Positions 1 through 52,461 of a DNA stretch of 52,461 nucleotides are shown piece by piece. This DNA is from Bacteroidota bacterium (GTDB taxonomy: Bacteria > Bacteroidota > Bacteroidia > B-17B0 > Aurantibacillaceae). The position numbers were made by a program, and so were the translations under genes. Below the pieces are notes generated by a model. That model was not told the origin of the DNA. It searched no databases and saw only the letters and a list, made by a program, of their open reading frames with translations. The stretch is from NCBI GenBank assembly GCA_013697245.1, contig JACCXH010000036.1, positions 1-52,461 of the forward strand, given 5' to 3'. Position 1 is the stretch's first letter; every line of letters starts with the position of its first letter.

Positions 1-69
1 AACAGAGAAGTTAAGCCCACCTGCGCAGATGGTACTTGGCCTAAAGCCCGGGAGAGTATGGCGATGCCA
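1..69 (+). rRNA. rrf: 5S ribosomal RNA, 3' part (cut by window edge)
   Basis: The first ~69 bases contain the conserved 5S core AACAGAGAAGTTAAGCCCA followed by GATGGTACT and GGGAGAGTATGG, the usual second half of a bacterial 5S rRNA. The 5' half is outside the window, so an rRNA operon on the plus strand ends here. The exact 3' end is estimated from the family, near GCGATGCC. A hairpin plus T-run follows within 15 bases, as expected for the end of an rRNA operon. Confidence 0.9.
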
Positions 70-80
70 ATTTTACAAGT

Positions 81-115
81 AAAGCCCCTTACGAAAGTTT
101 GGGGCTTTTTGTTTT
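81..115 (+). terminator. Rho-independent terminator of the rRNA operon
   Basis: AAAGCCCC (81-88) pairs with GGGGCTTT (101-108). The loop can close further as AC-GAAA-GT, a GNRA tetraloop. A T-rich tract with one G follows (TTTTTGTTTTT). It sits about 12 bases after the 5S 3' end. Confidence 0.85.
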
Positions 116-165
116 TAGAAAAGTTTGGCGTATTATTCTTATCTTTAATTAAAAAACCAATTTTA

Positions 166-1230
166 ATGAAAAACTACTTCAAAGCAATATTAATATTTTT
201 TATATATTATAGTAGTTATGCTCAAGATTTTTATATTGTTTCGCAAAGAGATCTTCCTAGTATCATAAATAAAACATTTAAAATGAATCTACAGGACTGT
301 GATTCTATAAACACTTACACTTGCCCGCCCACTGTAGATATATTAAACGCACCTGAATGTCAATTTACTGATATAGCGGTTAATAAAACAGGAATATATT
401 ACGTTACCGGTGGCTCTGGAATTTTGTATAGAAGAAATATTGCCGATTCAACATCATGTTTACATCTTGGAACATTTAACTATAGTATAAATGCGCTTGT
501 TGCAGATACATTAGGAAATATTTACGCAACCGGCCAACAAAATGGTATCTGCAAATTGTTTAAATATAACTCGGGAATATTTACTACACTTGGAACATTG
601 CCAAATAATTTTTTTTCATGCGGTGACCTGTTTTTTTATATGAACAGACTTTTTATGACTGGAACCACTAGTATTTTTACGGGCTCATATCTTGTTGAAG
701 TTGACATTGCAAACCCATCCCAGAGTTGCTATTATATGGGATTACAAAATCTCCAACCTTGGGGAGCATTTAGTGTTTATGATGGTGTTAATTCCCGTGC
801 GTTTATTATTGGTACAAGTACAACATCGGTTAAAACATCTTCGTTAATTGAAATTAATATGCAGGCTAAAACAATTGGAATAGTACAATGTGTCTATCCT
901 TTTCTTGTGGGAGGAGCAGGGGTTAATTATGAATATTCTACAGCTGGTAGTTCAATTTGCAACTTAACTTCACTTAGTAACCAGTTTTCTAATATTAGTT
1001 TTTTTAAAGTTAATAATCCCGTTGGCGATTACATGACCTTTCAGACAAATATCGATCTTTCCAATATTAGTAGCATAGAGCTATTTGATGTTTCCGGAAA
1101 AAAAATAAAGAGTTTCAAAGGATCTGAGATTTCTGAAAAAATAAATATAAATGATTTAACTTCCGGAGTTTATATTCTTAACACGCGCACTACAGAGGGC
1201 GTTCAATACCAGCAAAAGATTATAAAATAA
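166..1230 (+). CDS. Secreted protein with T9SS type A sorting domain
   Basis: A 354-residue protein starting at ATG 166. The open frame extends upstream to 58, but that part overlaps the 5S gene and its terminator, and the start at 166 gives a clean signal peptide (MKNYFKAILIFFIYYSSYAQ, cut after AQ). The middle (about 20-280) is a beta-rich region mentioning repeated short 'GxxY' segments. It looks like a propeller-type repeat and I do not recognise its family. The last ~70 residues, from 'NNPVGDYMTF' through 'FDVSGKKIKS' to 'GVYILNTRT..QQKIIK', form a typical T9SS type A C-terminal sorting domain, so the protein should cross the outer membrane and be released or anchored. It is convergent with trmN6, 5 bp apart. 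Function unknown. Confidence 0.8.
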   Translation: MKNYFKAILIFFIYYSSYAQDFYIVSQRDLPSIINKTFKMNLQDCDSINTYTCPPTVDILNAPECQFTDIAVNKTGIYYVTGGSGILYRRNIADSTSCLHLGTFNYSINALVADTLGNIYATGQQNGICKLFKYNSGIFTTLGTLPNNFFSCGDLFFYMNRLFMTGTTSIFTGSYLVEVDIANPSQSCYYMGLQNLQPWGAFSVYDGVNSRAFIIGTSTTSVKTSSLIEINMQAKTIGIVQCVYPFLVGGAGVNYEYSTAGSSICNLTSLSNQFSNISFFKVNNPVGDYMTFQTNIDLSNISSIELFDVSGKKIKSFKGSEISEKININDLTSGVYILNTRTTEGVQYQQKIIK

Positions 1231-1235
1231 AAATA

Positions 1236-1952
1236 TTAAAAATTTAAATAATAATCTTTAGTAAATTCCTTATAAGCTTCCGTATAATTCCTGGATTCGT
1301 TCTCTTCCAATACCAGCGTAGATTCCGAGAACTCTGTTTCTTTAAATTCAAATTGCATTAAATGCCTTTTCTCAGTTTCTTTTTCTAACCTGGTTCTAAT
1401 GCGCAACAATTTTGATAAGTGCAAACCTTTTTCTTCAGCCATTTTTCTAAAGATACCTGCCTCTGTTTTTGGAAGGATCAAACAAAATTTTCCTTTCACA
1501 TCCAATAATTTTATTACACTATCAATAAGATCTTCAAAAGGCAAAGCATCTGCATGGCGCGCTATGGTACGCGTGATCTCAGCGCCTTTGAATGAATCAA
1601 TAAAATAAGGAGGATTGGTAACTATAAGATCAAACTTTTGATCACTTTCTTTTGCAAGATCTTGAATGGAAATATTTTTTACATCGACCTTAGAACTAAA
1701 AATACTTTCTGAAACATTTAATTTTGCCTGTTCGGTACTTTCTTTATTAATATCTATTGCTGTGATCTTTGCTTCAGATTTTTGTGCGAGCATTAAAGAA
1801 ATTACACCGGTACCTGTTCCAATGTCTAAAATTGTTTTGCTGCCATTGGGGTAGATCCATGCACCCAAAAGAACCGCATCTGTGCCAACTTTCATGGCAC
1901 ATTTGTCTTGTTTTATAGAGAATTTTTTAAAAGCAAAAATATCATTAGGCAT
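1236..1952 (-). CDS. trmN6: tRNA1(Val) (adenine(37)-N6)-methyltransferase
   Basis: A 238-residue class I SAM-dependent methyltransferase of the TrmN6/YfiC family, which methylates N6 of A37 in tRNA1(Val). Visible motifs are the SAM-binding 'DIGTGTGVISLM' at about 43-54, the acidic 'AIDINKE' at the end of strand 2, and the catalytic 'NPPY' of N6-adenine methylases at about 112-115. The N-terminal 'FAFKKFSIKQDKCAMKVGTDAVLLGAW' region, including 'KVGTDAVLLGAW', is diagnostic for the family (here quoted only in part). Length is normal. It stands alone on the minus strand, separated from the upstream porP unit by a terminator, so it probably has its own promoter in 1953-2010, where I see no perfect consensus. 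Confidence 0.88.
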   Translation of the reverse strand: MPNDIFAFKKFSIKQDKCAMKVGTDAVLLGAWIYPNGSKTILDIGTGTGVISLMLAQKSEAKITAIDINKESTEQAKLNVSESIFSSKVDVKNISIQDLAKESDQKFDLIVTNPPYFIDSFKGAEITRTIARHADALPFEDLIDSVIKLLDVKGKFCLILPKTEAGIFRKMAEEKGLHLSKLLRIRTRLEKETEKRHLMQFEFKETEFSESTLVLEENESRNYTEAYKEFTKDYYLNF

Positions 1953-2010
1953 AAATTTTGTTTTTCATGTATTAACTCCAACTATGAATTTAACCTATAA
2001 CTATTCTTTT

Positions 2011-2044
2011 TGTTTAAAAAAAAAGCGTTAGATAACTAACGCTT
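2011..2044 (-). terminator. Rho-independent terminator of the type B adhesin/PorP unit
   Basis: On the minus strand AAGCGTTAG pairs with CTAACGCTT (2044-2036 with 2031-2023) around a 4-nt loop, followed by about nine T residues and then more T-rich sequence. It lies 8 bases after the porP stop codon and isolates trmN6 from the upstream unit. Confidence 0.9.
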
Positions 2045-2052
2045 AAATTATT

Positions 2053-3108
2053 TTAATAAGATGCCTTTGTATCACCACGACCTAAATTACGTCCATAACC
2101 AGGTGAGACATTATACCTTAGCATAATCTCGAGGCCGCCGTTCCTTTTTGATGCAGGTGTTAATGCCGAAATGTTAACATCGTATGAAGCACCAAACGCG
2201 TATTTATCATACTGAACCAAAACCTGCGGTATAATTGCATCGCGGTAACGGTATTGCGAACCAATCGAAATAGCGGCAGGTTTTTTATTGGTAGTATATA
2301 CCGATTGATCCACCAAAATAAATTTAAATAATGCGCCTACAATGAACTGGCTGCTTGGTCCTTGGCGCATATAAAGGAAGCTTGGCATAACAGCGTTCTT
2401 TGAGTTTGGAATATTAAAATCTCCGCTTGCATAAGTACAATAGCGCGTGTATAATTTTTCGGAAGTAATGATAAAAGAATTTGCAGGAATATTATAGTGA
2501 TAAGCAGAAAAACCAAAGTCAAATTTATTACCGTCTTTTGAGCTGAAGAATTTTTCGCTTTGTGCGTAATTAAAGTTAACGCCACCGCCCATATCATATG
2601 CAGTAATTGAACTTCTTGGAGTTGCAGGCTCGCCCGAAGGTAAAGCCGCATCGTATTCGTAGCCGTTAAATTGTTTATCCCAACGCATGTTGTTCACATC
2701 AATAGTCCGGTAAAACAATCCTCCTTGCAAACCACCCGAAACTTTCATTTGCTTGTTGATCTTTTGAATATAAGAGATCCCCAAATTTGGGTTAAGGGTT
2801 TTTAATTTGGCATCGCCTGCCGCATCTTTAAAAACATTAAGGGCGAAAGCAAAATAACTTCCTTTTATTTTTTTTGCTTTAATGGTTTGCTCAAACGATA
2901 AACCAATAGTTTGATAACTGGTAGCAACACTTCCCCATTGTGTTCTGAAATTTGTAATAACACGGGTGTTATAGTGAACTCCGGCTAAAGCCGGGTTAAT
3001 GCTACTTGGTGTTTCCGTGTATTGAGAGAAGTGAATATCCTGAGCCTTTGATAATTGGTTTACCATTAAAAAAGCTAAAACAGAATTTACGATATATTTA
3101 GTTTTCAT
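2053..3108 (-). CDS. PorP/SprF family T9SS outer-membrane protein
   Basis: A 351-residue outer-membrane protein of the PorP/SprF family. A signal peptide ending 'LSKAQ' is followed by the family opening 'DIHFSQYTETPSSINPALAG', and alternating beta strands run to the end ('GGLEIMLRYNVSPG'). PorP is a gliding and T9SS accessory protein. SprF-like paralogues are encoded beside type B cargo and are needed for that cargo's secretion or surface attachment. Here it follows the type B protein by 10 bp in the same direction, so the two are almost certainly cotranscribed, and its job is inferred to be handling that partner. A terminator closes the unit. Confidence 0.9.
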   Translation of the reverse strand: MKTKYIVNSVLAFLMVNQLSKAQDIHFSQYTETPSSINPALAGVHYNTRVITNFRTQWGSVATSYQTIGLSFEQTIKAKKIKGSYFAFALNVFKDAAGDAKLKTLNPNLGISYIQKINKQMKVSGGLQGGLFYRTIDVNNMRWDKQFNGYEYDAALPSGEPATPRSSITAYDMGGGVNFNYAQSEKFFSSKDGNKFDFGFSAYHYNIPANSFIITSEKLYTRYCTYASGDFNIPNSKNAVMPSFLYMRQGPSSQFIVGALFKFILVDQSVYTTNKKPAAISIGSQYRYRDAIIPQVLVQYDKYAFGASYDVNISALTPASKRNGGLEIMLRYNVSPGYGRNLGRGDTKASY

Positions 3109-3118
3109 ATGTTACGCC

Positions 3119-6100
3119 TTATCTTATTAATGTTACATTACCTTTCATACTATACCCCTTGCCGGCATAATCCTTGCCCTCGAGTCGATAAACGAATACA
3201 CCTGTATTCATAATGTCTCCTTTAAAGGTTCCGTCCCAACCAATATTTTTATCGGTGGTTTCAAAAACTTTTTGACCCCAACGGTTAAATACCATAAAGG
3301 TTAATGTCTCTAAACACTGGCCTCTAACATACAATACATCATTGGCGCCATCGTTATTTGGTGAGAAAGCATTAGGCACGAACATTTCGCCGCAATCCTC
3401 AACAACAATTACATTTATTGAATCAGCTGAAGCACACTGAGAACTATTCCATCCTTTAACGTAATATAAATAATTATGTTGAGGGCAAACTGTAACATTT
3501 GGCGATGTTAGAGAGTTTGAAAGCTGGTAAGACGAGTTCCATTCATATCTTTTAGCGCCAGTTGCTTTTAATACAACACATTGTCCAAATCTGATAGTTG
3601 TATCACTTATGTATTGACCAGGCGGTATAATCGTAACGTTTGGAATATCAACTACGGTAATATATTTATTCCGATAAGCTGTTAACTGGCTACCAGTAGG
3701 GATAGGATAAGGGTTAGCAACAGTTAGAACTACATTGAAGGATGGATTACTTGGTAAGTTATAACATACAGTTGGGTTCGTTAATGTCGATGTAGAAGGA
3801 GAACCTCCGGGGAATGTCCATGTATATGTTTGCGGTCCACCGGCCATTGTATCTGTTTGATTAATAAATGTTACACAGGTTCTTGAACAAATAGTATCAT
3901 TAACCGTAGCTGTTTGAAACTGAATGTTTCGTACAGGCCTACAATCTATTCCTCTTATGGTGACCGTATCTATACGCCGACAACCCGGTATACCATTGTA
4001 ACCTGAAAGTAAAGTATACGTTACAAGACTTGGTAAACGGCATGGTGCATTTACAATAACGGAATTACTATTTTGAGGTGTTAAAATAGATTGAGAGTTA
4101 CAAGGAGGTTGTAAGTAGCCAGAACTCCAGGTGTAAGTTGGAACAACCCCAAAAGGTAAACCAACGTTATTATTATTTCCTGTTAAAGTTATCGTATTAT
4201 CAGGCGCACCGGGACTAAGACCGACAAAACAAACGGTATTGGTTGCTACGTTATTAATAGTTGGTATTGCAATTGAAGTTAAAGGTTTTGGTAGAACTGT
4301 AACCGTGATCAATCTTGGTAAAGATACACAGGCCCTTGCATCGTAGATCTCAAAAGTATATGTACAGGTATTTAACGGGTAGGCTGTAACTGTACCGGAT
4401 AAAGGATTATCAAGACTTGGAGGAGGCGCATTTGCGGGCTCGGTCCAAACATAACCATTTGCATTAGTTGCAGAAGGAATTGGTAAAACTGCCAATGTAC
4501 CTATACTAGTTGTTTTTAATATGATAGAATCGCCTAAACAAATAATTGGTTGTGTTGGCGTTACAGCCATTGTAAATTGAGGTATTACCGTTACACACAC
4601 AACTGCGGAGCCTGAACAAACAGAAGTAGAACCAGTAACAGTATAACAAGTAGAAGTAGGAGGCCTTACAGTTATTGTAGGCCCTATACAAATTGTCATA
4701 TAAGTTGGGTTACACTGAGACCAATTGTATTGTGATGCACCTGTTGCATTTAATGTTACAGGCTTAGAGAATTGCGGATAGTTACTGGCCATACAAGTAG
4801 TGAAACTTGATTGCGTAACTTGCACATTTAAAGGAGGCGCTAAATTAATAGTTATCACTGAAAAGCTATTACAACCTGCACCAGTACTGCCAAGAACGGT
4901 ATACGTACCCGGACCAACTGATATAGAAGGTTGAACAATCGATGTTGTTAAAGTGGTTCCTGTCCAAGTATAAGATGTTGCGCCAATAGCGGTTAATGTT
5001 GAAGTAAAACCGGTACAAACGGCAGAAGCAGTGGCCGAAACACCAATGGAGGCGCCGGCACCCATGTTGATGGTAATATTTGCGGTGCCCGTACAACCTG
5101 CACCATTATCTCCTAAAACGGTATAAGTTGTTTGCGTGTTTGGTGATGCATTTGTTACCGAGCCACTCGTAGTGCTTAAAGAACTACCCGGTGACCAGGT
5201 GTAGTTTAAAGCACCTGTTGCAGTTAATGTTGTTGTTTGACCCGGACAAACCGTTGCAGAACTTGCCGCAACTGTTAATGTTAAACCGGAAGACATACCA
5301 ACCTGAACGGTAAGGTTACCATTACAGGTACCTGAAGTAACAAAAACTGTATATGTAGTTGCAACCGTTGGGTTGGCAAGAGCAGTGGATGTTGTTGAAA
5401 TAGTTGTTGATGGAGGTGCAACCCATGTATAGGTTGCTGCACCACTTGCGGTTAAAGTAACGGCACTGCCGGGACAAACCGACGGACTGGAAGCGCCTGC
5501 AGAAATAGCCAAACTGTTAGCAACAACAACGGTTGCAACCGCTGCTGCGGTACAACTACCGTTTGAGCCAACAACAGTATAATTTGTATTAGCAGCCGGT
5601 GAAACGTTAATTACACTTGTTGTTGCGGCTGTATTCCAAGTATAGGTTGTTGCGCCATTTGCTGTAATAGTTGCGGTAGCGCCAGTACAAATTGTTTGCG
5701 AAGCCGGCGCAACATTTATGGTTGGGGTTGCTGTAACGTTTACGACGATGGTATTAGAAACTGCAAATGGAAGCGGATTAAATGCTCCAACAATAATAGA
5801 ATAAGTACCTGGGCTTGGATAAGTAATAGCCACATTGGTAGCAGTAGTATTATTTGGATTAAAAACAGCTCCTGCAGGAACTGAAGCCCATGAATAACTT
5901 GTTGCGCCTGCAACAGTTGATGTAATCGTACCGGTAACGGTTTGATTGGTGCAAGCGGTAATAGCGGTTGTAATGGTTAAGGCTGCCGAAGTTGAAAGGA
6001 CAACGTCATCAACTGCAATTGAAGGATCGGTTCCGGTAGCATCATCATTATTTATCCAGTGAAAACCAACTTTTACGGCTGGGTTATTATTTGCAGAAGC

Positions 6101-6700
6101 AGGTAATGCAACACTAAATGCAGTCCAAAGACCTTGTCCAATACAGAGCGCATTATTAGTAATAGCCATTACGCCTAAATTATTCCAAACAGCGCCATCA
6201 AAATAAAATAATTCCGCAAAGTCATTACCAGGGTCACCCTCAGTTAAGTATTTAAATGTGAGTGTAATATTTACTTTTCCTGTGCAATTAATTGTTGGAC
6301 TTTCTGCGCGTTTATCAGTTGCAACATCGCCCAAGCCAAAACCCGCATCATATGCAGCACCGCAATCACCAGCAGGGCAGGCAAAAGGCGCAGAAGGAGA
6401 GGTTGAAACGTTGCCAATATGTAAGGTCCTGTTATTACCACAACCCGAACCACATGCACCAACAGCATTTCCATTCTCTTCAGCGCTAATGTACCATTGA
6501 TTGGCATCAGGATCGTTAGGCCCGGTAATGGCTATTGTCCATGCACCATTCGTTGGCGTGGGAACACCCACGTTTGCTGGGGTTCCACTACCACAAGGAG
6601 GTCCTGCGCCAAAGGTTTCCGTCCAAAAGGCCTGTGAAAACGCAGATCCGGATATAAAAAGAGCGAAAAATAAAAAACAAGAATGTAGAATTCTTTTCAT
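3119..6700 (-). CDS. Giant Ig-repeat surface protein with gliding-motility (type B) C-terminus
   Basis: A 1193-residue secreted protein. The signal peptide ends about residue 23 ('GSAFSQ'). An N-terminal jelly-roll-like domain (about 25-240) ends with 'IAVDDVVLST', as in MAM/CBM-like domains. Then come roughly ten Ig/PKD-like repeats of ~75-80 residues (about 245-850) with recurring 'ATSYTW', 'VCPG' and 'TYTV' strings and paired cysteines. A PKD-type segment 'TYTWTFPGGSPS' is near 1000. The last ~85 residues, beginning 'FVPNAFSPNNDGANDVLYV' with 'VFNRWGQKVFET' and 'GWDGTFKG', form the CHU_C / gliding motility-associated domain that acts as the T9SS type B signal. Such proteins (SprB-like) are mobile or static adhesins. 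The downstream porP-like gene is its likely secretion partner. Confidence 0.9.
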   Translation of the reverse strand: MKRILHSCFLFFALFISGSAFSQAFWTETFGAGPPCGSGTPANVGVPTPTNGAWTIAITGPNDPDANQWYISAEENGNAVGACGSGCGNNRTLHIGNVSTSPSAPFACPAGDCGAAYDAGFGLGDVATDKRAESPTINCTGKVNITLTFKYLTEGDPGNDFAELFYFDGAVWNNLGVMAITNNALCIGQGLWTAFSVALPASANNNPAVKVGFHWINNDDATGTDPSIAVDDVVLSTSAALTITTAITACTNQTVTGTITSTVAGATSYSWASVPAGAVFNPNNTTATNVAITYPSPGTYSIIVGAFNPLPFAVSNTIVVNVTATPTINVAPASQTICTGATATITANGATTYTWNTAATTSVINVSPAANTNYTVVGSNGSCTAAAVATVVVANSLAISAGASSPSVCPGSAVTLTASGAATYTWVAPPSTTISTTSTALANPTVATTYTVFVTSGTCNGNLTVQVGMSSGLTLTVAASSATVCPGQTTTLTATGALNYTWSPGSSLSTTSGSVTNASPNTQTTYTVLGDNGAGCTGTANITINMGAGASIGVSATASAVCTGFTSTLTAIGATSYTWTGTTLTTSIVQPSISVGPGTYTVLGSTGAGCNSFSVITINLAPPLNVQVTQSSFTTCMASNYPQFSKPVTLNATGASQYNWSQCNPTYMTICIGPTITVRPPTSTCYTVTGSTSVCSGSAVVCVTVIPQFTMAVTPTQPIICLGDSIILKTTSIGTLAVLPIPSATNANGYVWTEPANAPPPSLDNPLSGTVTAYPLNTCTYTFEIYDARACVSLPRLITVTVLPKPLTSIAIPTINNVATNTVCFVGLSPGAPDNTITLTGNNNNVGLPFGVVPTYTWSSGYLQPPCNSQSILTPQNSNSVIVNAPCRLPSLVTYTLLSGYNGIPGCRRIDTVTIRGIDCRPVRNIQFQTATVNDTICSRTCVTFINQTDTMAGGPQTYTWTFPGGSPSTSTLTNPTVCYNLPSNPSFNVVLTVANPYPIPTGSQLTAYRNKYITVVDIPNVTIIPPGQYISDTTIRFGQCVVLKATGAKRYEWNSSYQLSNSLTSPNVTVCPQHNYLYYVKGWNSSQCASADSINVIVVEDCGEMFVPNAFSPNNDGANDVLYVRGQCLETLTFMVFNRWGQKVFETTDKNIGWDGTFKGDIMNTGVFVYRLEGKDYAGKGYSMKGNVTLIR

Positions 6701-7054
6701 AATGTGGGTGAATTTTAATTAGCTAATATAAGGTTAAAGTTTTAAATAATCTAATAATTTCAGTAATAAAACGGCAATTTTACTAATAGGCCACGGTTCA
6801 TTATTTCATCATCATCTTACTGATCATAAACACGTTCTATTTTACATAAAGGTTGGGTCGTATTTTGTTTTTTCGCCATTTTAATAAAAAATACTCAAAC
6901 TTTTGTTTAAAGCGCATCTGTGGGCGAGTAAACGTTTTATATCGGACTTTTTTTATCGAAGTTTTAAAAACAAATTAACATTCAAACGATTCAAATTAAA
7001 AAAAATGCAATTTTACATTTTAGATATTGTACTCTAAATTATACTCTAAAAAAT
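6701..7054. other. Divergent intergenic region between the type B adhesin gene and carA
   Basis: A 354-bp AT-rich region separating two divergent genes, so it must hold both promoters. I see no gene, RNA or strong hairpin. No perfect TAnnTTTG box was found on either strand at a suitable distance. The only clear structure is a 9-bp direct repeat just upstream of carA (7030-7050). Confidence 0.6.
7030..7050 (+). repeat. 9-bp direct repeat before carA
   Basis: TACTCTAAA occurs at 7030-7038 and again at 7042-7050, 12 bp start to start, ending 4 bases before the carA ATG. Two same-face half-sites near one DNA turn apart could be an operator, or sit in the 5' leader. This may be chance in AT-rich DNA. 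Confidence 0.45.
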
Positions 7055-8188
7055 ATGCATTTAAAATATTCTTCCCACCCAAAAGCACTGTTGGTATTAG
7101 AAGACGGAAAAGTCTTTGAAGGAAAAGCGGCCGGAAAAATCGGAACTACTACCGGCGAGATCTGCTTTAATACAGGCATGACAGGTTACCAGGAAATTTT
7201 TACCGATCCATCCTATTTCGGTCAGGTGGTTGTTATGGCCAGCTCACACATTGGTAATTATGGTATTGAAGAGAATGAAGTGGAGAGTGACGGCATAAAA
7301 ATTGCAGGTATGGTTTGCAAAAAATTCAATACCGGTTTCTCCCGCCCACGCGCTCAAAAAAGTTTGCAAAATTATTTTGAAGAATCCAACATCGTGTCCA
7401 TAAGTGATGTTGATACCCGCGCTATTGTTAGATACATAAGGGATAGAGGGTCAATGAACTGTATCATCTCTTCCGATAATCTGGATGTGGAAGCCCTGAA
7501 AAAACAATTAGCAAAGGTTCCAAAAATGGAAGGCTTAGAGCTTTCCTCAAAAGTTTCAACTAAACAAGCGTATTTTTTTGGCGAGCAAAATGCCAAACAT
7601 AAAATTGCAGTAATTGATTATGGCGTTAAAAAAAATATTTTAAGATCGTTGGCCGAACGTAATTCTTATTTAAAGGTTTTTCCGATGACAGCCAGCATAA
7701 AAGAGATCCTTGATTTTAAACCCGATGGCATGATGTTATCTAACGGTCCCGGCGATCCGGGCGCTATGCCAAAAGAAAGCGCATTTATAAAAGAACTGGT
7801 TGACACAAATATACCTTTGTTCGGCATTTGTTTGGGACACCAATTATTGGCACAATCGCAAGGTTTATCTACATTTAAAATGCACGCAGGGCACCGCGGT
7901 ATTAACGCACCGGTTCAAAACCTTATTAGTGGTAAAAGCGAGATCACTTCTCAAAACCACGGCTTTGCTGTAAATCCCGAGGATATTAAGAAAAATCCAA
8001 ATATCGAGATCACGCATATTAATCTGAACGATGGCACTATAGAAGGTATTCGTTTAAAAAACAAAAATGCTTTTTCGGTTCAGTATCATCCTGAGGCTTG
8101 TCCGGGCCCATTAGACGCGCGTTATTTATTTGATGAGTTTATTACGCTTATCGAAAAAGTGAAAAGCGGGAAGAAAGAAATGGCTTAA
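7055..8188 (+). CDS. carA: Carbamoyl-phosphate synthase small (glutaminase) subunit
   Basis: A 377-residue protein that hydrolyses glutamine and passes ammonia to CarB for carbamoyl phosphate, the first step of pyrimidine and arginine synthesis. The N-terminal CarA domain (about 10-140) shows 'GEICFNTGMTGYQEI' and 'DVDTRAIVRYIR'. The C-terminal class I glutamine amidotransferase domain (about 180-370) has the nucleophile elbow 'GICLGHQLLA' with Cys259 and the His-Glu pair in 'QYHPEACPGP'. Length is normal for the family. carB is not adjacent. The start at 7055 gives the usual N-terminal spacing before 'KALLVLEDG'. The gene is convergent with the DUF4834-like gene across an AT-rich inverted repeat. 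Confidence 0.95.
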   Translation: MHLKYSSHPKALLVLEDGKVFEGKAAGKIGTTTGEICFNTGMTGYQEIFTDPSYFGQVVVMASSHIGNYGIEENEVESDGIKIAGMVCKKFNTGFSRPRAQKSLQNYFEESNIVSISDVDTRAIVRYIRDRGSMNCIISSDNLDVEALKKQLAKVPKMEGLELSSKVSTKQAYFFGEQNAKHKIAVIDYGVKKNILRSLAERNSYLKVFPMTASIKEILDFKPDGMMLSNGPGDPGAMPKESAFIKELVDTNIPLFGICLGHQLLAQSQGLSTFKMHAGHRGINAPVQNLISGKSEITSQNHGFAVNPEDIKKNPNIEITHINLNDGTIEGIRLKNKNAFSVQYHPEACPGPLDARYLFDEFITLIEKVKSGKKEMA

Positions 8189-8200
8189 ATTGCAGAAGTC

Positions 8201-8241
8201 AGATTTAAGATTTTATAAATAAGTTTATAAATTTTAAATCT
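8201..8241. terminator. AT-rich inverted repeat between convergent genes (possible bidirectional terminator)
   Basis: AGATTTAAGATTTTATAAA (8201-8219) is nearly the reverse complement of TTTATAAATTTTAAATCT (8224-8241), around a 4-nt loop TAAG. The stem is long but almost free of G/C. It lies between the 3' ends of carA (plus) and the DUF4834-like gene (minus), 12 and 18 bases from the two stops, where a bidirectional terminator is expected. AATTCTTAAATCTTAGATTTAAAA-like sequence next to it suggests it may also be a dispersed repeat. Confidence 0.5.
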
Positions 8242-8259
8242 AAGATCTTAATTCTTAAA

Positions 8260-8490
8260 TTATTTTATCTCTTCAAAATCCACATAATCGCCTTCTTTAT
8301 CGGCGCTTTTTTGAATAGCTTCTTTTGGAACTTTTTTAGCAGTGAAATTTGCCGAAGTATTAGTTTGATCATCCTGCATATTTTGGTTAGCAGAATTGTT
8401 AACATAAGATTTTTTAGGGCTTGACTTAAAAATATCTACCAGCTTATAAATAAGCCAAACAACAATTAATGTCCAGATCACATCTCTCAT
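8260..8490 (-). CDS. Small membrane-anchored protein, DUF4834-like
   Basis: A 76-residue protein with one N-terminal membrane segment (about 4-20, 'DVIWTLIVVWLIYKLVDIF'), a polar linker and a C-terminus ending 'GDYVDFEEIK'. This ending and size match what I know of the Bacteroidota DUF4834 family, whose function is unknown. A perfect TAnnTTTG -10-type box lies 8 bases upstream of its ATG. It stands alone, convergent with carA. The family call is from memory of the C-terminal motif, hence moderate confidence. Confidence 0.65.
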   Translation of the reverse strand: MRDVIWTLIVVWLIYKLVDIFKSSPKKSYVNNSANQNMQDDQTNTSANFTAKKVPKEAIQKSADKEGDYVDFEEIK

Positions 8491-8497
8491 AATATTA

Positions 8498-8505
8498 GCA
8501 AAGAT
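8498..8505 (-). promoter_or_regulatory. Bacteroidota -7 box for the DUF4834-like gene
   Basis: On the minus strand 8505-8498 reads TATCTTTG, an exact TAnnTTTG. No clear TTG -33 box is seen at the expected distance. The box ends only 7 bases before the ATG at 8490, implying a very short 5' leader. Confidence 0.55.
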
Positions 8506-8550
8506 AATTATTTGCTTTTAACACCGGGGTTATACTTTGTTAATTTCATT

Positions 8551-8729
8551 CTCGTTAAGGTTTTGCCACTAATCTCACCAATTGCCGCAAAAATAATTTA
8601 AAAATTAAACCTTTTGTTTTTTAGTGGAATTAAACTGAAATCCTTATTATATAAGGATTTCAGCCAATTAGCAAAAAACATAATTGTAAAGTAATCCCAA
8701 AAAATTTAGTGAAATTAGTGGCTAACGAG
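8551..8729. repeat. Nested inverted-repeat element A, upstream of gap
   Basis: The outer arms are CTCGTTA (8551-8557) plus GCCACTAATCTCAC (8565-8578) on the left, and on the right (8708-8729) the near-exact reverse complement GTGAAATTAGTGGC followed directly by TAACGAG. The left arm carries 7 extra bases between its two blocks. At the centre is a perfect 13-bp hairpin, CTGAAATCCTTAT (8635-8647) and ATAAGGATTTCAG (8651-8663), loop TAT. There is no coding potential. The element fills the gap between the DUF4834-like promoter and the gap promoter. The 'GTGAAATTAGTGGC' arm resembles one in element B (30281-30460). It may be a non-autonomous mobile repeat or a REP-like element; it has no T-tract terminator. 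Confidence 0.75.
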
Positions 8730-8775
8730 TTAGAACAGTTTTTATAAACATTAACGGCTTACTTTATTAACAAAA

Positions 8776-8806
8776 TTGGCGGTTGAGCGAGGATTTGATA
8801 CTTTTG
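8776..8806 (+). promoter_or_regulatory. Promoter of gap (Bacteroidota -33/-7 consensus)
   Basis: TTG at 8776-8778 and TACTTTTG at 8799-8806 (exact TAnnTTTG) are separated by 20 bases, the consensus geometry of the Bacteroidota primary sigma factor. Transcription should begin about 8810-8813. The TTG that opens the long reading frame at 8776 is therefore the -33 box and not a start codon; the true start is ATG 8824. Confidence 0.82.
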
Positions 8807-8823
8807 CACAAATTATTTTACCT

Positions 8824-10287
8824 ATGGAATCTTTAGAAAAAACAAATACTGATTATAAAGCCCAACTTAACGATTGGATCAAGCAAGAAAAAGCTGCCTT
8901 AGACCTGATAAATATAGTTGGTAAATTATGGTTCGAGAGATCGATAGAGCTTATTTTATTCCGTAACCAGTTAGTAGACAGAAGCGCAAGTGAAATAATG
9001 AACCTTCACTTATATGCAAAGAACATTGTAAAAAAACCAATTTCGGTTTACGAAACAGTTGCAATTGCAAGTGAAATACTTGAATCAGAAGTGGGCGCCG
9101 GAAGAATTGATATTGGAAGATTAGCTTTTGAATGGGATCAGGAAAAAGTAAAATACAAATCGCAAACGGATTTTATAAACGATAAATTAAAAGATATGCT
9201 GGGCGTAACTAACCCGGTAACTCCTAAAGATGTTGTATTATATGGTTTTGGTCGTATTGGCCGCTTAGCAGCACGCGAGTTAATTGCACAGGCCGGTAAA
9301 GGCGAACAATTACGTTTAAAAGCAATTGTAACACGCGGTAACAGCGATATTGAAATTGTAAAACGTGCCGATCTTTTACGTACCGATTCAGTTCACGGTC
9401 CTTTTCCCGGAACTGTGATCGAAGATCTAGAGAACAAAGCATTAATTATTAATGGTCATACCGTTCATATGATCGATGCTAAAAATCCGGAAGATATTGA
9501 TTATACCAAGTATGGTATTCACGATGCTTTAGTTATTGATAATACGGGTGTATTCAGAGATAGAGAGGCGTTAAGCCGCCACTTGAAATCAAAAGGCGTA
9601 TCAAAAGTATTATTAACCGCGCCGGCAAAAGGCGATGTGCCTAATGTTGTGCATGGTGTTAATCATGAAACGGTAGATGTAAAAAAAGAAACTATTTTTT
9701 CTGCCGCCAGCTGTACCACCAACGCCATTATGCCTATTTTACAGGTGATAGATAAAGAATTAGGAATTCAAAAAGGACATATCGAAACCGTTCACTCTTA
9801 CACCAACGATCAGAATTTGTTGGATAATTATCATCCAAAATACCGTCGTGGCCGCTCTGCTGCTTTAAACATGGTAATTACAGAAACAGGTGCAGAAAGC
9901 GCTTTGAAAAAAGTATTGCCGCATTTAAGTGGAAAATTCACGGCTAACTCGGTACGTGTACCAACTCCAAATGTCAGTTTAGCAATATTGAACTTAAATA
10001 TCAATAAAGAAATTTCGAAAGATGAAGTGAACGAGATCATAAAACGTTATGCTTTACAAGGTGCTTTGGTAGAACAGATACAATATGCTTTTAGTAACGA
10101 ATTGGTAAGTACCGATATTATAGGAAGCTCTTGTCCAAGTGTTTTTGATAGCCAGGCAACAATTGTTTCGCCCGATAAAAAAAGTATTATACTTTATGTT
10201 TGGTACGATAACGAATATGGCTATACACGCCAGGTAATCCGTTTCAGCAAGCATATTAGTGAAGTGAGAAGGCCGGTTTATTATTAA
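8824..10287 (+). CDS. gap: Glyceraldehyde-3-phosphate dehydrogenase, long form with N-terminal extension
   Basis: A 487-residue glycolytic enzyme oxidising glyceraldehyde-3-phosphate to 1,3-bisphosphoglycerate with NAD(P). The first ~130 residues are an extension typical of a Bacteroidota/proteobacterial long-form GapA-like group. The Rossmann motif 'YGFGRIGRLAARELI' follows at about 140. The catalytic 'AASCTTNAIMP' contains Cys297, and the C-terminus has 'WYDNEYGYTRQVIRF'. The reading frame extends 16 codons further to a TTG at 8776, but that part is the promoter, so ATG 8824 is chosen. The gene is flanked on both sides by non-coding inverted-repeat elements and appears monocistronic. Confidence 0.93.
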   Translation: MESLEKTNTDYKAQLNDWIKQEKAALDLINIVGKLWFERSIELILFRNQLVDRSASEIMNLHLYAKNIVKKPISVYETVAIASEILESEVGAGRIDIGRLAFEWDQEKVKYKSQTDFINDKLKDMLGVTNPVTPKDVVLYGFGRIGRLAARELIAQAGKGEQLRLKAIVTRGNSDIEIVKRADLLRTDSVHGPFPGTVIEDLENKALIINGHTVHMIDAKNPEDIDYTKYGIHDALVIDNTGVFRDREALSRHLKSKGVSKVLLTAPAKGDVPNVVHGVNHETVDVKKETIFSAASCTTNAIMPILQVIDKELGIQKGHIETVHSYTNDQNLLDNYHPKYRRGRSAALNMVITETGAESALKKVLPHLSGKFTANSVRVPTPNVSLAILNLNINKEISKDEVNEIIKRYALQGALVEQIQYAFSNELVSTDIIGSSCPSVFDSQATIVSPDKKSIILYVWYDNEYGYTRQVIRFSKHISEVRRPVYY

Positions 10288-10303
10288 CGGGCTGTAATGC
10301 ATA

Positions 10304-10395
10304 AACACTAAACGCACTAAGAAGGCACTATGTGCGCAAAGAGATCATATTATCCCTAATGTTCTTTGTGATAAACTTTGTGTTCTTTGTGGTTA
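10304..10395. repeat. CTTTGTG-type inverted-repeat element downstream of gap
   Basis: The right arm holds CTTTGTG three times (10364-10370, 10376-10382, 10385-10391), ending TTCTTTGTGGTTA. The left arm (10304-10342) contains AACACTAAACGCACTAAGA and GCGCAAAGAG, an imperfect reverse complement of the right arm. This is the style of the dispersed 'CTTTGTGT-TCTTTGTGGTT' intergenic repeats I associate with Bacteroidota genomes. It contains no gene. It lies between the gap stop and the apt promoter. Confidence 0.6.
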
Positions 10396-10423
10396 TTTTT
10401 TTTCAAGTATACACTTTTTACAC

Positions 10424-10431
10424 TATGTTTG
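10424..10431 (+). promoter_or_regulatory. -7 box for apt
   Basis: TATGTTTG is an exact TAnnTTTG box ending 10 bases before the apt ATG at 10442. At the -33 position only TTTC-like sequence (about 10400-10404) is present. The predicted leader is about 5-7 bases. Confidence 0.6.
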
Positions 10432-10441
10432 TAACTCTTAA

Positions 10442-10969
10442 ATGAATCTTGAAGAAGCAATAAAGAGTACCGTTAGGGATATTCCTGATTTTCCAAAACC
10501 GGGAATTATTTTTAAAGATATTACACCAATATTTTACGATCAAAAATTATGTTCGCGTATTGTGGATGAATTTATTGCGCGCTTTGATCAAAGACCTGAT
10601 GCCATTGTGGGTATAGAAAGCCGCGGTTTTTTATTTGGTTTTTTGGTCGCAAATAAATTAGGGATCCCTTTTGTTTTGGTCCGTAAAGCAGGAAAATTGC
10701 CTTATAAAACCGTTAGCCATGAATATGATCTTGAATATGGTTCTGCAAAGATAGAAATGCACGAAGACGCATTACAAAAGGGATGGAAGGTTATTATACA
10801 TGATGATCTTTTGGCAACCGGTGGAACAGCCGAAGCTGCAGGAAATCTTGTTAAAAAATTAGGAGCTACCGTTTTAGGGTTTAACTTTGTGATTGGCCTC
10901 GATTTTTTAAACGGAAAAAATAAATTAATTAATCACTCAAATAATATAACATGTCTGGTACACTATTAG
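10442..10969 (+). CDS. apt: Adenine phosphoribosyltransferase
   Basis: A 175-residue purine-salvage enzyme converting adenine and PRPP to AMP. It has the N-terminal 'DIPDFPKPGIIFKDITP' signature, 'GIESRGFLFG' at about 60-70, the flexible loop 'VRKAGKLPYK', and the PRPP-binding 'HDDLLATGGTAEAA' at about 119-132. Length and the final 'LVHY' match the family. The 3' end overlaps the candidate start of the acyl-CoA dehydrogenase by 19 bases if ATG 10951 is used, suggesting cotranscription. Confidence 0.96.
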   Translation: MNLEEAIKSTVRDIPDFPKPGIIFKDITPIFYDQKLCSRIVDEFIARFDQRPDAIVGIESRGFLFGFLVANKLGIPFVLVRKAGKLPYKTVSHEYDLEYGSAKIEMHEDALQKGWKVIIHDDLLATGGTAEAAGNLVKKLGATVLGFNFVIGLDFLNGKNKLINHSNNITCLVHY

Positions 10970-12123
10970 AGCACGAAGTTGGTATGAGTTTTCATATGAA
11001 CGAAAATCAAACAATGATAGCGGATATGATCCGCAAATTTGGTAAAGAACATATTTTACCAAAAATGATGGAGTGGGATGAATCACAAGAATTTCCTGTA
11101 GAAGTTTTTAAAAAACTTGGCGATCTCGGATTGATGGGCGTTTTAGTGCCAACAGAATATGGCGGGTCTGGTTTTGGTTATACAGAATATGTAACTGCCA
11201 TAACAGAACTAGGTAGTATTTGCGGTTCAATTGCTTTATCAATGGCGGCGCATAACAGTTTATGCACCGGTCACATTTTACAATTCGGTAACGAAGAGCA
11301 AAAGAAAAAATATTTACCAAAATTAGCTACTGCAGAGTGGATAGGTGCCTGGGGATTAACAGAAGCCAATACAGGTAGCGATGCGATGCGTATGCAATGT
11401 GTTGCAAAACAAGATGGCGATTATTGGGTGCTTAACGGAACTAAGAATTGGATCACGCACGGCATCTCCGGAAACGTTGCGGTTGTTTTGGCGCGTACAG
11501 GTGAGTTATTGGACAGTCATGGCATTACTGCATTTATTGTTGAACGTACAACACCGGGTTTTCGCGGTGGTAAAAAAGAAAATAAATTAGGTATGCGCGC
11601 GAGCGAAACAGCTGAATTGATCTTTGAAAATTGTCGCATACACAAATCACAAGTGTTAGGTAATGTGGGCGATGGTTTTGTACAAGCGATGAAAGTATTG
11701 GATGGCGGCCGAATTAGTATTGCGGCATTAAGTTTAGGAATTGCAAAAGGCGCATTGAACGCCAGTATTAAATATGCAAAAGAACGTCAGCAATTTGGTA
11801 AACCAATTGCACAATTTCAAGGTATTGCATTTAAAATTGCCGATATGGCAACTGAATTTGAGGCTGCAGAACTATTGACCTTCCAGGCTGCTGATATGAA
11901 GAACAAACATTTAAAAATGACCAAAGAAAGCGCCATTGCTAAATATTATGCCAGCGAAGTTGCCGTAAGATGCAGTACAGAAGCAGTTCAAATCTTTGGT
12001 GGTTATGGATATACAAAAGATTTCCCGGTTGAGAAATTTTACCGCGATAGTAAATTGTGCACCATTGGCGAAGGCACCAGCGAAATTCAAAAACTGGTAA
12101 TAGCCCGCGAAATATTAAAATAA
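10951..12123 (+). CDS. Acyl-CoA dehydrogenase (FAD flavoprotein)
   Basis: A 390-residue FAD-dependent acyl-CoA dehydrogenase, first step of beta-oxidation of short or medium acyl-CoAs; exact chain length is not readable. It shows N-terminal helices (about 15-125), the beta-domain signature 'WGLTEANTGSDAMRM', 'ITHGISGNVAVV', the C-terminal signature 'QFGKPIAQFQGIAFKIADM' and the 'VQIFGGYGYTKDFPVE' block. The catalytic base Glu lies in 'IGEGTSEIQ'. An alternative start at ATG 10984 ('MSFHMNENQ') would remove 11 residues and the overlap with apt, and it fits the usual family N-terminus. I cannot decide between them. A terminator follows the stop. Confidence 0.93.
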   Translation: MSGTLLEHEVGMSFHMNENQTMIADMIRKFGKEHILPKMMEWDESQEFPVEVFKKLGDLGLMGVLVPTEYGGSGFGYTEYVTAITELGSICGSIALSMAAHNSLCTGHILQFGNEEQKKKYLPKLATAEWIGAWGLTEANTGSDAMRMQCVAKQDGDYWVLNGTKNWITHGISGNVAVVLARTGELLDSHGITAFIVERTTPGFRGGKKENKLGMRASETAELIFENCRIHKSQVLGNVGDGFVQAMKVLDGGRISIAALSLGIAKGALNASIKYAKERQQFGKPIAQFQGIAFKIADMATEFEAAELLTFQAADMKNKHLKMTKESAIAKYYASEVAVRCSTEAVQIFGGYGYTKDFPVEKFYRDSKLCTIGEGTSEIQKLVIAREILK

Positions 12124-12125
12124 CT

Positions 12126-12152
12126 TAAAAGCCGCTTTAAAAGCGGTTTTTT
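12126..12152 (+). terminator. Rho-independent terminator after acyl-CoA dehydrogenase
   Basis: CCGCTT and AAGCGG pair around a TAA loop (12132-12146), extended by A-rich/T-rich flanks, and are followed by a run of six to eight T. It separates the apt/acyl-CoA dehydrogenase unit from the small-gene operon. Confidence 0.85.
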
Positions 12153-12167
12153 ATTTAACTTTAATAC

Positions 12168-12605
12168 ATGAAACATTATTCAACATTTGCAATTGATCAG
12201 TTTACGCGCCACACCATGCATGATACTGCCGGTTTTAACTGGTTAATGAATAATGGCTACAAAGAACTTTTAGCTGTTTTAGATGCTATTAGAGACGATA
12301 AAAAAGCCTTTAAATTTTTAATGGACAATAAACATTTTGTGTTGGCCGCTTTTGTAAACGCCATTTGGGAAGATGAAAAAGCCTTTAAATTTTTAATGGA
12401 TGCAAAAGCTTTTCAATGGGCAGCCTGCGCTAATATTATTAATGGCGATGAAAAGGCAGAGGAATTCTTAAAAACTTCCGGTAACGAACATTATGTTTTA
12501 TTGGCTCACGCCATTCAAATGCGGATCCACGAGGATGGCGACAGAAATGTTAGTCCGTGGGGTGTAATGAAAAATTTATTGAATTTTAAAAAAGATGTTG
12601 AGTGA
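12168..12605 (+). CDS. Unknown protein of four ~25-residue helical repeats
   Basis: A 145-residue cytosolic protein I do not recognise. From about residue 18 it consists of four units of about 25 residues: 'GFNWLMNNGYKELLAVLDAI', 'KAFKFLMDNKHFVLAAFVNA', 'KAFKFLMDAKAFQWAACANI' and 'KAEEFLKTSGNEHYVLLAHA'. Each looks like a helix pair, suggesting a small alpha-solenoid. Units 2 and 3 share an identical 25-base DNA stretch, so one arose by recent duplication. The stop overlaps the GTG start of the next gene (GTGA), which implies translational coupling in a three-gene operon ending with an ArsC/Spx-like protein. No catalytic motif or signal peptide is seen. Confidence 0.75.
   Translation: MKHYSTFAIDQFTRHTMHDTAGFNWLMNNGYKELLAVLDAIRDDKKAFKFLMDNKHFVLAAFVNAIWEDEKAFKFLMDAKAFQWAACANIINGDEKAEEFLKTSGNEHYVLLAHAIQMRIHEDGDRNVSPWGVMKNLLNFKKDVE
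12301..12400 (+). repeat. Exact 25-bp direct repeat with 75-bp period inside the helical-repeat gene
   Basis: The stretch AAAAAGCCTTTAAATTTTTA plus ATGGA occurs at 12301-12325 and again at 12376-12400, base for base. The 75-bp offset equals exactly one 25-residue protein repeat. It marks a recent in-frame tandem duplication or conversion. Confidence 0.9.
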
Positions 12606-12832
12606 GAATAATTGATAGCATACCGCACCATAGCATGACCATAAGTATTTTTCAGATGAACGATAAATACCAGGTTAAGTTTGAAGCCGGACCTATGGAA
12701 CAGATCTTTAAATTTTCGGTTGAAGAAGTAAAGGGCGTTGAGAATTTAAAAAAAATGATCCACGAAGATTTTATCGAAAAAACACGTTTGCGTTTTAATG
12801 AAATGTTTATGAGCATGAAAGAACTTTCTTAA
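12602..12832 (+). CDS. Small unknown cytosolic protein
   Basis: A 76-residue protein with no recognised family. It has about three beta strands ('MTISIFQMNDKYQVKFEAG') followed by a charged helical half ('KKMIHEDFIEKTRLRFNEMF'). The GTG at 12602 overlaps the previous stop by four bases; an internal ATG at 12635 is an alternative start that would drop 11 residues. Its TAA overlaps the ATG of the next gene by one base (TAATG). The tight packing supports a real gene translated as part of a coupled operon. Confidence 0.65.
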   Translation: MRIIDSIPHHSMTISIFQMNDKYQVKFEAGPMEQIFKFSVEEVKGVENLKKMIHEDFIEKTRLRFNEMFMSMKELS

Positions 12833-13188
12833 TGATCATCTTTCATAATACCCGTTGCTCAAAGAGCAGAGAAGCCTTAGAAGTTCTAAAAGAGAATAAA
12901 TGTGAGATCGAGATACGCGATTATCTTCACATTCCTCCGAGCAAAAAAGAAATAAAAGAAATTTTAGATATGCTTAAATGCAAAGCGGTGGATATTGTAA
13001 GAAAGAACGAGCCGCTTTTTATTGAGAAGTATAAAGATAAAAAGATAACCAATGCTAAATGGATAGAAATACTGAGCAAGAACCCAATTTTAATTGAACG
13101 CCCTATTATCATTGATGGTGAGAAAGCTATTGTTGGCAGGCCGGTTAAATTGGTGATAGATCTCGTAAAAAAGAAAAGTAAAACCTAA
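12832..13188 (+). CDS. ArsC/Spx-family thioredoxin-fold protein (probable arsenate reductase)
   Basis: A 118-residue glutaredoxin-type arsenate reductase family protein. The active-site loop 'FHNTRCSKSREAL' has Cys9, and the C-terminal 'LIERPIIIDGEKAIVGRP' matches the family's substrate-binding arginine region. Family members either reduce arsenate with glutathione or are Spx/MgsR-like regulators. The single-cysteine CSKS loop (no CxxC) favours ArsC over redox-switch Spx. No arsenic transporter or ArsR is nearby, so the substrate is uncertain. It is last in a three-gene overlapping operon. Confidence 0.85.
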   Translation: MIIFHNTRCSKSREALEVLKENKCEIEIRDYLHIPPSKKEIKEILDMLKCKAVDIVRKNEPLFIEKYKDKKITNAKWIEILSKNPILIERPIIIDGEKAIVGRPVKLVIDLVKKKSKT

Positions 13189-13192
13189 TATG

Positions 13193-13200
13193 TATATTTG
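13193..13200 (+). promoter_or_regulatory. -7 box for the SpoIIE-type phosphatase gene
   Basis: TATATTTG is an exact TAnnTTTG box ending 17 bases before ATG 13218, the same spacing seen before gap. No TTG is present at -33. It gives the phosphatase its own promoter, separate from the arsC-like operon. Confidence 0.55.
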
Positions 13201-13217
13201 AACTGCTGGTATAAAAA

Positions 13218-14618
13218 ATGAAAAAGGCAGGATATCTTTCTATTATAATTGGTGCAATTTTTTTTGCATTCGGTTTTTTGTTTGATAAGACTTTTTACTT
13301 TATAACAATTCTTCTTGCGTTTGCATTAATATCATCCGGGTTTTCTTTTTTTGCTTTTGATCTGTCCCTTAAAAGGCGAAAGCAAGTAGCGATGTTATTA
13401 CTAATTGTAAGTTTTTTTATTTTCTTGGCATATATGTTTTTTAAGAAGTACCATTTTTACGGTGCAAACATATTGGCGGTGTGTTTATTTTATACTTTTT
13501 CATTTGGTTTTTTACCTATCCATACAAAGAACCGAATAGAAAAATGGAGACACTATACGCGCAAAGCGTGGCATGCTTTTTTACTATCGCTAAGCGACTT
13601 ATTAAGCCTCGCCGCTATATTTGGAGGTATTCTTTTTAAAGTATTGCATTGGCCTATAGCCGATTCAATGATCTTGTTTGGTATGATCTTCCTGGGTATT
13701 ACTTTAATTGGATGGAACCGCTTATTTAGCCGCGAAATTGTTTTAAGAAAAGAGGCAGAAGATAAAGTAAAAGAAGCTTTTGCTGAATTAGAAGAAAAAA
13801 ATAAAGAGATCCTTGATAGTATTAATTATGCAAAACGTTTACAGGATGCTATTCTTCCTTCTGAAAAACTTTGGCTAAGTTATTTACCAAACAGTTTTGT
13901 TTTTTACAAGCCAAAAGACATTGTTGCCGGCGATTTTTATTGGATAGAGAAGGTCAGTCAAAAGTCGTTAGTCGACAGTCAACAGCCAGAAGATATTATC
14001 TTGTTTGCTGCTGCTGATTGTACGGGCCATGGAGTTCCCGGAGCTCTGGTAAGTGTTGTTTGCAGCAATGCTTTAAACAGAACAGTAAAAGAATTTAATA
14101 TTACTGAACCGGGAAAAATTTTAGATAAAGTACGCGAGCTGGTAATTGAAACATTCGAAAAAAGTGAGAACGAGGTAAAGGATGGGATGGATATTTCGTT
14201 GTGCGCTTTAAATATTAAAACCCTTCAATTAAAATGGGCAGGTGCAAATAATCCGCTTTGGTACCTTCAGTCCCCCTTGGAAGAAGTAGGTGAACAAAGG
14301 CCGGGGGATTCGGTCATGAGTGAAATAAAAGCAGATAAACAACCGATAGGAAAATACGCCGATGAAAAACCATTTACAACGCACACAATCCAATTAAAAA
14401 AAGGCGATATCATTTATGTTTTTACGGATGGTTACGCTGACCAATTTGGTGGACCAAAAGGAAAAAAATTTAAATACAAACAATTACTCGAACTTCTTGT
14501 CTCCTCTAAGAATAAACAATTAAGTGATCAAAAAAATATTTTAGGGTCAACATTTAAAAATTGGCGGGCTGCTCTTGATCAGGTGGACGATGTTTGTATT
14601 ATAGGAGTTAGGTTATAA
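13218..14618 (+). CDS. Membrane-anchored SpoIIE-type PP2C serine phosphatase
   Basis: A 466-residue protein. Residues 1-185 hold about six membrane helices, the last pair including 'LFKVLHWPIADS', which resembles the transmembrane hairpin of the gliding motor protein GldL. A charged coiled coil (about 185-210) leads to a SpoIIE/PP2C phosphatase domain with 'DIVAGDFYWIE', 'AAADCTGHGVPGALVS', 'LKWAGANNPLWY' and 'FTDGYADQFGG', which carry the metal-binding aspartates. Such enzymes dephosphorylate anti-anti-sigma factors or similar serine-phosphorylated partners; no partner gene is adjacent. Two short stretches, about 246-257 and 352-364, look like dispersed DNA repeats inserted in frame in surface loops. 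The gene has its own -7 box. Confidence 0.88.
   Translation: MKKAGYLSIIIGAIFFAFGFLFDKTFYFITILLAFALISSGFSFFAFDLSLKRRKQVAMLLLIVSFFIFLAYMFFKKYHFYGANILAVCLFYTFSFGFLPIHTKNRIEKWRHYTRKAWHAFLLSLSDLLSLAAIFGGILFKVLHWPIADSMILFGMIFLGITLIGWNRLFSREIVLRKEAEDKVKEAFAELEEKNKEILDSINYAKRLQDAILPSEKLWLSYLPNSFVFYKPKDIVAGDFYWIEKVSQKSLVDSQQPEDIILFAAADCTGHGVPGALVSVVCSNALNRTVKEFNITEPGKILDKVRELVIETFEKSENEVKDGMDISLCALNIKTLQLKWAGANNPLWYLQSPLEEVGEQRPGDSVMSEIKADKQPIGKYADEKPFTTHTIQLKKGDIIYVFTDGYADQFGGPKGKKFKYKQLLELLVSSKNKQLSDQKNILGSTFKNWRAALDQVDDVCIIGVRL
13956..13983 (+). repeat. Heptanucleotide AGTCNNN array inside the phosphatase gene
   Basis: AGTC begins at 13956, 13963, 13970 and 13977, an exact 7-base period. Since 7 is not a multiple of 3, the encoded residues (about 247-256, 'QKSLVDSQQP') are not repetitive. 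It lies between 'YWIEK' and 'FAAADCTGHG', where family members usually have only a few residues, so it looks like an inserted DNA repeat. Confidence 0.75.
14271..14308 (+). repeat. Palindromic repeat insert inside the phosphatase gene
   Basis: TCCCCC (14271-14276) and GGGGGA (14303-14308) form inverted ends around a 26-base centre beginning TTGGAAG. It encodes 'SPLEEVGEQRPGD' between 'NPLWYLQ' and 'ADKQPIGKY'. The Y-rich arm, TTGGA, R-rich arm layout matches small interspersed repeats I associate with Bacteroidota. Confidence 0.6.
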
Positions 14619-14635
14619 TACTAACCAACCTTTAA

Positions 14636-16759
14636 TTACTCTTTTATAAATTTTGTAACCGAAGTTTTATTACTTGCTTTTATTGTTAGGAAATAAACAC
14701 CTGTTTTTAATTCATTTACATTCAAAATAAAATTATTCAGATTTTCAGTTTCTTTTATAAGGATTGATCTGCCTAAAAGATCTTTAATTTCAATTTGTAA
14801 TTTTTCATTACTTATTTTATCTGACTTAATATTTAATTCTGAATTTGTAGGATTTGGATAAACAACTGTGGAATTAATATTGTTGTTTTTGGTATTTTCT
14901 TTAATTCCAACTGGACTAAATAAACTCCAAAGCTCTAATCCATTTACCCCATCATTTGCAAAAAAGAATAACCTATTATTTGAAATTACAGGCTTATAAA
15001 TACTATAAGCAGTTATGCCGGAATAAGGATATTCTATAAATGCTGAACCTGACCCCTGTTTAATGTCATAAACAATAGTTCCTGCATCTGTTCCATCAGT
15101 TTCGCAAAGTTCGTAGCCGTTGGAAGGGGTTGAAGCAAGAAAATAAGCCTTGTTATTTAAAAGTACATTTTGAAAATTCCCCCAGCCGTTAGTGACATTT
15201 GAATGAGGAATATTTTGTAAATTTCCGGTAAAATTTTGTTTAATGTGGCTGCTTAAATCTATATTTGAAGCTTCATATACTGAATTGGATTTAGTAAAAT
15301 AAATAAGTTTATTATTTATCACTGGAAAAGAATTTTGCAGCAAGGGTTCATTAAAAATTTTCGTGGTGTCGTAAAATGTGCCGCTTGGCGTTCCGTCAGA
15401 TAAAAGCATTCTTGTAAAATACAAAACAAAATTATTTTGAGTTATTTGTTTAAAAATTAAAGGTTCAAGATAGCCGGTCGTAGCCGCAGTAATTTGCTTA
15501 AATAATGAAATTGTTGCAACCGTATTATTTATTTCATAAATATAAATTAGGTCATTTGGTATGGCCGCTAAACCAACAACAAAATATATTTTGTTGTTAA
15601 ATTCAAAGGGTAAAGTTGATAAAGTTAGATTTCCATTTGGGATTTGTGAAGCATTGTTTTGAATTGTTCCAGCAAGGGTGCCATCAGTTTCGTAAAGAGT
15701 AAAAGCCGATCCTAAAGTAACGCTAAAATACATTTTGTTATTTAATTTTTTTACATTAAAATATGTTGATCCACTGCCAGGCGTAGCATCTTTTAGCATA
15801 AATGTTCCAGCATTTGTTCCATCACTCCTCCATATTTCAGATCCATGAATACCATCATTAGCGCTAAAAATAATAAGATTATTTAAAGTACCAATATATG
15901 AAATACTACTATTATTAGTACTGGGATTAATGTCTTTAACCTGTGTAGTTCCACCAGTGGTTCCATCAGTAATCCATAATTCATTACCTGTAAACTGTTC
16001 GTAGGCTGTAAAAAAAGTCTTACCGTTTATTGTCTTTAACACATAAGGATTTGAGCCTGTGATACCAAGGCAAATATCCTTAAGTAGATAAGTTCCTAGA
16101 TTAGTCCCATCTGAAAACCATAATTCAGAACCAGTAATTCCATCGTTGGCTACAAAACAAATACTATCTCCTGAGATTTGGTTTATTAATGCATAAGAGA
16201 TACCATTGTTTGTTCCTGGATTAATATCCTTTAATTGCATAGTTCCGGCAGTTGTCCCATCACTAACATATAATTCATTCCCTAAAATAGAATCGGTAGC
16301 ACTAAAGTAAAATTTATTTTTACATGCTTGTAAATTTTGTGGTAATGATGATTTGCTTCCTGAATTGATGTCTTTAAGAAGATTGTTACCGCCTGACGTG
16401 CCATTATTTACCCAAAGTTCTCTTCCATTTAATCCATCAGCCCCTGAATAATAAAAATTATTATTAAATTGAAGAAAAGCATAATAATCATAAATATTTG
16501 GAGTAATATCAAATGTGTTGCTAGTTGAACCATCACTATACCAATAATGATAATTGAAAGATGTAAAAAGAACACCATTTAAAGCTGGTCGCATTTCAGA
16601 AACAGATACGGTAGGCGCCTGATTTCCCCATGGTACTGGCTTGCTGAGCAAAACGCCATTTGCTGTGCCAGGAAAAATATCCATAACCATTTGTGGTTGC
16701 TGCGAAAACGAGTAGCTAAAAAAGTGACAAACGATTAAAAATAGAATAATTTTTCTCAT
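14636..16759 (-). CDS. ELWxxDGT-repeat secreted protein with T9SS type A sorting domain
   Basis: A 707-residue secreted protein. The signal peptide ends about residue 19 ('SYSFSQ'). It carries seven or eight ~45-residue repeats with the signature ELWxxDGT: 'ELWVNNGTSGG', 'ELYVSDGTTAG', 'ELWFSDGTNLG', 'ELWITDGTTGG', 'EIWRSDGTNAG', 'TLYETDGTLAG', 'ELCETDGTDAG'. These probably form a beta-propeller. The last ~75 residues ('VVYPNPTNSELNI...LKTGVYFLTI..VTKFIKE') are a type A sorting domain. ELWxxDGT proteins are common in Bacteroidota but lack a known function. It is convergent with the phosphatase gene, 17 bp apart. Confidence 0.92.
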   Translation of the reverse strand: MRKIILFLIVCHFFSYSFSQQPQMVMDIFPGTANGVLLSKPVPWGNQAPTVSVSEMRPALNGVLFTSFNYHYWYSDGSTSNTFDITPNIYDYYAFLQFNNNFYYSGADGLNGRELWVNNGTSGGNNLLKDINSGSKSSLPQNLQACKNKFYFSATDSILGNELYVSDGTTAGTMQLKDINPGTNNGISYALINQISGDSICFVANDGITGSELWFSDGTNLGTYLLKDICLGITGSNPYVLKTINGKTFFTAYEQFTGNELWITDGTTGGTTQVKDINPSTNNSSISYIGTLNNLIIFSANDGIHGSEIWRSDGTNAGTFMLKDATPGSGSTYFNVKKLNNKMYFSVTLGSAFTLYETDGTLAGTIQNNASQIPNGNLTLSTLPFEFNNKIYFVVGLAAIPNDLIYIYEINNTVATISLFKQITAATTGYLEPLIFKQITQNNFVLYFTRMLLSDGTPSGTFYDTTKIFNEPLLQNSFPVINNKLIYFTKSNSVYEASNIDLSSHIKQNFTGNLQNIPHSNVTNGWGNFQNVLLNNKAYFLASTPSNGYELCETDGTDAGTIVYDIKQGSGSAFIEYPYSGITAYSIYKPVISNNRLFFFANDGVNGLELWSLFSPVGIKENTKNNNINSTVVYPNPTNSELNIKSDKISNEKLQIEIKDLLGRSILIKETENLNNFILNVNELKTGVYFLTIKASNKTSVTKFIKE

Positions 16760-16817
16760 TATTTAATCAAACGATTTTAATGGTAAATTATTGTTTGAGA
16801 GAGCTAGAAATTTTTTA

Positions 16818-17627
16818 TTAACCTAACACTGTTTCCTTTATCAAAACAAAAATGCCTACTGCTAATGTAAACCAACCAAAAGCGGGTTTTAATTTTTGTG
16901 CAGAAAATTTATTTGATAATAAACTTCCTAGTAAAATTCCAATAGCACAAGTAGCAGAAATACTTAATAAAAAAGTCCAGTCAATTTTTTGAGTGCCGAT
17001 GTTTCCGGTAAAACCAATTAAAGAATTTATTGCAATAATGCATAAAGAGGTGCCAATTGCTTTCTTAAATTTTAATCTTAAAAAGAAAATTAAAACGGGT
17101 ACAATAATAAAACCACCGCCTGCGCCTACAAAGCCGGTAATAAAACCTACACAAATGCCCAATAAAATTACAAAAGGAACTCCCATTGGGCTTTTTGCAA
17201 ACTCATCCCATTTCACATCGTTAATGGTATTTGGTTTTCTTTTTTTGATCATACTATAAGATGAACATAAGATAAGAATAGAAAAGGTAACCATGATCAA
17301 AGTATGTTTTGTTAACTCTAAACCAAATGGGTACAACACTTCCGGGATGGCCGGCATTACAAATTTCCTTACACAAAAAACGGTGATCATAGACGCGATG
17401 GCAAATTGTAAAATAGCTTCAGCGCTTAACTCTCCTTTTCGTAAATACGAAATGGCGCCAATTAAAGACGTTAAACCAACAATAAATAACGAGTAAGAGG
17501 TTGCCATATCGGCACTGTAACACATTAGGTAAACCAAAACCGGTACACCAAGTATAGAGCCGCCGCCACCTATCAATCCAAGGATCAAACCTATTAATAA
17601 AAAAGCTATAAAGCCGGCAACGATCAA
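16818..17627 (-). CDS. TSUP (TauE/SafE) family inner-membrane transporter
   Basis: A 269-residue membrane protein with about eight membrane helices in two homologous halves. Each half has a glycine-rich re-entrant motif: '[15 protein letters not shown]' at about 20-35 and '[16 protein letters not shown]' near 165-180. The TauE/SafE family exports sulfite, sulfoacetate or other organosulfur and organic anions; the substrate cannot be read here. The start is a TTG whose last bases overlap the aspS stop (TTGA), so translation is probably coupled to aspS. No sulfur-metabolism gene is adjacent. Confidence 0.88.
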
Positions 17628-19402
17628 TTTTTCTTAATTACGTTTTCGATATTGAGTTCTTTTAATTGTTCGTCGGTAATTTCGCTTGGGGCATCTATCA
17701 TCAGATCTCTACCCGAATTGTTTTTAGGGAAAGCAATAAAATCACGAATGCTATCTGCGCCACCAAACATTGAGCACAACCTGTCAAAACCCAAAGCAAT
17801 ACCACCATGCGGCGGTGCGCCAAATTCAAAGGCGTTCATTAAAAAACCAAATTGTTTTTGCGCTTCCTCTTTTGTGAAGCCTAATACATCAAACATTTTT
17901 GCTTGTAAGTTTTTATTGTGGATACGAATACTTCCTCCACCAATCTCAACGCCGTTAATTATAATATCATAGGCATTGGCTCTAACAGCTCCGGGATCGG
18001 CGTTCAGTAATTCAATGTCCTCAGGTTTTGGTGATGTAAACGGATGATGTTTGGCATGCCATCTTCCGGCCAAGGATGCTAACAAATTCTGATCACCTTC
18101 ATTCCATTCCAGCAACGGAAAATCAATAACCCATAAACAAGAGAATTTATTTTTGTCACGTAAGCCTAATTTATTTCCCATTTCCAAACGCAATTCGCTG
18201 GCAGCTTTTCTTGTTTTTTCTTCTGCACCAGCTAGCACTAAAATAAGATCGCCTTTTTCTGCACCACAAGCTGTTGCCCAATTTTTTAAAGCCTCTTCGT
18301 TATAAAATTTATCAACGCTTGATTTTAATGTGCCGTCTGTATTTACGCGTGCATAAACTAAGCCCGTAGCGCCAATTTGCGGACGCTTTACCCATTCGGT
18401 CAACTCATCTAATTGTTTACGTGTATATTCTGAAGCACCTTTTGCGCATATGGCAAGTACTGCTTCTGCATCATCAAACACTTTAAAGTTTGCACCTTTT
18501 ACTAAAGTTTTAAGATCAATCAATTTCATTTCAAAACGCGTATCGGGCTTATCGTTACCATAATATTTCATGGCATCGGCATAAGTCATTCTTGGTAAAG
18601 TTGGAATATCAATTCCTTTGATCGTTTTAAATAAATATTTCACTAAACCTTCAAAGGTTTGCAAAATATCTTCCTGTTCAATAAAACTCATTTCGCAATC
18701 TATCTGCGTAAATTCCGGTTGCCTGTCGGCGCGCAGATCTTCATCTCTAAAACATTTTACAATTTGATAATACCTGTCGAAACCACTCACCATTAGTAAT
18801 TGTTTAAAGGTTTGCGGACTTTGCGGCAATGCATAAAATTGGTTTGGGTTCATTCTGCTTGGTACTACAAAGTCGCGTGCGCCTTCGGGCGTTGATTTAA
18901 TAAGTACTGGTGTTTCTACTTCGAGGAAATTTAATTTATCTAAATAGTTGCGTGTTTCAATGGCAAGACGGTGACGTAATTCTAAATTCTTGCGTACAAC
19001 ATTTCTTCTTAGGTCCAGGTAACGGTATTTCATGCGCAACTCATCGCCGCCATCTGTTTCATCTTCTATCGTAAAAGGTGGAGTTAATGAGCCGTTAAGC
19101 ACTTCAATATTTTGGAGTTTAATTTCAATTTCACCGGTTGCTAAATTCTTATTTTTACTTTCTCTTTCAATAACGGTGCCGGTAACTTTTAATACCATTT
19201 CCCGTGTTAAGCCTTCTTGTCCAAGAATTTTGCTATTCTCATCATCGCCCGAAAAAATAAGTTGGGTTATACCGTACCTATCTCTTAGATCGATAAACGT
19301 AGCGCCGCCAAGTTTACGGGTTTTTTGCACCCAGCCACATAATGTAACTGTTTTATTTATATCTGAGATCCTTAATTCGCCGCAAGTATGAGTTCGTAAC
19401 AT
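17624..19402 (-). CDS. aspS: Aspartyl-tRNA synthetase
   Basis: A 592-residue class II aminoacyl-tRNA synthetase of the long bacterial type. An N-terminal OB-fold anticodon-binding domain (about 1-110, '[15 protein letters not shown]') is followed by a catalytic core with '[19 protein letters not shown]', '[13 protein letters not shown]', motif 2 '[19 protein letters not shown]', an inserted GAD domain (about 290-410), and motif 3 'GIALGFDRL' near the end. It charges tRNA(Asp); whether it also charges tRNA(Asn) cannot be told from this window. It overlaps the downstream TSUP gene by four bases. Its promoter should lie in 19403-19517, shared divergently with the PstS-like gene. Confidence 0.97.
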
Positions 19403-19517
19403 ATCTGAAATTTAGGTTAAAAATAATGACTTTTAGCCAAAGTAAATTAAAGAATTGATAATAATTTATTAAGATAAAAAAGACATTGCTATTTTAATTT
19501 AGGTGTTTATTTAACCT

Positions 19518-20384
19518 ATGAGAAAACTATTTCTTTTATTGATAACACCTCTGGTTTTAGGCCGTTGTGGCGAAAAACTACCAGAACCGGTAAGAAACAC
19601 CGATAGCGCAGTAGATGTGGGACTGATAAGGATAAAAGGAAGCGAAACGGCGCGCAAAATAATTACGTCTATTGACGAATTTTATAAAAAAACAAATTCC
19701 AAAATACCTGTAGAATATAGTGGTGGCGGATCGAACCTGGGAATAATGAGCATGATGCATGGAGATGCAGATGTGATATTTGTTTCGCGCGATCTGAATA
19801 ATGAAGAGCTAAGTTATTTTAATGGAAAAAAGTACACTATTGATACAATTGCAATAGATGGCCTGGCAATAGTGGTAAACCATAAAAATCCGCTCAAGAA
19901 CATAAATTTGGCGCAGCTAAAAGACATTTATGAAGGCAAAATATTAAACTGGAAAGATGTGGGGGGGCCAAATCAACCCATAAAAGTTTATTCAAGAGAA
20001 TCTACATCGGGTACTTATTCTATGTTTAAAGAAAAAGTTTTATATAATGGTAATTGCCTTGCCACCCATATCAGTAAAACTTATAATGAGGATATTGTGG
20101 ATGGGATAAAACAGGATTTTTATGGCATCGGTTATGTTGGTGTAGGTTACACATTGGGCAATGAGTTAAAAGTTTTAGGCTTATTAGACTCTTTAAATAA
20201 AAACCCAATCACCCCCGATTATTCTACCATTAAAACCGGTGAGTATCCTTTAAAAAGATTTATAATTATTATTTATGACGGGACAAATGAAAAAATAAAA
20301 AATTATATTTCCTGCATTCATAATAAAAATACCTATAAGATAATTAACGAATCGGGATTTATTCCATACAAGAATATTCAATAA
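19518..20384 (+). CDS. PstS-like periplasmic substrate-binding protein (phosphate family)
   Basis: A 288-residue binding protein of the PstS type II periplasmic fold. It shows 'IRIKGSETARKIITSI', 'VEYSGGGSNLGI', 'GDADVIFVSRDL', 'LKDIYEGKILNWKDVGGP' and 'RESTSGTYSMFKEKVL', which are the phosphate-contact and hinge segments of the family. The N-terminus is hydrophobic with Cys17 ('PLVLGRCGEK'). This resembles a lipobox, but Arg at -1 is abnormal, so lipidation is doubtful. No pstABC, phoU or two-component genes are adjacent, so it may serve a distant transporter or act as a sensor. It is convergent with the GSCFA gene, 4 bp apart. Confidence 0.8.
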   Translation: MRKLFLLLITPLVLGRCGEKLPEPVRNTDSAVDVGLIRIKGSETARKIITSIDEFYKKTNSKIPVEYSGGGSNLGIMSMMHGDADVIFVSRDLNNEELSYFNGKKYTIDTIAIDGLAIVVNHKNPLKNINLAQLKDIYEGKILNWKDVGGPNQPIKVYSRESTSGTYSMFKEKVLYNGNCLATHISKTYNEDIVDGIKQDFYGIGYVGVGYTLGNELKVLGLLDSLNKNPITPDYSTIKTGEYPLKRFIIIIYDGTNEKIKNYISCIHNKNTYKIINESGFIPYKNIQ

Positions 20385-20388
20385 TTTA

Positions 20389-21336
20389 TCAGAACTCGAT
20401 ATTAGGAAGAGCTTTTTTTAATTCTTCTTTTTGCTTGGTAATAAAATCTTTTAGTTTTTGCTGTTCTTCACTTCCTGTGCTCATTTCACGATGATTTTGA
20501 GCTGTGCAGAGTTTATTTATCTGTTTGTTTAGCAAAACAGTTTGTTCATTAAAACAGGTTTCTGAGAATTTTTCCCAAATATAATTCACAGCCATGTCGT
20601 TTGGATGAGCAAGATCTTCTTTATAAAAACGGTAATCGCGCAGATCATCATTTACCAATTCATAAGCCGGAAAATAATAACAGTTTTTATTTTGTTTGAT
20701 CAATTCATGCACCGCTAAAATTAAAGTACATTTGCTGAGGTTATTTTCTACAACACCATCTTTTAAATATTTTACCGGTGAAACAGTAAAAATGATCTTT
20801 AATTTGGGATTAAAAACTTGCAGTTTTTTTATTAAGCCGGTATAAGCCGAAACAATTTCAATAACAGCCAATAAATTTTTTTCAAAGATCTGTTGTGGTT
20901 GTTTATGACAATTAGCAACTACTTGCCCCGTGGTTAGATGGTGGTAAAAAAAAGCAGTTCCAAAAGTAATTATTAAAAGATCGCTTTCTTTTAAATGATC
21001 ATTGGCTTTTTTTGTCTTTGCGTTTATTTTTTCTTTTAACGCTTTTGGTGATGGTGCATTTATGGATGTGTGATGAAGATAACTGTAAAAAAGCCCGTTT
21101 CGCGTTAAAATAAAATTATCGCTTAAATCCTTTAGATTTAAAACATCTGTTAAACACTGATGAATGCTTGCGGGATTAAATAAAATACCGTTTGGATTTG
21201 AAGCTATTTTAAATTTATGCTGCTCCAACAAGTTTCCCATATTTTCGGAAAAGCAGGAGCCTATCAAAAATAAATTGTGTTTATGATCGATATCGAAAGG
21301 AAATTTTGGCGGCGTATAGTTTAAATGGAATTGCAT
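20389..21336 (-). CDS. GSCFA-domain protein (SGNH-hydrolase-like)
   Basis: A 315-residue protein of the GSCFA family, common in Bacteroidota and uncharacterised. The signature 'NLFLIGSCFSENMG' is at about 22-35 (Ser in place of the usual final Ala) and 'SNPNGILFNPASI' follows. 'DLLIITFGTAFFYHH' sits near 128-142, 'IIFTVSPVKYLKDG' near 190, and 'HPNDMAVNYIW' near 250, consistent with SGNH-fold catalytic blocks. There is no signal peptide. It starts 2 bp after the cca-like gene and is certainly cotranscribed. The last ~50 residues are a charged helix. Confidence 0.88.
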   Translation of the reverse strand: MQFHLNYTPPKFPFDIDHKHNLFLIGSCFSENMGNLLEQHKFKIASNPNGILFNPASIHQCLTDVLNLKDLSDNFILTRNGLFYSYLHHTSINAPSPKALKEKINAKTKKANDHLKESDLLIITFGTAFFYHHLTTGQVVANCHKQPQQIFEKNLLAVIEIVSAYTGLIKKLQVFNPKLKIIFTVSPVKYLKDGVVENNLSKCTLILAVHELIKQNKNCYYFPAYELVNDDLRDYRFYKEDLAHPNDMAVNYIWEKFSETCFNEQTVLLNKQINKLCTAQNHREMSTGSEEQQKLKDFITKQKEELKKALPNIEF

Positions 21337-21338
21337 TT

Positions 21339-22748
21339 TTATTTTGGTTTCACTTCTTCAAATTTTTTATCCAGAAATTTTTTTGCACTATCATAATTGT
21401 TCTCAACTTCTCCATCTAAAATAGCATCTTTTAAAGAATTCTTTAAGATCCCAATTTCTTTTCCGGGCGCCAGATTATAAAGCTTCATAATATCTTCGCC
21501 ACTAATAGGTGGTTGCCAGTTCCTGATCTTATCTTTTTCTTCGAGTTCAACAAGTTTTTTGCGAACAATTTCAAAGTTCAACATATAGCGTTTTACTTTG
21601 TTGGGATTTTTTGTAGTGATATCGCTTTCGCATAAAAGCATTAGGTCATCAATTTCTTCGCCGGCATCAAACAACAAACGTCTAACTGCGCTATCGGTTA
21701 CCTCTGTTTTAGCAAGTACGATTGGGCGTAAATGAAGCTCTACTAATTTTTGCACGTACTTCATTTTTTCGTTAAGTGGTAGTTTTAAATTGGTAAAGAT
21801 CTTTGGTACCATACGGGCACCTTTATCTTCATGACCATGAAAGGTAAAGCCGTGACCTTCTTCAAAACGTTTGGTGGCAGGTTTTGCAATATCATGTAAA
21901 ATAGCGGCCCAGCGTAACCAAAGGTTATCACTTTTTTTTGCGGTATTATCCAACACTTCCAAAGTGTGGTAAAAATTATCTTTGTGCGATAAGCCGTTGA
22001 TTACTTCAACGCCCTGTAATTTTACCATTTCAGGAAAAATAATGTGTAGCAAACCGGTATCAAATAATAATTTAAAACCAATTGACGGAACCGGAGAAAG
22101 AATAATTTTATTAAGCTCATCCGTTATTCTTTCTTTGGAAACAATTTTTATCCTTTCCTTTTGCCATATAATGGCCATTCGCGATTTTTCTTCTATTTCA
22201 AAACCAAGCTGTGATGAAAACCTTATAGCGCGCATCATTCGCAAAGGATCATCGCTGTATGTTATTTCGGGTTCAAGTGGTGTGCGAATAATTTTATTTT
22301 CCAGGTCCTGCATTCCATTAAAGGGGTCGAGTAATTTCCCGAAATTATTTTTCGAAAGCCCAATAGCCAGAGCATTAATGGTAAAATCTCTTCGGTTTTG
22401 ATCGTCTTCCAATGTTCCATCTTCAACAATGGGTTTGCGGGAATCGCGACTATAACTTTCTTTGCGGGCACCAACAAATTCTATCTCAAGATCGTTATAC
22501 TTCACCTGCGCGGTACCAAAATTTTTAAAAGTAGAAAGGTGTGAGCCGTCGCCTAATTTTTTATGTAAAGATGTTGCAAGGTCTATTCCTTTGCCGATTG
22601 TCACAATATCAATATCCTTACTGTTACGTTTCAAAAAAATATCCCGCACGTATCCGCCAATAGCATATGCATCAACGTTTTGGGCGTCGGCACATTCCTT
22701 TATCTGTTTAAAAATATCCTCGTTTAAGAATGGGTACATTTGACCCAT
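21339..22748 (-). CDS. CCA tRNA nucleotidyltransferase / poly(A) polymerase family with HD domain
   Basis: A 469-residue class II nucleotidyltransferase. The head domain has 'AIGGYVRDIFL' and the catalytic 'SKDIDIVTIG' (DxD), followed by 'RRDFTINALAIGL' and 'DDPLRMMRAIRFSSQLGF' (RNA-binding and flexible regions). The C-terminal HD domain has 'WAAILHDIAKP' with the H-D pair and 'FHGHEDKGARM'. These features fit CCA-adding enzymes with a phosphohydrolase domain. The ATG at 22748 overlaps a TACTTTTA promoter-like box (22755-22748), so translation may instead begin at the ATG at 22739 (residue 4). It is upstream of and coupled to the GSCFA gene. Confidence 0.92.
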   Translation of the reverse strand: MGQMYPFLNEDIFKQIKECADAQNVDAYAIGGYVRDIFLKRNSKDIDIVTIGKGIDLATSLHKKLGDGSHLSTFKNFGTAQVKYNDLEIEFVGARKESYSRDSRKPIVEDGTLEDDQNRRDFTINALAIGLSKNNFGKLLDPFNGMQDLENKIIRTPLEPEITYSDDPLRMMRAIRFSSQLGFEIEEKSRMAIIWQKERIKIVSKERITDELNKIILSPVPSIGFKLLFDTGLLHIIFPEMVKLQGVEVINGLSHKDNFYHTLEVLDNTAKKSDNLWLRWAAILHDIAKPATKRFEEGHGFTFHGHEDKGARMVPKIFTNLKLPLNEKMKYVQKLVELHLRPIVLAKTEVTDSAVRRLLFDAGEEIDDLMLLCESDITTKNPNKVKRYMLNFEIVRKKLVELEEKDKIRNWQPPISGEDIMKLYNLAPGKEIGILKNSLKDAILDGEVENNYDSAKKFLDKKFEEVKPK

Positions 22749-22819
22749 AAAAGTACGACTTTAACTCTAAAAACTGTAAATATTATTGCTGTAAAAGCGT
22801 GAAGATCGCGGGTGATCAA

Positions 22820-23986
22820 TTACTTTTTTAATTCAGAGCGCCTTTTGTTCTCTTTCATGATAAGGTTAAGTTCCCTGCCTGTTTGGCCTTTCACGCTGGT
22901 ATTTTCCTGAGCCCTTCTTATTAAATAAGGAAGCACTTCTTTTACCGGGCCGTATGGCACATATTTAGCCACATTATAATTATTTAATGAAAGGTTAAAA
23001 CTAATATGATCGCTCATGCCAAAAAGCTGCGAAAAATAAATGCGTTTGTCGGACGGAGAAATATTCTTTTGCTGCATGAGCTCTACAAGGTACAAACTAC
23101 TTTTTTCGTTGTGTGTTCCGGCGCAAAGGCCTATAACATCAATGTTTTCGATACACAATTTTAAAGCCTGGTTATAATCTTTATCACTGGCTTCTTTACT
23201 TGGTTGAATAGGGGAGGTATAACCCATTTCCTGAGCACGTTTTCTCTCTTTTTCCATATAAGCACCTCTTACTAATTTTGCGCCAATGTGGTAACCGTTA
23301 GTTTTTCCGTGCTTAATAGTTTCGGTTAAATAACTTAATCTGTCGTGCCTGTAAAATTGGTAAGTATTATAAATAATAGCTTTGTTCTTATTATAAAGGG
23401 CCATATTCTCATTTGCCAAGTCATCAATGGCTGGCTGGATCCAGCTTTCTTCGGCATCTATAAAAATGGCCTGGTTACTTTCGTATGCTCCGCTACAGAT
23501 CCTACCAACACGATCTTTTACGCGCGCCCACTCTTGCTGTTCAGCGTCTGTCAATGTTTTTTTTGCACTAACTTTTTCAAGAAGGTCGAAACGTGCTAAA
23601 CCGGTTACCTTGAAAACACAAAATGGGATATTTACATCGCTTTTTGCTTTTTTAATGGTATCTAATGTTTCTTCAAGGCAATGGTCAAAATCTTTTTCGC
23701 TTTCTTTTCCTTCAACACTATAATCTAAAATTGTACCAATGTTATATTTACCGAGCTCGCCAATGGTTACAGAACAATCGTGAATAGTTTCGCCGCCCAC
23801 AAACTGTTTAAAGATAGTGCCTTTGATAAGGCCTCTGAAACCAACATTTAATGCCAGCGGACCAAAGTTAGCACCCATTTTTACCAAAAGAGGGTTGCCA
23901 ATTAATTTAAACAGCCAATAAGAGCGTTTTAATTCGGGATTTGTTTTTGCTTTAAAAGCGTTTTCTGTATTTTCGAAGGAAACCAT
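22820..23986 (-). CDS. Proline dehydrogenase (FAD)
   Basis: A 388-residue monofunctional proline dehydrogenase that oxidises proline to pyrroline-5-carboxylate and passes electrons to the quinone pool. The barrel strands are visible in 'PFCVFKVTGLARFDLLEK', 'IFIDAEESWIQPAIDD', 'GYHIGAKLVRGAYMEKERKR' and 'GLCAGTHNEKSSLYL', with the signature near the C-terminus 'LIRRAQENTSVKGQ', where the paired arginines bind the substrate carboxylate. Length fits the Bacteroidota form. No pyrroline-5-carboxylate dehydrogenase gene is next to it. It lies 28 bp downstream of the M16 peptidase gene on the same strand. Confidence 0.93.
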   Translation of the reverse strand: MVSFENTENAFKAKTNPELKRSYWLFKLIGNPLLVKMGANFGPLALNVGFRGLIKGTIFKQFVGGETIHDCSVTIGELGKYNIGTILDYSVEGKESEKDFDHCLEETLDTIKKAKSDVNIPFCVFKVTGLARFDLLEKVSAKKTLTDAEQQEWARVKDRVGRICSGAYESNQAIFIDAEESWIQPAIDDLANENMALYNKNKAIIYNTYQFYRHDRLSYLTETIKHGKTNGYHIGAKLVRGAYMEKERKRAQEMGYTSPIQPSKEASDKDYNQALKLCIENIDVIGLCAGTHNEKSSLYLVELMQQKNISPSDKRIYFSQLFGMSDHISFNLSLNNYNVAKYVPYGPVKEVLPYLIRRAQENTSVKGQTGRELNLIMKENKRRSELKK

Positions 23987-24014
23987 ATTTTAAATTAGAT
24001 TTTTGAACAAGGAT

Positions 24015-26981
24015 TTAATATCCAAAAATTTCTTTTAAGGTTAAAAATTTAACCGTACCGTATTTTTCAAGTGTTTTCATATCAAGCCCGTCTTTTTTTC
24101 CTAACACTAAAATAGTAGTTGGCTTGCCTTTAATGTATTCTTTTTGAAATTTTTCTACATCTTCTAATTTATAATCCTGGATCTTTTGATAAATGTCTTT
24201 TCGGATATCAGTTTGATTGCCCATATTTTGAGCGGTTATATATTCAAAAAATATGTCTGATTTTGTTACGCGTTGGGTTCTCATTTCCTGCAGAATTAAT
24301 TCTTTCGAAGAATTAAAGCCGCCCTCGGTTCTTGGCATGGTATTTAAAAGATCGCTTAAGCCTTTCATAGCTTCGCTTAATTTATCGGCCTGCGAGCCAA
24401 TGTAAGACGAGTTATAATAATTTTTACCTTGTTTATTTGGCTGACGATAGCCTGAACCTGTTGAATAGGCCAGCGCCTTGGATTCCCGGAGATCCTGAAA
24501 AACAATACTGCTCATGCCTCCACCAAAATAATTATTGTACAAAGCAATTATAGGAACTTTAGCAGAGTCATATTTAGCGCCATTCGAAAGCATTAATATT
24601 TCAACCTGTGTCATATCAAAATCAACCACGTAAACGGTTTTATCCATTGTTCTTTCTACAAAATTATACGAAGGTGAAATGGCAGTTAATTTCTCTGGAA
24701 CATGATGGTATGAGTTAATCATGGATCTTATTTCTTCTAATTCGTTAGGACCATAATACAATACCTTATGCTCAAAGCCGGTTAAAGACTTTATTTTATT
24801 TTTAATATCCGTAACTGATATTTTATTTATCTCTTCATCGCTTAATACATTCGAGAAAGGATTTATCGGACCAAATCGCGCATAATTAAGCATAGCATGA
24901 TTTAAGATCACCGCTTTTTGTAATTTTTGATCGTTGCGTGATTTAATAATATCTGCTATTAAAGTTTTTAAAACCTTATCGTCAACAACGGGCTTGTCAA
25001 GTATCTTCTCAAATAATTTGAGTGCTTTTTCAAAATTATCGTTTAAGCCAACCAAACTTATCCAGGTATTTTCATCACCGCTATGCACATTAAAGGTACA
25101 ACCCAATTTGTAAAACTCTTGTTTGATCTTTGCCGCGTCCATTCCCTCTGTTGCCAAATAAGGAATGTATTTGACAACAATAGGCAATAGTTTATCGTTA
25201 TTGCTTCCCATTTCAAACTCGTAATACAATTCAAACAATTTGTTCTCTGTATTCTTATTGTACAATAAAGGAATGTTTGCTTTTAAAGTTGATTTCTGAA
25301 TATCTTTTTCAAAGTCCAAGAATTTTGGTTCAATTTTAGCGGGAACAGAATTATTTATGTCCTTAACAAATTTGGAGCTATTGTCCCTGTCTACTTCAAT
25401 GGGTGTAATGGCAGGTTTTACCACTTTTTCGCTTGGTACATTTTCGCCGGTTCTTTTATACACCACAACGTAATTTGAATTGGTAAAATTTTTATTTGCA
25501 AAATCAACAATCTCTTTTTTGGTGATCTTTGAAATACGTTCGATCCTATCAACTGCTTTTTGCCATTTAATATTACCAATAAATGCATCTAACATTTCAT
25601 TAGCCCTCGAATAATTTTGCTCTAGATCTTTTGTTTTTTTAAGTTTCATATCAGTAATTACAGCTTGCAACAACCAATCAGGAAATTCTCCTTTTTTTAC
25701 AAGTTCTATCTGGCCTAAAAGTAATTGTTCAACTTCTTCTAAAGATTGTCCTTGTTTTGGTTCACCGGAAAAACCAAATAAAGTATAATCACTTAACACA
25801 TAAAAAATATTATTACTGGTTAATACTTTTTGGGCCTGATTTAGGTTAATATCCATTAAACCTGCAGTGCCATTATAAAGTATAGAAGCCATTAATTCAC
25901 CAACATCCGCATCCGGTGTTCCCTCGCCGCCAACTCTAAAACCAAGATTTACGTTGGCAGGATCAGGCCCTACAACTGTTTTTACGATCTTTGATGTAAT
26001 AGGATCTTCCGGTTTAAAATCATACGAGTCAACCGGCTTTGAAGAATAAGAACCAAAATTCTTTTCAATATCTACAATTACTTTATCCGGATCAAAATCG
26101 CCACTCATAATAATTGCCATGTTATTTGGAACATAGTATTTATTGTAGAATTTATTTATTTCGATAAGTGATGGGTTTTTTAAATGTTCAATTGTACCAA
26201 TAGTTGTTTGTGTGCCGTAAGTATGCTTTTTAAAAAGGCTTGACATAAGCGCATCGTAAACTTTATCGTTATCATTATCAAGGCTGCGGTTCTTTTCTTC
26301 GTAAACAGCTTCTAACTCGGTATGAAATAAACGCAGAACAGGCTTGCGAAAACGTTCAGACTCGATCTTTAACCAGGTACTTATCTGGTTGCTTGGAATA
26401 TCGTTTACATAAACGGTTTGATCAAAAGAGGTAAATGCATTGGTGCCATCTGCTCCAATAGTGGCCAACATTTTATCGTATTCGTTTGCAATAGCGTATT
26501 TAGCGGCAATACCACTTACGCTATCTATCGCGTGATAAATAATTTTACGTTTGGCTTCATCTTTTGTTTCGCGATAAACTTCATAAAGGCCTTCTATCTT
26601 TTTTATTTCAACCTCTTCTTTTTTAAAATCTTTTGTACCGTATGTATCGGTGCCTTTAAATACCATGTGTTCTAAATAATGGGCAAGGCCAGTTGCATCA
26701 GAAGGATCGTTCTTACTACCTGCTTTAACTGCAATTAATGTTTGGATTCTTGGTGCGTCTTTATAAACAGATAAATATACTTTTAAACCATTCTTTAAAG
26801 TATAGATACGTGTTTTTAAAGGATCGTTAATGGCATACTCGTAATTTAAGTTGGATTGTTTAAGGTCAGAAATAGGTGTAGCGTTACCTAATTGTTTTTT
26901 TTGTTTAACCGGTGTTTGAGCAAATGAAACGATCGTTAACAATAAAGCGATAAGGAAGAGATTTAATTTAGTATTTACCAT
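24015..26981 (-). CDS. M16 family zinc metallopeptidase, two-domain, periplasmic
   Basis: A 988-residue insulinase-type protease. The signal peptide ends about residue 21 ('IVSFAQ'). The N-terminal half has the inverted zinc motif HxxEH as 'GLAHYLEHMVFKGT' (H101, E104, H105) and the downstream acidic 'ELEAVYEEKNRSLD', which carries the third zinc ligand. The region between them is longer than in pitrilysin. The C-terminal half is an inactive M16 repeat with 'YFGGGMSSIVFQDLRESKALAYSTGSG' (quoted in part as 'FQDLRESKALAYS'). Such proteases degrade peptides in the periplasm. It lies 28 bp after dnaX and could be cotranscribed. Confidence 0.93.
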   Translation of the reverse strand: MVNTKLNLFLIALLLTIVSFAQTPVKQKKQLGNATPISDLKQSNLNYEYAINDPLKTRIYTLKNGLKVYLSVYKDAPRIQTLIAVKAGSKNDPSDATGLAHYLEHMVFKGTDTYGTKDFKKEEVEIKKIEGLYEVYRETKDEAKRKIIYHAIDSVSGIAAKYAIANEYDKMLATIGADGTNAFTSFDQTVYVNDIPSNQISTWLKIESERFRKPVLRLFHTELEAVYEEKNRSLDNDNDKVYDALMSSLFKKHTYGTQTTIGTIEHLKNPSLIEINKFYNKYYVPNNMAIIMSGDFDPDKVIVDIEKNFGSYSSKPVDSYDFKPEDPITSKIVKTVVGPDPANVNLGFRVGGEGTPDADVGELMASILYNGTAGLMDINLNQAQKVLTSNNIFYVLSDYTLFGFSGEPKQGQSLEEVEQLLLGQIELVKKGEFPDWLLQAVITDMKLKKTKDLEQNYSRANEMLDAFIGNIKWQKAVDRIERISKITKKEIVDFANKNFTNSNYVVVYKRTGENVPSEKVVKPAITPIEVDRDNSSKFVKDINNSVPAKIEPKFLDFEKDIQKSTLKANIPLLYNKNTENKLFELYYEFEMGSNNDKLLPIVVKYIPYLATEGMDAAKIKQEFYKLGCTFNVHSGDENTWISLVGLNDNFEKALKLFEKILDKPVVDDKVLKTLIADIIKSRNDQKLQKAVILNHAMLNYARFGPINPFSNVLSDEEINKISVTDIKNKIKSLTGFEHKVLYYGPNELEEIRSMINSYHHVPEKLTAISPSYNFVERTMDKTVYVVDFDMTQVEILMLSNGAKYDSAKVPIIALYNNYFGGGMSSIVFQDLRESKALAYSTGSGYRQPNKQGKNYYNSSYIGSQADKLSEAMKGLSDLLNTMPRTEGGFNSSKELILQEMRTQRVTKSDIFFEYITAQNMGNQTDIRKDIYQKIQDYKLEDVEKFQKEYIKGKPTTILVLGKKDGLDMKTLEKYGTVKFLTLKEIFGY

Positions 26982-27009
26982 TTACCGGGATTTTTATGCA
27001 AGTGTAAAT

Positions 27010-28731
27010 TTAGTAATCTATTTCTAAATCGAAGCGTTTTTTTAACTCCAATAAGGCCGGGTTTTTTTCGGCCATATTTTTAAAAATGTCAATGGGTTTA
27101 AAGGCTTTTCCCTGCGATTGGCTAATAGTAGTTTCTATTTCTAAACTAATTAAATTATTGCCAAGCAGCTTACGGATTTCGTCCAGAAATTGCTGCCTGA
27201 TATCCATTAATTGCTCTTTTTGAGTTTCGTTATTGATCTTTAACGAAATGGTTTTGTTTGAAAATGTTATTTGCGCAGTAGTTAAAGTAACCGCTAATTG
27301 TTTTGCGCCGCTTTGTTGTTTAACGGCAGCATAGTTGGCTATAACGGTTTTAATATCCTCTATGGTTACTTCTTTATTGGCTTCTTTTGGAGTTTCTTCT
27401 GTTATGCTAATAACAGCCTCTATTGGTTTGTTTGTTTGACCATTTTTAGTTTCGTTCAAACTAAAGGCCGATTTTATTTTTAGTTGCTCAAACGAAACAC
27501 TTGGCTTACTTGCCAATTTTATTTCGGGGTTTTGATTAACGCTAAGTGTTGGCTTTATTGTAGAGCTTACAGTTTCTGTACCGGTTGTTTTTTCGAAAGC
27601 GCTTTCTAACTCGTCATTTTTTTTTTCCGCATCTGGCGACGCGGTTAAAAATGTTAATTGCATAAGTGTCATCTCTACCAATAACCGCTGGTTCTTGGCA
27701 CTTTTATAATTTACGTCTGTTTTGCTTATTAACGCTAAAGAGCGAAGTAAAAAAGTAACATTGCATTTTTGTGATTGCTCAACATACCTCTGTTTTAATG
27801 CTTCACTAACTTCTATAAGCGAAATTGTTTGCGGGTCTTTACTTACCAATAAATTGCGGAGGTGTTCGCCTAAACCAATTAAAAAGTTATGGCCATCAAA
27901 TCCTTTTTTCAGAATATCATCAAAGGTAAGCATGATCTCTGGCAATTGCTGCGCTAAAAACGAATCGGTTATTTTAAAATAATAATCGTAATCTAAAACA
28001 TTTAAATTTTCTACAACTTGTTTGTAGGTTAAATGATTGCCGGTAAAAGCCACCATTTGGTCAAATATCGAACAAGCGTCGCGTAAGCCACCATCTGCTT
28101 TTTGCGCAATTATATGCAATGCTTCGGGCTCATAGCTTACGTGCTCTTCTTTTGCCATAAAAGCCAAATGGGAGCTAATATCTTCGGTTTTAATTCTATT
28201 AAAATTAAATACCTGGCAACGTGATAATATGGTGGGAATTATTTTGTGCTTTTCGGTAGTTGCTAAAATAAATTTGGCGTGCTTTGGCGGCTCTTCAAGC
28301 GTTTTTAAAAAGGCGTTAAAAGCGGCAGTGCTCAACATGTGCACCTCGTCAATGATGTACACCTTGTATTCTCCTAATTGCGGTGCAAACCTTACCTGAT
28401 CTACTAAATTCCGAATATCTTCAACAGAATTGTTACTTGCGGCATCCAACTCATAAACATTTAACGATGCGCCGGAATTAAAGGATACGCAGGAATCACA
28501 TTTATCGCAGGCCTCGCCATTGGCATTAATATTAAAGCAGTTTATGGTCTTGGCAAAAATACGGGCGCAGGTTGTTTTACCCACACCACGCGGCCCGCAG
28601 AACAAATAGGCCTGCGCCAGTTGTTTGTTGATAATGGCATTTTTTAAGGTATTGGTAATATGACCTTGGCCAACAACTGTGTTAAAGAGTTGCGGACGAT
28701 ACTTACGGGCCGATACAATAAAATTTTCCAT
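27010..28731 (-). CDS. dnaX: DNA polymerase III subunit gamma/tau
   Basis: A 573-residue clamp-loader ATPase. It has a Walker A 'GPRGVGKTTCARIFA' at about 46-60, a four-cysteine zinc module ('CFNI...CDKCDSC'), a Walker B-type 'VYIIDEVHML', 'FLKTLEEPP' and the arginine finger 'TILSRCQVFNF'. Residues ~370-450 are a low-complexity linker and the end is a tau-like C-terminal domain. I see no obvious slippery heptamer proving a gamma form. The gene is divergent from the regulatory-domain gene at 28850 across a 118-bp promoter region. Confidence 0.96.
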   Translation of the reverse strand: MENFIVSARKYRPQLFNTVVGQGHITNTLKNAIINKQLAQAYLFCGPRGVGKTTCARIFAKTINCFNINANGEACDKCDSCVSFNSGASLNVYELDAASNNSVEDIRNLVDQVRFAPQLGEYKVYIIDEVHMLSTAAFNAFLKTLEEPPKHAKFILATTEKHKIIPTILSRCQVFNFNRIKTEDISSHLAFMAKEEHVSYEPEALHIIAQKADGGLRDACSIFDQMVAFTGNHLTYKQVVENLNVLDYDYYFKITDSFLAQQLPEIMLTFDDILKKGFDGHNFLIGLGEHLRNLLVSKDPQTISLIEVSEALKQRYVEQSQKCNVTFLLRSLALISKTDVNYKSAKNQRLLVEMTLMQLTFLTASPDAEKKNDELESAFEKTTGTETVSSTIKPTLSVNQNPEIKLASKPSVSFEQLKIKSAFSLNETKNGQTNKPIEAVISITEETPKEANKEVTIEDIKTVIANYAAVKQQSGAKQLAVTLTTAQITFSNKTISLKINNETQKEQLMDIRQQFLDEIRKLLGNNLISLEIETTISQSQGKAFKPIDIFKNMAEKNPALLELKKRFDLEIDY

Positions 28732-28849
28732 TGGCAGAGCTTAAATTTACGCTAAATAAGGCTTTTTTAGAAAGATAGTTGTGCCTAAAAAAGGTTAATT
28801 TATTAACTATGTGTTTATAAATATAATTTAGAAAGTTAAATTTATAGCA

Positions 28850-29659
28850 TTGAATCGTAACAGGCTAATACTTGCACTTGGGTTAACAATTATTGTTAAT
28901 TGCCTGCATGCACAAAGGATGTTAAAAGGCACTATTGTTGAAAAAGACAGTAATACCGTTATGCCCTTTGTTTACATTATCAATAAAAGCAATGGTAATG
29001 GCACGATGTCGGATAATGATGGAAAATTTACCTTATCCTCCAATAATAACGATACGCTTATTTGCTCTTACGTTGGTTATTCAAAAATGTATTTACCGGT
29101 AAATAAATTAATTGCGAATAACAAGGGCGAGATTAAAATTATAATGGATAAACAATTCATTAATTTAAATACAATTACCGTTACTTCGTTTAAGGTTAAA
29201 CCTTACGAGCGCGAGTATATGAAATCGATCATAGACCGCAGCAGGATAAAAAGCATGGATTATGCCACAAGTCCAATATCCGCGCTTTACGCACAATTTA
29301 GCAATGAAGGAAAACAAGTAAGAAAACTCGCAAAGATTTTTGAAGAGCTTTTGATAGAAGAAGAAGTTCAAAAAAGATTAAGCCCCGAAATATTAAGAAG
29401 GTTAACCGGAGATGAGAACATAGACTATTATGCTTTTAGAAAATACTGTTATAATGTAAGTAATGAGTTCATAATTACACATGATGGTGTTGAGCTTTAC
29501 TCAAAAGTAATGGAATGTTATAAACGTTGGAAAAAAGAGAAAGGCCCAGGCTATAACAGTGAGAAAGGATACCAAAACAATAACAATGGTAACAATACAG
29601 AAAATAATGGTTACAAACCATTTAATCATGTAGACTATAAGAAAAAAAAGAATGAATAA
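28850..29659 (+). CDS. Exported protein with carboxypeptidase-like regulatory domain
   Basis: A 269-residue exported protein starting at TTG 28850, which gives a clean signal peptide (MNRNRLILALGLTIIVNCLHAQ is the mature cut region, shown here in part: 'TIIVNCLHAQ'). Residues ~25-110 are a CarboxypepD_reg-like beta-sandwich ('GTIVEKDSNTVMPFVYI', 'GTMSDNDGKFTLS', 'CSYVGYSKM'). The rest is helical and charged, with 'FEELLIEEEVQKRLSPEIL', and ends in an Asn-rich, Lys-rich tail. There is no TonB plug or barrel. It may be a surface-assembly or scaffold protein, but its function is unknown. A TAAATTTA box lies 10 bases upstream, one base off the promoter consensus. Confidence 0.78.
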   Translation: MNRNRLILALGLTIIVNCLHAQRMLKGTIVEKDSNTVMPFVYIINKSNGNGTMSDNDGKFTLSSNNNDTLICSYVGYSKMYLPVNKLIANNKGEIKIIMDKQFINLNTITVTSFKVKPYEREYMKSIIDRSRIKSMDYATSPISALYAQFSNEGKQVRKLAKIFEELLIEEEVQKRLSPEILRRLTGDENIDYYAFRKYCYNVSNEFIITHDGVELYSKVMECYKRWKKEKGPGYNSEKGYQNNNNGNNTENNGYKPFNHVDYKKKKNE

Positions 29660-29697
29660 GATCAAGATGTTTCATAATAACATTTAAAAATATAAAG

Positions 29698-30267
29698 ATG
29701 AAAAATGACTTTTTAATTGCTGCCAGAAAACAATTTGAATATTATAAATTGTTAGGTGAAAAAACATTCGATCAATTAAATGATGAACAGTTATTTTTTA
29801 CTTATAACAACGATAGTAACAGCATTGGCATTATTGTAAAACATCTGCACGGTAATATGTTGAGCAGGTGGACGAATTTTTTAACCACCGATGGTGAAAA
29901 AGAAACACGTGATCGTGATGGAGAATTTGAAAATACAATAAAAACAAAAAAAGAATTATTGGAGATTTGGAATGCCGGATGGAATAGGTTATTTGACACT
30001 TTAAATTCTTTGACGGAAGAAGACCTTGTAAAAACAATTTATATCCGTAACCAGGGCTGTTCGGTAACAGATGCCATCTTGCGGCAATTAGCGCATTACC
30101 CGTACCATGTTGGGCAAATTGTTTTTATTGGAAAAATGTTAACCAATAATAATTGGAAGTCTTTATCTATTCCAAAAAATGCGTCGAAAGAATATAATTC
30201 AGAAAAATTCTCAAAGCCAAAACACGATGCGCATTTTACAGATGAATATTTGAAGAAGAAAGAATGA
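29698..30267 (+). CDS. DinB-like protein, DUF1572 family
   Basis: A 189-residue four-helix-bundle protein of the DUF1572/DinB-like superfamily. Putative metal-binding histidines are visible in 'IIVKHLHGNMLSRW' at about 43-56 and 'LAHYPYHVGQIVFIGKM' at about 131-147. 'SVTDAILRQ' just before the second pair is typical. DinB-like proteins act as thiol-dependent transferases or metal-dependent enzymes, but DUF1572 members have no established reaction. It starts 38 bp after the previous gene, same strand. A nested inverted-repeat element follows its stop. Confidence 0.88.
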   Translation: MKNDFLIAARKQFEYYKLLGEKTFDQLNDEQLFFTYNNDSNSIGIIVKHLHGNMLSRWTNFLTTDGEKETRDRDGEFENTIKTKKELLEIWNAGWNRLFDTLNSLTEEDLVKTIYIRNQGCSVTDAILRQLAHYPYHVGQIVFIGKMLTNNNWKSLSIPKNASKEYNSEKFSKPKHDAHFTDEYLKKKE

Positions 30268-30280
30268 CATCTGAAAAAAC

Positions 30281-30460
30281 TGCCACGAATTGCACTAATA
30301 ACACTAAACAATTTTTTTGGTTTTAGGCATCTTTGTTTAATGAAATAATTGTTCAAGCGATAAATCGCTTGAACTATAATTGCACAAATTAAAAGTGCAG
30401 TTTGAACAAAGAATAATAATTTGTGAAATTGGTGTAATTAGTGTCGTTTATTGGCGGATG
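30281..30460. repeat. Nested inverted-repeat element B, downstream of the DUF1572 gene
   Basis: The outer arms are TGCCACGAATTGCACTAATA (30281-30300, continuing ACACTAAACAATT) and the roughly complementary AATTGGTGTAATTAGTG (30427-30443) with TTGGCGG after it. Inside are CTTTGTTTAA (30331-30340) pairing with TTGAACAAAG (30402-30411, 9 of 10), a perfect 24-bp palindrome GTTCAAGCGAT-AA-ATCGCTTGAAC (30351-30374), and TGCAC/GTGCA (30381-30385, 30395-30399). The arm-hairpin-arm plan and 'ATTAGTG' arms match element A at 8551-8729. It has no coding potential and lies between convergent genes. Confidence 0.75.
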
Positions 30461-30510
30461 TCGGTTAAATTATTTAGTGTATTCGTTCCCCATAAAAGAA
30501 ATCTTTTAGT

Positions 30511-30984
30511 TTATTTAATTATCTCTTTCCACTTTCCTGATTCAGCATAATCTTTAATAACAGCGTTTCTTTTTAATAAAAATTTAGTCAGGTGTTTTGT
30601 AAGTACAACCGAATTAAATAATTTTCCAAATACTCCATAAGGAGATTCGTATTCAAAACGGTCTTTCATGGTCACAAATTCACCATGTGTTTCGAAATAA
30701 TGATCATGTTTAAAATATTTAAAAACTCCTTTTTTTTGTTCATCCCTAAAATGAAAAGGACGGTTAACTAAAGAAATGATAGAAGTAAGCTGTTGTCGTA
30801 CACCAAAATGTGTCGCTTCCCAGGTAACAAAGTCGTTTTGTTTTACGCAGCCGCTTGTAACGCCATCAATTGCTTTTTCATTTGTACCTTCAGTTGAAAC
30901 AAGATGCAGATCTATACTTGTTGCAAGGTCGAAACAAATTTCAATACCTGCTTTTATTTTTGTTTCTATTTCAATTACCGGCAT
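30511..30984 (-). CDS. SRPBCC-family ligand-binding protein
   Basis: A 157-residue helix-grip (START/Bet v1-like) protein. It begins 'MPVIEIETKIKAGIEICFDL' and has 'VTWEATHFGVRQQL', 'FRDEQKKGVFKYFKHDHYF' and the closing 'GKLFNSVVLTKHLTKFLLKRN' typical of SRPBCC proteins that bind small hydrophobic ligands. Database entries often call these 'cell division inhibitor', a label with little support. No enzymatic motif is seen. It starts 1 bp after the kelch gene stop on the same strand, so it is cotranscribed with it, an odd pairing of a cytosolic protein with a secreted one. Confidence 0.82.
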   Translation of the reverse strand: MPVIEIETKIKAGIEICFDLATSIDLHLVSTEGTNEKAIDGVTSGCVKQNDFVTWEATHFGVRQQLTSIISLVNRPFHFRDEQKKGVFKYFKHDHYFETHGEFVTMKDRFEYESPYGVFGKLFNSVVLTKHLTKFLLKRNAVIKDYAESGKWKEIIK

Positions 30985-30985
30985 T

Positions 30986-33466
30986 TTATTTTATTACTAC
31001 TTTGATCTTTGAAATAGTATTCCCGTTTTGTAGCTCAAGCATATAAATGCCTTTGGCGATTCCTTCTAAGGAAAATAAAAAAGAATTGTTTCCTGCAAAA
31101 GCCTTGATTTGCTCTTCTTTTATCGCTCTTCCAAAAATATCCGTTAATCTAAGATCACAATTTCCTGAAGCAGCAATTTTATAAGTAACTGTAATTGCTT
31201 CATCGGCCGGATTTGGAAAAACCGAAATGCTATTATTTCCGCTGGCATTTGAAGAAATGTCCGTGCATATTGAAACATTTATCATGATCGAATTTACGCT
31301 CGAACATCCTAATGTATTTGTTCCTGTAACTGAATAGGAAGTTGATATGATTGGATTAACGCCTATAGAAGGGCTCGTTGAACTATTACTCCATAAATAA
31401 GTAGCGCCACCGCTTGCATTTAAGACAATACTATCTCCAACACAGATTATACTTTGGCCACTTATTGACAGTATTGGTAAAGGATTTACGTTTACAGTAA
31501 ATTGCTGAATGTTTGTACAATTAAAAATATTTGTTCCTGTTACTGTGTAAATAGTTGTTGTGTTTGGGTTAACTGTTGTTGAGGCAGTTGCGGCACTATT
31601 ACTCCATACATAACTAGCTGCACCGCTGGCAGTAATGAGTGCACTGTCGCCATTACAAATTGTATTAGTTGCGCTATTTACAGTAACTAACGGGTTTGGG
31701 TTTACCGTAACTGTTACCTGTTGCACACCATTACATCCGTTTGCAGTGGTTGTATAATTATAAATCACATTAATCGGAGTTGCTGTTGTATTAATTAAAA
31801 TTTCGTTGGGATTTGATGATTGTGCAGATGTGATCGCGGCGTTACTGATGCCCGCTACAGTTGGCCTGGTCCACGTAAACGAGGCACCAATTACTGCGCT
31901 GCTTGGAGTGTAGGTAAATAAATTATTACTGCAAATACCTGCCGGCGCTAATGTACTGTTCATTATTGGAAATGGAATAAATGTTACAGGATTTGAACTA
32001 ATACCATTGGCTATAACTACAAGAGAATAGGTGCCTTGTGGTAAACCGGCGGGCAAGGTAAATTGAGTTGTATCAGGCAATGTTCCGGTTTGCACACCGG
32101 TTCGGTTCCAATTAAATGTGCGGGCATAGTACACATTCGTTCCGGAGTTCAATCTAACAATTGGATAGTTAGTTGCCATTTGCCAATCATCACCGTATTC
32201 TGCACCTTCGCCAATGCCGTTAAAAAGCATACCTGTTATTGTAAATGAATTACAACCGTTTTGAATAATGTTACTTATGGTTGGTTGCCCTGCGGCAAGC
32301 TGTGGCCCACTTGGTGTATAAACATGATATTGTTTCTCACCTTGTTGTCCATACAAAATAGTTCCATCAGGCAGATCAAGAAAATTAGTAAGGTAACATT
32401 CAACATTTAAAGTAGGAGTTCCAAGAGGTGTATTAATTGCGGTAAATGTATTTGTAAGGTAATCAAATTCATAAAAGGTAGTTGGTGTTGGAAAATGATT
32501 TGTGGATGTTGGTGTTGGCGAAAGTGCGCAAATAATTTTTCCGTTTGGCATCATGGCACCGCCAGCATCGGGTGCGCCGCTTGCGCTTGGGGTTAACGGG
32601 CCGGCAGACCAAGTGCCCGGACTATTTGTACCGGATGGTGTATAATAAGCAGTTTTATTCGTAGAGCCAATAAAAAATGCCCTGCCATCCGGTAATAAAA
32701 AAGCCGGTCCGGTTTCGTCACCAAAAGGGTCATATAATGAAACCGGAACTGTTGCATCTGCAACCCATGAATTAAGAGAAGGAATATAACGTTCAGAATT
32801 GGTACTAAGCCTATCAATAAAGATAAAGCTATTATCAGGTAATTTTACCCAGGAAGATTCGTTATGAATTCCAAGACAAGTTGGCCCCGGAGAATAACTA
32901 TTAGTTAATGGATTATATATCACATTTGTTTTTAAACTTCCTGTTACCAGTGCTTGTAATACCCTGCCATCGGGTAATATTTCCGAATTAGCATCACTTA
33001 CAACTCCCGGAGGAGGCGTCATTGTCCAGGTATTTGTAATGGGGTTATATATTTCACCAAAAGATTTACCTGTTCCGTATTCGCCACCTGCCACATATAC
33101 ACGCCCATCTTTAAGTATTTGCGATGAAAAATAAAGGCGAGTTTTATTCATTGGGGCAATAGTAGACCAGGTTCCATTTATATAACTTCCACTCGCATCC
33201 GGCGTTAATTTATTCCAGGTATTGCCTATGCCATCGCCGCCGCCGGTAGTTGTTTTTACAATTACTGAGCCATCCGATAATAAAAGCATCACGCCGGCAC
33301 AAGTATCAGGTGCGATGGTTGTAATTGCTGTCCAGCTTTGTCCTTTATACTGTTCAATAGAAAAAGTGATCAGTAAAACAACAACTAAAAAATAATTTCC
33401 TGTAAGGGATGTAAAAATGTTTTTTAAATTCTTAAGAGTGTTTTGGTAGAATAATTGTTGTTTCAT
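30986..33466 (-). CDS. Secreted galactose-oxidase-like kelch protein with Ig repeats and T9SS type A domain
   Basis: An 826-residue secreted protein. The frame opens with TTG at 33487, but that codon lies inside the promoter's -7 box, so ATG 33466 ('MKQQLFYQNTL') is chosen. A long signal sequence is followed by a kelch beta-propeller (about 45-400) with 'LKDGRVYVAGGEYGTG', 'EILPDGRVLQAL' and 'FLLPDGRAFFIGS'. A galactose-oxidase-type C-terminal domain ('EGAEYGDDWQMATNYPIVRL') comes next, then about three Ig-like repeats ('SGAASYVWSN', 'SGGATYLWSN') and a type A sorting domain ('VFPNPADEAITVTY...GIYMLELQNG'). Copper ligands of galactose oxidase were not identified. It is followed 1 bp later by the SRPBCC gene. 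Confidence 0.88.
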   Translation of the reverse strand: MKQQLFYQNTLKNLKNIFTSLTGNYFLVVVLLITFSIEQYKGQSWTAITTIAPDTCAGVMLLLSDGSVIVKTTTGGGDGIGNTWNKLTPDASGSYINGTWSTIAPMNKTRLYFSSQILKDGRVYVAGGEYGTGKSFGEIYNPITNTWTMTPPPGVVSDANSEILPDGRVLQALVTGSLKTNVIYNPLTNSYSPGPTCLGIHNESSWVKLPDNSFIFIDRLSTNSERYIPSLNSWVADATVPVSLYDPFGDETGPAFLLPDGRAFFIGSTNKTAYYTPSGTNSPGTWSAGPLTPSASGAPDAGGAMMPNGKIICALSPTPTSTNHFPTPTTFYEFDYLTNTFTAINTPLGTPTLNVECYLTNFLDLPDGTILYGQQGEKQYHVYTPSGPQLAAGQPTISNIIQNGCNSFTITGMLFNGIGEGAEYGDDWQMATNYPIVRLNSGTNVYYARTFNWNRTGVQTGTLPDTTQFTLPAGLPQGTYSLVVIANGISSNPVTFIPFPIMNSTLAPAGICSNNLFTYTPSSAVIGASFTWTRPTVAGISNAAITSAQSSNPNEILINTTATPINVIYNYTTTANGCNGVQQVTVTVNPNPLVTVNSATNTICNGDSALITASGAASYVWSNSAATASTTVNPNTTTIYTVTGTNIFNCTNIQQFTVNVNPLPILSISGQSIICVGDSIVLNASGGATYLWSNSSTSPSIGVNPIISTSYSVTGTNTLGCSSVNSIMINVSICTDISSNASGNNSISVFPNPADEAITVTYKIAASGNCDLRLTDIFGRAIKEEQIKAFAGNNSFLFSLEGIAKGIYMLELQNGNTISKIKVVIK

Positions 33467-33484
33467 GAAATTGACTTTGTTTAC

Positions 33485-33515
33485 CAAATTTAATTAAATA
33501 AACCTTAACCCCAAA
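33485..33515 (-). promoter_or_regulatory. Promoter of the kelch/SRPBCC operon
   Basis: On the minus strand TTTG (33515-33512) and TAAATTTG (33492-33485) are separated by 19 bases, a perfect Bacteroidota -33/-7 promoter. Transcription should start about 33478-33481, just ahead of ATG 33466. It shows that this operon is independent of the aroE group upstream. Confidence 0.85.
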
Positions 33516-33544
33516 TTTTATAATTGCAACGGTAAATGAAACTG

Positions 33545-34870
33545 TTATTCTATTTTTTCGCGGTACAAAAAGCGTTCTTGGGTGCTATCAAAAGGCCTGT
33601 ATACATAATATACATAACCATCTTTGATCTTAATTTTTTCGGCACTGTGGTGCTTTAACTTGTAGGTCATTACTTCTTGGCCGTTTTGATAATTGATCTC
33701 TTTTAAATAATGATGACCGTCTTTACTAAAAAAAGCGTACACTTTATTTGAAAGCTCATCTACAAATAATTGTTTCTTCCATTCGCGCCAATTTTTTGGA
33801 TGGTGGTATGAAATGCTAACGCTATCTATCAGCTTGTTTTGTTTATTGTAATGGTATAAAAAATCGTTGTGGTGATTAAAGATACAAATGGTGTCTTTTA
33901 AAATAAAAATAGGTGCGTAAAGTGGTTCGTAGAACATGCTCTGCGTAAAGCCACTCATAAGGGCTGCAATAATTCGTTTATCTGTTTTATAATATTGTGC
34001 AATTTTCCTGGCTTCTACCTGCATTTTTGGTGAGAGGTAATAATATTCTAAATTATATAATTTCATTAGGTCAGCGTTGGTGATGGTTGACAATAAGTGA
34101 TTAAGCGAATCGTTTGTTTTTAAATAATAATAATTAAACATGGGATATTTTTCCCAATTGTCATGGTAATAATAATTGTTGTTGGCGCTATCTGCAATTG
34201 GCTCAATAAAATGGTTAAAGTCTTTATGGCTAATGGGCATTACCATTAATTCGGTATTCAAAACATCTAACCTAAAAATAGAATCTTTACAAATAATATC
34301 TGTATAGCCTTCATAATCGTGAAAAAAATGTTTTGCTTCGCCTGCTTGTTTTGGGAGCACAAAAGAGGAGATTATTTTTCCTTCATAGGTAGAGAGCTGG
34401 ATTTGTGCTTTTGCCAGCGACCTTTCTGCAGTGAGCAAGATCAATTTGTCTTCATAAAAATCAAAATCAAAAATACTGTAGTTTGTTTTGGCTACAAGTG
34501 TTTCTGGCTTGTGCACAGCATACACGGAAATGCTATCCAACAAATTAGAACGTTGTTGTAAAGAAATGTTTATATCAATTGTATCAGAAGAACCCGTTTT
34601 TACTTCTTTAATAAAGCTTTGGTAACTTGTATGAGAAATTAATAATTTATAAAGGGCTTTTTTAGGAAGCTGTAATTTAAATTCTCCTTTTTTGTTTGTA
34701 GAGGTTGCATAGGGCGCGTTAGATACTTGCACCGCAACATTTTCAATGGCTTTGTTAGTGCCAATTTCAGTTATCTTTCCTTTTATTAAAAGCGTTTCAG
34801 TTTGTGCGCTTGCATTATGAAAAGCCAAACTAAAAAACAGAAAAAGAATATATAATTTAACGTGAGGCAT
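33545..34870 (-). CDS. Exported propeller-like protein with carboxypeptidase-like regulatory domain
   Basis: A 441-residue exported protein with a signal peptide ending about 22 ('FHNASAQ'). Residues ~25-112 are a CarboxypepD_reg-like domain ('LIKGKITEIGTNKAIENVAV', 'TNKKGEFKLQLPK'). The remainder has regular beta strands with 'DFDFYEDKLILLT', 'IICKDSIFRLDV' and 'FILKDTICIFNHHND', suggesting a beta-propeller; no enzyme motif is visible. There is no T9SS sorting domain, so it is periplasmic or outer-membrane associated. It begins 41 bp after aroE on the same strand and may be read from the tex/aroE unit. A TAAGCTTG box within the 41-bp gap (one mismatch to the -7 consensus) could give it its own promoter. 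Confidence 0.75.
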   Translation of the reverse strand: MPHVKLYILFLFFSLAFHNASAQTETLLIKGKITEIGTNKAIENVAVQVSNAPYATSTNKKGEFKLQLPKKALYKLLISHTSYQSFIKEVKTGSSDTIDINISLQQRSNLLDSISVYAVHKPETLVAKTNYSIFDFDFYEDKLILLTAERSLAKAQIQLSTYEGKIISSFVLPKQAGEAKHFFHDYEGYTDIICKDSIFRLDVLNTELMVMPISHKDFNHFIEPIADSANNNYYYHDNWEKYPMFNYYYLKTNDSLNHLLSTITNADLMKLYNLEYYYLSPKMQVEARKIAQYYKTDKRIIAALMSGFTQSMFYEPLYAPIFILKDTICIFNHHNDFLYHYNKQNKLIDSVSISYHHPKNWREWKKQLFVDELSNKVYAFFSKDGHHYLKEINYQNGQEVMTYKLKHHSAEKIKIKDGYVYYVYRPFDSTQERFLYREKIE

Positions 34871-34911
34871 TCTTAATAATCAGACGCAAGCTTATCCTAA
34901 TTCCATAAAGA

Positions 34912-35649
34912 TCATATGTTATTCCATATTTCCCAACTTTTTTCTGCCTGTAATTGCAGCATGCTTAGTCCGTTAATAGTTGTAGCCCCTTTTTCTTTTG
35001 CTTTTCTTAAAAAAGTTGTTTGTTCGGGATTATAAATAAGATCGTATGCTAAATGTTTATCCGTAAAAAGATGATAGGGCAGGTTAGGGGAACCATTTAT
35101 ATCAGGAAACAAACCTAAAGGTGTTGTATTAACAATAAGTTTAAACGCCTCCATCACCCTTTCATTTATTTCGCTATAAAAAAAAGTATGAACAGTTTTT
35201 TTCGCGGAAGAGCTGGCGTAAAAAACATCTACACCAATTTTTTTTAAGGCATAGCCTACTGCTTTACTTGCTCCGCCGGTTCCCAATATTAAAGCCCTTT
35301 GATGGGTAGTGTCTAAAAATGGTTTTATGCTTTGCCCAAAACCATAGGCATCTGTATTGTAACCGGTTGTTTTTTTGTTTTCGATCTTAACGCAATTTAC
35401 CGCGCCTATTTCTTTAGCTTCTGCGCTTAGTGTATCTAAAAAAGGTAAAATACTTTCTTTATAAGGATTGGTGATATTTAAGCCTTTTAAATTTTCTGTA
35501 GTAAGTACATTTTTAAATCCATCAATGGTATTTAACTCGAAATTTAAATAGCGGTGATCATTCAAGCCGAGCTCTTTAAATTTTTTTTCGAAATACGATC
35601 GGGAAAATGAATGTGACAACGATCTTCCAATAAGGCCAAAATTTTCCAT
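34912..35649 (-). CDS. aroE: Shikimate dehydrogenase
   Basis: A 245-residue NADPH-dependent enzyme reducing 3-dehydroshikimate to shikimate in aromatic amino acid synthesis. It shows 'LIGRSLSHSFSRSYF' (shikimate-binding serines), 'LNITNPYKESI' with the catalytic Lys, 'NCVKIENKKTTGYNTDAYG' with the catalytic Asp, and the nucleotide loop 'ILGTGGASKAVGYAL'. Length is at the short end of normal. It starts 2 bp after the zinc-ribbon gene, so they are coupled. Other aro genes are not in the window. Confidence 0.95.
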   Translation of the reverse strand: MENFGLIGRSLSHSFSRSYFEKKFKELGLNDHRYLNFELNTIDGFKNVLTTENLKGLNITNPYKESILPFLDTLSAEAKEIGAVNCVKIENKKTTGYNTDAYGFGQSIKPFLDTTHQRALILGTGGASKAVGYALKKIGVDVFYASSSAKKTVHTFFYSEINERVMEAFKLIVNTTPLGLFPDINGSPNLPYHLFTDKHLAYDLIYNPEQTTFLRKAKEKGATTINGLSMLQLQAEKSWEIWNNI

Positions 35650-35651
35650 AA

Positions 35652-36959
35652 CTAATCGATCGAATAAGACTGCTTAAAAACAAATTTAGTTTTGCCTGTT
35701 TTTAGGTCAACGCCAACGCTTTGATGGCCGCTATTGTTAATGTTTATTACCAAAAGATCTTTATTTAAATTATAGTTTAGGTAAATATTATCGCTTGTAT
35801 TTTCTTTAACTATTTTTTTAAAGGTGGTATCGGTATTTTTCCAGGCAAAATTACCCTCTTTATTTACAAGGGCTAATACACCATCAGCATTTTTCGAAAA
35901 ATCAGAAGCATAAAAAAACAATAAGTTATTGTTGTATTCATTTATTGGCAATGCCTTGGCGTAAAGGGCTTCGCCAATAGGCTTAATGCTTTTGATATAG
36001 GTCCTCATATATGAACTTCTTTCCTTAAATTGTTCAATGTAACTGTCAGAAATATAATAGCTTTCGTTAGACCGTCTTTGCTTATTACAAAGATATAATT
36101 GTGATTTTTTGTTTTGTGAAAGATATATTTCTTCTGTAAAAACCGGTTTGTCTCTTTCTGCTTTTTCATCTTCTTTCTCGCCGATTAATAATTTTGAATC
36201 AAGGTAATAATAAAGATCGTCACCGGCTGCAGAAGTTAACTTTACACGTTTCTTGTAATACTGTTTGTCAATTTTTGAAATGCCATCTTTTAGCTGCTGA
36301 AATTTACTTTGAAACCATTCATTCCCAAATAATCTTTTGCCGGTATATAGATCAAATCCCTGGATACCGCCATCTTCAGAGATATTGTACGCGGTATCAT
36401 TGGCCACATAAAAATCGTTGTCAAATTGTTTTGATTGATTGAAGAGTTCTTTCCATGCTTTTGGTTTTCCCAATGGTTCTTCTACCATTATTTTTTTTGT
36501 AATTGGATCAATTAACCGTAGCAAATATTTAACGCTGTCTAATTTATTTGTCTGCGTTTTTAATACCAGCCAAACTACTGCGCCTTTGCTGCCAACCAGG
36601 CAATTATAATTATCTATATTTGGTTTTTGCCAATCGCCAAAAAAAGTGGAAGTACTTTTGGTTGCATTACTAACTGTTGTTAATACAAAAGATGCTACGC
36701 CAACACCTATTAATGCTACAGCCACCATAATAACTACAAACAACTTTACGGGTTTAACCGCTGTTATTTTCATTTGATTTATGGTCTCAACATTCTGCGA
36801 ACTAAATATATCAGGATCAAAATTGAATTTATGAAATGGGTTATCGGCTTTTACAATAAAAGTGCTATGGCAATAATCGCATTGATAATTAACGCCACCA
36901 ATACTTTTCACCTCATGTGCTCCACAGGCCGGACACGTTAATTGTTCAATTTTTGCCAT
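35652..36959 (-). CDS. Zinc-ribbon membrane protein with predicted extracytoplasmic beta-rich domain
   Basis: A 435-residue protein I cannot name. An N-terminal zinc ribbon with four cysteines ('LTCPACGAHEVKS', 'YQCDYCHSTF') occupies about 1-35. One membrane helix follows at about 70-92 ('LFVVIMVAVALIGVGVASF'). The ~340-residue C-terminal part reads as a beta-propeller-like repeat, with 'VVWLVLKTQTNK', 'GIQGFDLYTGKRLFGNEW' and 'HQSVGVDLKTGKTKFVFKQ' reminiscent of PQQ-type blades. The cytoplasmic zinc ribbon joined to an outside propeller suggests a membrane sensor or stress protein. It lies 12 bp after tex and 2 bp before aroE. Confidence 0.7.
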   Translation of the reverse strand: MAKIEQLTCPACGAHEVKSIGGVNYQCDYCHSTFIVKADNPFHKFNFDPDIFSSQNVETINQMKITAVKPVKLFVVIMVAVALIGVGVASFVLTTVSNATKSTSTFFGDWQKPNIDNYNCLVGSKGAVVWLVLKTQTNKLDSVKYLLRLIDPITKKIMVEEPLGKPKAWKELFNQSKQFDNDFYVANDTAYNISEDGGIQGFDLYTGKRLFGNEWFQSKFQQLKDGISKIDKQYYKKRVKLTSAAGDDLYYYLDSKLLIGEKEDEKAERDKPVFTEEIYLSQNKKSQLYLCNKQRRSNESYYISDSYIEQFKERSSYMRTYIKSIKPIGEALYAKALPINEYNNNLLFFYASDFSKNADGVLALVNKEGNFAWKNTDTTFKKIVKENTSDNIYLNYNLNKDLLVININNSGHQSVGVDLKTGKTKFVFKQSYSID

Positions 36960-36971
36960 TTATTTATTTAT

Positions 36972-39215
36972 TTATTTTTTGAATTTATTTTTTAAAGCGG
37001 CCAACGCGCTATTAATATCGTTTGGATTATATTCTTCTTCTTTCGCCACTTTTGGTTTTGCTGCTTTTACATTTTGTGTTTCGCCCTTCATGCTTAACGC
37101 AATACGTTTTCTTTTCGCATCTACCTCACTAACTGTTACCCAAACCTGTTGACCAACCTTTACAATTTTATTAGGGTCATCTACAAATTCGTCGGCTAAT
37201 TGAGAAATATGAACTAATCCATCCTGGTGAACACCCACATCCACAAACGCTCCAAAATTAGTTACGTTGGTTACAATGCCCGGTAAGCGCATGCCTTCGT
37301 GCAGATCTGAAATTTTGTGAACGTTCTCATCAAAGCTAAATACTTCAAAACTTTTACGAGGATCACGCCCGGGTTTTTCTAGTTCTAATAAAATATCTTT
37401 TAAAGTTGGTAAACCAATTGTTTCGGTAATATATTTTGAAAGCTGTATTTGTTTTCTGATATCTTTATTTTCTATCAGTTCGTCAATACTACAATTATGG
37501 TCTGCCGCCATTTTTTCTACTATATAATAACTTTCAGGATGAACCGCACTTTTATCTAAAGGATGAACGCCATTTTTAACGCGTAAAAAACCGGCGCATA
37601 ACTCAAATACTTTTTCTCCCATTCTCGGAACTTCCTTTAATTGTTTTCGCGATCTAAATTCGCCATGCTCATTGCGGTAATCAACAATGTTTTGCGCCAG
37701 CACCGGACCAATACCTGATACGTATGAAAGCAATTGTTTAGAAGCGGTGTTTAATTCAACACCAACAGCATTTACACAACCACCAACAACTTCATCTAAT
37801 TTATTTTTTAACTGTGTTTGGTCTACATCATGCTGGTATTGACCAACACCAATTGATTTAGGATCGATCTTTACTAATTCGGCAAGTGGATCGGCTAGTC
37901 TTCTTGCAATAGACACTGCACCTCTAACCGTTAGGTCGTAAGCTGCAAATTCTTCACGGGCAACTTCGCTGGCCGAATATACAGATGCACCGGCTTCGCT
38001 AACAACAATAACAGAAATTTCTTTTGGTAGAATATCAATGTTGCGAATGAATTGTTCTGTTTCGCGTGAGGCAGTTCCATTACCAATAGCAATTGCCTCT
38101 ATGTTGTGTTTTTGGCAAAAGGCCAATACTACCATTTCTGCTTCAACAGTTTTTCGTTGCGGTTCATGCGGATAGATAACGGTTTCTTCCAACAACTTTC
38201 CTTGTTTATTTAATGCCACTACTTTGCAGCCGGACTTAAAGCCGGGGTCCAATCCTAAGATCGCTTTTTGGCCTAATGGTGGTGCTAATAATAATTCACG
38301 CAAATTATCCGCAAAAACCACAATAGCTTTTTCGTCGGCTAAATGTTTAGTCATCATACGCATCTCCGCTTCAATACCGGGATGTAATAAACGCTTATAG
38401 CCGTCTTCAATCGCCTGCTTTATTTGATTAGCGGCTTCGCCCCGTGAGGTGATCATTTTTTTCTCGGCAATAGCAATCGCTTCATCTGCATCAACGGTAA
38501 TATCTAAAATTAAAATGTCTTCCTTTTCTCCTCTGCGCATGGCTAATAAACGGTGCGAAGGGCAGTTCATTAATTTCTCTTCCCACTCAAAATAATCTTC
38601 AAATTTTTCGCCGGCCTCTTCTTTTCCTTTTATAACGCTGCTTTTAATAGTAGCGGTTCTTTTAAAAAGTTCACGCATGTTTTCACGTATCAAAGCATCT
38701 TCGCTCATTATTTCCGAAATAATATCACGCGCGCCCTGCAAGGCTTCTTCTGCAGAAGCAACTTCTTTTTCTTCGGAGATAAAATTTTCCGCTTCTTGCA
38801 GAACAGAATTATTTTTTTGTTCTAAGATTAATTGAGCCAATGGCTCCAGACCTTTTTCTTTTGCAATAGTGGCTTTGGTGCGACGTTTTGGTTTGTATGG
38901 TAAATAAAGATCTTCGAGTTTGCTTAATGTTTCGGCATCAAGAATTTTTTCCTTCAACTCAGGAGTTAATTTATTTTGTGAATCAATTGATTTTAAGATC
39001 GATTCGCGGCGTTGCTCTAATTGTCTCAAGCGTTCTATCTCATCGCGAATTTGCATGATCTGCACTTCGTCTAAACTTCCGGTAGCTTCTTTACGGTAAC
39101 GCGATATAAATGGAACAGTTCCTCCCTCATCTAAAAGTTCAATTGTTGCAGTAACACTTTTCGAGTCAATCTTTAACAGGTCGGCAATTTTAAGGTGCAG
39201 TCTTAGTTCGGTCAT
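36972..39215 (-). CDS. tex: Tex-family RNA-binding transcription accessory protein
   Basis: A 747-residue Tex protein. It has an N-terminal helical Tex region ('PFISRYRKEATGSLDEVQI' at about 33-52), a YqgF/RNase H-like domain with 'ILGLDPGFKSGCKVVALN' near 330, helix-hairpin-helix motifs ('YVSGIGPVLAQNIVDYR', 'LKEVPRMGEKVFELCAG') and a C-terminal S1 RNA-binding domain ('GIVTNVTNFGAFVDVGVHQ', 'KRKRIALSMK', ~640-715). Tex binds RNA and RNA polymerase and influences transcription. Length is typical. It heads the tex, zinc-ribbon, aroE group. A TATTTTTA box ~15-20 bases upstream of the ATG is one base from the -7 consensus. Confidence 0.94.
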   Translation of the reverse strand: MTELRLHLKIADLLKIDSKSVTATIELLDEGGTVPFISRYRKEATGSLDEVQIMQIRDEIERLRQLEQRRESILKSIDSQNKLTPELKEKILDAETLSKLEDLYLPYKPKRRTKATIAKEKGLEPLAQLILEQKNNSVLQEAENFISEEKEVASAEEALQGARDIISEIMSEDALIRENMRELFKRTATIKSSVIKGKEEAGEKFEDYFEWEEKLMNCPSHRLLAMRRGEKEDILILDITVDADEAIAIAEKKMITSRGEAANQIKQAIEDGYKRLLHPGIEAEMRMMTKHLADEKAIVVFADNLRELLLAPPLGQKAILGLDPGFKSGCKVVALNKQGKLLEETVIYPHEPQRKTVEAEMVVLAFCQKHNIEAIAIGNGTASRETEQFIRNIDILPKEISVIVVSEAGASVYSASEVAREEFAAYDLTVRGAVSIARRLADPLAELVKIDPKSIGVGQYQHDVDQTQLKNKLDEVVGGCVNAVGVELNTASKQLLSYVSGIGPVLAQNIVDYRNEHGEFRSRKQLKEVPRMGEKVFELCAGFLRVKNGVHPLDKSAVHPESYYIVEKMAADHNCSIDELIENKDIRKQIQLSKYITETIGLPTLKDILLELEKPGRDPRKSFEVFSFDENVHKISDLHEGMRLPGIVTNVTNFGAFVDVGVHQDGLVHISQLADEFVDDPNKIVKVGQQVWVTVSEVDAKRKRIALSMKGETQNVKAAKPKVAKEEEYNPNDINSALAALKNKFKK

Positions 39216-39367
39216 AATAAATCTCTTTTTTATAAAAATAGTTAGCTTAAACTGCTTATTGAACTTGTTTTTTCAACAAAAACGAAACTTTTGTTTATAT
39301 TTAAAGTATAAAAACCAACCATTTCTTATCGAAATGCGTATGATTTAATAACCACAACACGATATTT

Positions 39368-40222
39368 ATGAAGAAAATTTTACTTTTTGCTTTAGCCATT
39401 ATCAGTTTACAAACAAAAAGCCAGATACTTAACCCAAGCTTTGAGTCTGTTACGGCCAACAAGCCTAATAATTGGAACACTAATTTTTATAATTATAGTT
39501 CTTACCAGATCCGCGATACATCAGCTTCTCACACTGGTAGCCACGCTGCTTATATCCGTGGATTAAGTGGTGCAAGTTACAGTGTGCAAGGTGCAGCACT
39601 GGGCGTTTTTTCAACGGTAGGTTTACCATCATCAGTACAAGGTTGGTATAAATGTAATATTGTTGCAGGGGATTCCTTGGTTTTTAATCCATATTTGTAT
39701 CAAACAACTACCAACTCGCCTTACGCGATCGCTTATTCCTACACAACAAGCTCAACTTCGGTGTACAAACAATTTACTGCCAGTTTTAATTTCACAACTT
39801 TTCCTATTACAAGCGCCGATACCGTTTTTGTGAGTATTTATTTATCCGGACAAAGTTTTGATGCGCAAGGTGTTCACATACCTGTAACAGGAACCTGGGC
39901 TATTATTGATGATGTAACAATGGGGCCGGATATTAATACAGGGATAAAAGAAACGGTTATTGAAGATGGTATTGAAAAAGTGTATCCGCAACCTTCAAGC
40001 AACATGGCTTTTATGATCTATAATTTAACCGAAACTTCTGTGTGTGAATTAAAATTATTTGATGTTACCGGTAAGGAAATAAAAACCATTTTCAATGAGG
40101 ACAAACAAACTCCGGGTAAATATAAAGCAGAAATACCTGTATACGACCTGCCACAAGGGGTTTACATTGCACAATTAAAAGTTAACGGACAGATACGTAC
40201 TGCTAAAATTGTAAAGCAATAG
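39368..40222 (+). CDS. Secreted protein with T9SS type A sorting domain, carbohydrate-binding-like N-terminus
   Basis: A 284-residue secreted protein. The signal peptide ends about residue 18 ('SLQTKSQ'). The N-terminal ~170 residues look like a CBM/jelly-roll fold: 'ILNPSFESVTANKPNNW' at the start, 'SHTGSHAAYIRG' and 'GTWAIIDDVTMG' at the end, a pattern common in carbohydrate-binding modules. The C-terminus ('KVYPQPSSNMAFMIYN...GVYIAQLKVNGQ') is a type A sorting domain. It has no catalytic domain, so it is probably a surface-binding protein. It is convergent with the membrane protein gene, 6 bp apart, with no clear terminator. Confidence 0.85.
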   Translation: MKKILLFALAIISLQTKSQILNPSFESVTANKPNNWNTNFYNYSSYQIRDTSASHTGSHAAYIRGLSGASYSVQGAALGVFSTVGLPSSVQGWYKCNIVAGDSLVFNPYLYQTTTNSPYAIAYSYTTSSTSVYKQFTASFNFTTFPITSADTVFVSIYLSGQSFDAQGVHIPVTGTWAIIDDVTMGPDINTGIKETVIEDGIEKVYPQPSSNMAFMIYNLTETSVCELKLFDVTGKEIKTIFNEDKQTPGKYKAEIPVYDLPQGVYIAQLKVNGQIRTAKIVKQ

Positions 40223-40228
40223 CTCTTT

Positions 40229-41626
40229 TTAATCACGTTTACCATTTAGCATCTCTTCACGGTTAACGATCACTCTTTTTTGTTTTCTGAATTCTGCAGA
40301 ATCAGAAATTGTAAATTTTTCTTTACCAAGAATATAGAAGTAGGCTTCTTTTGTTAGCCCGTCTGATGGAATAATAGCATATTTATATAGCCATGATTGA
40401 TCAAAGTTAAGGTTGATCATTAAATAAAAAATAACGAACAAAATAAACTGCATGGCGACGTTTAAAATTAGTTTTGTTTTAAAGATCTCAAAATACCAGT
40501 TAAGAAATGCGGCAAAAGCAAAAGCAAAAAAAGCATAATGCTGTATCAATGGTCTGCAGCCGAATGAGCCGCCAAAAGGCCAGTCCCACCAACAACTGAG
40601 CAAATAAATATTAAGGATAAAATAAAGGATCGTAAAGATGAAAAGATCTGCCGCCTTTTTTCGCAGTAAAATAATTCCTACAACGGCAAACAACATAATT
40701 GGTGTATAGATCAACCAACCTTTTCTGAAACTAAAAAGAAAATTGATTATTTGCGGATCGCCAAAAAAGAAACGCTCTTTGCCGTATGAGAAAAAAAGCC
40801 ACTGGCCGGCATATACTTTCCAATAAAGCATTTGTAAAAAGAAAGGGAAGATAAAAAGCAAGAATGCAAACAGCAGTTTAAATTTATAGGATAAAAAGAT
40901 CTGTATTCTTTCTTTGATGTCTTTAGAATTTTTTACACCTAACAAAAGTGGAAATAATAAGATCATACATTCTGTAGGCCTGATGAGTGTTGAAAATCCG
41001 GCCAGGAAAGTAAATATTAAAAAACTTTTAACATCTCTGTTCTTATGCCATTTTAAAACAAAATAAATAAATAAAGAAAAGATAAAGAACAAATAGGCGT
41101 GAGGCATTTCGCCAAAACCGTAAGTGTAATAAAACAGGTTGGTGCCAAAATAAATACAGATGAGTGTAATTAAAGTTACCCGCTCACAAAAAAAATGAAG
41201 TAAATTTTTTCGACAGAACCATAAGCCAAATAATGAAAATAAAATAGAACCAAAATGTATGCTCCATTTGTAGGGTAGCGAATAACCGTCGGCTTTGTAG
41301 CTACTGTTTTTTGCAATGAGGTCACCAATAAAAAAAAAGGGGCTATACATAATAGCCATGCCAATGGTTACTTTCGGAATGCTGTTGCCATTTTCTAATT
41401 TGGTGGTCCAATAAGCGTGGGGGTAAGAAAAGCTAAGGTCGTGATAAATAAATGCGGCGGGCAAATAAGAATAGTACTGATCAACATCATAAACAAAAGG
41501 GAAATTGTCTTTTTCGAAATTTACCCAGCGTTGGCACCTGTCTACGCTAAAAATAATTATTACAACAAAAAGATATAATGAAGGTTTTTTGAATATATCG
41601 GAAAATATATTTTTTAAGATCTGCAA
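40229..41626 (-). CDS. Polytopic membrane protein, GT-C-like, function unknown
   Basis: A 465-residue inner-membrane protein with about ten to eleven hydrophobic segments. After the first helix comes a periplasmic loop with 'NFPFVYDVDQYYSYLPAAFIYHD' (quoted only as 'YDVDQYYSYLPA'), and a charged loop at 'YGKERFFFGDPQIINF'. The acidic first loop and the size resemble GT-C fold glycosyltransferases using lipid-linked sugars, where a DxD or similar acidic site lies in loop 1. I cannot confirm the family. It is the last gene of the nucleoside phosphorylase, pyrF, DUF3467 operon (15 bp after DUF3467), an unrelated function to its neighbours. Confidence 0.7.
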   Translation of the reverse strand: MQILKNIFSDIFKKPSLYLFVVIIIFSVDRCQRWVNFEKDNFPFVYDVDQYYSYLPAAFIYHDLSFSYPHAYWTTKLENGNSIPKVTIGMAIMYSPFFFIGDLIAKNSSYKADGYSLPYKWSIHFGSILFSLFGLWFCRKNLLHFFCERVTLITLICIYFGTNLFYYTYGFGEMPHAYLFFIFSLFIYFVLKWHKNRDVKSFLIFTFLAGFSTLIRPTECMILLFPLLLGVKNSKDIKERIQIFLSYKFKLLFAFLLFIFPFFLQMLYWKVYAGQWLFFSYGKERFFFGDPQIINFLFSFRKGWLIYTPIMLFAVVGIILLRKKAADLFIFTILYFILNIYLLSCWWDWPFGGSFGCRPLIQHYAFFAFAFAAFLNWYFEIFKTKLILNVAMQFILFVIFYLMINLNFDQSWLYKYAIIPSDGLTKEAYFYILGKEKFTISDSAEFRKQKRVIVNREEMLNGKRD

Positions 41627-41641
41627 TTATCTTATTTTTAG

Positions 41642-41950
41642 TTATGCTTGTGCCGTTGGTCCGCCAAAATTCATTGGGAAACCGTTTTCAAGATCTTTTA
41701 TCTTTCCGTTGGTCTGTTCAAATTTCTGAATATTATCTGCCAATGCCTTCACCAAACGCTTTGCGTGCTGTGGTGTTAATACAATACGTGATTTTACTCT
41801 TGCTTTGGGTACGCCCGGCATAATTTTAATAAAGTCGATCACAAATTCACTTTGCGAGTGGGTGATGATAGCAAGATTAGAATAAATTCCTTCAGCAATT
41901 TCTTCGCTCAATTCAATATCTAAATGCGGCTGGTTTTGATTTTCTTCCAT
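41642..41950 (-). CDS. DUF3467 family protein
   Basis: A 102-residue cytosolic protein matching DUF3467: 'AEGIYSNLAIITHSQSEFVI' at about 20-39, 'DFIKIMPGVPKARVKSRIVL' and 'TPQHAKRLVKALADNI'. The family is widespread in bacteria with no established function. Its conserved SRI(V)LTPQHAKRL region suggests a small alpha/beta fold. It starts 7 bp after pyrF and ends 15 bp before the membrane protein gene, inside one operon. Confidence 0.9.
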   Translation of the reverse strand: MEENQNQPHLDIELSEEIAEGIYSNLAIITHSQSEFVIDFIKIMPGVPKARVKSRIVLTPQHAKRLVKALADNIQKFEQTNGKIKDLENGFPMNFGGPTAQA

Positions 41951-41957
41951 ATTAATT

Positions 41958-42773
41958 CTATTTTATAAATTGTTTCATTTCATTTGCCATTTTTTTTGCT
42001 TCTTCTGCAGCTTTTTCCGCAAAATCTTTTCCACCAGAGGCATAGATAATCCCGCGACTGGAGTTAACTAATAATCCAATATCTTTTATTAAACCATGCT
42101 TACAAACTTCGGATAAACTTCCGCCCTGAGCACCAACACCGGGAACCAATAAAAAATGCTCAGGTACTATCTGCCTTATCTGGCTTAACATTTCTGCTTT
42201 TGTAGCGCCAACCACAAACATCATGTTATCTTTAGTTCCCCAACTTGCGCAGGTTTCAATTACATTTAAATATAATTCTTTACCATTTATTTTTTGTTGC
42301 TGAAAATCTGCAGAGCCTTCGTTACTCGTTAAGCCCAGAACAATAGCCCATTTATTTTCGTAATTTAAAAATGGTTTTACCGAATCGCTTCCCATGTAGG
42401 GCGCAACAGTAATGGCATCACAATTTAAACGCTGAAAAAAAGCTTTTGCATACATGGTGCTTGTATTGCCAATGTCGCCGCGTTTGGCGTCGGCAATTAA
42501 AAAATGTTCGGGATAATTTTGTTTAATGTATTTTAAAGTTTTTTCAAGGCTGGCTATTCCTAGCAAACCGTAAGCTTCGTAAAAAGCTGTATTAGGTTTA
42601 AATGAAACGCAATGATCGGCGGTGGCATCAATGATACGTTTGTTAAATTCATAAATAGGATCGTCTTCGTTTGCTAAAATATGTTTTGGTATTTTTTCAA
42701 TATCAGGATCAAGGCCTACACATAAAAAATTCTTTTTTATTTTTATTTGTTCTATTAGCTGGCTGCGCGTCAT
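41958..42773 (-). CDS. pyrF: Orotidine-5'-phosphate decarboxylase (type 2)
   Basis: A 271-residue enzyme making UMP from OMP, the last step of de novo pyrimidine synthesis. It shows 'LCVGLDPDIEKIP' at about 17-29, 'VSFKPNTAFYEAYG', the catalytic 'IADAKRGDIGNTSTMYA' with the Asp-Lys-Asp network at about 92-108, and the phosphate-binding 'LLVNSSRGIIYAS'. The length and the GNT after the catalytic Asp fit the longer type 2 subfamily. It follows the nucleoside phosphorylase by 3 bp. Confidence 0.96.
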   Translation of the reverse strand: MTRSQLIEQIKIKKNFLCVGLDPDIEKIPKHILANEDDPIYEFNKRIIDATADHCVSFKPNTAFYEAYGLLGIASLEKTLKYIKQNYPEHFLIADAKRGDIGNTSTMYAKAFFQRLNCDAITVAPYMGSDSVKPFLNYENKWAIVLGLTSNEGSADFQQQKINGKELYLNVIETCASWGTKDNMMFVVGATKAEMLSQIRQIVPEHFLLVPGVGAQGGSLSEVCKHGLIKDIGLLVNSSRGIIYASGGKDFAEKAAEEAKKMANEMKQFIK

Positions 42774-42776
42774 ATC

Positions 42777-43649
42777 TTAATTTGAGAGTTTGTTTAAACA
42801 ATTTTCTATAAGTACCTCTACACTTTTTTTATAATCACTTGTAAATTCTTTACGTACGCGGTTGGCAATAATTACGCAAACGGTTAAGCAATTATGATCT
42901 AATAATTTTCCAAGACCATATAGGGCAGAGGTTTCCATTTCAAAATTGGTGATTCTTTTATCACCTAATTTAAAAGATGTAAGCAATTCATTTAAGTTGG
43001 GTGCAGAAGCCTTTAAACGAATCTGTCTGCCTTGCGGACCATAAAAACCGGGTGCTGTAGCAGTGATGCCAACGTGTGTACCTTCTTTAAATTTATTTAG
43101 TAGGGAGTTACTTGCGGCAACGCAATAAGGGTAAGGTAAATTTGGTTGCCAGTTAGTATGTTTAATAAAAGCTTCGCTTATTTCATTTTCGTTTATTGTT
43201 TTCCAGCTTTCATAAAAGTTTAAAAGCCCATCTAATCCAATACCGTGTGAACTTGCCACCAAACCGTTTACAGGAATATCGCCTTGTAATGCACCGCTTG
43301 TGCCTAAGCGAATGATATTTAATTGGCGATGAACCGGATTTAATTCTCTTTTCTCTAAATTAATATTTACGGCAGCGTCTAATTCATTCAAAACAATATC
43401 AATATTATCTGTGCCAATGCCGGTGCTAAGAACGGTAATTCTTTTACCATTAAAAGTGCCTGTATGCGTAATAAATTCTCTGTGTTCGGTCTTAAAATCT
43501 ATTTTAGAGAAGAATGAAGAGATCTGTGCTACACGATTTTGATCACCAACAACAATAACATCATCTGCAATATCTTCGTTTCGTAAATTAATATGATATA
43601 CCCTGTTCTCGGAGCTTAAGATCAATTCTGTTTCTGGAAATTGCGACAT
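42777..43649 (-). CDS. Nucleoside phosphorylase (uridine phosphorylase-like)
   Basis: A 290-residue PNP_UDP_1 family enzyme that splits a nucleoside with phosphate into base and ribose-1-phosphate. 'VVGDQNRVAQISSFF' (phosphate region), 'STGIGTDNIDIVLNEL', 'IIRLGTSGALQGDIPV' and the ribose-binding 'NFEMETSALYGLGKLL' are visible. Together with the downstream pyrF it suggests pyrimidine salvage, hence uridine is the likely substrate; purine nucleosides are not excluded. It is first in a four-gene operon. A TATATTTA box about 25 bases upstream is one base off the -7 consensus. It is preceded by a repeat element and the terminator of the upstream gene. Confidence 0.9.
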   Translation of the reverse strand: MSQFPETELILSSENRVYHINLRNEDIADDVIVVGDQNRVAQISSFFSKIDFKTEHREFITHTGTFNGKRITVLSTGIGTDNIDIVLNELDAAVNINLEKRELNPVHRQLNIIRLGTSGALQGDIPVNGLVASSHGIGLDGLLNFYESWKTINENEISEAFIKHTNWQPNLPYPYCVAASNSLLNKFKEGTHVGITATAPGFYGPQGRQIRLKASAPNLNELLTSFKLGDKRITNFEMETSALYGLGKLLDHNCLTVCVIIANRVRKEFTSDYKKSVEVLIENCLNKLSN

Positions 43650-43684
43650 GGTATTAAGTTTATTGATGTAAATATAGTAAAAGT

Positions 43685-43729
43685 CCTTCTCCTATGGAAA
43701 GTCCCGATAGCTAACGGGATAGGATAAGG
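43685..43729. repeat. Composite palindromic repeat between the OmpA-TPR and phosphorylase genes
   Basis: The outer arms CCTTCTCCTAT (43685-43695) and ATAGGATAAGG (43719-43729) are complementary at 10 of 11 positions. Inside is an 18-bp near-perfect palindrome TCCCGATAGCTAACGGGA (43702-43719, one mismatched pair). It reads as one small repeat (CCTTCTCCTATGG...) interrupted by another (CCCGATAGC...GGG). It abuts a separate terminator hairpin. No coding role. Confidence 0.6.
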
Positions 43730-43734
43730 CTGAG

Positions 43735-43765
43735 CAAAAAAAAACCTTCTCTTGTGGAGAAGGTT
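43735..43765 (-). terminator. Rho-independent terminator after the OmpA-TPR gene
   Basis: On the minus strand AACCTTCTC (43765-43757) pairs with GAGAAGGTT (43751-43743) around a 5-nt loop, followed by a run of nine or more T residues (43744-43735). It is about 20 bases after the OmpA-TPR stop codon at 43786. Confidence 0.9.
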
Positions 43766-43785
43766 TTTTAAATTTTATTTTTGGA

Positions 43786-45522
43786 TTAGTTTACCATTCC
43801 GGTAAATCCTGCATCAGCACGTAATTTCACGAATTCAACATCGTCTTTTGCATAAGCTTTTAAAGCGCCATCTTTTTCGATAGCTGTTTTTAAATTGCTA
43901 AGAACATCCGCATTGTTTCCTACACGGGCAGCAGCAACTGCTTTTAAGTAGTAGCTATATCCCATTTCTTTTTCGTTGCTTGCATCAATCGTTTCTTTAA
44001 CAGCACCTGGAGTACCTGCTAATAACTGTGCTAATGCTTTGTTATGACCTTTGTAGTCACCAAACTCACCAACTGCATCAGAATATTTACCGTTACGTAC
44101 ATCTAAGATACCCATGTTATATTTTGTTTCAGGGGCACCACCTGCTTTTTTGTAAAGTTCCATTGCCGCTACGCGGTTACCGTTCTTAGCTTCGATGATA
44201 CCTAAGTTGTTGTTAACCTCAGCTTGTGAAGCATTGATAGCAGAAGCACGTTTAAATGCCGCGCCGGCTTCAGAAACTTTATTTTGTAATAATAATGCAA
44301 CACCTAAGTTGTTAGCGCTTCTCCAATCTGCCGGATATTGTTTTTCAGCAGAAGTATAAACCTGAACTTTAGTATTGATATCAGTAGTTAAATTAGCACC
44401 GTATAATAACTCTTCAATAGATAAGCTATCAGGATTAGAGGTCATTAACTTAGTGATCTGCTCATCAGTACGTGATTTTTTGTCAACGTTGATAGTAATT
44501 TCAGAACGACGTAATTTTGGTAATACTTTTTCAGCTAATTCAACATAAGTTTTAGAAAGATTTTTGATCTCTTTACGGCGTTGCTCAGGATCTGAGTACA
44601 TAGTTAAAACACGTAAGATAAGATCTTTGTCAGCCATTGTAGAAGCTTCCATTAAAGATTTAAAACCTTCCCAATCTTCTTTAGTAGTACCAACGGCATA
44701 TTGTTCTTTAGTTTTACCAAAAGTGATTTCTTTGTTTTTATTTTTTGTGAATTCGCTCATGACAGCAGCAGATCCTGTTTTTGCACGATCTTGCGCCAGA
44801 TGCTCATTTTTATCAGTTTCACCATCGGGCGAAGCGTAAGCTGAAACACCGATACCTTTAAATTCGTACCAAGGTGAGCTTAAGTTCTTAGAAATAAAAT
44901 CATTAACTGCTTTCATCTCTTCTGATTTCATTTCAGCCGGACGAACGTTTGATGCATTTATTGTATAATATATATGAGTAGTTTGATTTACAGGAACAGT
45001 TTTAACAAATGCATCTTTACCCATGATTCCTTTTTCGTCGTTGCGAACTAGTAAAGAAGTAACCATAGTTGCGTCTGCTAACTCAACAGGATCAAATTTT
45101 TTCTCTTTCTTTTTTACGGTACCAACAGCACGCACTTCAACTTTAGCGTTGCGCATATATGGCTCGTAAGCAAATTTCTCTGAAGTATAGTTGAAAGTAC
45201 CACCAGTAGAATAGCCAATTTTTTGGCCCGATCCTGTGGCTTTTTCACCTACTAATACAATTGGCTTTAAAGCTTTCTCTCCACCATTGCCTTTTACAAC
45301 CGGCGTAAGCGTTAAAGTCACTTTTTTAGCAAATAACTTAGGGTTAAATTTACCATTAACACTGAATTGAATGCTGTCTCCATGCATTTCAATTGGATTT
45401 GGAGACACTATATATTTAATGTCTTTTTGTTTTTTTAGCATTTTTCCAAGCCCATCGCAGCTTGTTAAAATTACAGCCACCGATAAACCGGCCCCTATCG
45501 TACGTAAAAATTTTGAATTCAT
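43786..45522 (-). CDS. Outer-membrane lipoprotein with OmpA-like and TPR domains
   Basis: A 578-residue lipoprotein: the lipobox 'VILTSC' puts the modified cysteine at about residue 23. A beta-rich N-terminal part (about 35-170) is followed by an OmpA-like region (about 205-340) with 'GVSAYASPDGETDKNEHLAQDRA', of which 'YASPDG' and 'RA' are typical of peptidoglycan-binding OmpA domains. A TPR stretch follows (about 370-550, 'RSANNLGVALLLQNKVSEA', 'AEVNNNLGIIEAKNGNRVAA'). It probably links outer membrane, peptidoglycan and a partner through the TPRs. It is monocistronic, with a good promoter box upstream and a strong terminator downstream. Its role in the cell is not known. Confidence 0.83.
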   Translation of the reverse strand: MNSKFLRTIGAGLSVAVILTSCDGLGKMLKKQKDIKYIVSPNPIEMHGDSIQFSVNGKFNPKLFAKKVTLTLTPVVKGNGGEKALKPIVLVGEKATGSGQKIGYSTGGTFNYTSEKFAYEPYMRNAKVEVRAVGTVKKKEKKFDPVELADATMVTSLLVRNDEKGIMGKDAFVKTVPVNQTTHIYYTINASNVRPAEMKSEEMKAVNDFISKNLSSPWYEFKGIGVSAYASPDGETDKNEHLAQDRAKTGSAAVMSEFTKNKNKEITFGKTKEQYAVGTTKEDWEGFKSLMEASTMADKDLILRVLTMYSDPEQRRKEIKNLSKTYVELAEKVLPKLRRSEITINVDKKSRTDEQITKLMTSNPDSLSIEELLYGANLTTDINTKVQVYTSAEKQYPADWRSANNLGVALLLQNKVSEAGAAFKRASAINASQAEVNNNLGIIEAKNGNRVAAMELYKKAGGAPETKYNMGILDVRNGKYSDAVGEFGDYKGHNKALAQLLAGTPGAVKETIDASNEKEMGYSYYLKAVAAARVGNNADVLSNLKTAIEKDGALKAYAKDDVEFVKLRADAGFTGMVN

Positions 45523-45549
45523 CTTTAAAGTTTAGATTTATTATCGCCA

Positions 45550-45557
45550 CAAAAATA
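45550..45557 (-). promoter_or_regulatory. -7 box for the OmpA-TPR lipoprotein gene
   Basis: On the minus strand 45557-45550 reads TATTTTTG, an exact TAnnTTTG, 27 bases upstream of the ATG at 45522. The -33 region is only weakly TTAG-like. The divergent 188-bp region also carries the ctaB promoter. Confidence 0.6.
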
Positions 45558-45694
45558 GAAAAATATTTTAATTACTACCTAATTTTTTTAACATTTAAAA
45601 AAAAGAAGAGAAATTCTTGACTTTTTGCCTGTTTTATTCTTTTACGCTAATATTTTTTTTGAGTTGCATTCGGCCTTATTATTAATAATAGTTC

Positions 45695-45702
45695 TAAATT
45701 TG
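45695..45702 (+). promoter_or_regulatory. -7 box for the cytochrome oxidase assembly operon
   Basis: TAAATTTG is an exact TAnnTTTG followed by C, the best -7 match in the window. It ends 8 bases before the ctaB TTG start at 45711, implying a leader of only a few bases. No TTG lies at the ideal -33 distance. Confidence 0.65.
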
Positions 45703-45710
45703 CAGCGCAT

Positions 45711-46604
45711 TTGGAAAATACCAACAATAATACAGCAAGCCCAAGTTATTCGAAGTTTTCGGGTTTTCTTAAGTTAACAAAGTTTCGATTAGGATCTTTG
45801 GTTGTATTTTCGGCCATAATCACCTATTTTACAGTTGCAAAAGAGTATAATGTAAATGCCATTTTTGCTATAACTGTTGGTGGTTTGTTGGTAACTTCAG
45901 CTGCAAATGGGTTTAATCAAATCATCGAAAAAGATCTGGATCGTTTGATGGACAGGACAAAGAATCGTCCAATGCCATTAGGTGTCTTATCAGATACAGA
46001 AGCTTTTATTTTTTGTACTATTTTTGGTATTGCCGGAACTATTTTACTGTGGATCTTTACCAACCCTTTATGTGGCATATTAGGTTTTGTATCTATTATT
46101 TTATATGCAGTCGTTTATACACCATTGAAGAGGGTTACGCCTCTATCAGTATTTATTGGCGCTTTTCCCGGAGCCTTACCAACACTTATTGGAGCGGTTG
46201 CCGCTACAGAGGGTTTTGGTGAGATATCTTTTTTTGCATTCCTTTTATTTATGGTTCAATTCGTTTGGCAATTCCCTCATTTTTGGGCTTTAGCATGGTT
46301 CAATAATGATGATTATGCAAAAGCAGGATTTCATTTATTACCATCAAAAGGCGGAAAAGATGATGCGTCAAAGTTTCAGATATTGATCTATTCTGTTTTT
46401 CTATTAATAACAAGTATTTTTCCTTTTGTTTTTCAATTTGTGGGTATAATTAGCGTGAGCGTTTGTGTAATATGTGGCTTTGCCCTGTTATTGCAAGCAT
46501 ATAATTTTTACCGTTTACCAACGGACGCCTATGCAAAAAAATTATTTTTAGTTACTCTGGTTTATTTACCGGTTGTTCAATTAGCATTAATGACAAAATC
46601 ATAA
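45711..46604 (+). CDS. ctaB: Protoheme IX farnesyltransferase (heme O synthase)
   Basis: A 297-residue UbiA-family integral membrane enzyme attaching farnesyl to heme b to give heme O for the terminal oxidase. It has the first aspartate motif 'NQIIEKDLDRLMDRTKNRPMP' (NxxxDxxxD, quoted in part) at about 68-88, the 'VYTPLKRVTPLSVFIGAFPGALP' segment (in part 'YTPLKR') and 'FVWQFPHFWALAWF'. About eight or nine membrane helices are evident. Translation starts at TTG 45711; no ATG occurs in the first ~100 codons upstream of the active-site region. It heads the operon with two subunit III genes and a subunit IV gene, 11 bp before the next. Confidence 0.95.
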   Translation: MENTNNNTASPSYSKFSGFLKLTKFRLGSLVVFSAIITYFTVAKEYNVNAIFAITVGGLLVTSAANGFNQIIEKDLDRLMDRTKNRPMPLGVLSDTEAFIFCTIFGIAGTILLWIFTNPLCGILGFVSIILYAVVYTPLKRVTPLSVFIGAFPGALPTLIGAVAATEGFGEISFFAFLLFMVQFVWQFPHFWALAWFNNDDYAKAGFHLLPSKGGKDDASKFQILIYSVFLLITSIFPFVFQFVGIISVSVCVICGFALLLQAYNFYRLPTDAYAKKLFLVTLVYLPVVQLALMTKS

Positions 46605-46615
46605 AAATTAAAAAA

Positions 46616-47215
46616 GTGGAAGCGAAAATTAAAAAAGAAAAACCTCATAAAGAAGAGTTGCGGTTGGCTAAACGCAAAGCGGCAAAACCCTTGCTTTGGA
46701 TAGGCATAGTAAGCATAGTGATGCTTTTTGCAGGTTTAACCAGCGCCTACGTTGTTAGGGCACAAAATGGTAATTGGCTGGTGTTTCAACTACCGCCAAT
46801 TTTATTAATAAGCACAGCGCTTATTGTAACTAGCAGCTTAACGATGTTCCTTGCGCAAAAAGCAATAAAAAAAGATAACTTTCAGCTTACTAGCATTGCC
46901 CTATTGCTGACCTTATTGCTTGGTTTTGCCTTTTTTTATACGCAATACAAGGGTTGGAAACAATTGGCGGCACAAGGGATCTATTTTGGAGGAAAATTCA
47001 GTAATGCTTCGGGGTCTTTTTTAATAATCATCGCTTTCCTGCATTTGGCGCACATGACAGGTGGTTTAATAGCCTTAATAGTTTCATTAACAAAATTACT
47101 GTTGAAAAAATATTCGTCTTCTGATAGCCTTGGAATTGAGCTAACTGCAATTTATTGGCATTTTCTTGATATTTTATGGGTGTATTTGTTTTTGTTTTTA
47201 TATTTTTATCGTTAA
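46616..47215 (+). CDS. Cytochrome c oxidase subunit III (first copy)
   Basis: A 199-residue heme-copper oxidase subunit III of the short five-helix type. The GTG start at 46616 precedes a charged N-terminus. Helices are visible from 'LLWIGIVSIVMLFAGLTSAYVV' (in part 'MLFAGLTSAYVVR') to 'IYWHFLDILWVYLFLFLYF' (in part 'YWHFLDILWVYLF'), and 'FLHLAHMTGGLIALIV' is typical of subunit III. Bacteroidota commonly encode two subunit III proteins in tandem here. It is 11 bp after ctaB and 39 bp before the second copy. Confidence 0.9.
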   Translation: MEAKIKKEKPHKEELRLAKRKAAKPLLWIGIVSIVMLFAGLTSAYVVRAQNGNWLVFQLPPILLISTALIVTSSLTMFLAQKAIKKDNFQLTSIALLLTLLLGFAFFYTQYKGWKQLAAQGIYFGGKFSNASGSFLIIIAFLHLAHMTGGLIALIVSLTKLLLKKYSSSDSLGIELTAIYWHFLDILWVYLFLFLYFYR

Positions 47216-47254
47216 TATTGCAACAGAATTTTTTAACATTAATTAAATTTAAAT

Positions 47255-48001
47255 ATGGCGCACGTAGCAGAATTTGATGCAAAAGCAGCTTGGGATGGTG
47301 GTCAATCGCCCTTTAGAGTAAGTTACGGAAAAATGATGATGTGGTTTTTCTTGGTTTCTGATGCTTTAACTTTTGGTGGTTTATTGGTTTCTTACGGATT
47401 TATCCGTCATAAATATGCCGAGGTTTGGCCAAAAGCAGAGAACGTTTTTACTCACTTTCCTTTCATCGAACAACATTTGCCTTTGGCTTATGTAGGTTTA
47501 ATGACCTTTATTTTAATTATGTCTTCTGTTACCATGGTATTAGCTGTTGAGGCTGGTCACCGTATGGATAGAAGAGGCGTAACTGTTTGGATGTTCTGGA
47601 CAATTGTTGGTGGTGCCTTATTCGTTGGTTCTCAAGCCTGGGAGTGGTATCATTTTATTACCGGTACACACGTTGGTGGTCCTGAAGGTCACGGCGGTGC
47701 CTGGAGAAATGTTTGGGACCCTGCTACAAGCAAGTATGTTAAAGAAGTTTACCATGGTGCAACTATGGCGGTTAATGAATATGGCGTTCCGCAATTTGCC
47801 AATTACTTTTTCTTTATTACGGGTTTCCACGGTTTCCACGTATTCTCTGGTGTGATCATTAACTTAACCATTTTCTTAAACGTTTTAAAAGGCACTTACG
47901 AAAAACGCGGCCATTACGAAATGATTGAAAAAGTTGGTCTATACTGGCACTTTGTAGATCTTGTATGGGTATTCGTATTTACCTTCTTTTACTTATTGTA
48001 A
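47255..48001 (+). CDS. Cytochrome c oxidase subunit III (second copy)
   Basis: A 248-residue subunit III. It begins 'MAHVAEFDAKAAWDGGQSPF' and shows 'FLVSDALTFGGLLVSYGFIRH', 'GSQAWEWYHFITGTHVGG' and the family ending 'GLYWHFVDLVWVFVFTFFY' (quoted at most 20 residues each). About five helices carry a long hydrophilic loop at 130-165, which the first copy lacks. It belongs to the caa3/cbb3-like Bacteroidota oxidase; subunits I and II are outside the window. It is 34 bp before the subunit IV gene. Confidence 0.95.
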   Translation: MAHVAEFDAKAAWDGGQSPFRVSYGKMMMWFFLVSDALTFGGLLVSYGFIRHKYAEVWPKAENVFTHFPFIEQHLPLAYVGLMTFILIMSSVTMVLAVEAGHRMDRRGVTVWMFWTIVGGALFVGSQAWEWYHFITGTHVGGPEGHGGAWRNVWDPATSKYVKEVYHGATMAVNEYGVPQFANYFFFITGFHGFHVFSGVIINLTIFLNVLKGTYEKRGHYEMIEKVGLYWHFVDLVWVFVFTFFYLL

Positions 48002-48035
48002 TTTTATTAATTAAAGAATTTTAAAACTTAATATT

Positions 48036-48506
48036 ATGTCAGAATTTCACGACGATTATCCTCATTACGAAACAATGTCTAACCATGATGAGGCACATGG
48101 TAAAGCTGCCCGCAAAGTTTTGTGGAAAGTTTTTTGGGTAATGCTTTTCATTACCATTTTTGAATTAGCTATTGGATCTATGGCTCCGGGCCATGGTTGG
48201 ACAGGTGCATTATGGTTAAAAGTATTATTTATTGGTTTAACTGTTGTAAAAGCTGCTGCCATTGTTTTATGGTTTATGCACTTAGGCCACGAGGTTAAAT
48301 TCTTTAAATACATTATATTGTTACCTTACATTACTTTTATTTTATATGCCATCTTCATTATTTTAGTTGAAGGTGTATACTCCGGTTACCCGCGTAACGT
48401 AACGCGTGTTGATAAAATCTTTATCGATCAACAAAAAGAATTAAAAAATCACCATGGTGAAGAAGCCCAGCAAACTGAGGCTACACATGGTGAAGAACAT
48501 CACTAG
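48036..48506 (+). CDS. Cytochrome c oxidase subunit IV (prokaryotic type)
   Basis: A 156-residue small subunit with three membrane helices: 'VFWVMLFITIFELAIGS', 'VLFIGLTVVKAAAIVLWFMHLG' (in part 'KAAAIVLWFMHLGHE') and 'IILLPYITFILYAIFIILVEG' (in part 'LPYITFILYAIFII'). The 'WFMHLGHE' after helix two is the family mark. A His/Glu-rich tail ('HHGEEAQQTEATHGEEHH') could bind metal. It is last in the operon, followed at once by a strong terminator. The Sco gene that often follows in relatives is absent here. Confidence 0.9.
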   Translation: MSEFHDDYPHYETMSNHDEAHGKAARKVLWKVFWVMLFITIFELAIGSMAPGHGWTGALWLKVLFIGLTVVKAAAIVLWFMHLGHEVKFFKYIILLPYITFILYAIFIILVEGVYSGYPRNVTRVDKIFIDQQKELKNHHGEEAQQTEATHGEEHH

Positions 48507-48512
48507 AATTTT

Positions 48513-48543
48513 AAAGGCTACCAAATGGTAGCCTTTTGTTTTT
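48513..48543 (+). terminator. Rho-independent terminator of the ctaB-cox operon
   Basis: AAAGGCTACC (48513-48522) and GGTAGCCTTT (48527-48536) form a perfect 10-bp stem with an AAAT loop, followed by TGTTTTT. It begins 7 bases after the subunit IV stop. Confidence 0.92.
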
Positions 48544-48562
48544 AAAATCAAATCAATATCTC

Positions 48563-49717
48563 ATGAAAAAAATTACTCTTTTATTTGCTGTATTATTTTC
48601 TATCAGTATTAACGCGCAGGTTAGCACATTTACATTTAATATTACCGGCACACAACCTGCAGGATTTGCAACTGCTCTTACGATTGCCGGACAAAAGTGG
48701 AGTAACTATTTGCAAATTACTGTTCCGGTTAAAGTAAATGTTTTTATTGTGAATGCATCTTTCTTACCTTTTTCCGCGATCACGTTTGCAAATGGAAGAA
48801 AAAACTTTACCAACGCTCCGGTTCCAAATACTTTATATGTAAGTACACTCGCTAATCAATTGGCGGGATCTGAAATTAACACTGGCGAGTATGATATGGA
48901 TATTTATTTTAATTTATATACTCCTTATTATTTTGGCACAGGAAAACCACCGGCAAATAAAACCGATTTTATTTCAACTGCTATGCATGAAATTGGTCAT
49001 GGCTTAGGATTTTACAGCGATGGTTATGTGGATGCAAACGGAATAGGGTCTTTTGGAAATATACCTCCATCTGCCATTCCGATATCGCCATCTTTTCCTT
49101 GGCGTGGACAAGATAGCGTGCCAAGCATCTTTGATAAATACATTATAAAAGCATCCGGTAATTTACTTACAACATGCGCTCCACAAAATTCTAGTGCTTT
49201 AGGAGATAGTATTAAGAATGGTGCAGTATATTTTAGCGGACCACTTTATGCAAATCCTTCGCACTCTAACACCCCTATACGATTGGCTGGTGGAGCGGGT
49301 ACCTATACATTAGGTGTTGATCTTTTGCACATTCATCAATCGTATGCCAACACAATTATGTCGTATTACTGGGGTGCCGGCGATACCGTAAGAATTCCGG
49401 CTCCATGGGAGTTGGGAATATTAAAAGAAATTGGCTGGAATATAAAAGCTGTAGGTCTTAAAGAAAATACAACAGATGCATTGGCAATGGTTTATCCAAA
49501 TCCTGCTAACTCAAGCATGGTTGTTGTTGGAAAAAACATAACTACAATTGAAATTTATAATTTGATGGGCGAATTACTTCAGATCAATACGAATGTATTA
49601 AAAGAAGATGAATTGCTTATAAATACAGAGCCTTTAAAAAATGGTATTTATTTTTTAAAGATGGGTTTTAACTATACAGGACAAAACTCCATTAAAAAAA
49701 TTGTCATAAGTCATTAG
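48563..49717 (+). CDS. Secreted HExxH metalloprotease-like protein with T9SS type A domain
   Basis: A 384-residue secreted protein starting at ATG 48563; the frame reaches back to 48536, but that part overlaps the terminator and lacks a signal sequence, while 48563 begins one (cut after 'SINAQ'). The zinc motif 'MHEIGHGLGFYSDG' gives H142, E143 and H146, with G149 as in gluzincin/metzincin-like sites; a third ligand is not certain. 'LAGGAGTYTLGVDLLHIHQS' and 'TIMSYYWG' further on resemble the Met-turn region of metzincins. The C-terminus ('MVYPNPANSSMVVVG...GIYFLKMGF') is a type A sorting domain. It is a probable extracellular protease of unknown substrate. Confidence 0.85.
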   Translation: MKKITLLFAVLFSISINAQVSTFTFNITGTQPAGFATALTIAGQKWSNYLQITVPVKVNVFIVNASFLPFSAITFANGRKNFTNAPVPNTLYVSTLANQLAGSEINTGEYDMDIYFNLYTPYYFGTGKPPANKTDFISTAMHEIGHGLGFYSDGYVDANGIGSFGNIPPSAIPISPSFPWRGQDSVPSIFDKYIIKASGNLLTTCAPQNSSALGDSIKNGAVYFSGPLYANPSHSNTPIRLAGGAGTYTLGVDLLHIHQSYANTIMSYYWGAGDTVRIPAPWELGILKEIGWNIKAVGLKENTTDALAMVYPNPANSSMVVVGKNITTIEIYNLMGELLQINTNVLKEDELLINTEPLKNGIYFLKMGFNYTGQNSIKKIVISH

Positions 49718-49797
49718 AAGGTCGAATTAAAATGACTTCTTGTTTTGAAATCTAAATTTATTTAGTAATTTCATGATAACTAAAACCCGTAAGCCCC

Positions 49798-52338
49798 ATG
49801 AAAAAACTATCTACACTCTTGTTTCTTGCCTTTGGTTATTTATTTTTCGCGCAACCAACCTCTTTTACATCAAAAGGCATTGGTGGTGGTGGGGCGCTTT
49901 TCGCCTGCGCTATTAATCCTGCAAATACCAGTGAATATTATATTTCTTGCGATATGGGTGAATTATTTCACACAACTAATTTTGGTAACTCATATAATCA
50001 GGTAAATTTTCAGCAATTAATTGGCGGCCATAATTCTAAAGTATGTTTTACTTCGAGTGTAGGTTTATTGTATTCAATTAGTTATGCTAACAATATGGTG
50101 CAACCAATGAAAAGTACCGACAATGGTATAACATGGTCTGTGTTACCGGGAAACCCAACCAATACCGAAGAAACATATAGTATTGATGCAGATTATAATA
50201 ATCCTTTGCGCGTAATAATTTCTTATTATGGAAATATTTATTTTTCCAGCAACGGTGGCAATACTTTTACCAGCATTCACACAGCAACCAATACAGGTGC
50301 AGGAAATGTTGTGGGCGGTGTTTTTTTTGATGGCAATAATATTTATATAGGAACAAATGATGGCGTTTTAGTTTCAACAAATGGTGGAACTTCTTTTAAC
50401 GTGGTGGCAATAACAGGTTTGCCGGCTACAGATAGGATCTGGTCTTTTGCCGGTGCTAAAGTTGGACCAATTACACGTTTCTTTTGCATTACCGGTGCTG
50501 TTGGAAATGTTTATGTTGGTGTTGTTGGTTCTGATTATTATCAATTTGCAACAGGCGTTTATGCGGTTGATTATGGCTCGGGAAACTGGGTTTCTAAAGT
50601 AACTACAGGTATGAACCTTACAAACGATTTTCCAATGTTTGTGGGCATGGCTGGTAATGATATCAATACTGTTTATCTTGCGGGTAGCGATATTAATTCT
50701 TATCCAAATGTTTTAAAAACAACAAACGCGGGTACTGGTTGGTCGCATGTTTTTAATACAGCTGCCAATCAAAATATTATTACCGGTTGGAGCGGGGCAG
50801 GAGGAGACCGTAACTGGGGTTATGGCGAATGTGCATTTGGTGTTGCCGTTGCACCCAATAATTCGCAAAGTGTTATTTTTGGAGACTTTGGTTTTATTCA
50901 TAAAACAAATAATGGCGGCACAACTTGGTCGCAAGGTTATGTAGATCCAACCGGGCAGCACCCTGCTAATGCTAATACACCAACCAATCAAAATTATCAA
51001 AGTGTAGGGATTGAAAATACAACCTGCTGGCAGGTAGAGTGGATGAATGCTACCACCATGTTCTCTTGTTTTTCAGATATTCGTGGTGTAAGAAGTACCG
51101 ATGGTGGAAACTCCTGGTCATTTAACTATGCCGGAAGTACATCCAACTCAACGTATCGTATCGCCAAACACCCAACTAACGGTACGCTATATGCCGGAAC
51201 ATCGAACATTCACGATATGTACCAAAGTACACGTTTAGCCGATGCGCAGTTAGATGCTATAGATCCCAACGGAAAAATTATTTATTCAACCAACAGCGGT
51301 TCTACATGGCAAAATTTAAAAGTGTTCAATCACCCTGTATTTTGGGTAGCGGTAGACCCAAACAACGGTAACCGTGCTTACGCCAGTGTTATTCATTATA
51401 GCGGCGGTACAGGAGTTGGTGGGGTTTATGTGTCAAGTGATCTTAATAATCTTGGTACATCTACATGGACTTTATTACCAAACCCACCACGCACCGAAAA
51501 ACATCCTGTAAGTTTGGTTGTATTGAACGATGGTAAATTAGTGGCAACCTATTCGGGCCGAAGAACAAGTGCCGGTGCATTTACTGCAAGTTCAGGTGTA
51601 TTCATTTACGATCCTGTATTAAACAGCTGGACCGATGTTTCGCATACCGGTATGTATTATTGGACAAAAGATATTGTGATCGATCCTAACGACCCATTAC
51701 AAAATACATGGTACGCCGGTGTTTTTAGCGGTTGGGGCGGCCCGGCAAGCGGTTTAGGTGGTTTGTATAAAACAACCAACCGTGGTGTGAGCTGGGTTAA
51801 ATTAACCAACACATCTATTATCGACAGAGTTACTTCTTGTACTTTCAACCCAAGTAATGCCAATCAAATTTTTATGACCACCGAAACAAATGGTTTATGG
51901 CAATGTAATAATATCAATACAGCAACACCAACTTTTTCTATTGTACAAAGCTATCCTTTCCAACAGCCGGAAAGGGTTTTCTTTAATCCATTTAATACAA
52001 ACGAAATGTGGGTAACCAGTTTTGGAAATGGCATGAAAATGGGAAGTTTATTACCAACAGGTAATTTTGAATTTAAGAGTGGTGTTGCAGATGATATTAA
52101 TTTATATCCAAACCCGGCATCAAATTTATTGACAATAGATTCTAAATTAAACGCCGGTAAATTTGATGAAGTGCAGATCTTTGATCTTACAGGACGTTTG
52201 GTTTCTAAAACAAAAATCTCTAAAACAGAAAGCAATGCTTCTATGGATGTTTCTGGCTTTGATAGCGGCGCCTATATTGCCAATATATTATTGGAAGGAA
52301 AAGTTGTTGCTGCCAAAAAATTTGTGGTAGCTAAATAG
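49798..52338 (+). CDS. Secreted BNR/sialidase-type propeller protein with T9SS type A domain
   Basis: An 846-residue secreted protein. The signal peptide ends about residue 19 ('GYLFFAQ'). Many Asp-box (S-x-D/N-x-G-x-T-W) repeats are present: 'STDNGITWSVL', 'SSNGGNTFTS', 'STNGGTSFNV', 'KTNNGGTTWSQ', 'STDGGNSWSF', 'STNSGSTWQNL' and 'KTTNRGVSWVKL'. This suggests two tandem beta-propellers like GH74 xyloglucanases or VPS10-type proteins. Catalytic acids of GH74 were not verified, so a binding role is equally possible. The last ~75 residues ('NLYPNPASNLLTID...GAYIANILLEGK') are a type A sorting domain. It stands alone after the metalloprotease gene, same strand, 80 bp apart. Confidence 0.88.
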   Translation: MKKLSTLLFLAFGYLFFAQPTSFTSKGIGGGGALFACAINPANTSEYYISCDMGELFHTTNFGNSYNQVNFQQLIGGHNSKVCFTSSVGLLYSISYANNMVQPMKSTDNGITWSVLPGNPTNTEETYSIDADYNNPLRVIISYYGNIYFSSNGGNTFTSIHTATNTGAGNVVGGVFFDGNNIYIGTNDGVLVSTNGGTSFNVVAITGLPATDRIWSFAGAKVGPITRFFCITGAVGNVYVGVVGSDYYQFATGVYAVDYGSGNWVSKVTTGMNLTNDFPMFVGMAGNDINTVYLAGSDINSYPNVLKTTNAGTGWSHVFNTAANQNIITGWSGAGGDRNWGYGECAFGVAVAPNNSQSVIFGDFGFIHKTNNGGTTWSQGYVDPTGQHPANANTPTNQNYQSVGIENTTCWQVEWMNATTMFSCFSDIRGVRSTDGGNSWSFNYAGSTSNSTYRIAKHPTNGTLYAGTSNIHDMYQSTRLADAQLDAIDPNGKIIYSTNSGSTWQNLKVFNHPVFWVAVDPNNGNRAYASVIHYSGGTGVGGVYVSSDLNNLGTSTWTLLPNPPRTEKHPVSLVVLNDGKLVATYSGRRTSAGAFTASSGVFIYDPVLNSWTDVSHTGMYYWTKDIVIDPNDPLQNTWYAGVFSGWGGPASGLGGLYKTTNRGVSWVKLTNTSIIDRVTSCTFNPSNANQIFMTTETNGLWQCNNINTATPTFSIVQSYPFQQPERVFFNPFNTNEMWVTSFGNGMKMGSLLPTGNFEFKSGVADDINLYPNPASNLLTIDSKLNAGKFDEVQIFDLTGRLVSKTKISKTESNASMDVSGFDSGAYIANILLEGKVVAAKKFVVAK

Positions 52339-52461
52339 GGTTCACTTAAACTCACAAAGTGTTTATAAATAAAGACCTTTAGGGATAAAAAAACAAAATA
52401 GATGCAAGACATTTGTAGATAACCTTAAAAAAAGCTTGCAGATGATTTGCGTAAAAGATGA
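52339..52461. other. Right-edge non-coding tail
   Basis: 123 bases with no open frame supported and no strong hairpin. CACTT (52345-52349) and AAGTG (52359-52363) can form a weak 5-bp stem, too poor to call a terminator. Confidence 0.5.

Follow-up and report, generated by a model that had tools for sequence, protein, structure and literature searches.

A 7-nt-periodic AGTC array inserted in frame in a SpoIIE-type phosphatase loop: a probable coding member of a mostly intergenic, often palindromic repeat family

A heptad array in the SpoIIE domain of a phosphatase gene

The window, a 52,461-nt stretch of a Bacteroidota genome, carries a gene for a 466-aa SpoIIE/PP2C-type phosphatase (Table 1). 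A profile search placed PF07228 (SpoIIE) at residues 261–465 (E 9.1e-19), i.e. at the C-terminus, and a sequence alignment to PDB 6k4e confirmed the conserved motifs of the domain. Single-sequence structure prediction of the protein gave a pLDDT of 41, too low for use. The source genome has 88 matches to the phosphatase region, 54 of which span most of the SpoIIE domain. On the opposite strand, a 707-aa secreted-looking protein (14636–16759, −), with a tail that presumably resembles a type IX sorting domain, is encoded between the phosphatase and a TauE-like gene in the window; the latter two genes are directly adjacent in loci L009, L010 and L011.

Table 1. Coordinates of the phosphatase gene and its heptad array in the window
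Feature	Position	Strand	Basis
SpoIIE/PP2C-type phosphatase gene, carrier of the array	13218..14618	+	open reading frame, 466 aa
Conserved IVAGDFYWIE, N-terminal side of the loop	13920..13949	+	orthologue alignment; sequence alignment to PDB 6k4e
AGTC core, four copies 7 nt apart, with AAA/GTT/GAC between	13956..13980	+	direct reading, pattern counts, recoding test
In-frame insertion of 33 nt (11 codons), SQKSLVDSQQP	13956..13988	+	alignment with the G019 and G006 orthologues
Degenerate fifth core AGCC, in register	13984..13987	+	direct reading
Conserved DIILFAAADCTGHGVPG, C-terminal side of the loop	13992..14042	+	orthologue alignment; sequence alignment to PDB 6k4e

Between the codons of GDFYW and DCTGHG the loop DNA reads AGTC AAA AGTC GTT AGTC GAC AGTC AAC AGCC, with exact AGTC cores starting at 13956, 13963, 13970 and 13977, precisely where a preliminary description had placed them, in the coding frame between conserved SpoIIE motifs. 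Its units are not near-identical, the spacers AAA, GTT and GAC being different. The triple pattern AGTCNNNAGTCNNNAGTC has two overlapping matches in the window, both at the array, and none in 100 dinucleotide shuffles of the window (mean 0.00, maximum 0); AGTCNNNAGTC occurs three times, always at the array, with 0.22 expected. The 7-nt self-match of the loop was 0.48, compared with a mean of 0.28 in 2000 synonymous recodings (P = 0.0005), and 0 of 2000 base shuffles reached it. The array thus has a 7-nt period beyond chance, as heptameric tandem repeats do, and this period exceeds what the encoded amino acids dictate. A protein-level explanation of the period was ruled out by the synonymous recoding null. 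The earlier remark that such an array keeps no codon period has to be amended, since three heptad units make 21 nt, or seven codons, after which the run is back in codon register, and the length of the insert is divisible by three.

The array is an in-frame insertion in a loop of variable length

The window copy (L008) has orthologues in G021 (L009), G019 (L010) and G006; the orthologues L009, L010 and L011 are neighbours of the TauE-like gene that is also found near the window copy. In two of the three syntenic orthologues, those of G019 and G006, the loop has the canonical 10 residues, and alignment with them leaves the window loop 11 residues longer. The G021 orthologue has 17 additional loop residues, likewise with heptads. 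A homologue gap of 30–40 nt had been predicted at the array and one of 33 nt was found (13956–13988); the opposing possibility, that homologues would encode the same residues by different DNA, does not apply, as the G019 and G006 orthologues lack these residues altogether. In the gene tree the G006 and G019 copies, which lack the insert, group with the G021 copy, which has one, and the window copy falls outside, so that either two gains or one gain and two losses are needed.

A census found the loop in 62 of 69 SpoIIE loci, giving 63 rows (L008/L262 and L261/L263 are genes counted twice). Its length is exactly 10 residues in 46 rows and longer in 17. Among 16 distinct loops of more than 10 aa, there were five whose 7-nt period exceeded the synonymous null (P < 0.01), namely L008 (the window), L009, L014, L256 and L258, and AGTC is present in all five. 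Moreover, AGTCAA[AG]AGTC was found repeatedly in SpoIIE loops of G000 (the source genome), G007 and G021. Relative to the syntenic orthologues, the array is an in-frame insertion in a phosphatase loop of variable length; the 11-residue peptide itself probably has no function.

Related arrays lie mostly between genes

Genome-wide, the triple pattern yielded seven overlapping matches at three sites and its reversed control none. The other two sites are intergenic, each no more than 60 nt away from a start codon, which bears out the earlier expectation of such arrays between genes. The pattern occurs in 19 of 40 genus genomes, the source genome included, and hand summation gives 144 matches to it and 11 to the reversed control. 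Selected by the exact AGTC pattern, 61 of 81 genus arrays are intergenic and 20 fall in ORFs, some of them short and doubtful; each genome's copy of an orthologous site entered the count on its own, so these numbers are not independent. The arrays are thus mainly intergenic, as heptameric repeats are, both in the source genome (two of three sites) and in the genus.

Among 60 intergenic sites, a further one having no right flank, 40 lie between co-directional, 17 between convergent and three between divergent genes, compared with 292, 54 and 86 background gene pairs in 400-kb samples of two genomes. Convergent pairs were favoured over divergent ones (P = 1.5e-4), a placement of the REP type, i.e. 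co-directional or convergent and rarely divergent. A 400-kb sample of the source genome showed no enrichment of period-7 sites (seven versus 4–7 in five Markov resamplings); the same scan of G001 returned 12 sites, eight of them intergenic, versus 1–5 in the null. On a wider scale, a four-unit pattern occurs in at least 116 stretches of named genomes from many phyla, including Bacteroidota and Cyanobacteria, and the AGTC type was found in 100 of 296 genomes of the phylum. As the reversed control CTGA is common at phylum scale too, the AGTC core is local and the 7-nt period general. At gathering thresholds, Rfam matched only rRNA (in L237) among eight loci. The long intergenic array L234 (G012:C83:731–879) comprises 22 AGTC cores, 5 in one run and 17 in another, with varying spacers, and many different spacers were seen among the genus arrays.

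Many arrays are arms of period-7 palindromes

GACT was counted 71 times, at 27 of 61 sites, in the 100 nt on the downstream side of the AGTC arm, and only twice, at two sites, upstream (P = 1.6e-6). Because inverted GACT units follow at these 27 sites, many arrays are arms of period-7 palindromes of the form (AGTCNNN)n, loop, (NNNGACT)m. In the SpoIIE loops L009, L014 and L256, too, inverted NNACTGC/GACT units can be seen by eye after the AGTC arm; unlike these two-arm in-gene copies, the window copy consists of the AGTC arm only. Folding was no better than in shuffles for the coding palindrome L014 (z 0.13) and for the source genome's intergenic site L003 (z 0.61).

Cores differ between genomes at the ccmB–ccmC gap

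One intergenic array of the source genome is flanked by genes that we take, by motif, to be ccmB and ccmC. The gap was matched in 38 of 40 genomes, giving 30 loci, of which 23 were used: four had no recognisable ccmB end, and those of G050, G011 and G054 were left out. The loci of G047, G022 and G018 were cut at an earlier start. Fifteen of the 23 had a period-7 z of at least 2.1, and in 14 of these the fold z was −2.4 or lower. A hairpin built of TAGTCG/CGACTA steps is common to six aligned AGTC-type gaps and folds better than shuffles (z −2.1 to −3.6); its covariation is weak (term −0.33, both-side changes in 3 of 20 pairs). Of eight gaps that lack heptads, three fold as well as the heptad-bearing ones. 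These heptad-free gaps, L374, L371 and L373 (G013, G046 and G018), fold better than shuffles, so something other than heptads may maintain a hairpin in them.

In other genomes the same gap shows, by eye, other cores: GTTA in G003 and G016, TAGTGTT-like in G047 and G022, and AGTT in G045. Genome-wide, G003 has 62 GTTA-type matches (24 from two long arrays) and G016 has 19, both with no AGTC type; AGTC and GTTA matches number 20 and 0 in G021, 25 and 2 in G012, and 7 and 0 in the source genome. Both types occur in G001 (27 and 24), and G022, with its TAGT-like gap, has 4 and 19. Array cores thus differ between genomes, even at one orthologous gap, and the agreement of the ccm-gap core with the genome-wide core is suggestive and incomplete.

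Heptads in LeuRS and PriA loops

Heptads were also found in loops of two genes that, judged by motif, presumably encode LeuRS and PriA; a profile search of LeuRS matched PF13603. The heptads of the LeuRS loop are of the GACT type in G006, G021, G019 and G012, and have different cores elsewhere. With 28 of 30 loci matched, period 7 reached P < 0.01 in 6 of 28 LeuRS loops, versus 0–2 for other periods; the AGTC-type loops of G006 and G021 had P values of only 0.10 and 0.02, and the source genome's LeuRS loop gave no heptad signal (P 0.88). PriA was found in 26 of 29 loci, and among the 17 with loops of at least 20 aa that were analysed, seven reached P < 0.01 at period 7, versus 0–1 at periods 5, 6, 8, 9 and 10. 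For the source genome's PriA loop, 0 of 2000 synonymous recodings attained its period-7 score. This loop (L381, G000:C43:19472–19936) has 47 residues and a non-AGTC core, e.g. GGACACA. Both arms are visible by eye in the PriA loop of G029.

Comparison with known repeats

The available text on TAACTGA heptamers (MacGregor 2015, PMC4679880) describes mainly intergenic sets, with few in ORFs, in some Cyanobacteria and five Bacteroidetes; they are direct copies of one word, with one indirect repeat and other heptamers sometimes mixed in. For the GGGAATC sets of Xanthomonas and Nostoc, the same gene pairs flank repeats of varying sequence, as far as the available portion of PMC4692102 tells. According to these two papers, many bacteria favour heptads among long simple repeats, and polymerase slippage has been proposed for them. 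Our arrays resemble these repeats, as there described, in their seven-nt unit and in lying mostly between genes, but differ from such one-word copies in combining a 4-nt core with variable spacers, in having many inverted ends and in occurring in frame inside conserved enzyme loops.

REP elements are, in the available text of PMC3733652, short palindromes tagged with GTAG or CGTC that occupy co-directional or convergent gaps and in some cases genes. Short palindromes, the same gene-pair placement, some intragenic copies and a tetranucleotide tag are shared features, judging from that text (PMC3733652). In contrast, the arms here have period 7, the core is AGTC or another, and a tyrosine transposase partner is inconsistent; no 20–40 nt palindrome tagged GTAG or CGTC was seen, the cores being AGTC or GTTA and the arms several heptads long. 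Rickettsia palindromic elements are palindromic repeat DNA in frame within protein genes. The window array likewise is an in-frame insertion in a protein gene, but those elements are longer and conserved in sequence, whereas the arms here are degenerate heptads and the window copy, with one arm, is not a palindrome. The arrays are a variant of known heptameric or REP-like repeats. In the available portions of the heptameric-repeat and REP literature searched, palindromes of degenerate heptads whose core is specific to a genome are not described, nor are in-frame heptad copies in SpoIIE, LeuRS or PriA loops.

Origin of the array

We consider it probable (roughly 0.6) that the array is an in-frame coding member of this mostly intergenic, often palindromic 7-nt-periodic family and arose as a 33-nt loop insertion. 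The insertion lies in a turn between two conserved phosphatase motifs, where length varies, and may have survived because 33 nt preserve the frame and no spacer here brings the TAG of an NNT-AGTC junction into the reading frame. Most likely, a single process makes or spreads arrays in intergenic DNA, and copies occasionally land or grow in tolerant loops. The intergenic copies would be transcribed REP-like hairpins, and the coding ones incidental products of the process that generates or spreads them. Regarding the earlier proposal that an intergenic repeat moved into the gene, the in-frame insertion, the variable loop and the intergenic relatives support an intergenic-type repeat in a tolerant loop, but movement from an intergenic site stays conjectural; no transposase or target duplication was identified for the arrays. 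A bolder reading, which we regard as doubtful, is that heptad palindromes are phylum-wide and the 4-nt core is a genome dialect, rewritten in concert at orthologous sites by a trans-acting copying system, which would also place in-frame copies in loops of essential enzymes (LeuRS, PriA) and of signalling phosphatases.

Several other origins were weighed. A single ancient insertion into an ancestral SpoIIE paralogue, followed by losses or by gene conversion among paralogues, is possible, if on balance unlikely. It would account for the ATCAGTCAA start common to L009, L014, L254 and L256 (the window has GTCAGTCAA), for the ACTGCCAACTGC[AG]GACTTAAT common to L009 and L014, and for the two changes that heptad-labelled rows need on the tree versus an average of 5.5 after shuffling (none of 500 shuffles went so low), a test that compared only seven heptad-labelled with nine other-insert rows, with labelled L254 and L264 non-significant for period 7. 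Yet the G019 copy (L010) is very close to that of G021 (L009) and has a 10-aa loop, which would demand a precise loss. Rather unlikely, too, is that local 7-nt replication slippage expanded a tolerant-loop sequence with no movement, the intergenic likeness reflecting the same slippage everywhere. Slippage has been proposed for heptamers, which many bacteria favour as long simple repeats (PMC4679880, PMC4692102), one and the same LeuRS or PriA loop can have different cores from genome to genome, and some heptad loops show no length change (LeuRS of G001 and G010, 24 aa). However, it explains the period but in its simple form does not make two-arm polarity, and the core stays constant while spacers differ (22 cores in L234, where arrays were chosen by the exact AGTC pattern); AGTCAA[AG]AGTC shared by the SpoIIE loops of three genomes also argues against it.

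That the arrays are REP elements mobilised by a REP-associated tyrosine transposase (Y1_Tnp) is very unlikely. Their placement resembles that of REPs in the available text (PMC3733652), the source genome has four Y1_Tnp matches, and by hand count the transposase is present in 16 of 19 genomes with AGTC arrays versus 13 of 21 without; but no match was found in G006 (16 AGTC matches) or G016 (19 GTTA matches), although a transposase may have been lost in the past, G008 and G014 have it with no AGTC and with 0 and 3 GTTA matches, and a GTAG or CGTC tag is absent. Least credible is an ordinary loop whose period comes from a repetitive peptide or chance: the peptide is itself repetitive and so accounts for some of the signal (mean of 0.28 in synonymous recodings), yet the synonymous null (P = 0.0005) and the dinucleotide shuffles (0 of 100) contradict it.

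Heptamers are known to be over-represented in bacteria. One orthologous gap with changing palindromic cores and the recurrent in-frame heptads in conserved-enzyme loops are concrete places for studying how the arrays originate and whether some factor recognises their core. An unusual loop peptide in a protein of this sort can stem from a repeat in the DNA and need not be a feature that evolved at the protein level.

Longer in-frame inserts in LeuRS

In L342–L346 (G007, G008, G011, G029 and G037) the same LeuRS loop exceeds the canonical form by 137–159 residues, in frame. The available portions of the literature searched contain no description of such a DUF559-type insert. The L342 insert, the one scanned, contains a DUF559 domain (PF04480, E 2.1e-35), and could possibly be a homing-endonuclease-like element in an essential gene. 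The L343 insert is flanked by peptides such as NPSPKEKG and SPPLLRRGAGGE, repeat-encoded in appearance.
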